The notes below the pieces were generated by a model, which was not told the origin of the DNA, did no database searches, and saw nothing but the letters and a program-made list of their open reading frames with translations. Below, piece by piece: positions 1 through 42,295 of a DNA stretch of 42,295 nucleotides (its first letter is position 1; every line of letters starts with the position of its first letter). The stretch comes from Anaerolineaceae bacterium (GTDB taxonomy: Bacteria > Chloroflexota > Anaerolineae > Anaerolineales > Anaerolineaceae). Location of the stretch: NCBI GenBank assembly GCA_002702705.1, contig PABH01000041.1:1-42295 (forward strand), written 5' to 3'. A program made the position numbers and the translations under genes.

Positions 1-2
1 TG

Positions 3-869
3 GAACTGTACAAAGATGGGGTGCTGCAAACCAATGATGACCTGACCGATGAAAATGGAGCCGTGCTCTTTACCTTGAATGACGGTGTGTATCAATTTGC
101 AGCCAACCTCTCTGAGACCCGCTTCTGGAGTGAGACCTGCACCATGCCTGGCTGCAATGAACAGGAGATTGTCTTACCTGGTGGGCAGGGAGGTATTCAG
201 GAGACGATGGTCTCGTACGAATACGATGATCTCTACCGTCTGACGGAAGCCAACTATGACAACGGCTTGTACTTCCATTATGAATATGATGCGGTTGGTA
301 ACCGCCTGACCGAGACCACACAAACCAGCAGCACCAGTTATGCCTACGATATCGCCAATCGACCCAACGAAAAATGGGTGACTGATATTACCTATATCCC
401 AACCAATGAAGGCTGGTTATATTTGGCCGCTGTGATGGACTTGTTTTCGAGAAAGATCGTTGGTTGGAGTATGTCAGATTCAATTGATACCGACCTGGTT
501 GAAAATGCGCTTCGTATGGCTTTATATCAAAGAGAACCAGAAGCCGGTTTACTACACCACTCTGATCGTGGCAGCCAATATACAAGTCACCAGATTCGCA
601 AAATATTGGAGGCCAATAAAATCCAAATTAGCATGAGCCGGAAAGGTGAATGTCATGATAACGCAGTGATGGAAAGCTTTTTCGGTTCACTCAAATGTGA
701 ATGGCTTGGTTTCCAAACCTATAAAACACGGGCTGAGGCAAGACAAGATGTTTTCGCCTACATTGAAGGGTTTTATAATAAAATTAGGTTACACTCAACG
801 TTGGGATATTATTCCCCGGATAAGTTCGAGTTTCAGTATTATCAATCTCTTAATTCTGTGTCCATTTAA
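3..869 (+). CDS. Chimeric ORF: RHS/YD-repeat protein fragment fused in frame to the C-terminal half of an IS3-family transposase (5' partial)
   Basis: The reading frame is open from the window edge, so the 5' end is missing. The first ~115 codons encode YD-repeat sequence typical of RHS proteins (YEYDDLYRLTEA, YEYDAVGNRLTE, YAYDIANR). At about base 360 this switches without a frame break to IS3 OrfB sequence beginning PNEKWVTDITYI. Counting from the GTG at 21, the catalytic triad is D122 (TDIT), D182 (HSDRG) and E218 (MESFF), with 35 residues between the second D and the E, the classic DD(35)E. The N-terminal helix-turn-helix and OrfA are absent. I read this as an IS remnant that replaced the end of an RHS gene by deletion or recombination, or as an assembly join. 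A working fusion protein is unlikely. Confidence 0.75.
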   Translation, partial: ELYKDGVLQTNDDLTDENGAVLFTLNDGVYQFAANLSETRFWSETCTMPGCNEQEIVLPGGQGGIQETMVSYEYDDLYRLTEANYDNGLYFHYEYDAVGNRLTETTQTSSTSYAYDIANRPNEKWVTDITYIPTNEGWLYLAAVMDLFSRKIVGWSMSDSIDTDLVENALRMALYQREPEAGLLHHSDRGSQYTSHQIRKILEANKIQISMSRKGECHDNAVMESFFGSLKCEWLGFQTYKTRAEARQDVFAYIEGFYNKIRLHSTLGYYSPDKFEFQYYQSLNSVSI

Positions 870-883
870 TTAGGTCCACTCCA
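363..883 (+). mobile_element. 3' fragment of an IS3-family insertion sequence
   Basis: This fragment holds the DDE part of orfB and the right end of the element. The right terminus probably ends at TCCACTCCA near 883, because the neighbouring minus-strand gene changes character exactly there. The left end, orfA and the first half of orfB are missing, so the element cannot move by itself. The left junction is placed at about 357-366 from the switch from YD-repeat to transposase sequence. No target duplication can be assessed with one end missing. Confidence 0.7.
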
Positions 884-2729
884 CATCAATTGTTAAGATG
901 ATCTTAGTTCCATCCTCTGTTCCATCTGATTTCCAGATATGGAAATCGTTTGAAGAATCATCATAACTTGTAAAAAAAAGTTTATCTTTTGATTTAACGT
1001 ACTCAATAAATTCGAAATTAATGATACCAGTTTCATTATCTTGAACAATCCACTTATGATCAGAAAGTTGATCATAAGACCAAAGTCTATATTTGTTAAA
1101 ATCGTTTTGATCTTGTGATACATAAAAATAGTGCTGGTTGAGATAAATAAATGGAGGATTACCGCGATTATTAGAATCAATAATTATTTCCTGATCATCG
1201 ATGACAGTTTCGAGTTTATTTCCGTTGTTATGAATTCCCCAAAGATGACTATTTCCATTATCATCATTGGCAACAAAGTTTATTTCACCTTCATCTACCG
1301 ATAATCCAATTGGAGTAGCGCTACCTGGGTTTTTATTAATGTCCATCACAAGCTGTGTATTTTCTATGGATCCATCAGTACTCCATAACTCACGGCCATG
1401 AATGAAATCATTGACGCTAAAACACAACCGTTCTCCACAAATGCCATAACTTAATGGCTCCGAGCTGGCTGGTCCAGGTAAGATATCAAGCCAAAGAGCA
1501 GTTCCCTCAGGAGTTCCGTCAGAGCGCCACAATTCAACCCCATGATCTTTATCATATTTTGTAAAATAAAGATTATTTTCTAAAACTTCATACACTCTTT
1601 GTATTGAAGTATTGGAAGTGTTACGTACGAAATTAAGTTCAGTTAATACCACTGTGCCGTTAAGAGTTCCATCAGAAAAACAGATGGAATAATACCTGTC
1701 GCCTTCTAGTTTACATCGCAAAAATATACCTTCTGGCTGATTACCTGTTGACAGATTGATTGAGCCTAATGATTTATCGAAGATATAATCTCCTAATTGA
1801 ATTTTAAATGTTCCCTCAATAGTTCCATCGGTTCTCCAAAGATCATTATTTCCATCTTGGTTAGCGACATTTAGATATAAGAGTTCGTTTCCAATGCCAA
1901 TTATTTGAGGAGACCCATCACCTGATGGATTTAGATCCATAAACAGGCCTACTTCAATTTCACCATCTGTACGCCATAATTCGCTACCATGTTCACCATC
2001 CTTAGCAACAAAATACAAAAATCCATTAAAAACAACAAGTGGATTATTTTGAACGGAAATCTCACTAAAATTGAGTGCGGAAATGGTACCAAATCTCTTA
2101 AGTTCACATAAATCAATATTTTCACAATGAATATAATAGAGGGTATCACCAAATTTTGTGTTAACTGGAAGAGGTTCATCCCTTACCAGAATAGTTGAAA
2201 CTCCATCCGTTTTATAGAGTTTTGTGAATGGAAAACCAGCATTAAAATATAATAAATTATTAACTACACTGAAATTTGATGGATCAGCATAGTCAAGCTG
2301 AAAAACCTGAATAGTTCCTTCGGGGGAACCATCTGTTTTCCAAAGTTGAGAATCATTTACTGTTTGTTCATTACCGTTAAAATATATACTTTCATTAAAT
2401 TCAACAAACTCCACTAATTCGAAATTTACAGAAATAGGTCCCCGAAGATTTTCTTTTACCAAATTTGTACCTTCTGTTGTGCCATCAGTTTTCCACAGGC
2501 CATAGGCTTCCCCCATATCAGCTGAAAAATAAGCAATGTTTCCGTGTTGCATAAAACTTTCAGGGTTAGAACTTTCTGTTCCTGATTTAATATCCTCAAC
2601 CAAATACGCTTTATTAATTAATTTGGTGTCATTTCTTAGAGTTTGAAAAATTGGTTTTGAATGTACTGGATTAGTCAGAGATAACACTAATATAAAAAAA
2701 CCTAATCGCCATTTCCAGAATTTTTTCAT
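870..2729 (-). CDS. Secreted ELWxxDGT-repeat protein, 3' end truncated by IS3
   Basis: The product has 619 residues and begins with a signal peptide (MKKFWKWRLGFFILVLSL, then VHSKP). The start at 2729 is preferred because a GGAG lies six bases upstream and the signal peptide follows; an in-frame start at 2807 would add a non-hydrophobic leader. About eleven repeats of roughly 50-60 residues carry the motif [ED]LW[KR]TDGTxEGT, for example GLWKTDGTTEGT, ELWRSDGTPEGT and HIWKSDGTEDGT; several are degenerate (KLYKTDGV, SICFSDGT, RLWSYDQL). Proteins of this repeat family are exported and thought to fold as beta-propeller-like surface proteins; substrate unknown. The last four residues (VEWT) and the stop lie inside the IS3 terminus, so the native C-terminus is lost. 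A+T content is high. Confidence 0.8.
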   Translation of the reverse strand: MKKFWKWRLGFFILVLSLTNPVHSKPIFQTLRNDTKLINKAYLVEDIKSGTESSNPESFMQHGNIAYFSADMGEAYGLWKTDGTTEGTNLVKENLRGPISVNFELVEFVEFNESIYFNGNEQTVNDSQLWKTDGSPEGTIQVFQLDYADPSNFSVVNNLLYFNAGFPFTKLYKTDGVSTILVRDEPLPVNTKFGDTLYYIHCENIDLCELKRFGTISALNFSEISVQNNPLVVFNGFLYFVAKDGEHGSELWRTDGEIEVGLFMDLNPSGDGSPQIIGIGNELLYLNVANQDGNNDLWRTDGTIEGTFKIQLGDYIFDKSLGSINLSTGNQPEGIFLRCKLEGDRYYSICFSDGTLNGTVVLTELNFVRNTSNTSIQRVYEVLENNLYFTKYDKDHGVELWRSDGTPEGTALWLDILPGPASSEPLSYGICGERLCFSVNDFIHGRELWSTDGSIENTQLVMDINKNPGSATPIGLSVDEGEINFVANDDNGNSHLWGIHNNGNKLETVIDDQEIIIDSNNRGNPPFIYLNQHYFYVSQDQNDFNKYRLWSYDQLSDHKWIVQDNETGIINFEFIEYVKSKDKLFFTSYDDSSNDFHIWKSDGTEDGTKIILTIDVEWT

Positions 2730-2854
2730 TACACACTCCAAAGAAATTGATTTTCTAGGGTTACCCCCTTGCTTGACAATTTTTTCACAGTTTTGGGGAC
2801 AAGTCAACTTAATAAACTGAAAAAGTTTTTAGTAGATCTTTTTTATGAGATATT

Positions 2855-2892
2855 AAATAAAAAACTCAGCGATCTTATAAGTATCGCTGAGT
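2855..2892 (-). terminator. Rho-independent terminator of rsfS
   Basis: A perfect 10-bp stem (ACTCAGCGAT at 2864-2873 with ATCGCTGAGT at 2883-2892) is followed on the minus strand by a run of T residues (plus-strand A-rich 2855-2863). It lies about 30 bases beyond the rsfS stop codon. Confidence 0.85.
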
Positions 2893-2922
2893 AAGAATTG
2901 TCTGAAAATTGGTATTATTTGA

Positions 2923-3267
2923 CTACTGAAGACGAAGCAGAACTTTTCCTTCTTGCCATAGTTCTTCTAATTGGTAATAATCCCGCTGTTCTGGTGAAAA
3001 CAGGTGACAGACTACATCGCCTAAATCCAAAACAACCCAACCGGAATCAGCATCGCCTTCCGGTTGACTTACAATTCTAAATTCCTGCTTTACCTCGTCT
3101 TTTATTTCTTTTGCTAAAGCGTCGAGCATCCGGTTACTTGTTCCAGTGCAAAAAACAAAATAATCTGCAAAGGAAGCTACATCAACAACATCAATCAATA
3201 AAATATCTTCGCCCTTTTTTTCTTCCAATTTATTGACCACAAATCGGGCTATTTCTATATTATCCAG
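2923..3267 (-). CDS. rsfS: Ribosomal silencing factor RsfS (YbeB/Iojap family)
   Basis: RsfS binds uL14 on the large ribosomal subunit and blocks subunit joining when nutrients are short. The core reads EEKKGEDILLIDV, then FADYFVFCTGTSNR, GWVVLDLGDVVCHLF and Y-x-LEELW, which covers the whole domain. The first GTG in the frame (3240) has no ribosome-binding site and would cut off the family's first helix. Extending upstream gives LDNIEIARFV, matching the usual N-terminus, and a strong GAGGTGA lies just before a CTG at 3265-3267. I therefore set the start at CTG, giving 114 residues, which fits the family. A terminator follows. thpR lies upstream on the same strand with a 70-base gap. Confidence 0.9.
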   Translation of the reverse strand: MDNIEIARFVVNKLEEKKGEDILLIDVVDVASFADYFVFCTGTSNRMLDALAKEIKDEVKQEFRIVSQPEGDADSGWVVLDLGDVVCHLFSPEQRDYYQLEELWQEGKVLLRLQ

Positions 3268-3337
3268 ATTTCACCTCTTTAATTATTTAAAAATTGCTAT
3301 TTTTACCGTAAAAAAGTTATACTGAATCATACCATGG

Positions 3338-3901
3338 TTAATCAATAAATCGTATGGCTGTATAAAGCGGTCCTTGGGGGGGTAAAACCGATTTATAAAT
3401 TGTAACCCCTGTGATATTAAACGTGAGCGGTGGAACGGTTGTACTCGTTTTAAGTGTGGAAGAAATTTGTTTTATTTGTTCTTGATTTATCCCACGCTTT
3501 AACCGAGCCAAAGTGATGTGGGTTTTAAAAGGTTTCTGATCTGGTTCAAATCCCTCGGTAATACAGATCGTTTCTATCTTATTGAATGTTATTAATAATT
3601 CATCTTTTGGAAAAACATCGATCCAAATAACATTGGGTCTCGATATGTTTGGAAAAGCACCAAGTGTTGAAAGAGTTACTGTGATTGGTTTAATGGGGTG
3701 AAGATTTTTTTTTATTTTTTCAGATAATAAATCCACTTTTTCAGGAGTTGTCTCTCCCAGAAATTTCAATGTGATATGAAAATTATCCGGATCTACCCAT
3801 TTTAAAACGGACTTAAAAGCAGGCTGCTGCAAAGGTTTCCGAAAGTTTGATATTTCTGTTTTTATTTTTGGAGGTAAGTCAAATGCAATAAATGCCCGCA
3901 T
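3338..3901 (-). CDS. thpR: RNA 2',3'-cyclic phosphodiesterase (LigT/ThpR, 2H phosphoesterase)
   Basis: The enzyme opens 2',3'-cyclic phosphates on RNA ends and can join tRNA half-molecules in vitro. Both catalytic HxTx motifs are present: FHITLKF near residue 42 and THITLAR near residue 127, separated as in the 2H superfamily. The N-terminus MRAFIAFDLP is typical, so I start at ATG 3901; an upstream in-frame TTG at 3913 overlaps the stop of the preceding lipoprotein gene and has no usable spacing to its AGGA. The product is 187 residues, the normal family size. It follows the copper-chaperone lipoprotein gene by only 8 bases, so the two are probably cotranscribed. Confidence 0.9.
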   Translation of the reverse strand: MRAFIAFDLPPKIKTEISNFRKPLQQPAFKSVLKWVDPDNFHITLKFLGETTPEKVDLLSEKIKKNLHPIKPITVTLSTLGAFPNISRPNVIWIDVFPKDELLITFNKIETICITEGFEPDQKPFKTHITLARLKRGINQEQIKQISSTLKTSTTVPPLTFNITGVTIYKSVLPPQGPLYTAIRFID

Positions 3902-3909
3902 TCGCAGTG

Positions 3910-4365
3910 TCAATCCTGTTCTTTTACAGGAACTGTGATGGTAATTGTTCCGGCTTTTTCAAACTGTAATGTCAATTGATATTCATCACCAATATTCAAA
4001 TCATTTAAAAGATTAATGAACATAATATGGTAATCTTTTGGTTTAAATTCAACACTACTTTGGGCTGGTATTTCAACAAAGTCTTGCTGCTGCATCATCA
4101 TTTTGCCATCTTGCATCACACTGAGGTGAACTTCTGTAAATTCTGCAATCGTACTTGATGCACTTAACAAACGATCATTTTCATTTAGTGGGTTGTTGAT
4201 TGTGAAATAAGCAGCGGTATTATTCCCTGATAATGCAGGTCGACTCCAACCGTCTTTAACATTGAGTTCTTTAACGCTATTGCAGGAACTTAATAGTGAT
4301 ATTAACAAACTACTCAAGAAAAATAATCTTAATATTTTTTGTTTTAGTAATGGTTGTTTTTTCAT
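3910..4365 (-). CDS. PCu(A)C-domain copper chaperone lipoprotein
   Basis: The product has 151 residues. It starts MKKQPLLKQKIL, with a hydrophobic stretch ending in LLSSC, a lipobox; the cysteine at about residue 28 would be lipidated. The mature part has the PCu(A)C pattern: EVHLSVMQDGKMMM followed by IPA and later KDYHIMFINL, giving the His/Met ligands for Cu(I). Family members carry copper in the periplasm or outside the membrane, often to cytochrome oxidase; no oxidase gene is visible here. Start chosen at 4365 because GGAGGG precedes it; an upstream in-frame ATG would add a leader without signal features. A candidate promoter lies at 4394-4422. Confidence 0.85.
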   Translation of the reverse strand: MKKQPLLKQKILRLFFLSSLLISLLSSCNSVKELNVKDGWSRPALSGNNTAAYFTINNPLNENDRLLSASSTIAEFTEVHLSVMQDGKMMMQQQDFVEIPAQSSVEFKPKDYHIMFINLLNDLNIGDEYQLTLQFEKAGTITITVPVKEQD

Positions 4366-4393
4366 TTTCCCTCCGAGGATAATAATAAAATTA

Positions 4394-4422
4394 AGTATAT
4401 TTTTTTGAAAGTTTGACCGCAA
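4394..4422 (-). promoter_or_regulatory. Candidate sigma-70 promoter for the PCu(A)C-thpR genes
   Basis: On the minus strand, TTGCGG (4417-4422) is followed after 17 bases by TATACT (4394-4399). Predicted transcription start is near 4387, about 22 bases before the ATG, leaving room for the GGAGGG ribosome-binding site. Confidence 0.5.
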
Positions 4423-4457
4423 GGAATAAAGGTTGTACGAAGAATAATTATGGATAT

Positions 4458-4469
4458 TTCCACGTGGAA
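4458..4469. promoter_or_regulatory. Perfect 12-bp palindrome, possible operator
   Basis: TTCCACGTGGAA is self-complementary across all 12 bases. It sits between the divergent PCu(A)C promoter and the 6S RNA promoter, 36 bases from the nearer -35 box. A dimeric regulator could bind here, but none is identified. Confidence 0.3.
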
Positions 4470-4561
4470 GTGTAATTTTGTATTGGATTCCAAATTTTAC
4501 TTGATGAAAATCTAGGCAATGAAACTATCTAAAATTATCAATTTTGTAAACAATAATTAAT

Positions 4562-4591
4562 CTGTACAACCCATATTTCTTATGGTATAAA
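4562..4591 (+). promoter_or_regulatory. Candidate promoter of the 6S-like RNA
   Basis: CTGTAC (4562-4567) and TATAAA (4586-4591) are separated by 18 bases, with an upstream TGG extending the -10 box. The predicted start at about 4598-4600 coincides with the 5' strand of the RNA's long terminal stem. Confidence 0.5.
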
Positions 4592-4598
4592 ATAATTA

Positions 4599-4778
4599 CC
4601 CTACTATATACGTGATGTCTGCACTACAGGTTTTGAGCCAACACTTTAATTATGGGGTTCAATTACCTCGTGCGTACGCGATAGGCCTGAGCCAAGGCGG
4701 AAACACAGGTGCGACTCCCGAAACCTGCTTTTAGCAGGTTCAAAACTTCGCAGCACACGGTATGGTGGGGGCTTTTTT
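4599..4778 (+). ncRNA. ssrS: Probable 6S RNA (SsrS)
   Basis: This ~180-base stretch lacks a good coding frame and folds like 6S RNA. Its 5' end (CCTACTATATACGTG, near 4600-4615) can pair with its 3' end (CACGGTATGGTGGGG, near 4756-4770) as an imperfect terminal stem. The interior holds CCTGAGCC and a small hairpin AACCTGC-TTTTA-GCAGGTT followed by CAAAA, the arrangement I associate with the 3' side of the 6S central bubble. A T-run (4773-4779) ends it. 6S RNA mimics open promoter DNA and sequesters sigma-70 RNA polymerase in stationary phase. Identification is from structure and short motifs only; another structured RNA is possible. Confidence 0.6.
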
Positions 4779-4806
4779 TAAGGTAAAAAGGAGTGGGGGC
4801 TTTCAC

Positions 4807-4835
4807 TTGACCTATAATTTAAAAGAGACCATAAT
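4807..4835 (+). promoter_or_regulatory. Candidate promoter for the ChbG/YdjC-like gene
   Basis: TTGACC (4807-4812) and CATAAT (4830-4835) are spaced by exactly 17 bases. Predicted start is near 4842, 22 bases before the ATG at 4864. Confidence 0.5.
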
Positions 4836-4863
4836 TCATTTAGATTATGAAACGAGGTGGAGT

Positions 4864-5769
4864 ATGTTGCCAAATCCGGCTTTGAGGCGATTGGGTTATT
4901 CAAATCAAGATCGTGTTGTGATCATCCATGCTGATGATATTGGGATGTGTCAGGCATCTGTTGAAGCGTATGCTGATTTGTTTGCCTGTGGTGGTATTAC
5001 TTCAGGAGCAGTGATGGTGCCATGTTCCTGGTTCCCTGCCGCTGCGGCTTTACAAACTCGTTTTCCCAAGGCGGATTTGGGGGTACACCTCACATTAACT
5101 AGTGAATGGCGATCTTATCGTTGGGGTGCCATTTCTACCCGTGATCCCAAAAGTGGATTATTAGATGATTTAGGATATTTTCCAGCGACCTCACAACAAG
5201 TTCAAACTAATGCAGATCCGGGTTATGTCTTCACAGAAATGGCAGCTCAAGTAAATCGTGCGATTCAGGCTGGAATCAATCCAACACATATTGACACTCA
5301 TATGGGTACCGTTGCTCATCCAAAATTTATGTTAGATTATTTGCATTTAGCAGTTCAGAATAGAATTCCTGCAATGATGTTTCGGATGGATGAAAAGGGA
5401 TGGCTGGAGGCTGGAGTAGACTCCGACACTGCCAAACAAGCATCTTTGCTAATTCAGAGCCTTGAAGCGCAATCTGTACCGTTATTGGATCATTTAAGAT
5501 CGATGCCATTAAAATCGCCAAATGATCGATTTGAGACAGCAAAACAAATTTTTTCCGATTTGCCATCAGGAATCACACATTTTATTATTCATCCATCTAA
5601 AGACAGCCCAGAACTAAGGGCAATCGCTGACGATTGGGCTTGTCGGGTTGAGGATTACGAACTGTTTAAAACCAAACAAATGCAGAATTTTTTGAAATCT
5701 GAAGGTATCCAATTAATTGGGTACCATGCATTGGCGAAAATTATGCCGGAAAAAGTGATTGATTTTTAG
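4864..5769 (+). CDS. ChbG/HpnK (YdjC)-family carbohydrate deacetylase
   Basis: YdjC-family proteins are metal-dependent deacetylases of N-acetylated sugars such as chitooligosaccharides. Key motifs are VVIIHADDIGM (metal Asp pair) near residue 20, DLGVHLTLTSEW near 80, NPTHIDTHMGT (HxD ligand) near 140 and HFIIHPS near 240. The product is 301 residues, a normal length. Start set at 4864: GAGGTGGAG precedes it and the family N-terminus follows soon after, whereas an in-frame start at 4762 would lie inside the structured RNA. There is no sugar-uptake gene beside it, so the true substrate cannot be read from context. The FHA gene follows 59 bases later with its own ribosome-binding site. Confidence 0.85.
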   Translation: MLPNPALRRLGYSNQDRVVIIHADDIGMCQASVEAYADLFACGGITSGAVMVPCSWFPAAAALQTRFPKADLGVHLTLTSEWRSYRWGAISTRDPKSGLLDDLGYFPATSQQVQTNADPGYVFTEMAAQVNRAIQAGINPTHIDTHMGTVAHPKFMLDYLHLAVQNRIPAMMFRMDEKGWLEAGVDSDTAKQASLLIQSLEAQSVPLLDHLRSMPLKSPNDRFETAKQIFSDLPSGITHFIIHPSKDSPELRAIADDWACRVEDYELFKTKQMQNFLKSEGIQLIGYHALAKIMPEKVIDF

Positions 5770-5828
5770 TTGACACAAAGGGTGAAGGTTTGTAAACTTG
5801 AAGAAATGAGAATATCCAGGAGGAGAGC

Positions 5829-6470
5829 ATGACTTATACATACCGTCTGGTAATGAAAACCGGTCCTAATCCGGGACAGATTATCCCGCTTGATAAAACT
5901 GAATATATTCTGGGGAGAGACTTAAACAATGATATTGTCGTAAATGATAGTGAAGTATCTAGGAAACATACTAAGATTTACGTGTTTGGTCAGGGTTTTG
6001 TCGTTGAGGATATGGGATCAACCAATGGTACATTTGTTAATGGGCAACGTATTAACGGCCCACATACATTGATTCCAGGTGAATTAATAGCTCTTGGTGA
6101 TCAAACGACTTTTTTGTTTGAAGTTGCCGAAGTTGATGAAGATGCAACCAGAGTAGCCACACCTCAGATGCAACAAGCTCCACAACCTCAATATCAAGTT
6201 CCGATGCAGCAAACACCTATCCAACAAGCGCCCCCTGTTCGCGCTCAATCCTCACCCAATTATGCGGGAAACGTGCCTGCGCAATCACCGTATGTTGAGC
6301 CGCCCAAGAAAAAAAGACGGGTTGGATTAATCATCTTAATTATTATTTTGCTTATGTTATGTGCCTGTGTGGTCTTTTGGGTTGTTGTAGATCAATTAAA
6401 TTGGTATTGTGATTTATTCCCAGGGATTATGAATGCTATTTTTGGTTCTGGTACCTGTCCAAGTTTCTGA
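5829..6470 (+). CDS. FHA-domain protein with C-terminal membrane anchor
   Basis: The product has 213 residues. Residues 1-100 form a forkhead-associated domain with all core phosphothreonine-binding motifs: ILGRD, VSRKHTKI and STNGTFVNG. A Gln/Pro-rich linker (about 105-155, repeated QQAP/QQTP) follows, then KKKRR and one hydrophobic helix (about 167-190), leaving about 20 residues beyond. This suggests a cytoplasmic sensor of phosphothreonine proteins tethered to the membrane. No Ser/Thr kinase or phosphatase gene is in the window, so the partner is unknown. An AGGAGGAG ribosome-binding site precedes the ATG. A terminator lies 24 bases after the stop, so it ends its transcription unit. Confidence 0.85.
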   Translation: MTYTYRLVMKTGPNPGQIIPLDKTEYILGRDLNNDIVVNDSEVSRKHTKIYVFGQGFVVEDMGSTNGTFVNGQRINGPHTLIPGELIALGDQTTFLFEVAEVDEDATRVATPQMQQAPQPQYQVPMQQTPIQQAPPVRAQSSPNYAGNVPAQSPYVEPPKKKRRVGLIILIIILLMLCACVVFWVVVDQLNWYCDLFPGIMNAIFGSGTCPSF

Positions 6471-6493
6471 TAATCAAGATTTTACCTATAATC

Positions 6494-6525
6494 GACCTCT
6501 GGGTTATACCAGGGGTCTTTTTTTA
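6494..6525 (+). terminator. Rho-independent terminator after the FHA gene
   Basis: GACCTCTGG (6494-6502) pairs with CCAGGGGTC (6509-6517) through one T-G wobble, and a run of T residues follows. Confidence 0.85.
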
Positions 6526-6577
6526 TTGTAGAAAGACCTGTGTGTTGATAAAATAGACCTAAGGAATTGAATTATTT

Positions 6578-7870
6578 ATGACAGAAGCACCAAAACCGAC
6601 ATCACCTTCTTGGAATAGCACTACAAAACTTGTGGTAGGCCTTTCCGCTGTGGCTTTAGCTGCAGTGTTTTTTATTCGTTTTACGAACTTGATTGCCCCA
6701 GTTTTGTTTGCATTTGTTTTAGCTTATGTTTTTTATCCGGCTGCGAGTTTTTTAAAAACCAAAATTAAATTGTCATGGCGATTGTCGGTCAGCGTCATCT
6801 TTCTTTTAATATTTTTAATTTTCTTGGGTTTATTAACATGGGGTGGTTTTGCTTTGGGTGGTCAAATTTCCAGTTTAATTAAATTTGTTCAGCGTGAAAT
6901 TGTCAATTTACCCGATTACCTCGATCAGCTTTCTAATCAAAAATATAACCTCGGACCATTTGTAATTGATTTTACAACGCTTGATCTCGGAGCTATCGGA
7001 AATCAAGCCTTAAATACAATCCAGCCCGTTTTGTCTCGATTGGGTAATGTCGTAGGTTCTGTCGCTGGAGGAGCTGCAGCAACCATCGGATGGATGTTTT
7101 TTACAGTGTTGATCGCCTATTTTATTTTGGCAGAATCCCATGGTGCTCGTAGTGATTTATTAAAAATCAAAATACCGGGTTATGGTGATGATATTAAACG
7201 AATGGGTGAAGAATTAAAAAGAATTTGGAATGCATTTTTACGCGGACAGTTAACCATTATTTTAATAACCATCGGTGTTTATACAATTTTATTGGGTGGT
7301 TTGCAAGTTGATTTTTATTTTGGCCTTGCTGTGGTGGCGGGATTAGCAAGATTTGTCCCCTATGTAGGGCCAGTAGTCGCGTGGGCATCCTATGGGCTAG
7401 TGACACTGTTCCAAGGAAGTACAATCTTTGGTTTTGAACCCTGGTTCTACACATTGCTAGTTATATTGGTCGCATGGTTTACGGATGTTATTCTTGATAA
7501 CCTTGTTGTACCACGTTTGATGGGAGATGCTTTAGAAGTACATCCTGCTGCAGTGATGGTTTTTGCCTTAATATCGGCAAATTTATTTGGTTTATTGGGT
7601 GTTGTTTTGGCAGCACCGGTATTGGCAACGGCGAAGCTGTTTGGGCAATATATTTATTACAAAATGTTTGATGTTGATCCCTGGCAAGATTTTGAAATTC
7701 GACCACCAAAACTACGATCTTCTCCTGCCTGGTTTGACCAAACTTTGAAAAAAATGATTCCCAGGAAAAAACGAATCAATCGATGGATTAATAAAAAAGC
7801 GTTACACAAGGATGAGGATTATCATATTGATTTGGATACTATAAAGAAAGGAGAAAAACAAGATGGATAA
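6578..7870 (+). CDS. AI-2E family transporter (PerM/TqsA/YdiK-like permease)
   Basis: The product is a 430-residue membrane protein with an N-terminal helix pair (residues about 18-60), a third helix near 68-90, a soluble loop, and a dense group of helices from about 160 to 360. The family signature regions are present: FVLAYVFYPAASFLK near the start, FLRGQLTIILI in the middle and FVPYVGPVVAW followed by HPAAVMVFALISANLFGLLGVVLAAP. Members export small molecules such as autoinducer-2 or act in sodium/proton exchange; substrate cannot be assigned here. The charged cytoplasmic tail (370-430) is longer than usual. It overlaps the following 60-residue gene by 8 bases, suggesting translational coupling. 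Confidence 0.85.
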   Translation: MTEAPKPTSPSWNSTTKLVVGLSAVALAAVFFIRFTNLIAPVLFAFVLAYVFYPAASFLKTKIKLSWRLSVSVIFLLIFLIFLGLLTWGGFALGGQISSLIKFVQREIVNLPDYLDQLSNQKYNLGPFVIDFTTLDLGAIGNQALNTIQPVLSRLGNVVGSVAGGAAATIGWMFFTVLIAYFILAESHGARSDLLKIKIPGYGDDIKRMGEELKRIWNAFLRGQLTIILITIGVYTILLGGLQVDFYFGLAVVAGLARFVPYVGPVVAWASYGLVTLFQGSTIFGFEPWFYTLLVILVAWFTDVILDNLVVPRLMGDALEVHPAAVMVFALISANLFGLLGVVLAAPVLATAKLFGQYIYYKMFDVDPWQDFEIRPPKLRSSPAWFDQTLKKMIPRKKRINRWINKKALHKDEDYHIDLDTIKKGEKQDG

Positions 7871-8045
7871 TAATGAACCAATCACCAAAACCTTAAGTGA
7901 AACATCAAATTATATGGCCTGGATGGCAGATGAGCCGGATGGGGAAACCACATACCATTTGGAATTGAATAATGTTACACTTCATTTCTTTAAGGAAGAA
8001 TGGGTAGAGTTTCTCGACTTGATGCGTGATCTCGTAGGAAAATAA
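7863..8045 (+). CDS. Small conserved-looking protein of unknown function (60 aa)
   Basis: I do not recognise a named family. The product is acidic, soluble, without cysteine or a membrane segment, and ends in HLELNNVTLHFFKEEWVEFLDLMRDL, which looks like a beta strand followed by an amphipathic helix. An AAAGGAG is well placed upstream and the start overlaps the end of the permease gene, so it is very likely translated and coupled to it. A strong terminator follows 16 bases after the stop. Its role may be linked to the permease, but that is inference from position only. Confidence 0.7.
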   Translation: MDNNEPITKTLSETSNYMAWMADEPDGETTYHLELNNVTLHFFKEEWVEFLDLMRDLVGK

Positions 8046-8061
8046 ATTTTATTTTTATAAT

Positions 8062-8094
8062 AAAACAGGAGCTGTATTTGCAGCTCCTGTTTTT
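8062..8094. terminator. Bidirectional terminator between the permease unit and the formate dehydrogenase operon
   Basis: A 13-bp perfect stem (AAAACAGGAGCTG with CAGCTCCTGTTTT) around a six-base loop has T residues on both strands' downstream side. It lies 16 bases after the small plus-strand gene and 3 bases beyond the end of the minus-strand operon, so it can serve both. Confidence 0.85.
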
Positions 8095-8097
8095 GGA

Positions 8098-10872
8098 TTA
8101 AGAAATCGCTTTGATATTTACTGCACAGACTTTGTATTCAGGTATCTTTGCGACGGGATCTAATGCTGCAATTGTTAGATTATTCACATTTTGATCACCA
8201 GGGAAATGGAAATTGGCGAAAATTAATCCTGGTGAAACCCGTTTTGTGATGTAAGCCTTTGCAATCACCTCTCCACGCCGGGAATTGACCTTAATTTGTG
8301 ATTCATCGGTGATGCCAAATTGTAATGCATCCTCAGCACTGATTTCAATTAACGCTTCCGGATAAATATCCAATAAAGATTGAGAACGGCGAGTCATTTC
8401 GCCTCCGTGCCAGTGATATAAAACTCGACCCGTGGTGAGTGTAAATGGATATTCTTCATCTGGCAGTTCTTGTGGAGGAAGATGTTCCGTTACATGGAAA
8501 ATACCTTTACCCCGTGTGAATTGGCCAATATGGAGAATCGGTGTGCCAGGGTGCTCTTTATGTTTAACCGGCCAGTGTAATTGTTCACCATTCTTTAATC
8601 GAGTGAAATTAATACCAGCATATGATGGGGTCAGGGCTGCAATTTCATCCATTACTTGTGCTGCAGATGTAAAGTCCCAGTTCGATAAAGGTCCTATCGG
8701 TTGACGATTTTCAATAGTTAATAACCTGCGGGCTAATTCTGATGTGATTTCCCAGTCAGCTTTGGATTCACCAATATTCGGGATGGCTTTGTTTACCAAT
8801 TGAACTCTTCGTTCCGTGTTCGTGAAGGTGCCATCTTTTTCCACAAAAGTAGATCCTGGCAATAGCACATCTGCGTATTCCGCGGTTTCACTTGGAAAAA
8901 TTTCTTGTAATACAGTGAATTCACAGGCATTAAGACATTTTTTGACGTGGTTGATATCGGGATCGGTCATCATTGGGTCTTCCGCCATGATGTATAGAGC
9001 CCTTATTTGTCCTGTTTCAGCGCCATGTATCATCTCAGTTACTGTAAGGCCTGGTTTATCCGGAAATAAATTGTTGGAAGAGTTTGTAAGAAGCCAGGCG
9101 TCCTGGAATTTTTTTCTTGTTTCTTCAGAAACCACCTTTTGGTAACCTGGAAATACATCAGGCAGACCGCCCATATCACAAGCACCCTGTACGTTATTTT
9201 GACCACGCAGTGGGTTTACACCACCACCAGGAATACCCATATTTCCCATCAACATTTGCAAGTTAGCTAACGAGAAAACATTCATTACCCCTGTTGTATG
9301 CTGAGTAATGCCCATAGCCCAAAAAACAGCCATTGGGTGGTTTTCTGCGATCAAATTGGCAGCTTGATAGAGTTTTGTTTCAGGAACGCCAGTAATGCGG
9401 GAAACATACGTTGGTGAAAAATGTTGGATCGTTTCTGAAAATTCATCAAAATTATCACAACGGCTTTGAATAAATTCTTTATCGTGTTGATTGTTATTAA
9501 TAAGAATATTCATCAATCCATTAATTAATGGAATATCGGTACCAGGCTTGTGTTGTAAATGAATGGTGGCAAATTCGGTTATATCAATTTTTCTGGGATC
9601 TGCAACAATGAGTTTGGTTTGTTTCTGACGAACAGCCTGACGGATTTTTGCTCCAATGATTGGGTGCTGTTCTGTTGTGTTAGAGCCAATAATAAATATG
9701 GCTTTGGCAAAATCGTAAATATCAGCAATGGTATTTGTCATCGCCCCAGAGCCAAATGCGGTTGCTAAGCCAGCCACGGTAGAGGAATGACATAAACGAG
9801 CACAGTGATCAATATTATGTGTACCAATTACCTGGCGACTGAACTTGTTCATCAAGTAATTTTCTTCATTTGTGCACTTGGCTGAGGTTAAAACCCCAAT
9901 GGAATTCGCACCGTGGGTTAATTTTGTCTCAACCAGTTTTTTTGCAACTAAATCCAGAGCAGTTTCCCAATCAGTTTTTACCCAGGGTCCTCGATCGGTA
10001 GTGCTAGGGCGTGGTTTTCCTTTTAGTAAGTACTCTCTTACCCATGGCTGGGTTAATCGGTCAGGATGATGGATGAATTGATGCCCATACCGACCTTTAA
10101 CACATAAATGTAAACCATTTACCGCTGCATTTGGAGTAGATGTGACACCAACTACTTTATCATCCTTAATATTCACATCGAAATTACAACCAATACCACA
10201 ATAGGCACATGTGGTTTGAACCAATCGATCCGGTTCTTCGTGGTTTAAGCTAATACGACTCTCTAAAGCACCAGTCGGACAGTAAACGACACAAGCCCCA
10301 CAAGATTCACATCGAGCTTCTTGCATTGTGACATCATCTCCGGCAGTGATATGAGTCTCAAATCCACGTTCGGTTAATCCCCAAACAAAACGGCCTTGAA
10401 TTTCATTACAAGCACGAATACAACGTGTACACAGGATACATTGATTTAAATCTACTCGAATTACAGGGCTAGGGTCCTGGTCAATTTCATATCTTGGTGT
10501 TTTTCTGCTATACTCTTTAAAGTCCACATTATATTTATTTGCCCAATAGATTAATTCATTTGGTTTATTGGATCTGCTTCCGTTTGAATAATAGTTAGAA
10601 AGCAGTAAAGTGAGGATGCTTTTTCTGGATTCTGTCAGGGTTTCACTTTCCGTGAAAACTTCCATACCATCACTAACTGGTAAGGTACAGGCTGCTAACA
10701 GTGATCTGGCACCTTTAATTTCCACATTGCATAATCGGCATCCCCCATGTGGTGTTAAATCGGGATGATCACATAAAGTGGGGATAAGGATGTTGTTTTC
10801 CCGTGCTGCCTTTAGGACGGTATTTCCGGATTCAGTTTCGATAATTTTTCCATTGATGGTGAAGGTGACCAT
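8098..10872 (-). CDS. fdhA: NAD-linked formate dehydrogenase catalytic subunit, full-length form (set B)
   Basis: The product has 924 residues. Order: [2Fe-2S] domain (C34, C45, C48, C62); two [4Fe-4S] ferredoxin motifs (C145/148/151/155 and C188/191/194/198); then the molybdopterin oxidoreductase domain with its own [4Fe-4S] site (C222, C225, C229, C257, CAYCGIGC and LCVKG). The catalytic position in ARLCHSSTVAGL is Cys361, where some relatives have selenocysteine; no in-frame TGA is present. The enzyme oxidises formate to CO2 or the reverse on Mo- or W-bis-MGD, passing electrons to the NuoEF-like partners encoded just upstream. The His-Cys3 cluster ligands of NuoG-type proteins are missing between residues 63 and 144. 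AGGAGT precedes the ATG. Last gene of the operon. Confidence 0.9.
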   Translation of the reverse strand: MVTFTINGKIIETESGNTVLKAARENNILIPTLCDHPDLTPHGGCRLCNVEIKGARSLLAACTLPVSDGMEVFTESETLTESRKSILTLLLSNYYSNGSRSNKPNELIYWANKYNVDFKEYSRKTPRYEIDQDPSPVIRVDLNQCILCTRCIRACNEIQGRFVWGLTERGFETHITAGDDVTMQEARCESCGACVVYCPTGALESRISLNHEEPDRLVQTTCAYCGIGCNFDVNIKDDKVVGVTSTPNAAVNGLHLCVKGRYGHQFIHHPDRLTQPWVREYLLKGKPRPSTTDRGPWVKTDWETALDLVAKKLVETKLTHGANSIGVLTSAKCTNEENYLMNKFSRQVIGTHNIDHCARLCHSSTVAGLATAFGSGAMTNTIADIYDFAKAIFIIGSNTTEQHPIIGAKIRQAVRQKQTKLIVADPRKIDITEFATIHLQHKPGTDIPLINGLMNILINNNQHDKEFIQSRCDNFDEFSETIQHFSPTYVSRITGVPETKLYQAANLIAENHPMAVFWAMGITQHTTGVMNVFSLANLQMLMGNMGIPGGGVNPLRGQNNVQGACDMGGLPDVFPGYQKVVSEETRKKFQDAWLLTNSSNNLFPDKPGLTVTEMIHGAETGQIRALYIMAEDPMMTDPDINHVKKCLNACEFTVLQEIFPSETAEYADVLLPGSTFVEKDGTFTNTERRVQLVNKAIPNIGESKADWEITSELARRLLTIENRQPIGPLSNWDFTSAAQVMDEIAALTPSYAGINFTRLKNGEQLHWPVKHKEHPGTPILHIGQFTRGKGIFHVTEHLPPQELPDEEYPFTLTTGRVLYHWHGGEMTRRSQSLLDIYPEALIEISAEDALQFGITDESQIKVNSRRGEVIAKAYITKRVSPGLIFANFHFPGDQNVNNLTIAALDPVAKIPEYKVCAVNIKAIS

Positions 10873-10889
10873 TTTTACTCCTATCCTTT

Positions 10890-12467
10890 TTATTCTGATT
10901 GGCGCACGACGGCTTCAAAAAGACAGACGTTATAACAAATGCCACATTTGATACAAACCTCAGGGTCAATTGAATGAGGTTGTTTTTTCTCACCTTCGAT
11001 GGCTTCGACGGGGCAATTTCTGGCACAAACCATACATCCTGTACAGTCATCTTCAATAATTGAAAATTGAACCAGGTCTCGACAAACCTTTGCAGGACAG
11101 CGCTTTTCGTATATGTGGGCTTCATATTCTTCTCGAAAATGTTTTAATGTAGATTCCACAGGATTCGGTGCACCTTGTCCAAGTCCACAGAGACTGTTAA
11201 TCCGAGTTACTTTAGAAAGGTGTTCTAACTCTTCTATATCCCCATCTTTGCCTTTTCCTTCGCAAATTCGGGTTAAGATTTCTAACATTGAATGGGTACC
11301 AACTCGGCAAGGTGTACATTTACCGCAGCTTTCATCTTGAATAAAATCCATAAAAAAGCGAGCAATATCCACCATACAGGTATCTTCATCCATAACAATC
11401 ATACCCCCAGATCCCATGATTGACCCGGCGGCTGCAAGCGCTTCATAATCAACGGGCGTATCTAGGTAATCCTCAGGTAGACACCCGCCCATTGGGCCGC
11501 CTGTCTGTACGGCTTTAAATCCCTTATTATTTTTAATACCTCCACCGACATCATAGACGATTTCTCGCAGCGAGATGCCTAGAGGAACTTCGATCAAACC
11601 CGTATGATTTACATCACCTGCCAAGGCAAAAGTTTTAGTCCCTTTACTTTTTTCCGTACCCATCGAAGCAAACCACTCTGCTCCTTTTAGGATGATTTGA
11701 GGAACATTGGCAAATGTTTCAACATTGTTGATATTTGTTGGTTTTCCCCACAAGCCGCTGACAGCTGGAAAAGGGGGACGGGGTCGGGGTTCGCCGCGAT
11801 GACCTTCAATAGACGCCATGAGCGCTGTTTCTTCACCGCACACAAAAGCACCAGCACCCATCCGGACTTCAATATCAAAATCAAATCCGGTTGCCATGAT
11901 ATTTTTTCCCAACAAACCCAGTTCCCTCGCTTGTTTTAAAGCTATATTCATTCTCCGTACAGCCTGAGGGTATTCTGCACGGCAATATACATAACCTTGA
12001 GTGGCTCCAATTGCATAAGCTGCAATGACCATTCCTTCAATGACGGCATGCGGGTCATCTTCTAAGACTCGCCGATTCATAAAAGCTCCAGGGTCACCCT
12101 CATCAGCATTACAAACCACAAATTTTATTTCGCCTGGGCTGTTTTTTGTGAACTGCCATTTTTTACCTGCTGGAAAGCCTGCTCCACCTCGGCCTCGCAG
12201 CCCGGAATCAGTTATCACTTGAATAACTTGTTCCGGTGAGTATGAAGTAAGGCAAGTCAATAAGGCTTGATATCCATCTTGTGAAATATATTCATTAATA
12301 TTTTCCGGGTCTATTTTGCCATAATTTCGCAGGACAACCCGTATTTCTTTTGGGGTTGGTGCTGCAATTTCACCTGATTTTTCATATACCGGGGATTTAA
12401 TCGGGGTATTGGTTTTAATATCTGAAAAAAGGGCTTGGTACATATCCGGATGATTAAAATTTGGCAT
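10890..12467 (-). CDS. NuoF-like NADH/FMN subunit of formate dehydrogenase (set B), with C-terminal 2x[4Fe-4S]
   Basis: The product has 525 residues. It binds NAD(H) and FMN and exchanges electrons with the Fe-S chain. The glycine-rich [14 protein letters not shown] (91-104) and the [13 protein letters not shown] region (about 210-222) are the FMN/NADH sites; C381, C384, C387 and C427 ([16 protein letters not shown]) hold the N3-type [4Fe-4S] cluster. A C-terminal ferredoxin domain adds two clusters (C475/478/481/485 and C505/508/511/515), as in HydB/HndC-type soluble diaphorase subunits rather than complex I NuoF. The N-terminal thioredoxin-like domain seen in HydB/HndC is shortened and cysteine-free. 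Spacing of 17 bases to fdhA and 22 bases from nuoE supports one operon. Confidence 0.9.
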
Positions 12468-12489
12468 GTGTTTTCTCCATTCGCAGCAC

Positions 12490-12984
12490 TTATTTCTGTA
12501 TATTTTTTAATAATTTGGTGAACTTTTGTGGGGTAAGATTTCCATGTAATTCATCATCAACAACCACAACAGGAGCCTGGCTGCACGCACCGACACACCG
12601 ACAAATTTCCAATGTTATTTTTCCATCAGGTGTAGTCTCATTCAGAGTTATATTTAATTCTTGTTTGGCTTTATCGATCAATTGAGGTGTTCCACCAACA
12701 TAACAGGCTGTACCCATACATAATTTTACGTTTTTCTCCCCCCGTTGATCCATGGTGAAAAAAGAATAAAAGGAGATTACACCATGAATGACACTGATCG
12801 GCACATCTAAAAATTCGGCTACATAATTTTGAACGGGCTTTGAGACATAGCCGATTTTTTCCTGGATAAGATTTAAAATAACCATCGTGGCACCAGGTAA
12901 ATCTTTGTTTTCTTCTAGGATTTGATCAATGATCAATTTTTTCTCAGGGTTATTTAAAGGTGGTTTATTATACAAATTCTTCAT
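12490..12984 (-). CDS. NuoE-like [2Fe-2S] subunit of formate dehydrogenase (set B)
   Basis: The product has 164 residues, a thioredoxin-like ferredoxin. C89-x4-C94 ([11 protein letters not shown]) and C130-x3-C134 ([11 protein letters not shown]) are the four cluster ligands, in the spacing usual for NuoE/HndA. The N-terminal helical part ([31 protein letters not shown]) matches the family. It pairs with the NuoF-like protein encoded 22 bases downstream. Its counterpart in set A is fused to NuoF instead. Confidence 0.9.
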
Positions 12985-13008
12985 GGTGATCTCCGTTTTG
13001 GGTTTGGG

Positions 13009-15177
13009 TTAATAACGGCCACGTTTTTGATGATTCTCCGGGTGAGGTAATTTATTTTCAGGAACTTTTTCAAAACGCACCGCACAGGCTTTAAATTCAG
13101 GAATTTTTGCTTCCGGGTCCATTGCATCATTTGTCAAAAAATTAGCAGCAGCCTCAGCAAAATGGAAGGGGATAAAAATAACACCGGGAATCGTTTTTTC
13201 TGTTACTTCTGCGCGTAGAAATATCTCACCTCTTCGTGTAGATACCTTAATTGCATCATTGGTCTGAATGCCATTTGCTTCAGCATCATACGGGTGAATT
13301 TCAACCTTTGCTTCCGGATACAAATCATCCAACCAAGAATTCCGCGTCAGCGTTCCTCCGTGCCAATGTTCCAGAACCCGGCCAGTGTTTAGAATGAAAG
13401 GATATTCAGCATCGGCAGGCTCATCAATGGGTTGATAATCAAGGGCATGGAATTTCCCCCGTCCACTGGGGAAGGAATCTTTAAATAAGTAGGGGGTGCC
13501 AGAATGATTTTTATCGAATACAGGCGCTTGCAAACCAACTTTCTGTATGCGGTCATATTTTATACCAGCGTAGGAGGGGGCAACACTACCCATCTCATCC
13601 ATAATTTGAGACGGATGGGTGTAGTCCCAGAAAGAAGAATTTGGTCTTCCAAGTCGGGATTCAATCCGTTTTGCTAAATCTGCGATGATTTCCCAATCTG
13701 GTCTGGCTAAGCCGATTGGTTCGAGTGCTTTTCGAACCAACTGAACCCTGCGATCTGTGTTGGTAAATGTACCATCTTTTTCCGCAAAGGATCCTGCAGG
13801 GAAAAAGACATCGGCATATGCGCCAGATTCATTGATAAATAAATCCTGGACAGCGATAAATTCCAATTCTTGCATATGTTTGTGGGCTTCATTTAGATTG
13901 GGTTCAGACATCATTGGGTTTTCACCCATAATGTAGAGAGAACGTACACCACCATCATGCACATGCCTTAAGATCTCTGTTGTAGTTAAACCCAAGTTAC
14001 GGTTTAACCCACCTGGTTCGATATTCCAGGCTTTTTCAAATTTGAGGGCAACCTCTTCCTGGTTTACTTCTTGATATCCGGGATAATGCCAGGGCATTGC
14101 TCCGGAATCAGATGCCCCTTGGACGTTGTTTTGACCCCGAAGCGGATTTAGACCTGTGCCTTCACGTCCAATATGACCGGTTAATAATGCCAGATTGATT
14201 AAACTCAAAGCATTATTTGTGCCATGGGTGGATTGAGAAATTCCTAAAGCCCAGTAAATTGCTCCACGCTCGGCATTTGCATATAATCTTGCTGCTTCAA
14301 TAATGAGTTCTTTCTTAACGCCACTTACAGATTCAACGTATTCAGGTGTGAATTTTTCCATTGATTGGGCAAATTCACGAAAATTTTCAGTGCGGTCATC
14401 AATAAACTGTTGGTTATACAATTTTTCTTTTAGAATAACATGGGCCATACCGGAAAAAACGGCCACATCAGTACCAGGCTTTTCCGGAAGCCATAACGTT
14501 GCATAATTTACCATTTCCACACGCCGAGGATCAACCACAATTAGCTTGGCACCATATTTCTCAACAGCAGCTTTCATCTGAATGGCAATAATAGGATGTG
14601 TTTCAGCAGTGTTTGAACCAGTGATAATAAATACATCTGATTTAATCACTTCTGAAGCTGTATTGGACATTGCAGCAGAGCCAAGTGCTTTTTGTAAACC
14701 TACCACACTGCCGGCATGGCATAACCGGGTGCAGTGGTCTATATTGTTTGTGCGAAATAAAGCTCGGTATAATTTTTGAAGCAGGTAATTATCTTCATTT
14801 GTAGCTTTCGCACAGCAGTATACTGCCATTGCCTCAGAACCATCTCGTTTATATATTTCGGTTAAACGATCAGCTGCATAGTCTAAAGCTTCATCCCAAC
14901 TAACTTCACGCCATTCATTTTTATCGAAAGCCTGGGTTCGTGCGCCAGGTTTTTGTGGGGTTTTGCGGATAAGCGGGGTCGTCACGCGGTTTTTATTGTA
15001 AATAAAATCATAACCAAACCGCCCTTTTACACAAAGATTACCTTTGTTGACAATACCATCGAAAGGCGAAGTAATTTTGTAAATAAAATTATCATTGATA
15101 TGTAATTGAAGATTACATCCAACGCCGCAAAAAGGGCAGGTTGTTGAAACAACTTTATTTATTAAATTTTTATTCAT
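13009..15177 (-). CDS. fdhA: Formate dehydrogenase catalytic subunit, short form (set A)
   Basis: The product has 722 residues and contains only the molybdopterin domain. The [4Fe-4S] ligands are C14, C17, C21 and C49 ([17 protein letters not shown]). The catalytic residue is Cys153 in [12 protein letters not shown]. The C-terminal molybdopterin dinucleotide-binding part is complete ([36 protein letters not shown]). The missing ferredoxin-like N-terminus is supplied by the separate gene just upstream, which overlaps this one by 8 bases. It resembles the set B catalytic subunit throughout, so the two are paralogues from duplication or from joining of two related loci. Confidence 0.9.
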
Positions 15178-15904
15178 GCGAACCTCCGGATGATGGTCTG
15201 GCGGAAGATTTTGTTTTCTTTTTTCGCTGGGTGCGCGTTAATAACATGATTTCTTCAGGCTGGTAACCATCTTGTAAAAGCCATTCCCTTTTGGGTTTAA
15301 GTGCGCCAGTTGGACAAACCCCGATACATTGCCCACAAAAAACACAACTGGTTTCGGGTAAGGGCTTTTCATAGAATGTATTAATTTGGGTTTCGTAACC
15401 GCGGCCGGAGAAATTTATAGCGAAAGTGTACTGGGCATCCTCTGCACAAACTTGAACGCAACGCCAGCAGAGAATACATTTTTCATAATCTCGAATGAAC
15501 ATTGGATTATCATCAATGACTGCATGTTCCCTTCGTTCTGCATCAGGGAAGCGTGATGGGTTAGCTTCATATTCATCAATCATATTTAATATTTCAGGTG
15601 ATTCACTTAAATCAATTGAACTTACTAACATTTCTAAAATTGTTTTTCGGCTCTTGATTACCCGTTCCGATTTGGTTTTAACTTGCATATCAGAACTGAC
15701 TTTGGCAACACAGGAAGGAATCAAAGTTCTTGAACCTTCAATTTCCACCACACAGATTCGGCATAAGGCATTGGCAGTACAGTAATCATGGTAACAAATT
15801 GTTGGGATTTTTATGCCTATCGATTCGGCTGCCTTTAAAATTGTTGTACCTTCAGGAACCTGAATAGTGTTTCCATCAATGGTTAATTGAATTTCTTTTT
15901 TCAT
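15170..15904 (-). CDS. Fe-S electron-transfer subunit ([2Fe-2S] plus 2x[4Fe-4S]) of formate dehydrogenase (set A)
   Basis: The product has 244 residues and corresponds to the N-terminal ~205 residues of the set B catalytic subunit as a free protein (HoxU/NuoG-N type). [2Fe-2S] ligands are C37, C48, C51 and C65; [4Fe-4S] ligands are C143/146/149/153 and C187/190/193/197. No cysteine lies between residues 66 and 142, so the His-Cys3 cluster is absent. The tail is basic ([16 protein letters not shown]). Start set at ATG 15904, seven bases after AAAGGA; an in-frame TTG at 15919 abuts the previous stop. It should wire the NuoEF fusion to the short catalytic subunit. Confidence 0.85.
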
Positions 15905-15919
15905 TTTATTTCCTTTCAA

Positions 15920-17650
15920 TTAAACCACTGTCTGTGGTTTGAATAAATGTGGCCATAATTTCATTGCCGAAACAATAGCTGAACCAGCTGTTTGTCCAAG
16001 ACCGCATAATGACGTATCCGTCATCGTTTCAGCGAGGTCGATTAAGCGTTGCTGATCTTCGGGATCTATCCTATTTTGGTTAATTCGAGAAAGAATTTCA
16101 TATTGGCGTTTGGTTCCAATTTGACACGGATAACATTTTCCACATGATTCATCAGCAAAAAAATGAGCCAGGCGGTGGCAAATATCTATCATATCGCGAC
16201 TTTCATCAAAAACCGTTATTACGCCAGATCCAAGAGGTAGACCATGCGATCGTAAATCCTCAAAAGACAACATAACATTAAGATGATCTTCTCCAGCAAA
16301 AGCACCAGCTGCCCCACCAATTAATGCGGCATGGAAAGTTGAACCTTCTTTCATTCCCCCGGCGAGGTCCAAGATCAAATGGTGCAAGCTCACACCAAAG
16401 GGTACTTCATACAAACCTGGTCGTTGAACGTCTCCGGATACACAAAATAATTTAGGTCCAGGTGATTTTTCCGTGCCAATGGAGCGATAAGCTTCTACAC
16501 CGATAGATAAAATTAAAGGTATGTTGGCAAGTGTTTCAACATTATTTATTACTGTAGGTTTCCCAAACAAACCTGAGACAGTTGGAAATGGTGGTTTTAC
16601 TCGAGGAAATCCTCGTTTGCCTTCGATCGATTCGAATAAAGCGGTTTCTTCCCCACAGATATAAGCACCTGCTCCTCTTCGAACTTCAATTTCAAAGGAA
16701 AATTCCGTTCCAAGGATATTTTTCCCCAAATAATTTGCTGACTTGGCGTCATCAATCGCTTGGATGATTCGTTCATAGGCAATTAAGTATTCACCCCGAA
16801 TATAAAAATATCCTTTTTTTGCACCAATCGCATAGGCACTAATGATCATCCCTTCTAGAATTCGATGAGGATCCTTCTCCAATAAGATACGATCCTTAAA
16901 AGTGCCCGGTTCTGCTTCGTCACCATTACAGACAACGTATTTGGTTTCATCTGTTTCTCTTGCTGCGCCTTCCCATTTAACCCCCGTAGGAAATGCTGCT
17001 CCTCCGCGACCGACCAGACCTGAAGACTTAACCTGATTGATGATTTCAGCAGGTGGTATGGAAAGGGCATATTGTAATGATGAATAGCCTCCGCCTTGGA
17101 CATAAACCTCAAGGTTTGTTACATGTTCATTTTTGCAGTTTGCGGTTAAAAATTCAATATCACCACTAACGATGGGTTGAGGAGGACTCCCGCCACCTGT
17201 TATCAACTCTTCCCAATTGGTAATGTTTTTGCCTATGGCAGGTTTTCCCTGAACTAACATAGCAGGAGCAGATTCACAAAGTCCCAAACAAGGAGCCCTT
17301 TCTATTGTGATTTGCGGCCTGAAATTCTCAACAGAATCATTAAACATATATTTTTGGTTGACAACTTTCATGATCGTATCTGATCCCGCCAAGGCACAGG
17401 CAGGGTCATTACATACATGTATGACTGTTTCTCCCACTGGTTCACGAAAGAATAAGGTGTAAAAATCAATGACACCGTAAATATCAGCTAATGGAACTTT
17501 TAATGAATCAGCGATCAAATGAGCTGCCTCTTCGGGAATATACCCATAGAGTTGTTGGGCTGCATGTAAAGCAGGTAACAATGCACTTCGTCCTTCTGGA
17601 ATAAAATCAAGCAATGAGTCGCTTAATGGTTTAAGATCAAATTTAACCAT
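15920..17650 (-). CDS. NuoE-NuoF fusion protein of formate dehydrogenase (set A)
   Basis: The product has 576 residues. Residues 1-150 are a NuoE-type thioredoxin-like [2Fe-2S] domain (C80, C85, C121, C125; HVCNDPAC and APCLGLC). Residues about 170-576 are NuoF, with GLVGRGGAAFPTGVKW (211-226) for FMN/NADH and C503, C506, C509 and C549 for [4Fe-4S]. Unlike the set B NuoF it lacks the C-terminal ferredoxin domain. It is the first gene of the minus-strand run. The arrangement resembles FdsB/HoxF-type diaphorase subunits. A conventional GGAGA lies upstream of the ATG at 17650. Confidence 0.9.
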   Translation of the reverse strand: MVKFDLKPLSDSLLDFIPEGRSALLPALHAAQQLYGYIPEEAAHLIADSLKVPLADIYGVIDFYTLFFREPVGETVIHVCNDPACALAGSDTIMKVVNQKYMFNDSVENFRPQITIERAPCLGLCESAPAMLVQGKPAIGKNITNWEELITGGGSPPQPIVSGDIEFLTANCKNEHVTNLEVYVQGGGYSSLQYALSIPPAEIINQVKSSGLVGRGGAAFPTGVKWEGAARETDETKYVVCNGDEAEPGTFKDRILLEKDPHRILEGMIISAYAIGAKKGYFYIRGEYLIAYERIIQAIDDAKSANYLGKNILGTEFSFEIEVRRGAGAYICGEETALFESIEGKRGFPRVKPPFPTVSGLFGKPTVINNVETLANIPLILSIGVEAYRSIGTEKSPGPKLFCVSGDVQRPGLYEVPFGVSLHHLILDLAGGMKEGSTFHAALIGGAAGAFAGEDHLNVMLSFEDLRSHGLPLGSGVITVFDESRDMIDICHRLAHFFADESCGKCYPCQIGTKRQYEILSRINQNRIDPEDQQRLIDLAETMTDTSLCGLGQTAGSAIVSAMKLWPHLFKPQTVV

Positions 17651-17734
17651 TGAATCTCCTTTGAATAGTAGATGGGTGTAAATTGGACGTAATTACTCCA
17701 AGTTGATTATTTACAAGTATAATTATATACAACG
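17651..17734. promoter_or_regulatory. Divergent promoter region, formate dehydrogenase operon / mobA
   Basis: This 84-base, AT-rich gap must hold the start signals for the six-gene operon (minus) and mobA (plus). On the plus strand TATAAT at 17718-17723, or TTGATT-17-TATACA at 17703-17731, lies 3 to 11 bases before the mobA ATG, which has no Shine-Dalgarno. TATAATTATA is a 10-bp palindrome. No clear -35/-10 pair is evident for the operon strand. Confidence 0.4.
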
Positions 17735-18346
17735 ATGGTTTCAATAGTAATTCAATCCGGTGGGCAATCTACCCGTATGGGTGAAGAAAAGGGTTTGGTC
17801 CCGTTTTGCGGCAAGCCTTTAATTCAGAATGTATTGGAAAGGGTGCAGCATATTGGGGATGAGATCATAATCGTAACAAACAAACCGGATTTATACAATT
17901 TTTTAAAAGTTAAATCGGTAAACGATATTTATCAAAATTATGGTGCTTTGGCGGGGCTTCATAGTGGATTAACAAATGCGAAACACAATATCGTTGTGAA
18001 TTTAGCATGTGATATTCCTTATGTTAATTCCGAATTGTTAAGTTACTTGATAGAAAAAATGAAAAAACAGCCTGATCGGGATGTCATTATCCCAAAAACG
18101 GAAATGGGTTATGAACCAATGCAGGCTGTTTACCGGAGAAAAACATGTTTACCTGCAGTTGAAGCGGCCATTAGAGAGAAAAAACGCAGGATGATATCTT
18201 GGTTTGATCAGGTAAATGTGATGGAAATTGAAGAAACAACCTTAAGAACCTTTAATCAGGATCTTGAGAATTTTATAAATATGAACACGAAAAATGAATT
18301 ACAGATGGCAGAAAACACCTTCGGTTGTATTAATAAAGATAATTAA
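17735..18346 (+). CDS. mobA: Molybdenum cofactor guanylyltransferase MobA
   Basis: MobA links GMP to molybdopterin to make the MGD cofactor, which formate dehydrogenases carry as bis-MGD. The nucleotide-binding motif SGGQSTRMGEEKG begins at residue 8, followed by PFCGKPLIQ; LACDIPYV (about 88-95) is the metal-binding Asp region and GYEPMQAVYR the usual substrate segment. At 203 residues it is of normal size. It is transcribed away from the formate dehydrogenase operon and its last codon overlaps the end of convergent fdhD by 4 bases, tying three cofactor-related units together. No Shine-Dalgarno is visible; see the leaderless-start finding. Confidence 0.9.
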   Translation: MVSIVIQSGGQSTRMGEEKGLVPFCGKPLIQNVLERVQHIGDEIIIVTNKPDLYNFLKVKSVNDIYQNYGALAGLHSGLTNAKHNIVVNLACDIPYVNSELLSYLIEKMKKQPDRDVIIPKTEMGYEPMQAVYRRKTCLPAVEAAIREKKRRMISWFDQVNVMEIEETTLRTFNQDLENFINMNTKNELQMAENTFGCINKDN

Positions 18347-19113
18347 GGAACTAACCGGTTAGGATGCGTGTAAATGGTGAATTGATTTCGTCGTGCGTAC
18401 CCGATCAGGGTTATTCCGTTTTCATGAGCAGATTGAATAGAGTTCTGAGTGGGACTCGTTCTTGAGATAACAATTTCTGCCCCAATATTTGCGGCTTTTG
18501 CTAACATTTCAGAACTTATTCTGCCGGTTGTCGCCATAATTTTTTGGGAAAAATTGTAATTGTTCAATAACAAATAACCGGCAATTTTATCAATTGTATT
18601 ATGCCTGCCTATATCTTCTGCGATAATATGTGTATCACAACCATCCGTAAGAATAGAACAATGTATTCCGCGGGTTTGCTGGTATTGAGTTTGCGATTCA
18701 AATAATCTGGCAACTGTTTCTAAAATTGTTTCAGGTGGATTGGTTTGATAATCCATAACTTTTTTTGATGAGATTACCGCAGCTAATGTTTCACCACCGT
18801 TACATCCAGATGCTCTTTTCCAGCTAGTGGGTTTTTTGACTTGATGGGTTAACCAAACATCTACATTGCTTTTTTGTTTGCAAACATGAACCAGTTCGAT
18901 TTCATCTTTATCTTTAATAAATTGTTCATTGAACAAAAAACCCACCGCGAGTTGTTTTATTTGAAAAGGTGAACACATGAATGTTAACCATTCTTCACCA
19001 TTCACAAATAATACAACACCGACTTCCTCAGGTGCTTTATGATCTATTTTTTTCCACTCACCCTGACTATACAGGATTGGTAAATTCACGGTAGAATTAT
19101 TTTGAATTGTCAT
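18343..19113 (-). CDS. fdhD: Formate dehydrogenase accessory sulfurtransferase FdhD
   Basis: FdhD passes sulfur from a cysteine desulfurase to the Mo-bis-MGD cofactor and is required for formate dehydrogenase activity. The 256-residue product has the usual segments: FVNGEEWLTFMCSP, LAVGFLFNE, TRGIHCSIL, AEDIGRHNTIDKIAGYLL and TGRISSEMLAKAA. The mobile sulfur-relay loop reads SGCNGGETL with a single cysteine (C104), whereas the E. coli protein has two in CxxC arrangement. Its position beside mobA and the formate dehydrogenase genes supports the assignment. A -35/-10 pair sits unusually close to the ATG. Confidence 0.9.
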   Translation of the reverse strand: MTIQNNSTVNLPILYSQGEWKKIDHKAPEEVGVVLFVNGEEWLTFMCSPFQIKQLAVGFLFNEQFIKDKDEIELVHVCKQKSNVDVWLTHQVKKPTSWKRASGCNGGETLAAVISSKKVMDYQTNPPETILETVARLFESQTQYQQTRGIHCSILTDGCDTHIIAEDIGRHNTIDKIAGYLLLNNYNFSQKIMATTGRISSEMLAKAANIGAEIVISRTSPTQNSIQSAHENGITLIGYARRNQFTIYTHPNRLVP

Positions 19114-19119
19114 GCTAAA

Positions 19120-19148
19120 ACTATATCCAAGTAATATCCGGTTTGCAA
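19120..19148 (-). promoter_or_regulatory. Candidate fdhD promoter (leaderless type)
   Basis: On the minus strand TTGCAA (19143-19148) and TATAGT (19120-19125) are spaced by 17 bases. Only six bases separate the -10 box from the ATG at 19113, so transcription would start at or within a base or two of the start codon. Confidence 0.5.
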
Positions 19149-19179
19149 TTAATTAAACAATTTTTTTTGGAGAATGTCC

Positions 19180-20235
19180 ATGCTTTTTGATGATATTCAT
19201 AAAATTAAGGAAATTGATCCTGATAACGTGATCGATCAAATCCGGCGAACACCAGATCAAATTTACTCCGCTTGGCAATTGGGAATTTCCAAAAACATAC
19301 CCAGTTTAGATCAAATATACCATATCGTGTTTATTGGTGTTGGGGAATCTGGTGTAAGTGCTGAACTCGTAAAAGTGTATGTTGAGCCGCTCTGTGAATT
19401 ACCGATCACCATATTTCGAAATTATGAATTGCCTAAATGGGTAAATGGGGAACACATCTTGGTAATTGGTATTTCTCACACGGGAAATACAATAGAAACC
19501 CAAACGGCGATGAAAAAGGCTCACCTTCGAGGATGTACGACTGTGTCGATCAGCACAGGTGGAGGTTTATTGGATTTTGCAAAAGAAACTAATACCCTCT
19601 TTTGTCAATATTATTATGAAGGCCACCGTGCTTTTGCACTTGGTTATGTATTTGGATTGACTCTAGGTCTTCTCCATAAAGCTGGTTTTATTCCTGATCA
19701 AACAGAAGAAATTGAAAACCTCATGAAAGATCTTAAACAATTGGTGAAGCATAATGAATTAACAATCCAATCTCCAATCAATCCCTCAAAACGATTGGCT
19801 GGACAGCTTATAAACCGTTCGGTTATGGTTGTGGGAGCGGACTTTTTAAGTCCGGTAGCGAAACGCTGGAAAAACCAAATAAATACCACGGCTAAGGCGT
19901 GGGCACAGTTCGATACTATTCCGGAATTAAATCATAATACCCAAGAATGTATTTATTATCCTGATGAAGTGGTTTCACAATTAATGGTGATTTTTTTACG
20001 ATCACCGATGCTGCATGAGCAAAATTTATTAAGGGTCGATTTAACAAAAAAAAGTTTTATGTTGGCTGGGGTAGGTACGGATCAGGTGGATGGGCGAGGC
20101 AACACCTTATTATCTCAGATTTGGACGAGCGTACTTTTTGGAGATCTGGTTGCTTACTATCTTGCAATTGCATATGCGACAGATCCAGCTTCCATCGACA
20201 ATATTGAAGATTTCCAACTCAATTTAAAAGTATAA
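19180..20235 (+). CDS. Bifunctional phosphoglucose/phosphomannose isomerase (SIS-domain)
   Basis: The product has 351 residues with two SIS domains. The sugar-phosphate-binding pieces are VFIGVGESGVSAELV (about 45-60) and ISHTGNTIETQ (about 95-105). The motif PELNHNTQE (about 244) carries the catalytic Glu/His of the PGI/PMI subgroup, which interconverts fructose-6-P with glucose-6-P and mannose-6-P. It is much smaller than classic PGI. I start at ATG 19180, seven bases after GGAG; the ATG at 19174 is too close to it. dinB follows after 4 bases and probably shares the transcript. Confidence 0.8.
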   Translation: MLFDDIHKIKEIDPDNVIDQIRRTPDQIYSAWQLGISKNIPSLDQIYHIVFIGVGESGVSAELVKVYVEPLCELPITIFRNYELPKWVNGEHILVIGISHTGNTIETQTAMKKAHLRGCTTVSISTGGGLLDFAKETNTLFCQYYYEGHRAFALGYVFGLTLGLLHKAGFIPDQTEEIENLMKDLKQLVKHNELTIQSPINPSKRLAGQLINRSVMVVGADFLSPVAKRWKNQINTTAKAWAQFDTIPELNHNTQECIYYPDEVVSQLMVIFLRSPMLHEQNLLRVDLTKKSFMLAGVGTDQVDGRGNTLLSQIWTSVLFGDLVAYYLAIAYATDPASIDNIEDFQLNLKV

Positions 20236-20239
20236 AGTG

Positions 20240-21463
20240 ATGAATATAAAAAATCAGCATACCAGAAAAATCATTCACATGGATCTGGATGCTTTTTTTT
20301 GTGCAGTTGAAGAATTAAATAACCCATCCTTAAAAAACAAAGCTTTCGCTGTTGGTGGTGATCCAAAAACAAGAGGAGTCGTATCATCTTGTTCGTATGC
20401 AGCAAGGCAATTTAGTGTTCATTCAGCTATGCCAATGGCTCAAGCATTACGATTATGCCCTTCGTTAATCGTAATATCAACGAATCATCATCGCTATAGT
20501 GAATATTCTAAGGCTGTTATGTCAATATTGGAAAATTATTCCGCATTAATTGAAAAGATGTCGATCGATGAAGCTTTTATGGATGTTTCAGATATCCAAT
20601 TAATGCCGGGAGATATCGCCAGAACAATTCAAAGTGAAATTAAGAAAAAAATTGGTCTTCCAACGTCCTTCGGTGTGAGTGTGAACAAATTGGTTGCAAA
20701 AATTGCCAATGATTACGGAAAAAAACAACATAAGGGCATTTCTTATCCTGAACAGATTACGATTGTTAATCCTGGCATGGAAAAGAGTTTTTTAGCCCCA
20801 CTTTCCGTTGGTAGTTTATGGGGCGTTGGTGAAAAAACGCAACAAGAATTAAAAAAGATTGGAATTCATACTATTGGAGATTTGGCATCTTATGACCAGA
20901 ATTTGCTGGTAAATCGGTTTGGGAAACATGGTGTGGATTTATTCAAACATGCAAATGGGTTGGATGAGCGCCCGGTTGTAACATCTCATGAACGTAAATC
21001 GCTTAGTCAGGAAGTAACTTTTACGAAGGATATTGAATCAGAAGTGATTTTACGAAAAACAATGTTGCGGTTGTGTGAAAAATTAGGCTCTCATTTAAGG
21101 CATGAAGGATTAAGCGCTTATACAATTAAGGTAAAGTATCGATATAAAGATTTTTCCACTTATACACGGCAAATTACTTTACCTGAACCTACCAATCATG
21201 ATATGGTGTTATTAGATACAGGTTGGAATTTGTTTCTTAAGTATTGGAATAAAATAAACGCCATTCGTTTGATTGGCATTGGTGTTAGTAATTTCTCTTC
21301 GCATTATCAGCAGTTATCCTTATGGGATTCATTTGATAAAAAAGAAATGCAACTTTTTAAAATTATTGATTCACTTAAAGACAAATATGGGAAAGATATT
21401 ATTATCCGAGCATCGGATTTATCTGATAAATTATCTTCCTATGATATAGAAGAAGAGATATAG
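20240..21463 (+). CDS. dinB: DNA polymerase IV (Y-family, DinB)
   Basis: Pol IV is an error-prone translesion polymerase without proofreading. The product has 407 residues. The catalytic acidic residues are in HMDLDAFFCAVEE (about 13-25) and SIDEAFMDVS (about 110). A helix-hairpin-helix region (VGEKTQQELKKIGIHTIGDLA) and the little-finger domain (SLSQEVTFTKDI, TIKVKYRYKDF) follow in the usual order. An in-frame GTG lies one codon upstream of the ATG; neither has a convincing ribosome-binding site, and translation may be coupled to the isomerase gene four bases before. The 173-base AT-rich gap after it shows no gene or clear terminator. Confidence 0.9.
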   Translation: MNIKNQHTRKIIHMDLDAFFCAVEELNNPSLKNKAFAVGGDPKTRGVVSSCSYAARQFSVHSAMPMAQALRLCPSLIVISTNHHRYSEYSKAVMSILENYSALIEKMSIDEAFMDVSDIQLMPGDIARTIQSEIKKKIGLPTSFGVSVNKLVAKIANDYGKKQHKGISYPEQITIVNPGMEKSFLAPLSVGSLWGVGEKTQQELKKIGIHTIGDLASYDQNLLVNRFGKHGVDLFKHANGLDERPVVTSHERKSLSQEVTFTKDIESEVILRKTMLRLCEKLGSHLRHEGLSAYTIKVKYRYKDFSTYTRQITLPEPTNHDMVLLDTGWNLFLKYWNKINAIRLIGIGVSNFSSHYQQLSLWDSFDKKEMQLFKIIDSLKDKYGKDIIIRASDLSDKLSSYDIEEEI

Positions 21464-21636
21464 GATTTTATGGATTTATCGACTTAATCAAATATACGGT
21501 TTTGATAATGATGTAAGTTTGTTGTTTGTGTTTTTGATAATTAAAAATATTCTATGAAATCAACCTTCATAATCCCATAATACTTTAAAACTTAAATATA
21601 TTTTGACCAAAAAGTCATAAAGCGCAATATTGATCA

Positions 21637-22893
21637 TTAGATTTTACCATTTTTGCTTAATTCTTCCTCATATACTTGTAATATTTTTGTGCTGATTACT
21701 TCCCAAGCATATTGCTTGGCATATTCTTCGCTATTTTTGCTTAATTGTTGTTGTAGTTCTGGGTTTTTAATAAGTTGAATGAGCCGGTCAGCTAAAAGTG
21801 AAGGATCATTTCCCTGGATAACAAAACCTGTTTTACCGTCTTGCACCAAAAATGCTAATCCTCCAACTTGTGACGCTACCACAGGCGTGCCGCAAGCCAT
21901 TGCTTCTAATGCTACCATTCCAAAGGATTCATAATGCGAAGGCATAACCACTACTTCCGCAGCTGAATAATAATAGGGTAAAAATTTTTGATCTTGTTTG
22001 CCTAAAAACATGACAAAGTTTTCAATTTTCAACGATTCAACCATATCTTGTAAACGTGCCATTTCGGCATTCATATCTTCAGATCTAACGTTGGGTTCCC
22101 CTCCAATGATTGCGATTTGATGAGGACAACAGGCTAATTCACCACTATGTTGAATAATCGAAATTGCACGGATTAATGTATCAATTCCTTTTAATGGTTC
22201 AATTCGGCCGACGAAAAGAATAAGTCGATTATTGGATGGTACACCTATGACTTCTTTGGCTTCTTCTTGAGGAATTGGATAAAAATGGCTGGTGTCAACT
22301 CCAGGGGGAATAACGGCAATTTGTTTTGAGGGAGTTTCGTAAAGAAATTCAAGCTGAGATTTTTCTGCTAATGTAGCAGCAATAAGGCGATCTGCTTTTA
22401 GAATTACTTCTTTTTCTCCCTTCAACCTGTATTCACCCTCAACTTCCGAAGGAGATTGAGCAATGCGGTTTTTCATTAACACCAGGGTATGGAACATATT
22501 TATGATGGGTACATGCCATTTTTCCTTTAATTGAATGGCGGCTATTCCGGACATCCAATAATGGCTGTGGATTAAATCATAACGAATGTTTTTTTTATCA
22601 GCAAACTCTTGAATACCTTCAACAAATTTTGGAATATATCTAACAAGTTCTTTTTTCGGCAGTGGAAATTCTGGACCAGCGGGGATGTGAACTACTCGAT
22701 TACAAAAGCCAAGGTCATGTAAAACATGAGGAACATGTTCATCTTGGGATCGTGTAAAAACATCTACATGAATTCCCAGTTTTCCTAAATGCCTTGTGAG
22801 TTGGTGGACATAAACATTCATACCACCGGTGTCTTTGCCGCCCAAAGTGGCTAATGGACAGGTATGGTAAGAAATCATTGCAACGTTGATCAT
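21637..22893 (-). CDS. Family 4 glycosyltransferase (MshA/sucrose-synthase-like)
   Basis: The product has 418 residues with the GT-B fold. The N-terminus has LGGKDTGGMNVYVHQL and GIHVDVFTR, the donor/acceptor-loop pattern of the MshA and sucrose-phosphate-synthase group, and DLIHSHYWMSG. The C-terminal half has ILFVGRIEPLKGIDTL and the catalytic E-x7-E in ESFGMVALEAMACGTPVV. Such enzymes move a sugar from a nucleotide donor with retention of configuration. The N-terminal pattern suggests inositol, sugar phosphate or lipid acceptors, but nothing nearby fixes it. AAGGA lies well placed before the ATG. Confidence 0.85.
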   Translation of the reverse strand: MINVAMISYHTCPLATLGGKDTGGMNVYVHQLTRHLGKLGIHVDVFTRSQDEHVPHVLHDLGFCNRVVHIPAGPEFPLPKKELVRYIPKFVEGIQEFADKKNIRYDLIHSHYWMSGIAAIQLKEKWHVPIINMFHTLVLMKNRIAQSPSEVEGEYRLKGEKEVILKADRLIAATLAEKSQLEFLYETPSKQIAVIPPGVDTSHFYPIPQEEAKEVIGVPSNNRLILFVGRIEPLKGIDTLIRAISIIQHSGELACCPHQIAIIGGEPNVRSEDMNAEMARLQDMVESLKIENFVMFLGKQDQKFLPYYYSAAEVVVMPSHYESFGMVALEAMACGTPVVASQVGGLAFLVQDGKTGFVIQGNDPSLLADRLIQLIKNPELQQQLSKNSEEYAKQYAWEVISTKILQVYEEELSKNGKI

Positions 22894-22902
22894 GTTTTTT
22901 CC

Positions 22903-22932
22903 TTGCCTATCTTAAACATCATTTGGTATAAT
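22903..22932 (+). promoter_or_regulatory. Promoter of tRNA-Thr
   Basis: TTGCCT (22903-22908) and a perfect TATAAT (22927-22932) are spaced by 18 bases, ending 9 bases before the tRNA. The -35 box lies just outside the divergent glycosyltransferase gene. Confidence 0.6.
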
Positions 22933-22941
22933 CTCGAGCGC

Positions 22942-23015
22942 GCCACCGTGGCTCAGTTCGGTAGAGCAAACGATTCGTAATCGTTAGGTCATGGGTTCGA
23001 ATCCCATCGGTGGCT
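22942..23015 (+). tRNA. tRNA-Thr (anticodon CGU)
   Basis: The 74-base cloverleaf closes fully: acceptor GCCACCG with CGGTGGC, D stem GCTC/GAGC, anticodon stem AACGA/TCGTT with loop TTCGTAA (anticodon CGT), and T arm ATGGG-TTCGAAT-CCCAT. CCA is not encoded. A T-run follows directly. Confidence 0.95.
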
Positions 23016-23023
23016 CTTTTTAT

Positions 23024-24607
23024 TTAAATATCAGTTGGTTTATTAGTGGGATGTCGATAATTTTGAATAAATCTTGTAAATGATTTTCTTCCTTCTTCTA
23101 CCAAAGCCTGATATTTTTCATCTTCTGATGTTAATTGAAAATCGGTTAATTGTACATCCAATGTATTGATAACAACCGTTCTCTGTAAATTCAATTTGTT
23201 ATTATCAATATCTGCTAATTGTAAACTTAGATCATAACATTCCATTAAATGAGTAATAACATCCCGAAATCCCTGAATCGGTTCCGGTTCTGCTTCATCA
23301 GTAACATCTGTATAAAGATAAAAGCCTAGCGTTTCCCAGTTAATACCATCTCGATACCAGATATTATTTTTGGCAAAATCCTTATGGTCAAAAATATGAA
23401 TCGGATAATTCAAGAGAACGCCACCATCAACAAAATAATCACCTTGACCAAGCTGTTGCCCATCATATTGCAGCATCTCAAAAAAGAGCGGTATCGACAT
23501 TGACATTCGAACAGCGTTTGCAACTGGCATTTGAGGAGATGATTTCGCGGAAAACACCTCAATTGTTAATTTTGAAATATTGGTTGCTACTACATATAGA
23601 TCTTTATGTCCTAATTTTTCAAAATCAGCAAAGGTTGCTAATGGGTTTCCATCACAATATTTGGCAATCACAGTTTTTAACCAGGAATAAAAATATTCAC
23701 TCGAATACCAACCATATTTGGTAATCAGCCGTTGTACCCCTTCCATATCCCCCGACAGCCTGTTGATTTCTTTACCTATAAATTTAGGCAGCCACTCTGG
23801 TTCTTTTGAATTAATCTCGAGTTTTAATTGGGGAATATTTTGAAATTTCAAGGTATTTAATAATTGTATTGTTTCTTCTAAACCCAGGTTAAAACTTAAT
23901 AATGTAGCTGTTATCGCACCTGCCGATGAACCAGCAATGCGCTCAATATGCTGCATTAAGTTAAGGTCATATAATTCTTCAATTACACCAATATAAGCAC
24001 TGCCTTTCATTCCCCCCCCTTTAAAAACGAGGTTCTTAAAAGGGTATTTTTGGATTGATGCATTCTTGAAGGGTGGAATTGGGATTATTCTTCCTTTTAC
24101 CCGGCTTTTATATTCCAAGTAGAACGGACCTAAATCTTGCTCCAAACTCTCTTCTTCATGAATGATATGCATGGTTAAAGATGCCCACCAAATAGGTACC
24201 ATAAATAGACCAATGATCGATCCAAATAACATGGCAAGAGAAAATGATAATAATAACTCACCCAAATAAAATGGATGTCTGACAAAACCAAAAAGACCAT
24301 CAGTCTTCAGGTTAGATACCGTATAAGGGGAACTTAAAGGTCTTGTTTTTAACCCGGGAAAAATAAAAATAACAGCAAGGATTAGAAAAACAAATGCAAT
24401 GCCATAAGTGTAGAAGGAAGTTTCAAACCGTGGTTGTGGAATTACCGGTAAGACCAGTATGAAACGTCCTAAAGAAAAAAAGCCCGCTGAAAGAATACCG
24501 ATGATTGGATTTCGTTTTCCGTATTTGGTGTTTACGGCAGTGGTAGCGCCGAGCAGTCCAAACATGCTGATAATAGCCCAGAAGAAGGGAGAGGCGGCAA
24601 AATACAT
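23024..24607 (-). CDS. Fusion of a membrane methyltransferase-like (ICMT/PEMT) domain with a patatin-like phospholipase
   Basis: The product has 527 residues. Residues 1-180 have four or five hydrophobic helices and the isoprenylcysteine/phospholipid methyltransferase signature: GLFGFVRHPFYLGE with R110-H-P112, then HEEESLEQDLGPFYLEYKSRVKGRIIP with E151/E152. Residues 190-500 are a patatin domain: oxyanion loop FKGGGMKGSAY (GGG 197-199), nucleophile Ser228 in GSSAG, and partner Asp394 in VDGG. The patatin domain would therefore be tethered to the membrane beside its lipid substrate. AAAGGA lies six bases before the ATG. The methyl acceptor and the lipid are unknown. Confidence 0.8.
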   Translation of the reverse strand: MYFAASPFFWAIISMFGLLGATTAVNTKYGKRNPIIGILSAGFFSLGRFILVLPVIPQPRFETSFYTYGIAFVFLILAVIFIFPGLKTRPLSSPYTVSNLKTDGLFGFVRHPFYLGELLLSFSLAMLFGSIIGLFMVPIWWASLTMHIIHEEESLEQDLGPFYLEYKSRVKGRIIPIPPFKNASIQKYPFKNLVFKGGGMKGSAYIGVIEELYDLNLMQHIERIAGSSAGAITATLLSFNLGLEETIQLLNTLKFQNIPQLKLEINSKEPEWLPKFIGKEINRLSGDMEGVQRLITKYGWYSSEYFYSWLKTVIAKYCDGNPLATFADFEKLGHKDLYVVATNISKLTIEVFSAKSSPQMPVANAVRMSMSIPLFFEMLQYDGQQLGQGDYFVDGGVLLNYPIHIFDHKDFAKNNIWYRDGINWETLGFYLYTDVTDEAEPEPIQGFRDVITHLMECYDLSLQLADIDNNKLNLQRTVVINTLDVQLTDFQLTSEDEKYQALVEEGRKSFTRFIQNYRHPTNKPTDI

Positions 24608-24666
24608 ATTGAATCCTTTTGTTTAATTTCAATGTTTATTCACTTAAATAGGATTATAATTCGATT

Positions 24667-25305
24667 ATGCATACAAGAAAAACCCCTTTAGTGATTGGTA
24701 TTGCAGGTGGTTCCGGATCGGGAAAAACCACGGTTGCAAATGCGATTTTAAAAAGTGTTGGAAAACATCGCATCGCTTATTTACCTCATGATGCGTATTA
24801 TCGTGATTTACGAGCCCTTCCTGAAAATCAACGCAAGGCGATCAATTTCGATCATCCTAATTCACTTGAGTCTGAATTGTTATGCGATCATATTAAGGAA
24901 TTAAGAAATTGGCAATCTGTTAATTTGCCAATTTATGATTTTACAACCCATACTCGTACCGAAAAATTCATAACGGTTCAACCTCACCCCGTTATTGTGG
25001 TTGAAGGAATATTAATTTTCGCTGAACCTGCTTTACGGGAACTTTTTAATGTCAAGATATTTGTTGATACTGATGATGACATTCGTTTTATCCGTCGGTT
25101 GCAGCGTGATATCGCAGAACGGGGTAGGGTAATGGAAAATGTGATAACCCAATATCTAAGTACGGTTCGCCCAATGCATATGGATTTTGTTGAACCCTCA
25201 AAACGCTATGCTGATGTAATCATCCCTGAAGGCGGTATGAATCAAGTTGCATTGGACATGGTGATTGCCAGAATTGAATCCTTATTATCAATTGAAAATC
25301 GCTGA
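24667..25305 (+). CDS. udk: Uridine kinase
   Basis: Udk phosphorylates uridine and cytidine in pyrimidine salvage. The 212-residue product starts with the P-loop GIAGGSGSGKTT (11-22), followed by LPHDAYYRD (substrate pocket), NFDHPNSLE, YDFTTHTR and VVEGILIF, all characteristic of the family; IRRLQRDIAERGR is the lid. TATAAT at 24655-24660 ends six bases before the ATG, and the only Shine-Dalgarno-like bases lie 12 upstream, so initiation may be leaderless. The VTT membrane gene follows after two bases. Confidence 0.9.
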   Translation: MHTRKTPLVIGIAGGSGSGKTTVANAILKSVGKHRIAYLPHDAYYRDLRALPENQRKAINFDHPNSLESELLCDHIKELRNWQSVNLPIYDFTTHTRTEKFITVQPHPVIVVEGILIFAEPALRELFNVKIFVDTDDDIRFIRRLQRDIAERGRVMENVITQYLSTVRPMHMDFVEPSKRYADVIIPEGGMNQVALDMVIARIESLLSIENR

Positions 25306-25307
25306 AG

Positions 25308-25850
25308 ATGATGGAAAAACAAACAACAAAAACGAAAATTTTGCGCGTAGGTGCTCTCCTTTTTGTTGTTATTTTGTCGATTGTCATATTTTTAAATCGG
25401 GATTTGGTTGATCAACTTGAGTTTTTAGGTTATCCAGGTATTTTCGCTGCATCCTTGTTATCAAATGCTTCTTTGATACTGCCAGTACCTGGAATTTTAA
25501 TAACATCGGCAATGGGCGCTGTATTTAATCCGGTTTGGGTCGCCGTGGCAGCGGGGTCTGGGGCGACTATTGGGGAGTTAAGTGGTTATCTCGCTGGTTT
25601 TAGCGGTCAGTCTGTTGTGGAAAAAACAAAATGGCATGACAAACTTGAACATTGGATGCTGCGTTTTGGTGATTTAACGATATTGGTTTTAGCTTTTGTA
25701 CCCAATCCTTTGTTTGATGTTGCGGGTATTATGGCTGGTGCATTGAAACTTCCTGTGTACCGATTTTTACTGTTTTGCCTGATTGGAAAAATTCTAAAGA
25801 TGTTGTTATTTGCCTATGGCGGTTTTTACATTAGTAATTTGTTTTTATAA
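25308..25850 (+). CDS. VTT-domain (DedA/TVP38-like) membrane protein
   Basis: The product has 180 residues, with a first membrane helix at about 13-30 and three or four more. The VTT core is visible: PVPGILITSAMGAVFNPVWVAVAAGSGATIGELSGYLAG, and later VPNPLFDVAGIMAGALKLPVYRFL. Relatives scramble or move lipids across membranes, including undecaprenyl phosphate. It starts two bases after udk and is followed 22 bases later by the M20 peptidase gene, so the three are probably one operon. Confidence 0.75.
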   Translation: MMEKQTTKTKILRVGALLFVVILSIVIFLNRDLVDQLEFLGYPGIFAASLLSNASLILPVPGILITSAMGAVFNPVWVAVAAGSGATIGELSGYLAGFSGQSVVEKTKWHDKLEHWMLRFGDLTILVLAFVPNPLFDVAGIMAGALKLPVYRFLLFCLIGKILKMLLFAYGGFYISNLFL

Positions 25851-25872
25851 TAATTGAAAGGATGAGGTGGGT

Positions 25873-27225
25873 ATGACGGTCATTAAAAAAGTTGATAAAT
25901 ATATTGAAGAAAATTTGGATCAAAATTTGAAAGAATTATCAGAATTTTGTTCCATCGCTAGTATTTCAGCAAAAAACACATTTTTGAGTGAGGCAGCTGA
26001 TTATACGAAAACGATGTTTGAAAAACGTGGATTTGTGACCCAAGTTTTCACAACGGAAGGTGCACCTGTCGTTTTTGCTGAACGAAAAGGAAAAACCGAC
26101 AAAACCCTTTTATTTTATAACCATTATGATGTCCAGCCAGCAGAACCATTGGATTTGTGGAAGTCAGATCCTTTTCATGCAGAAATCCGTGACGGAAAAA
26201 TGTATGCTAGAGGTGTAAGTGATGATAAAGGTCACCTTACAAGTCGATTATTTGCAATTGATGCTTTATTGGATCAAATGGAAGAATTACCCTGTAATAT
26301 AAAATTTATCGTTGAGGGTGAAGAAGAAACCAGCAGTATGAATCTGGAAGCTTTTGTTAAAACACATGCAGATTTATTAAAAGCTGATGGTTGTGTATGG
26401 GAATTTGGTGGGGTAGATTTTGATGAGACTCCTTTGCAATATTTAGGTTTACGTGGAATTTGTTATGTTGAACTGGAGGTAGAGACTGCCAACCAAGATG
26501 TCCACTCCGGGATCGGTGGGTCTATCTTTCCTAATGCAGCCTGGCGTTTAATTTGGGCGTTAAATACACTCAAAGATAGTGATGAAAACATTCTCATTCC
26601 AGGGTTTTATGATGATGTCCTTCCCCCTACTGAAGCCGATATTCAGTTTTTCCAGGAATTACCGGACAAAGCTGCCCAATACCAAGCGCAGTATGGAATC
26701 AAATCTTTCTTAAGTGGATTGCAAGGTGGGGTTGAACTGGCTGTAGCCGAAGTGTTTCATCCAACTTGTACAATTTGTGGGTTGACATCCGGTTACCAAG
26801 GCCCTGGTTCTAAGACGGTTCTTCCTGCAAAAGCCAGCGCAAAAATTGATTTTCGGCTTGTTCCAGATCAAAAGCCAGAAAAAATCTTAACTCTCTTGCG
26901 AGAACATTTAGATCGCCAGGGATTTTCTGATGTAAAAGTCACTTATCTCGGAGGTGGCGCTCCTGGTCGAACTGATCCATTTGATCCATTTGTACAAGTA
27001 GTGGTAAATGCTGCCAATGAGGTTTATGAAAAACAGATGAAAATCGTGCCGATGGTAGGCGGTTCCGGACCAAATTCTATGTTTATCGAACATTTAAATA
27101 TACCGATAGTTACTGCTGGGATTGGCTACTCAGAAACATTATCACATGCACCAAATGAAAATATTCGATTGACAGATTATGTTAAGGGTGCAAAACACAT
27201 TGCTCGGATTATATTAAATTTTTAA
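25873..27225 (+). CDS. M20-family metallodipeptidase
   Basis: The product has 450 residues. Metal ligands and catalytic residues of the M20 fold are visible: FYNHYDVQP (His, then catalytic Asp), GVSDDKG (bridging Asp), EGEEETSS (catalytic Glu and metal Glu), WEFGGVD (Asp) and ETLSHAPNE (C-terminal His). The lid domain DVHSGIGGSIFPNAAWRL (dimer-contact His) is in the middle. Such enzymes cleave dipeptides or related amides using two Zn(II). Start at ATG 25873 is preferred because GAGGTGG lies just before it; an in-frame GTG at 25867 falls inside that site. Its stop abuts the stop of the convergent DUF4129 gene with no bases between. Confidence 0.88.
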   Translation: MTVIKKVDKYIEENLDQNLKELSEFCSIASISAKNTFLSEAADYTKTMFEKRGFVTQVFTTEGAPVVFAERKGKTDKTLLFYNHYDVQPAEPLDLWKSDPFHAEIRDGKMYARGVSDDKGHLTSRLFAIDALLDQMEELPCNIKFIVEGEEETSSMNLEAFVKTHADLLKADGCVWEFGGVDFDETPLQYLGLRGICYVELEVETANQDVHSGIGGSIFPNAAWRLIWALNTLKDSDENILIPGFYDDVLPPTEADIQFFQELPDKAAQYQAQYGIKSFLSGLQGGVELAVAEVFHPTCTICGLTSGYQGPGSKTVLPAKASAKIDFRLVPDQKPEKILTLLREHLDRQGFSDVKVTYLGGGAPGRTDPFDPFVQVVVNAANEVYEKQMKIVPMVGGSGPNSMFIEHLNIPIVTAGIGYSETLSHAPNENIRLTDYVKGAKHIARIILNF

Positions 27226-28668
27226 TTAATCCGACTTTTCTGCGGGCAAATCAATCTTAATAGATTTAAATTTACTCCAGGCAGATTCCGCCGCCTGGAG
27301 TTCTTTTTCAGATTCCGGGTAAAGCCCATACCGAATCTGGTTATAAATTGATGTGATGGTTTGAATCTCATCTGCTAAGAGCGGGATTTCCAATTGAAGC
27401 CTTTGTTGAAATTCAATGGGTGTTTCAGCATTTTTTCTTGGCAGGGATAACTGATCACATTTTTCCAAAAAAGAAAAATACAGTTTTCGAACCCGGTTTT
27501 TAATCATCCATTTTTGAAAATTTTTGTAACTAAATAAAGGGGCTGCCATATTCAATTTGGGGTTTCTTGTTCTTTCTTTTTTCGTGAGTGTAGATTCATA
27601 ACTGTTTTCTACGTTGGGACTACGCCAGGGATTTCCGAATAAAAATCGAAACATAATGATTATTAAAATGATGATAACAGCAGCGATAAAAATTGTTTTT
27701 CCGTAACCGGGTGCATTTGCTAACGTTTCTAAATTATCAATATTATCCAAAACTGCTTCGGTTAAAGGATTTACTAAAACCTGTACCTGCTGCTGTTGGG
27801 GTGCCTGATTACTGGTAATAAATTGGCTAAAATAATTAATGATTTGGTTGATGATAAATATAAATGGGGCAGCAATGATCATTCCAATCACTAAAATGAT
27901 GCCAATAAAAATAAAAAACAAAATGATGATTAAATTTGATACTTGTGTACCCAGCAGCCAGCCGCCAAAAAAACCAGTCACTAGAATAAAAAGGGTTGCT
28001 AAAAATAAAGTAAAAAGCCAGTTTTTTGAGAAGGTGGGTAATTGTCCTCCCTTTGAATAAGCCAGGTGCGTAACGCGACTGCTGCTTAAGGTAAACAAAG
28101 CCGCAAGTAAGTACACCAAAAATATGAGTGCAATAGTCCAATCTATATCGTTTTGGATTAAAAGTCCATAAGCAATAAATAAAACAATTCCGCCCTTTAG
28201 AGAATTAAGAACTGTATTTGAATCGATTACCTGCACCGACAACCACATCGCTCGTGCCATAATGAGTAGAAAAACGATATGATGGATAATTGGTGTCATC
28301 ACATCAAGGGAAAAAGCTAAATTTAAAAATGGTTGAATATATAGATCAAAAAATGAGACAGGGACATTATTGAATAAATTAATTTTTAAAGTGCTTCCTA
28401 ATAGAACAATAAGCATTATTAGGAAGGTAGCCACCCGGATTGTTTTTTTTACCCTGATTTTTTGAAAAAAACGTTGAGTTGAAAAAACAATACCGCTTAC
28501 ACTAAAAATTAATATAAACACTGAAAAAAAAGAATGACGTACTTGGGTTATATCGATAAACCACAAAGAAATCACTAGTGCTTCCATTATGAGAAGACCT
28601 GTATGGGTGATGTATATCCAGATTTTTCTGGAATTGAATTGAGAAGTATTATTTTTGATCATAATCAT
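27226..28668 (-). CDS. Membrane protein with C-terminal DUF4129 domain
   Basis: The product has 480 residues. About nine hydrophobic helices fill residues 15-290; after a short loop (QAPQQQQVQ) one more helix (about 325-345) leads to a cytoplasmic tail containing DUF4129 (VRKLYFSFLEKCDQLSLPRKNAETPIEFQQRL). DUF4129 proteins are commonly encoded with MoxR ATPases and DUF58 proteins, as here, sometimes with a transglutaminase domain that this one lacks. The gene overlaps the end of the DUF58 gene by 20 bases, so it is the last member of a three-gene unit. Function of the complex is not established; an envelope or chaperone role is often suggested. Confidence 0.8.
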   Translation of the reverse strand: MIMIKNNTSQFNSRKIWIYITHTGLLIMEALVISLWFIDITQVRHSFFSVFILIFSVSGIVFSTQRFFQKIRVKKTIRVATFLIMLIVLLGSTLKINLFNNVPVSFFDLYIQPFLNLAFSLDVMTPIIHHIVFLLIMARAMWLSVQVIDSNTVLNSLKGGIVLFIAYGLLIQNDIDWTIALIFLVYLLAALFTLSSSRVTHLAYSKGGQLPTFSKNWLFTLFLATLFILVTGFFGGWLLGTQVSNLIIILFFIFIGIILVIGMIIAAPFIFIINQIINYFSQFITSNQAPQQQQVQVLVNPLTEAVLDNIDNLETLANAPGYGKTIFIAAVIIILIIIMFRFLFGNPWRSPNVENSYESTLTKKERTRNPKLNMAAPLFSYKNFQKWMIKNRVRKLYFSFLEKCDQLSLPRKNAETPIEFQQRLQLEIPLLADEIQTITSIYNQIRYGLYPESEKELQAAESAWSKFKSIKIDLPAEKSD

Positions 28669-29845
28669 TTAAGGGTAAGTGATAAAAAATGATTTTTTCA
28701 GGTTGCTGAATGAAATTAGTACCTGTGTAAACCAAACTGATTTGAAACCGATATTCTTTTAAAGATTCGATTGATCCCATAAGTTGATTTGATAATTGAT
28801 TTGTAATAATGATAATAGATGATCCATACGGTAAATAAGAAAGATTATTAAAAATAAAACTTCCAAAGTTATGTTCTTTTGTGTATTGGGTAATACTTGC
28901 TAAAGCTTCCAACAATAGTGAGATTTGCTGGTTTGATTTTCCGGGTAAAATTCGCACCGGCTGATCAGAAAATGAACGACAACCGTTTGACAATAATCCT
29001 ACTGCATATCCTTTTGAAATTAAATCCATAAGGATTGAACCGCTTAACGATAATAAATACTCAAATTGGTCTTGATTTGTTCCTAGCCAGTGTTTTTCCG
29101 CGGTTTGAATATTTGTGATCAGGACAATATTTTTTTCTGATATAGGTTGTAAATTCTTTACCTGCAATTTATTCTTTTTTGCAGTGGCTTTCCAATGAAT
29201 ATTTTTCATTGGATCACCGGATTGATAATCGCGGATGGAAGCGTACATGATGGGGTCATCAAAGATTTTTCGGTTTGATTTTGCTAATCCGAACGGGTCA
29301 TCAGTTTTCAAATTAAATTTACTCAAAGGAAAAACTTCAGGATAAACCGTGATGTAATCGTAATTTTCTTGGTTGGTATTTACTTGAAAAAAACCAAAGA
29401 GATCACTTGATTCAAATGAAAGTGGTCCTAATCGATAGACCCCTCTCTTGGGGAGGGTGAATAAAAAGCTTCTTTTGATGGTTTGAAATCCGTTTAGGCC
29501 AAATGAATTAACAAAATAAGATTTGTTTTCAACGTAGGAAGGTGCGAGTTGGAGTTGGTCGCGTGGTGATATTGTGCTCGGCCACGTATCTTCACAAAGT
29601 AACCAGGAAACCGGAAGTCTTTTATTATTACTAAGTTGGATATCCAGATGCAAAACTTCACCCGGGAACCCTTTGGAATATTTTATAAGTCGTTTATAGG
29701 TTATATCTCGCAATACATAACGTTTCCAAATAGCAGCAGTTAATAAAATCACAAATAAAACGGTCGCTAAAAAAATGATCCAGGGTATCTTAAATAAAGC
29801 CCCAATCAGCACCAATACAACCAAAAAAAATAAAATTAATTCCAA
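28649..29845 (-). CDS. DUF58-domain protein of the MoxR cluster
   Basis: The product has 398 residues. Two membrane helices at the N-terminus (about 2-42) are followed by a beta-rich region and the DUF58 core: IRDYQSGDPMKNIHWKATAKKNKLQVK (about 205-230), the diagnostic stretch. A vWA-like fold follows in the last third. It starts three bases after the MoxR gene and overlaps the DUF4129 gene, consistent with a translationally coupled operon. DUF58 proteins are presumed clients or partners of MoxR-type AAA+ ATPases. Confidence 0.88.
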   Translation of the reverse strand: MELILFFLVVLVLIGALFKIPWIIFLATVLFVILLTAAIWKRYVLRDITYKRLIKYSKGFPGEVLHLDIQLSNNKRLPVSWLLCEDTWPSTISPRDQLQLAPSYVENKSYFVNSFGLNGFQTIKRSFLFTLPKRGVYRLGPLSFESSDLFGFFQVNTNQENYDYITVYPEVFPLSKFNLKTDDPFGLAKSNRKIFDDPIMYASIRDYQSGDPMKNIHWKATAKKNKLQVKNLQPISEKNIVLITNIQTAEKHWLGTNQDQFEYLLSLSGSILMDLISKGYAVGLLSNGCRSFSDQPVRILPGKSNQQISLLLEALASITQYTKEHNFGSFIFNNLSYLPYGSSIIIITNQLSNQLMGSIESLKEYRFQISLVYTGTNFIQQPEKIIFYHLPLNDYDQK

Positions 29846-29848
29846 GAG

Positions 29849-30784
29849 TTAACCTTCAACTGGTACTGCTACTTCGGAAATAAGATCATCAATTAATTGT
29901 TGTGGATTTCTTCCGCGTAATTGAGCTTGTGGGGAAATGATAATTCGATGACTAAAAACGAAAGGAGCAATAAACTTTACGTCATCAGGTAAAACATAAA
30001 CTCGATTTTGAATGGCTGCCCAAGCTTGGGCAGCAGCATATAAAGCTAACGTAGCTCGTGGGCTGATTCCAAGTTGTATGTCTTGATTTTCCCGAGTAGC
30101 CCGTGCTACCCGAACAATATAATCACGGACACTTTCTTCTACCAAAATTTCTTTTCTTTCTTGAATCATTTCTAAAATCGTGTTGGAATCAATGACTGGT
30201 TCTAATTGGGGTAAAGGATCATTTTTTCGGAAACGTTCTAAAATCTGGTTTTCCTCCAATTGGTCCGGATAACCGATCGACAATTTAATAAAAAAACGAT
30301 CAATTTGAGCTTCGGGTAATGGGAATGTGCCCTCTAATTCAATGGGATTTTGAGTTGCAAGCACCATAAATGGCCGAGGCAAGGTATGAGTCGTTCCATC
30401 TGTTGTTACCTGCCGTTCTTGCATTGCTTCTAATAAAGCTGATTGCGTGCGAGGCGTAGCGCGGTTGATTTCATCCGCTAAAACGATATTGCTTATAATT
30501 GGGCCTGGGCGGAATTCAAATTCCTGTTTTTTTTGATTAAACCATGATAATCCGGTTACATCAGATGGGAGTAAATCAGGTGTGAACTGAATTCGATGGT
30601 ATGAAGCTCCGATGGAGGCAGCTAAGGCTCTCGCCAGGGTGGTTTTTCCAGTTCCAGGCACATCTTCCAGTAAAACATGCCCTTCACACAACATGGCGGT
30701 AAGGAGCAATTGGATTGTTTCATCTTTTCCAATAATTACCTTTTTAATATTTTCTGTGAGGCTTTTTATATTATCAGCGATCAT
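29849..30784 (-). CDS. MoxR-family AAA+ ATPase
   Basis: The product has 311 residues. Walker A is DVPGTGKTTLARAL (41-54), Walker B IVLADEINRA, sensor 1 VLATQNPIELEGTFPLPEAQIDRF, and the C-terminal lid has GISPRATLALYAAAQAWA. MoxR ATPases act as chaperones in assembling envelope or metal-containing complexes. It is the first gene of the MoxR-DUF58-DUF4129 unit, with AAAGGA seven bases before the ATG. It diverges from mreB across a 178-base AT-rich gap. Confidence 0.92.
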   Translation of the reverse strand: MIADNIKSLTENIKKVIIGKDETIQLLLTAMLCEGHVLLEDVPGTGKTTLARALAASIGASYHRIQFTPDLLPSDVTGLSWFNQKKQEFEFRPGPIISNIVLADEINRATPRTQSALLEAMQERQVTTDGTTHTLPRPFMVLATQNPIELEGTFPLPEAQIDRFFIKLSIGYPDQLEENQILERFRKNDPLPQLEPVIDSNTILEMIQERKEILVEESVRDYIVRVARATRENQDIQLGISPRATLALYAAAQAWAAIQNRVYVLPDDVKFIAPFVFSHRIIISPQAQLRGRNPQQLIDDLISEVAVPVEG

Positions 30785-30912
30785 AATTATCCTTTTGGAA
30801 ATGATTCCTTTTAGAATATGAAATGTAAATATTATACTGGAAGTTGTTGATAAATTTACTTTGCCAAAGTTGATTGTAATTTTATTGGAACGTAATTTAT
30901 AATATTTGCTTA

Positions 30913-30921
30913 TGGTATAAT
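30913..30921 (+). promoter_or_regulatory. Extended -10 promoter of mreB
   Basis: TGGTATAAT combines a TGn extension with a perfect -10 box (30916-30921); no good -35 is visible. Predicted start is near 30928, about 35 bases before the mreB start. Confidence 0.55.
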
Positions 30922-30962
30922 TTCCGTTTGAAAATTTTAAAAATTGATATTGGAGCTATGAT

Positions 30963-32009
30963 TTGGCTTTTAAACCATTTGGCTGGTTATTAGGACTATT
31001 TTCCCTGGATATAGGGATTGATTTAGGTACTGCAAACACCCTTGTAAATGTTCGCGGAAAAGGTATCGTTATTAATGAACCTTCTTGGGTTGTGGTTGAT
31101 AAAAAAACCAGAGAACCTTATCGTTTTGGTTTTCAGGCTAAAGAATTGGTTGGAAGGACCCCAACAACACACATAGCACTACGCCCTTTAAGAGATGGTG
31201 TTATTTCAGAATATGAAATCACCCAGGCATTATTGCAATATGTTTTAGGCCAGGCTCATAGACAGACATTGGTTCCTTTACCTCGCCCTCGGGTGGTAGT
31301 AGGGATACCATCAGGAGCTACTGATGTAGAAAAACGAGCTGTATATGATGCGTCGATGGGTTCAGGTGCACGTGAAACCTATTTAATTGAAGAACCAATT
31401 GCAGCAGCATTAGGCGCAGGTTTGCCTGTTACTGAGATCATCGGTAGCATGGTGGTTGATATTGGTGGGGGAACAACTGAAGTAGCTGTCATATCATCAA
31501 ATGGCGTCGTTGTCTCACGATCATTACGTGTAGCTGGTGATGAATTGGATCAAGACATTATCACCTATATACGGAACAAATATAATTTGTTAATCGGTGA
31601 ACGAATGGCTGAACAAGTGAAAATGACGATTGGTTCCGCTTATCCGCTGCCAACTGAAAAAACGATGCGTGTCCGAGGAAGAAATTTGGTAACTGGGCTG
31701 CCAGAAGAACTTGAGATTTCGTCTGTTGAGATGCGGGAAGCAGTTAGTGGCTCCGTGCAAGTGATTGTTGATACGGTAAAAGACGCTTTGGACGAAGTTC
31801 CTCCAGAAATCATTTCTGATTTAATAGAAAATGGTGTATGTTTGGCAGGTGGTGGAGCACTTTTATTAGGTTTAAAAGAACGGCTTACTGATGAATTAAA
31901 TTTGAGAGCTTGGATTGCAGAAGATCCGTTAACCTGTGTTGCGCGCGGTGCTGGTGTTGTTTTGGAAGATCTTGAAAAATATGAAAGTTTATTAGTTGAA
32001 ATTGATTAA
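30963..32009 (+). CDS. mreB: Rod shape-determining protein MreB
   Basis: MreB is the bacterial actin that guides lateral wall synthesis. The 348-residue product has the phosphate-binding motifs DIGIDLGTANTLV (about 17-29) and MVVDIGGGTTEVAV (about 162-175), plus VGIPSGAT and LAGGGALLLGL. The start is TTG at 30963, seven bases after GGAG; the nearby ATG at 30958 is out of frame. It opens a same-strand run continuing through mreCD, mrdA, minCDE and rodA to gltX. Confidence 0.95.
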   Translation: MAFKPFGWLLGLFSLDIGIDLGTANTLVNVRGKGIVINEPSWVVVDKKTREPYRFGFQAKELVGRTPTTHIALRPLRDGVISEYEITQALLQYVLGQAHRQTLVPLPRPRVVVGIPSGATDVEKRAVYDASMGSGARETYLIEEPIAAALGAGLPVTEIIGSMVVDIGGGTTEVAVISSNGVVVSRSLRVAGDELDQDIITYIRNKYNLLIGERMAEQVKMTIGSAYPLPTEKTMRVRGRNLVTGLPEELEISSVEMREAVSGSVQVIVDTVKDALDEVPPEIISDLIENGVCLAGGGALLLGLKERLTDELNLRAWIAEDPLTCVARGAGVVLEDLEKYESLLVEID

Positions 32010-32029
32010 TAGTACCGTTTTAACTTAAT

Positions 32030-32058
32030 TTGACGAGAATTATGCTCTATAGCATAAT
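32030..32058 (+). promoter_or_regulatory. Candidate mreC promoter overlapping an 8-bp dyad (leaderless type)
   Basis: TTGACG (32030-32035) and CATAAT (32053-32058) are spaced by 17 bases. The inverted repeat ATTATGCT-CTAT-AGCATAAT (32039-32058) covers the spacer and -10. Eight bases separate the -10 from the mreC ATG, and there is no Shine-Dalgarno. Confidence 0.45.
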
Positions 32059-32066
32059 GGTAACCA

Positions 32067-32909
32067 ATGAAAATCAACTTATCAAATATATGGCTGACAG
32101 GTGTTATTAGTGTAATTGCTGTCGGGTTAATCCTATTAGCGTTAGGTGGCTATTTAAGCCCGGTTATTAATGCTGTCTCTCAGCCTTTTTTAGGTATTCA
32201 AGAGTGGATTTCTTCTCGTTATGTGGCTATTTACCAGCTTGTTAATACCCCACAAGATGTCAATGAATTAAGAACCAGTAATATTGAACTTGAAAATGAA
32301 GTCTCCAGATTACAGGCGCAAATCATTGAATTAGAACAGCAACTTGGTGAAAAAGAAGTGCTGGAAGCATTGTTGAATTACGAACAAGATAATCCTGAAA
32401 GTTCCTACATGGCAGCCTCTGTTATTGGTAGAGATCCCAGTCCATTTTTACATTACATTATCATAGATCGGGGATCAGATGATGGGGTATTTAGTGGAAT
32501 GCCGGTGATAACCCAATCTGGACTGGTTGGAAGAATTGATGCAGTTACTTCACAAGCTGCCCGAGTTCAATTAATTACGGATCCAAAGTCAATTGTCAAT
32601 GTAAAGTTGGAGACCCAAAAGATCAATGCTCAAATCAATGGCTCGATAACTGGAGAAATCACCCTGGAAATGGTTCCTCAGGATATCAATTTGGTGTCAG
32701 GTGATTTGATTTTAACTTCTGGTTTGGGAGGGGCTTATCCATCGAATTTGCCGATTGGTCAGGTGGTATCCGTTCGTAAATTGGAAAACGATTTATTTCA
32801 ATCTGCGACAATCCAGCCAGTTGTTGATTTTAATGCATTGCAAGCATTACTAGTCATTACTAATTTCAAGCCAGTCGACATTACGCCATTGATTCCTGTT
32901 GAAAATTAA
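32067..32909 (+). CDS. mreC: Rod shape-determining protein MreC
   Basis: MreC is a bitopic membrane protein that joins MreB to the wall-synthesis enzymes. The 280-residue product has an N-terminal membrane helix (about 9-28), a coiled coil (about 67-100, LRTSNIELENEVSRLQAQIIELEQQ in two blocks) and the beta-rich MreC domain (VIGRDPSPFLHYIIIDRGSDDGV, GLVGRIDAV, VSGDLILTSGLGGAYPSNLPIG). This is the full family layout. It follows mreB by 57 bases, which hold a promoter-like dyad. Confidence 0.92.
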   Translation: MKINLSNIWLTGVISVIAVGLILLALGGYLSPVINAVSQPFLGIQEWISSRYVAIYQLVNTPQDVNELRTSNIELENEVSRLQAQIIELEQQLGEKEVLEALLNYEQDNPESSYMAASVIGRDPSPFLHYIIIDRGSDDGVFSGMPVITQSGLVGRIDAVTSQAARVQLITDPKSIVNVKLETQKINAQINGSITGEITLEMVPQDINLVSGDLILTSGLGGAYPSNLPIGQVVSVRKLENDLFQSATIQPVVDFNALQALLVITNFKPVDITPLIPVEN

Positions 32910-32915
32910 CATATC

Positions 32916-33422
32916 GTGAGAAAAATATTAATCATCCTCTTTATTATTTTTGTGGTTATGTTCCAGATCGGCGTCATTAGCCAGATTAAATTACAAGCTG
33001 GAAAGCTTGATTTGATTTTATTAGTGATAATCGCTTTGGTTTTAATTAATAAAATTGATCTTCAAGATAGTTTGTTGATCGGCTTAACAGCATCCTTTAT
33101 CATTGGGTTAGTTTCAGCCGAACCGTTTGTTTTTGTTATATTTTTTTATTTAAGTGCGACAATGTTTGTTTATTATATTCGTTCACGTGTTTGGAAAATT
33201 CCTTTGATCACTATGTTTTTTAGTGTTGCCGTCGTGACCATTTTGCATCATTTGATTTTTGGCCTGTTTTTGATTTTTGAAGGAGCAAATTTTGGTTTTT
33301 CAGAGTTATTACAATCAGTTTTAATGCCTAGTTTAATGTTAAATATTTTCGCTGTAATTCCAGTGTATTTTTTGGTGTTGGAAGTATGGCAATGGTTCAG
33401 TCCAATAGAGGAGGAAGAATGA
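32916..33422 (+). CDS. mreD: Rod shape-determining protein MreD
   Basis: The product is a 168-residue, strongly hydrophobic protein with about five membrane helices, the expected size and pattern for MreD. Sequence conservation in this family is low; the assignment rests on topology and on its place between mreC and mrdA. Start is GTG at 32916, six bases after the mreC stop. Its stop overlaps the mrdA ATG, and the GAGGAGG serving mrdA lies inside its last codons. Confidence 0.85.
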   Translation: MRKILIILFIIFVVMFQIGVISQIKLQAGKLDLILLVIIALVLINKIDLQDSLLIGLTASFIIGLVSAEPFVFVIFFYLSATMFVYYIRSRVWKIPLITMFFSVAVVTILHHLIFGLFLIFEGANFGFSELLQSVLMPSLMLNIFAVIPVYFLVLEVWQWFSPIEEEE

Positions 33423-35506
33423 GCTTTGTTGGATCTAACAATAAAAAAGTAGATAGCTGGAGAGTGTTTTTGTTCTTCGGTATTATGATTGCTGTTGTAT
33501 TATTTTATGTCTACCGACTGTTTTCGATGCAGGTTTTGGAAGGTGATAATTATTTAGCTGCTGCAGAGGGTAATCGGGTTAAAGAATTAAGTGTGCAAAC
33601 TCAGCGAGGGATTATCTATGATCGTAATGGGTTTGTTCTCGCTAGAAATGTAGCAGCTTATAATATTGTTATTACCCCAGCTTTACTCCCAGAAGATGAA
33701 GGCTCGACCCAAAAAATATATCGAGAATTATCAAAAATCATTGGGTTGCCGGTTAATCAAGGGGATATTGAGGATGAGGAAACAGTACGAAATTTTACAC
33801 CCTGTTTTAATGATTTGGGTATAGCAGAAATTGTTTATATGGGAACAACAAATGCCCCTTTTCGCCCGATTCAGGTCAGCTGTGATGTAGATCCTGAAAT
33901 CGCGATGATTGTACGAGAAAAGGTAAGTGTTTGGCCAGGTGTGGATATTGAAGTAGAACCTGTTAGAGAATATCCCACTGGACAATTGACATCTGAAATC
34001 ATTGGTTTTTTAGGTCCCATTTCCGCTGTCGAAGCGGATTATTATGAAGAGCTTGGATTTGTTACAGAACGCGATAAAGTAGGTTACTCTGGTATCGAAG
34101 CGTCGATGAACGAAGAATTAATGGGCCTAAGTGGAAAACGTACCGTAGAAGTTGATGGTGCAGGTCAGGTAATTCGTGATTTGGAGCTTCCTATTGCTCC
34201 TGTTCCCGGAACCAATATCAGATTAACAATTGATACACGTTTACAATCTGCCGCTAAAACAGCGTTAATTAATGAAATGGAATTTTGGAATCGTCGTTTA
34301 CCGGAACCTCAATTCAATAACGGCGCAGTTATTGCTATGGATCCGAGGACTGGTGAAATTTTGGCTTTGGTTTCCTACCCTACCTTTGAAAACAACCGAA
34401 TGGCTAGGGTAATTCCTGGTTATTATTACAATCAATTACAAGAGGATCCACAAAAACCTCTTTTAAATCACGCCATCTCGGCTGAACACCCCCCAGGATC
34501 TGTTTACAAAATGGCAGCTGCGATTGGTGCTTTGAATGAAGGAGTGGTCCCAACGGATAAAAAATTGTTTGATCCGGGAAAAATCACCATTGTTCAGAAA
34601 TTTACGCCAAATGATCCTGGTGTGCCGATTGACTTTGTTTGTTATACATATAAAGATACAGGTGCCGGGCACGGAGATGTTAATTTTTTTGAAGGGGTAG
34701 CTTTATCTTGTGACGTTTATTTTTATAAAATTGGTGGTGGCTACCTGGATGAGGTGCCTGATGGGGGCCTGGGTGTTTTGCGTTTAGCGGAATACGCCAA
34801 AGCACTGGGTTATGGAAGCGAAACTGGTATTGAATTATTCGGTGAGGGTGATGGGATTGTACCAACACCAGCCTGGAAACGGAGAAATGTAGGCGAAAAT
34901 TGGTCTACAGGTGATACTTATATCGCAACAATTGGACAGGGGTATGTGCTGGCAACGCCTATTCAAGTTTTATTATCATTTGCTACGATCGCAAATGATG
35001 GTAAACAAATGAAACCAACATTAATTTATGAACAATTGGATAATGAGGGAAATGTAGTGGTGCCATTTTCACCAACAATGACGAAAGATATCACACAAGA
35101 TAAGGTAATTCAGATTTTTGATGAAGATGGTTTGCCAACTGGTGAATACAAATCCGTTGATCCTTGGGCAATTGAAATGGCTCAGGAAGGGATGCGTTTG
35201 GCGGTTCTCGATGGCACAGCTACCAATGTTATGGATGGGTTTACTATCTCAAATGCTGGTAAAACCGGAACGGCAGAATATTGTGATAATGTTGCACAGG
35301 AGAAGGGGATATGTGAGCGAGGCGCATGGCCTTCCCATGCCTGGTATGCGGGTTATGCTCCATACGAAGATCCTGAAATTGTTGTAGTCACTTTTGTTTA
35401 TAATGGCAAGGAAGGTGCAACATTAGCAGCACCGGTAGTTCGTAAAGTAATGGAATCATATTTTGAATTAAAAGCAATTGATGCGGGCTTAGAAACGGCT
35501 CCGTAA
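33419..35506 (+). CDS. mrdA: Penicillin-binding protein 2 (MrdA), elongation transpeptidase
   Basis: PBP2 crosslinks peptidoglycan in the elongasome with RodA. The 695-residue product has an N-terminal membrane helix (about 16-36), the pedestal beginning RGIIYDRNG, and the transpeptidase domain with nucleophile Ser361 (PPGSVYKM), S430-C-D432 and K615-T-G (NAGKTGTAEY). Start at ATG 33419 is chosen over an in-frame 33386 because GAGGAGG lies five bases before it. Overlap with mreD and placement upstream of rodA fit its role. Confidence 0.93.
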   Translation: MSFVGSNNKKVDSWRVFLFFGIMIAVVLFYVYRLFSMQVLEGDNYLAAAEGNRVKELSVQTQRGIIYDRNGFVLARNVAAYNIVITPALLPEDEGSTQKIYRELSKIIGLPVNQGDIEDEETVRNFTPCFNDLGIAEIVYMGTTNAPFRPIQVSCDVDPEIAMIVREKVSVWPGVDIEVEPVREYPTGQLTSEIIGFLGPISAVEADYYEELGFVTERDKVGYSGIEASMNEELMGLSGKRTVEVDGAGQVIRDLELPIAPVPGTNIRLTIDTRLQSAAKTALINEMEFWNRRLPEPQFNNGAVIAMDPRTGEILALVSYPTFENNRMARVIPGYYYNQLQEDPQKPLLNHAISAEHPPGSVYKMAAAIGALNEGVVPTDKKLFDPGKITIVQKFTPNDPGVPIDFVCYTYKDTGAGHGDVNFFEGVALSCDVYFYKIGGGYLDEVPDGGLGVLRLAEYAKALGYGSETGIELFGEGDGIVPTPAWKRRNVGENWSTGDTYIATIGQGYVLATPIQVLLSFATIANDGKQMKPTLIYEQLDNEGNVVVPFSPTMTKDITQDKVIQIFDEDGLPTGEYKSVDPWAIEMAQEGMRLAVLDGTATNVMDGFTISNAGKTGTAEYCDNVAQEKGICERGAWPSHAWYAGYAPYEDPEIVVVTFVYNGKEGATLAAPVVRKVMESYFELKAIDAGLETAP

Positions 35507-35517
35507 AAATAGCTTCA

Positions 35518-35526
35518 TGCTATAAT
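35518..35526 (+). promoter_or_regulatory. Extended -10 element before minC
   Basis: TGCTATAAT (35518-35526) lies in the 31-base mrdA-minC gap; no clear -35. It could give the min genes their own transcript start near 35533. Confidence 0.4.
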
Positions 35527-35549
35527 AAATTCTTTCTATGGGAATAAGT

Positions 35550-36239
35550 ATGTCTAATCAAAATCAGTCTGAAATCCAAATTAAAGGAATCCGTGAAGGT
35601 CTGCTCGTTACTGTTTCTGATGGTAAATGGGAGGATATTCAGAATTCCTTATTACTCCAAATTCAAGAAAAAGAAAAATTTTTCAAAGGAGCAAAGTTAG
35701 CATTAGAGGTTGGTATTCGAGAGATGCATGCTGCTGAATTGGGTGTTTTAAGGGACCGGTTGGCAGATCGAGATATTGGATTATGGGCAGTTCTTTCCAG
35801 TTCTCCCGTGACAGAACAAAATGCTCAAGTACTTGGTTTGGCAACAAAGGTTTCAACGCCGAAAGCAGAAAGAAAAATTAAAACTCCGGATAATACGATC
35901 CCAGGCGAAAATGCCGTATTTATCAATAGAACGGTTCGTTCAGGATTTAAAGTGCTTTCCCATGAGCATATTGTCGTAATGGGAGATGTTAACCCAGGGG
36001 GAGAAATTATTGCCGGTGGAAGTATTATTATATGGGGAAAATGTAGAGGTTTGGTACACGCAGGAGCCGATGGAGATGAAACTGCAGTGATATGTGCTTT
36101 AGAATTAGCGCCAATGCATTTACGAATTGCCAATTATTTTGCCACATCCCCCAAAGGTAAAGGAAAACCTCAACCTGAATTAGCTAAGGTCGTTAACGGG
36201 CAGGTTGTTGCAGAAACTTGGAAACTTAAAGCGAGGTAA
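35550..36239 (+). CDS. minC: Septum site-determining protein MinC
   Basis: MinC inhibits FtsZ polymerisation away from midcell. The 229-residue product has the N-terminal MinC domain (IQIKGIREGLLVTVSDG) and the C-terminal beta-helix (NRTVRSGFKVLSHEHIVVMGDVNPGGEIIAGGSIIIWGKCRGLVHAG in consecutive strands, with RGLVHAGA diagnostic). An ATG at 35538 is four codons upstream in frame; I prefer 35550, six bases after GGGA, but the earlier one is possible if the transcript starts just ahead of it. Confidence 0.92.
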   Translation: MSNQNQSEIQIKGIREGLLVTVSDGKWEDIQNSLLLQIQEKEKFFKGAKLALEVGIREMHAAELGVLRDRLADRDIGLWAVLSSSPVTEQNAQVLGLATKVSTPKAERKIKTPDNTIPGENAVFINRTVRSGFKVLSHEHIVVMGDVNPGGEIIAGGSIIIWGKCRGLVHAGADGDETAVICALELAPMHLRIANYFATSPKGKGKPQPELAKVVNGQVVAETWKLKAR

Positions 36240-36249
36240 GAAAAATAAA

Positions 36250-37053
36250 ATGAGTGCCAAAGTCGTTACAATTACATCAGGAAAAGGTGGCGTTGGAAAA
36301 ACAACAACTACAGCAAATTTAGCCGTTGCTTTAGCACAGCAAGAGCAGCGGGTTGTCTGTATTGATGGAGATATTGGATTAAGAAATTTGGATGTGATTT
36401 TGGGTTTAGAAAATCGCATCGTTTATGATCTGGTGGATGTTATCGAAGGTCGATGTCGTTTAAAACAAGCGATGATTCGTGATAAACGCTTACCGGAATT
36501 GTACTTAATTCCTGCTGCACAAACCCGCGATAAATCTGCAGTTTCTCCCAGTGACATGGTTCGGTTATGTGATGAACTACGGAATGAAGTGGATTGGATC
36601 TTGGTTGATTCACCTGCTGGAATTGAACGTGGATTTAAAAATGCCCTTGCGCCTGCTGATATTGTTTTGGTAGTAACCAATCCTGAAATTTCAGCTGTCC
36701 GCGATGCGGATAGAATAGTCGGCTTAATTGAAGCAGAAGAAAAAGGCCCAGCTAAACTGATATTGAATCGCGTAAATTCTTCGCTAACAAAACGTGGAGA
36801 TATGATCAGCGCGGAAGATGTATTGGAGTTATTGGCAATTGATTTGATAGGGATTATTCCGGAAGATGAAAATGTGGTTGTTGCATCAAATCGTGGTCAA
36901 CCGGTTACATTAAGTGAAAAAGCAAAAGCCGGACAAGCATTTCGAAATATTGCCCGCCGTTTATTGGGTGAAGAAGTGCCATACATGAATTTGGATGAAA
37001 AAGGTGGATTATTTGATCGTTTATCAAGAATGATTAAGTCCGGAGGGGATTAA
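36250..37053 (+). CDS. minD: Septum site-determining ATPase MinD
   Basis: MinD binds the membrane when ATP-bound and recruits MinC. The 267-residue product has the deviant Walker A GKGGVGKTT (11-19), VVCIDGDIGLRNLD, WILVDSPAGIE and the C-terminal amphipathic membrane-targeting helix GLFDRLSRMIKS. ATG 36250 gives the standard N-terminus; an in-frame TTG at 36205 would lie inside minC. Its last base overlaps the first of minE. Confidence 0.95.
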   Translation: MSAKVVTITSGKGGVGKTTTTANLAVALAQQEQRVVCIDGDIGLRNLDVILGLENRIVYDLVDVIEGRCRLKQAMIRDKRLPELYLIPAAQTRDKSAVSPSDMVRLCDELRNEVDWILVDSPAGIERGFKNALAPADIVLVVTNPEISAVRDADRIVGLIEAEEKGPAKLILNRVNSSLTKRGDMISAEDVLELLAIDLIGIIPEDENVVVASNRGQPVTLSEKAKAGQAFRNIARRLLGEEVPYMNLDEKGGLFDRLSRMIKSGGD

Positions 37054-37313
37054 TGGACGGTTTTTTGGAGCGATTAATGAGAAAAAAACAAAATAGTGCA
37101 AATGCAGCCAAGGAAAGACTAAAACTGGTTTTAATTCATGACCGCACCGATATTACTCCGGGACAAATGGAAAATATGAAAAATGAATTATTGCAGGTTA
37201 TTTCAAAATATGTAAACATTGATCCCAAAACAGTCAAAATTGATATGGCACAGGATGGTAGGGAGCAGCGCTTGGTTGCAGATATTCCAATAGCAGCCTC
37301 TTCACGAAAATGA
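37053..37313 (+). CDS. minE: Cell division topological specificity factor MinE
   Basis: MinE stimulates MinD ATPase and drives pole-to-pole oscillation. The 86-residue product has the anti-MinCD helix region (RLKLVLIHDRTDITPGQ, about 23-39) and the dimerisation part (MENMKNELLQVISKYVNID, then DIPI). Its presence indicates an oscillating Min system rather than the MinCD-DivIVA type. The start overlaps the minD stop by one base. Confidence 0.92.
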   Translation: MDGFLERLMRKKQNSANAAKERLKLVLIHDRTDITPGQMENMKNELLQVISKYVNIDPKTVKIDMAQDGREQRLVADIPIAASSRK

Positions 37314-37344
37314 CAAAACATTAAAAAGCAATTATTATTGGTAT

Positions 37345-38439
37345 ATGTTCAATCGATCATTTTGGCGTCAGTTTGATTATTTATTATTTGGCACAGTGCT
37401 AATTCTGTGTGTATTTAGTGTTGCCATGATCCAATCTGCAATTGCGGGGAATGAAGATATTGCTGATTCGGTGAATAAACAATTGATCTTTGTTATTGGC
37501 GGAATTGTTGTAATGTTTGTGGTTGCCTTTGTGGATTATCGGTATCTGGCTTCCTTAACGAGTATCATGTATATCTTTTCATTTTTACTTTTAATGGGTA
37601 TTTTTATTATTGGTTCTGCTTTATATGGTTCTGCGCGCTGGTTTGATACCGGTGTGATCTTAATTCAGCCTTCGGAACTTGTAAAAATTATTATGATTGT
37701 TATTTTGGCTGATTATTTTGCGAAAACACAAAATCAGCCCAAAAATTTGTTTTGGATCGCCAAAAGTTTCATAATGACGGCAGGCATTGTAGTATGGATT
37801 TTATTACAGCCAAATTTATCCATGTCTATTGTGATTTTTGTAATATGGTTTAGTTTGTTATGGTATGGAGGTCTGCCTACCAAATACTTAATTATTTTTG
37901 GTATCGTGGGTCTTGTGGTGGGGATAATCGGTTTCAACTATTTGGAACCTTACCAGCAAGAAAGAATTTTAACATTCGCATTTCCAGATCCAAATGCGCG
38001 ACATGGAAATGAATTTAATGTAGAACAAGCAAAAATTTCCATTGGTTCTGGTGGGCTTTTTGGACAGGGATACGGGCACGGGACACAGGTTCAATTACGG
38101 TTTTTAAAAGTTAGGCACACGGATTTTATATTTTCTGCCATCTCGGAAGAATTTGGATTCGTAGGTACTTTGGTTATTATTGCTTTGTTATTATTTGTTG
38201 TAATTCGTTGTTTCCGAATTGGCCAATCATCATCTGATATGTTCGGTGCATTAATTGCTTACGGTGTGGGAACATTGCTATTTTTCCAGATGGCCGTTAA
38301 TATTGGGGTTAATTTGAATGTTATCCCGGTAACCGGATTAACCTTACCATTTGTTAGTTATGGCGGTAGTTCCATGATTTCCTTGATGTTGGCTATCGGT
38401 TTTGTTCAAAGTGTTTCTGCGCATAGACATACGACTTAA
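37345..38439 (+). CDS. rodA: Peptidoglycan glycosyltransferase RodA (SEDS family)
   Basis: RodA polymerises glycan strands during cell elongation with PBP2. The 364-residue product has about ten membrane helices and the SEDS signatures: GSARWFDTGVILIQPSELVKI (about 93-113), the conserved extracellular loop FPDPNARHGNEFNVEQAKISIGSGGLFGQGYGHGTQ given here in pieces, HTDFIFSAISEEFGFVG, and VTGLTLPFVSYGGSS near the end. RodA rather than FtsW is favoured by its place in the mre/mrdA run. No clear Shine-Dalgarno precedes the ATG. Confidence 0.92.
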   Translation: MFNRSFWRQFDYLLFGTVLILCVFSVAMIQSAIAGNEDIADSVNKQLIFVIGGIVVMFVVAFVDYRYLASLTSIMYIFSFLLLMGIFIIGSALYGSARWFDTGVILIQPSELVKIIMIVILADYFAKTQNQPKNLFWIAKSFIMTAGIVVWILLQPNLSMSIVIFVIWFSLLWYGGLPTKYLIIFGIVGLVVGIIGFNYLEPYQQERILTFAFPDPNARHGNEFNVEQAKISIGSGGLFGQGYGHGTQVQLRFLKVRHTDFIFSAISEEFGFVGTLVIIALLLFVVIRCFRIGQSSSDMFGALIAYGVGTLLFFQMAVNIGVNLNVIPVTGLTLPFVSYGGSSMISLMLAIGFVQSVSAHRHTT

Positions 38440-38460
38440 TTATTTTTTGGAGAGTTATTA

Positions 38461-39951
38461 ATGAAAAATCCCGCACGAGTACGATTCGCACCATCACCTA
38501 CTGGGCATGTTCACCTTGGCAGTGCCCGAACTGCAATGTATGATTATTTGATTGCCAAACAAAGTGGAGGTCAGTTTGTTCTGCGTATTGAAGATACTGA
38601 CCAAAAACGTTATGTAAAAGGTGCAGAAGAAGAACTAATGTCGGGCTTACATTGGTTGGGTCTCGATTGGGATGAGGGCCCGGATGTGGGCGGTGAATAT
38701 GGACCGTACCGACAATCTGAACGGAAAGAAATTTATCAAAAATACGCCCGCCAACTAATAGAACAAGGTGATGCTTATTATTGTTTTTGTACACCAGAAC
38801 GATTAAAAGAAGTTCGAGAAAAACAAAACCAAGAAAAACAACAACCGCGCTATGATAGGCATTGTCGTGATTTATCATTAGCTGAAGCAGATCAAAGAAT
38901 AAAAGAGGGTGAATCTCATGTAGTGCGGTTTAAAACACCATTAACCGGTAAAACAACCGTTCATGATTATGTTCGCGGAGATATTACCGTTGATAATGCG
39001 CTTTTGGACGATTATATTATTGTTAAATCAGATGGGTTGGCCTTGTATCATTTGGCGGCAGTTGTCGATGACCACCTGATGAAAATTACCCATGTAATTC
39101 GTGGTTCAGAATGGCTGCCCACTTTTCCATTACACGGGATGCTTCACCGAGCTTTTGGTTGGCAGGAACCGGTATGGGTGCATTTATCTGTTTTTCTCAA
39201 ACCTTCTGGTAAAGGGAAAATGAGTAAACGAGAGAGTGCCGATTTATTAAAAGACGGAAAGTCGATTTTCTTAAAAGACTTAAAAACCCTCGGTTATCTT
39301 CCGGAGGCAGTTAATAATTGGATTGCTTTGATGGGGTGGAGTTTGGATGATCATACCGAATTTTTTAACTTAGAGGATTTAGTGCAGCACTTCAGTCTTG
39401 ATCGTCTTAATCCATCTCCTGCGGCAATTAATTTTAGTAAGTTAGATCATTTTAACGGCTTACATATTCGGAATAAAAGTGTAGAAGAACTGGCTACATT
39501 AATAAAACCATATTTTTTACAAAATGGTTATGAAGTAGATGATGAAAAATTAAGGAAAATTGTTCCGATTATCCAAGAACGTCTTGTTACTTTAGATGAT
39601 TGTTTACCGTTTGCCTCATTTTTCTTCAAAGATGAAGTTGTTCCAGAAGCTGAATCATTGATTGCAAAAAAGTTGACAGCCTCTGAGTCTTTAAAAATCG
39701 CTGAAGATGTTTTAAAAATTTTAGAGAGTTTGCCCGACGTTTCTCATGAAGCCGCAGAGCAACCAATGCGCGACTATATCGAAGCCAGTGGTTATAAGGC
39801 GGGTCAGGTTTTTGGTTTATTACGAACGGCTGTGACTGCACAGGAAGTCAGTCCTCCTTTATTTGAGAGTATGGAAATTATTGGGAAACCAACTGTCATT
39901 CGACGGATGGAAAAGGCAGTTGAATTATTGCGAGGGCTTTCCGAAGCATAA
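38461..39951 (+). CDS. gltX: Glutamyl-tRNA synthetase
   Basis: GltX charges tRNA-Glu. The 496-residue class I synthetase has the HIGH-type motif PSPTGHVHLGSAR (11-23) and the KMSKS-type loop K253-M-S-K-R257. IRGSEWLPTFPLH and FCTPERL are further family marks, and the C-terminal anticodon-binding helices are complete. GGAG precedes the ATG. It closes the cell-shape run and is followed by tRNA-Gln. Whether it also mischarges tRNA-Gln (non-discriminating, needing GatCAB) cannot be told from sequence by eye. Confidence 0.95.
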   Translation: MKNPARVRFAPSPTGHVHLGSARTAMYDYLIAKQSGGQFVLRIEDTDQKRYVKGAEEELMSGLHWLGLDWDEGPDVGGEYGPYRQSERKEIYQKYARQLIEQGDAYYCFCTPERLKEVREKQNQEKQQPRYDRHCRDLSLAEADQRIKEGESHVVRFKTPLTGKTTVHDYVRGDITVDNALLDDYIIVKSDGLALYHLAAVVDDHLMKITHVIRGSEWLPTFPLHGMLHRAFGWQEPVWVHLSVFLKPSGKGKMSKRESADLLKDGKSIFLKDLKTLGYLPEAVNNWIALMGWSLDDHTEFFNLEDLVQHFSLDRLNPSPAAINFSKLDHFNGLHIRNKSVEELATLIKPYFLQNGYEVDDEKLRKIVPIIQERLVTLDDCLPFASFFFKDEVVPEAESLIAKKLTASESLKIAEDVLKILESLPDVSHEAAEQPMRDYIEASGYKAGQVFGLLRTAVTAQEVSPPLFESMEIIGKPTVIRRMEKAVELLRGLSEA

Positions 39952-40020
39952 AATTGTTAAGTTTTTATGAAAAGTAACCTGTACATCAATCTGGTTTTAT
40001 GATAAACTTTTTTGCGGTAA

Positions 40021-40091
40021 TGGGGGTTGGTCTAATGGTAGGACGACTGACTCTGAATCAGTTAGTAGGGGTTCGAATCCCTTACCCCCAG
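40021..40091 (+). tRNA. tRNA-Gln (anticodon CUG)
   Basis: The 71-base cloverleaf has acceptor TGGGGGT/ACCCCCA with discriminator G, anticodon stem ACTGA/TCAGT with loop CTCTGAA (anticodon CTG), and T arm with TTCGAAT. The U-A first acceptor pair is typical of tRNA-Gln. CCA is not encoded. A TATGAT box lies about 17 bases upstream. Confidence 0.93.
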
Positions 40092-40096
40092 CAAGT

Positions 40097-40127
40097 AGAT
40101 GTGGCGGTCATTGCACCGCCACTATCT
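40097..40127. repeat. Inverted repeat just after tRNA-Gln
   Basis: AGATGTGGCGGT pairs with ACCGCCACTATCT around a six-base loop: 8 perfect GC-rich pairs (40101-40108 with 40115-40122), extended by AGAT/ATCT past one unpaired base. It may end the tRNA transcript, but there is no T-run. Confidence 0.6.
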
Positions 40128-40140
40128 GTATATAGGGGTC

Positions 40141-40193
40141 TCGCACTACTTCACTTCCAGTAATTTTAATAATTTACTGCAATCGTAGTGCGA
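40141..40193. repeat. Nested inverted repeat
   Basis: TCGCACTAC (40141-40149) is the exact complement of GTAGTGCGA (40185-40193); inside lies a second pair, CAGTAA (40158-40163) with TTACTG (40174-40179). The whole could fold into a long stem with bulges. No coding sequence is apparent. Confidence 0.6.
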
Positions 40194-40228
40194 ATCTTGA
40201 AAATTTTGCAAATAATCTAAATTAGACC

Positions 40229-40257
40229 ACCTTGTATAGCGGCTAACAAAACAAGGT
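40229..40257. repeat. Short inverted repeat before the GH25 remnant
   Basis: ACCTTGT (40229-40235) and ACAAGGT (40251-40257) are exact complements separated by 15 bases, immediately before the truncated lysozyme frame. Confidence 0.4.
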
Positions 40258-40265
40258 CCCATTAT

Positions 40266-40802
40266 GTGCATATGTTCTCAACCATAAGACAATGCCATAG
40301 GGGAACTTACCATTCGCTTTCATGGAAGATTAATTTGAAATCACAAACTTATTACTTTTATGAGCTTATTAAAAATGACATGGGAAAATTACCACCAGTA
40401 TTAGACTTTGAATGGAGTGGTGAATCAATACTTAGTAATGCTTTTAATATCTTATGGGATTATCTAGAAGAATTGGAAAGATTAACAGTGAAGGTGCCGA
40501 TAATCTATTCAGGTAGCCCCTTATGGAATCAATATGGTTCTAAGGCTACAAGCTGGAGTAAATATCCTTTATGGATTGCTTCATATACAAGTCAAAGCTA
40601 TATGGAATCAAAATTACCTAAGCCCTGGACTAATTGGTCATTTTGGCAATGGACAAGTAAAGGGGATGGTTTAAAATATGGTGTTGAATCTTTAGATTTA
40701 GATTTAAATTACTGTACTAGGAAGACTTTAAAAAGATTAACTGGTAAAGGGGAAATACCAGTAGTGGATTATTCAGTTAGTGAAAAGTTAAATAATTTGT
40801 AA
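40266..40802 (+). pseudogene. GH25 (muramidase/lysozyme) remnant, 5' truncated
   Basis: The 178-residue frame contains the central and C-terminal part of a GH25 lysozyme: RGTYHSLSW, the catalytic DxE pair D47/E49 in PPVLDFEW, VPIIYSG, YPLWIASYTS, NWSFWQWTS and LDLDLNYC. The first ~60 residues of the fold, including the first catalytic Asp and the GIDVS-type opening strand, are missing, and the upstream 170 bases hold only inverted repeats. No ribosome-binding site precedes the GTG at 40266. It is AT-rich compared with gltX. I think it is a decaying acquired gene, perhaps phage-derived. Confidence 0.7.
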
Positions 40803-40840
40803 GGTAAATATTTTAAGGGGAAAGCTCTTTAATAAAATAA

Positions 40841-41509
40841 TTATTTCAGATTCTTCAAAAGGGAATCTAAATTGTAATCAGTATTGATTTTAGATTCGAT
40901 TTGATTAATTATGGGTAAGCATTCGTTTATAAATTTGCTTTTTTCAATTTTAAATTCCAATGAATAAGTATCACTATTGATTTTATTAGAATTGTAAAGT
41001 ATCTCATCATAAATTCCATGTGATATGCTTTTAAATTTATTGGTGAGATTAAAAAACAAGGTCTGTAATTCAACGGGGGTATAAAAAAGATTCTCAATAA
41101 AAAAATCATACATTTCTTTTGATAAGTCGTTGGCTTTTCTTGCATCTTCTAAAATTATCATATGGGTAAAAGTATTTTTTGGATTTGGAGATTTATTTAT
41201 GATCTCTGTTGCTCCTTTTGGAAGATTGAATGCGGTTTCTAGCAAAAGAGGCATTTTTTGAAGCTTATCAAAATCATTAAATTTATATTTTAGTGAGCTT
41301 GTAAGAGAAGAAATCGAATCTTGATTTTTTAATAATTTACTCCAAAGCTGATAAACTGTCTCAAGTTGTTTTTCTTGAAGTAATAATTGTTTATTTGAGT
41401 ATATCTTCATCTTTGTATTAATAGCTACAAGCTCTATTTCAAAGGCATGATTACCTTTGTTAATTTTCCTGTTTAATGCCCATGTACCCAGTCCAATCAA
41501 TATAGACAC
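40841..41509 (-). CDS. Membrane-anchored protein of unknown function, N-terminus cut by IS21
   Basis: I recognise no family. From a GTG at 41509 the frame gives 222 residues: a hydrophobic N-terminus (SILIGLGTWAL), then a long, charged, mostly helical Lys/Asn/Glu-rich body. The frame continues upstream as QLEALTLAV, completing a plausible membrane helix, until it meets a stop at 41534-41536 that lies within the terminal bases of the IS element. The true start was probably removed by the insertion. Very AT-rich. It converges with the GH25 remnant 38 bases away. Expression without its start and promoter is doubtful. Confidence 0.55.
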   Translation of the reverse strand: MSILIGLGTWALNRKINKGNHAFEIELVAINTKMKIYSNKQLLLQEKQLETVYQLWSKLLKNQDSISSLTSSLKYKFNDFDKLQKMPLLLETAFNLPKGATEIINKSPNPKNTFTHMIILEDARKANDLSKEMYDFFIENLFYTPVELQTLFFNLTNKFKSISHGIYDEILYNSNKINSDTYSLEFKIEKSKFINECLPIINQIESKINTDYNLDSLLKNLK

Positions 41510-41536
41510 TGCAAGAGTAAGAGCTTCAAGTTGTCA

Positions 41537-41607
41537 ATAGCCGGGTTATTTTTACCACCCATAGTCGGGTAATGTTTACCAGTCATGATCGGGTAGATGT
41601 TTACCAC
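41537..41607. repeat. Three direct repeats at the IS21 end
   Basis: A unit of the form ATAGTCGGGTAATGTTTACC recurs three times, with CGGG at 41542, 41566 and 41590, a constant 24-base period. Such multiple terminal repeats are the expected transposase-binding sites of IS21-family elements. Confidence 0.8.
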
Positions 41608-41628
41608 CAAAAAGAAAAAAACAAGTGG

Positions 41629-42295
41629 TTACAAACCAGATTTAGATTTTTGTAAATCCTCCTTCCTTCGAGATAGCTGGCGGTAACTATTACCGGTAAT
41701 CGTAAGAGAATGAGCATGATGGGTAAGACGATCTAAGGCAGCACTGGATAACAAATCATTCTGAAAGACATCAGCCCATTCAGAAAAATCACGGTTACTG
41801 GTAACGATCATCGAGTGCCGTTCATAGCGTTCACAAATAATTTCGTACAAGTCCTGAATGCAAGCAGGGGGCAAAGACTGTAAACCAAAATCATCCAGGA
41901 TTAATAAATCACAATTCAGGATAGTAGAAAGCACTCTGAGATAAGCACCAGAAGCACGAGCAGCATTCAGGTCTGAGAGCAGGCGGTAAGCAGACTTGGA
42001 TATGACTCGAAATCCACGTTTTAGCGCTTCTACCCCAATTGCATTTGCCATATGAGATTTTCCCACCCCGCTTGGGCCACAGAACAAAATATTTTCATGC
42101 CTTGATAAAAACGCGCAAGAAGCCAGATCGGTCAGGTAAGACCGGGAAACGCTGGGATTAATCGTAAAGTCAAAATGGGTAAGGGTCTTCTGTGGATCAC
42201 AACCAGATAACTTTAGTCTGCGAGAAAACAATTGTTGTTCTCTACGTTCAACTTCATCATCTAAAAGAAGAGCGAAAAACTCTACCGGAGACAAA
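41629..42295 (-). CDS. istB: IS21-family helper ATPase IstB (5' partial)
   Basis: IstB is the AAA+ ATPase that remodels target DNA for the IstA transposase. The frame shows ERREQQLFSRRLKLSG, Walker A CGPSGVGKSHMA, Walker B LLILDDFGLQ, sensor 1 MIVTSNRDFSEW, and ends in the usual basic tail. The frame is still open at the window edge; family members are about 250 residues, so roughly the first 25-30 are missing here. Otherwise it appears intact. Confidence 0.9.
   Translation of the reverse strand, partial: LSPVEFFALLLDDEVERREQQLFSRRLKLSGCDPQKTLTHFDFTINPSVSRSYLTDLASCAFLSRHENILFCGPSGVGKSHMANAIGVEALKRGFRVISKSAYRLLSDLNAARASGAYLRVLSTILNCDLLILDDFGLQSLPPACIQDLYEIICERYERHSMIVTSNRDFSEWADVFQNDLLSSAALDRLTHHAHSLTITGNSYRQLSRRKEDLQKSKSGL

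What the first reader, a model, noticed from the sequence alone, without database searches (positions are those of the whole stretch)
4562..4779. Probable 6S RNA with its own promoter and terminator
A non-coding ~180-base unit is bracketed by a promoter and a T-run and has a long terminal stem, CCTGAGCC, and a small hairpin followed by CAAAA, as 6S RNAs do. It would be the transcriptional brake for stationary phase in this lineage. A frame running into it from the ChbG-like gene should not be annotated as coding.
Basis: partly seen in the sequence, partly recalled or inferred. Interest (0 to 1): 0.5.

Follow-up and report, generated by a model that had tools for sequence, protein, structure and literature searches.

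The report
6S RNA gene of an Anaerolineaceae bacterium
The stretch encodes a normal 6S RNA, the small RNA that bacteria use to hold RNA polymerase in check, here in a little-studied Chloroflexota bacterium; it is well supported but an expected kind of gene.

Summary
The finding is right: window 4595-4775 (+) matches Rfam 6S (RF00013) in full, 56.9 bits against a cut-off of 46.4, the only match in this genome, an Anaerolineaceae by its relatives. 54 of 61 genomes, own included, have a match. In 51 aligned RNAs 94.3% of cells pair and 29 of 51 pairs change on both sides (shuffles 14.9). An extended -10 element precedes all 51; a T-run follows. The template predicts a pRNA GUUGGCUCAAAACC, close to that of B. 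subtilis 6S-1; blocking the template in silico lengthens a 3' bubble hairpin, as in E. coli. One cue was misplaced: CCTGAGCC is the apical loop; the counterpart is TTTTGAGCC, 4631-4639. Clade features: a fixed apical internal loop, and a place beside thpR-rsfS in 29 of 35 family loci. New member of a known kind; 6S in Chloroflexi is already in print (PMC7726162, citing Wehner 2014). Expression, polymerase binding and pRNAs are untested.

The parts
4563..4568 (+). weak -35-like hexamer TGTACA
   Evidence: sequence; CTnnnCA weakly conserved at this place in the 51 aligned loci
4583..4591 (+). extended -10 promoter element TGG-TATAAA
   Evidence: TGnTA in 51 of 51 aligned loci (TGGTATAAR in 43 of 51) against 5.9% in shuffled flanks
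4595..4775 (+). 6S RNA (Rfam RF00013 match); transcript start inferred near 4598
   Evidence: 56.9 bits, gathering 46.4, E 7.8e-9 for the window; clade model R1 158.1 bits (the model includes this sequence)
4599..4622 (+). 5' strand of closing (terminal) stem
   Evidence: helix 1, 95.9% of cells paired, 10 of 21 pairs with change on both sides
4628..4639 (+). 5' strand of helix P2 next to the central bubble (AGGTTTTGAGCC)
   Evidence: helix 2, 98.4% of cells paired
4629..4642 (+). predicted pRNA template; pRNA 5'-GUUGGCUCAAAACC, start opposite C4642
   Evidence: likeness to B. subtilis pRNA 5'-GUUCGGUCAAAACUA (passage of PMC12005410); inference
4640..4653 (+). 5' side of central bubble
   Evidence: unpaired in the fold; its first letters AACA are invariant in 51
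4676..4701 (+). apical hairpin with internal loop GAUA / AAG
   Evidence: six of the seven loop columns identical in 51 of 51, flanking pairs covary
4722..4740 (+). 3' central-bubble hairpin, 8 bp when the pRNA template is blocked
   Evidence: six core pairs 95.1% formed in 51 sequences; constrained fold
4737..4748 (+). 3' strand of helix P2 (GGTTCAAAACTT), overlapping the hairpin's 3' arm
4750..4770 (+). 3' strand of closing stem
4773..4779 (+). T-run, probable 3' end/terminator together with the closing stem
   Evidence: run of 4 or more T within 14 bases of the stem in 35 of 51
4864..5769 (+). YdjC/ChbG-like gene, separate from the RNA (likely start 4864, not 4762)
   Evidence: PF04794; congeners align from about residue 1 of this start
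2923..3913 (-). rsfS (2923-3240) and thpR/ligT-like gene (3338-3913), conserved neighbours of the 6S gene in the family

Best explanation
The locus is the single-copy 6S RNA (ssrS) gene of an Anaerolineaceae bacterium. A housekeeping-sigma promoter with extended -10 makes an RNA of about 175-182 nt that folds into a rod: closing stem, helix P2, open central bubble, apical arm. It mimics an open promoter, so it should bind the primary-sigma RNA polymerase holoenzyme and keep it from DNA promoters when growth stops. When nucleotides return, the polymerase copies the bubble's 5' strand from C4642, making a GTP-started pRNA (GUUGGCUCAAAACC...). The pRNA opens P2; the freed GGU of the 3' strand completes a hairpin in the 3' central bubble, and the RNA is released. 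Shown by computation: family membership, structure, promoter and terminator signals, the hairpin's growth in silico. Inferred from E. coli and B. subtilis: polymerase binding, pRNA synthesis, release, growth-phase role.
For: Rfam match over the full model above cut-off; one copy; matches in 54 of 61 genomes, own included, 50 over cut-off. 51 sequences: 94.3% of cells paired, 29 pairs with both-side changes vs 14.9 in shuffles (0 of 500), slid controls 36.5-42.6% paired. Fold z -4.13. Promoter in 51 of 51. With the 13-nt template blocked (which forbids P2 by construction) the hairpin's outer pairs exceed 0.5 probability in 49 of 51, against 22 of 51 free; the E. coli 6S control gives its known 9-bp hairpin (described in passages of PMC8876501). 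The predicted pRNA resembles B. subtilis GUUCGGUCAAAACUA (passage of PMC12005410).
Against: No expression or binding data. The Rfam score is the lowest in its genus (56.9 against 75.1-79.5 in seven congeners), and identity to them is 69-75%, while they share 76-99%. The 3' bubble hairpin shows no covariation beyond shuffles (145 of 500 reach its pairing, 295 of 500 its covariation score), as its arms hardly vary. P2 exceeds 0.5 mean probability in the free RNA in only 39 of 51. The pRNA start is by analogy only.
Confidence: 0.95

Rival explanations
1. A cis-acting leader or attenuator of the YdjC/ChbG-like gene that follows, not a free-standing RNA.
For: It lies 89 bases before that gene's start, and the gene follows the RNA in 9 of 35 family loci, among them 8 of 8 of the genus.
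Against: In 26 of 35 family loci no homologue of that gene is found in the flank held (4 kb as a rule, 663 bases in G009), yet the RNA is there. A T-run ends the RNA, and a TATAAT lies between RNA and gene in all six congeners that I aligned, of seven. In the window TTGACC-17-CATAAT scores 10 of 12, but such hits are near the shuffled mean.
Confidence: 0.03
2. An Ms1-like RNA that binds core RNA polymerase rather than sigma-bound holoenzyme.
For: Ms1 is structurally related to 6S RNA (abstract of PMC9130861), and no binding data exist here.
Against: The 6S model matches in full and no other family is listed at E <= 1. The CCAACA template segment is invariant in 51 and P2 is 98.4% paired, as expected of a pRNA template. 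No Ms1 model was run on its own, and I did not check that Rfam holds one.
Confidence: 0.02
3. A decayed 6S copy without function.
For: Lowest Rfam score and lowest identity in the genus.
Against: It is the only copy found; the fold is stable (z -4.13); promoter, T-run and template segment are intact; clade model 158.1 bits (sequence in the training set).
Confidence: 0.02

Closest known systems
6S RNA of E. coli (ssrS), Rfam RF00013
   Same: Size, rod shape, central bubble with template strand, and a 3' bubble hairpin that grows when the template is blocked (8 bp in the window RNA, 9 bp in E. coli, control from NC_000913.3 3055983-3056165). In both free folds a short inner hairpin is predicted.
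   Different: Predicted pRNA starts with G; in E. coli the start is at U44, so A. Neighbour genes differ (zapA and fau in E. coli).
6S-1 RNA of Bacillus subtilis
   Same: Predicted pRNA GUUGGCUCAAAACC against 5'-GUUCGGUCAAAACUA, GTP start; a short 3' bubble hairpin in the free RNA (passages of PMC12005410 and PMC8876501).
   Different: No central bubble collapse helix appears in the constrained minimum-energy fold of the window RNA; one 6S gene found, not two.
6S RNAs of other Anaerolineales
   Same: 51 aligned: same promoter type, structure and GAUA/AAG apical loop.
   Different: The window copy is the most diverged of its genus.

Membership tests
6S RNA (RF00013) | Covariance-model score over the curated cut-off, full length | tested here: met
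   56.9 vs 46.4 bits, positions 1-187 of 187
6S RNA (RF00013) | Length of about 150-240 nt (153-237 bp range given in a passage of PMC7726162) | tested here: met
   about 175-182 nt between inferred start 4598 and T-run 4773-4779
6S RNA (RF00013) | Rod with closing stem, central bubble and apical arm, kept by compensatory change | tested here: met
6S RNA (RF00013) | Conserved pRNA template at the 5' side of the bubble | tested here: met
   CCAACA invariant in 51; 23 of 51 share the exact 14-mer
6S RNA (RF00013) | pRNA-driven refolding | tested here: inconclusive
   hairpin growth predicted in silico in 49 of 51; hairpin lacks covariation
6S RNA (RF00013) | Own promoter and discrete transcript | tested here: inconclusive
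   promoter in 51 of 51, T-run in 35 of 51; transcript not testable
6S RNA (RF00013) | Binds primary-sigma RNA polymerase and templates pRNA | not testable with these tools
   needs biochemistry
6S RNA (RF00013) | Accumulates in stationary phase | not testable with these tools
   needs RNA-seq or northern blot
Ms1 RNA | Binds core polymerase without sigma | not testable with these tools
   no dedicated model run; only 6S listed at E <= 1

The most novel reading that the evidence does not exclude
In Anaerolineae the 6S RNA carries a fixed apical recognition element (GAUA/AAG internal loop between covarying stems) read by a lineage-specific surface of the polymerase or another protein, and its gene is kept beside rsfS, so that the RNA-polymerase brake and the ribosome-silencing factor form one dormancy locus under shared control.
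Probability: 0.1. Interest if true: 0.5.

Novelty: new member of a known kind. Interest (0 to 1): 0.22.

Why it matters
It gives a clean annotation of a global regulator in a group with few cultured members (the latter from general knowledge), corrects the likely start of the neighbouring YdjC/ChbG gene, and supplies an exact pRNA prediction that small-RNA data can test. The fixed apical loop and the conserved place next to rsfS give two concrete leads on lineage-specific 6S biology.

Tried and rejected
The scanner for promoters and terminators found neither the 6S promoter nor the terminator: its rules (T at the last -10 base; loop of 3-8) exclude both, so it is not evidence against them. Its hit at 4807-4835 may serve ydjC, but such hits are near the shuffled mean (3 found, 2.0 expected).

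A central bubble collapse helix, as in B. subtilis, was not seen in the constrained minimum-energy fold of the window RNA; the other 50 were not checked for it. Matching the apical GAUA/AAG loop to a named tertiary motif (sarcin-ricin, kink-turn, tetraloop receptor) was considered from recall and did not fit; no tool was run. Rfam aligns this part to its own consensus, which has a conserved AA there, so it is probably a clade-fixed form of a general feature rather than a new domain.

Distribution: Rfam found 6S in 60 of 251 phylum genomes, the clade model R1 in 54 of 251, both with strict filters. Misses are not taken as proof of absence. Of the seven relatives without an Rfam match, R1 gave one in G044, G045 and G055, none in G027, G029, G042, G057. 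Rfam at E <= 0.1 supports G055 (L150, 40.2 bits, cut by an end) and weakly G044 (L154, 32.3 bits, with weak Thr_leader matches next to it), not G045 (L153) nor the class member G246 (L151); L152 was not given to that scan.

Rows dropped: alignment A1 holds 51 of the 54 matches. The three left out (G046, G058, G052) are the three weakest. Fetched later, two of three have the strict apical motif and G058 a variant by eye; a TGGTA element stands before two of three, not before G058. In the neighbour survey I gave 34 family loci and the window, and six loci from other families, of the 19 other-family genomes with a match.

Papers: Wehner 2014 and Barrick 2005 are not held. Passages on 6S RNA were also seen in PMC4227106 (Aquificales) and PMC11431127 and not used. 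Searches '6S RNA' with 'Chloroflexi', 'Anaerolineae' (none), 'Chloroflexus', 'RsfS' and neighbourhood words listed no paper that, by title or start of abstract, treats 6S RNA of this class or a 6S-rsfS locus; that is a statement on this library and these listings only.

Full report
What is there. Window 4595-4775 (+) matches Rfam family RF00013 (6S/SsrS RNA) over its whole length, 56.9 bits against a gathering score of 46.4 and E 7.8e-9 for the window. In a permissive scan of 4300-5000 it is the only family at E <= 1. The genome (5,885,093 bases, 74 contigs) has this one match at E <= 0.001.

More than chance. The RNA folds to -66.2 kcal/mol, z -4.13, no shuffle of 200 as stable. I aligned the window RNA with 50 relatives (A1; 51 of the 54 matches). 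On the RNAalifold structure, 94.3% of cells are standard pairs (shuffles 87.3%), 29 of 51 pairs have a change on both sides (shuffles 14.9, 0 of 500 as high), and sliding partners by 1-3 columns drops pairing to 36.5-42.6%. The structure was derived from the same alignment, which favours it somewhat, and shuffles ignore relatedness; the covariation counts are the stronger evidence.

Promoter and end. An extended -10 element TGG-TATAAA lies at 4583-4591, with TGTACA 17 bases upstream. TGnTA stands at a fitting distance before the closing stem in 51 of 51 (TGGTATAAR in 43), against 5.9% for shuffled flanks. This puts the start near A4598, one base before the closing stem (inference). A run of seven T follows the closing stem in the window, and a run of four or more in 35 of 51, so the closing stem may double as terminator stem (inference).

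The terminal stem, and the hairpin followed by CAAAA, are right. CCTGAGCC (4686-4693) is not the signature it was taken for: it forms the apical stem-loop. The counterpart of E. coli CCUGAGCCGAU is TTTTGAGCCAAC at 4631-4642 (alignment; E. coli sequence). The warning about the coding frame is right: the mechanical ORF starts at 4762 inside the RNA, while proteins of congeners align from the ATG at 4864.

How it would work. The 14 bases ending at C4642 predict a pRNA 5'-GUUGGCUCAAAACC. B. subtilis 6S-1 pRNA is 5'-GUUCGGUCAAAACUA (passage of PMC12005410). When 13 template bases are kept unpaired, as if copied, P2 is excluded by construction and the 3' bubble hairpin extends: its outer pairs exceed 0.5 probability in 49 of 51 RNAs against 22 of 51 in the free state. 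The same run on E. coli 6S gives a 9-bp hairpin, as described in passages of PMC8876501. So release is predicted to be E. coli-like, with a B. subtilis-like pRNA start. The hairpin is conserved (95.1% of cells paired, slid versions 19.9-45.1%) but gives no covariation signal.

Clade features. The apical arm holds an internal loop GAUA/AAG; six of its seven columns are identical in 51 of 51, and the pairs beside it change in step (13 and 5 sequences with both sides changed at two of them). The strict motif is in 51 of 51 of A1 and 2 of 3 of the dropped rows. Among the 20 class- and phylum-level loci it is in none; among ten further loci tested in the same script it is in four (L150 and L153 of the order, L151 and L152 of the class), all four found with model R1, which itself holds the motif; looser forms occur by eye in L142, L146 and L199. 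The motif does not recur elsewhere in the 42-kb window. In the family, thpR and rsfS lie on the other strand upstream: rsfS in 29 of 35 (34 loci and the window), thpR in 30 of 35; of the six without rsfS one (G025) has only 36 bases held on that side. None of six loci from other families has them, one of these (G037) with only 661 bases upstream. YdjC follows in 9 of 35. RsfS is a ribosomal silencing factor of starvation (Pfam name), so the nearness of two dormancy brakes is suggestive, but shared descent explains it as well.

Distribution. 54 of 61 genomes of the order, own included; 60 of 251 across the phylum with Rfam and 54 of 251 with the clade model, strict filters in all three. G027, same family and 97% complete, has none by either model: loss, divergence or an assembly gap.

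Verdict. An ordinary, well-supported 6S RNA. 6S in Chloroflexi is in print: a passage of PMC7726162 credits Wehner et al. 2014, which I could not read.

Noticed in passing
window 21-869 (+): An ORF whose first part resembles RHS repeats (PF05593) and whose second part is an integrase core (PF00665): looks like an insertion element that entered an RHS-type gene, or a rearranged contig end.
   Followed up: no
window 870-2807 (-): A 645-aa protein with repeated LWRTDG-like stretches and no Pfam match; it lies between the integrase-like ORF and rsfS.
   Followed up: no
window 2923-3913 (-) and loci L155-L188: rsfS-thpR sits divergently next to the 6S gene in 29 of 35 Anaerolineaceae loci, window included.
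   Followed up: partly
G137 (L195, L196): One class-level relative has two 6S candidates on different contigs (51.8 and 33.5 bits).
   Followed up: no
L153 1-159 (-): A T-box leader match (61.6 bits, below its cut-off of 93, cut at a locus end) near the weak 6S candidate of G045.
   Followed up: no
L058, L072, L075, L091: YdjC/ChbG-like relatives at 38-48% identity in contigs labelled Treponema, Rhodobiaceae, Alphaproteobacteria and Aerococcus: wide spread of this protein, perhaps by transfer.
   Followed up: no
G027: A 97% complete member of the same family without a 6S match by Rfam or the clade model.
   Followed up: partly
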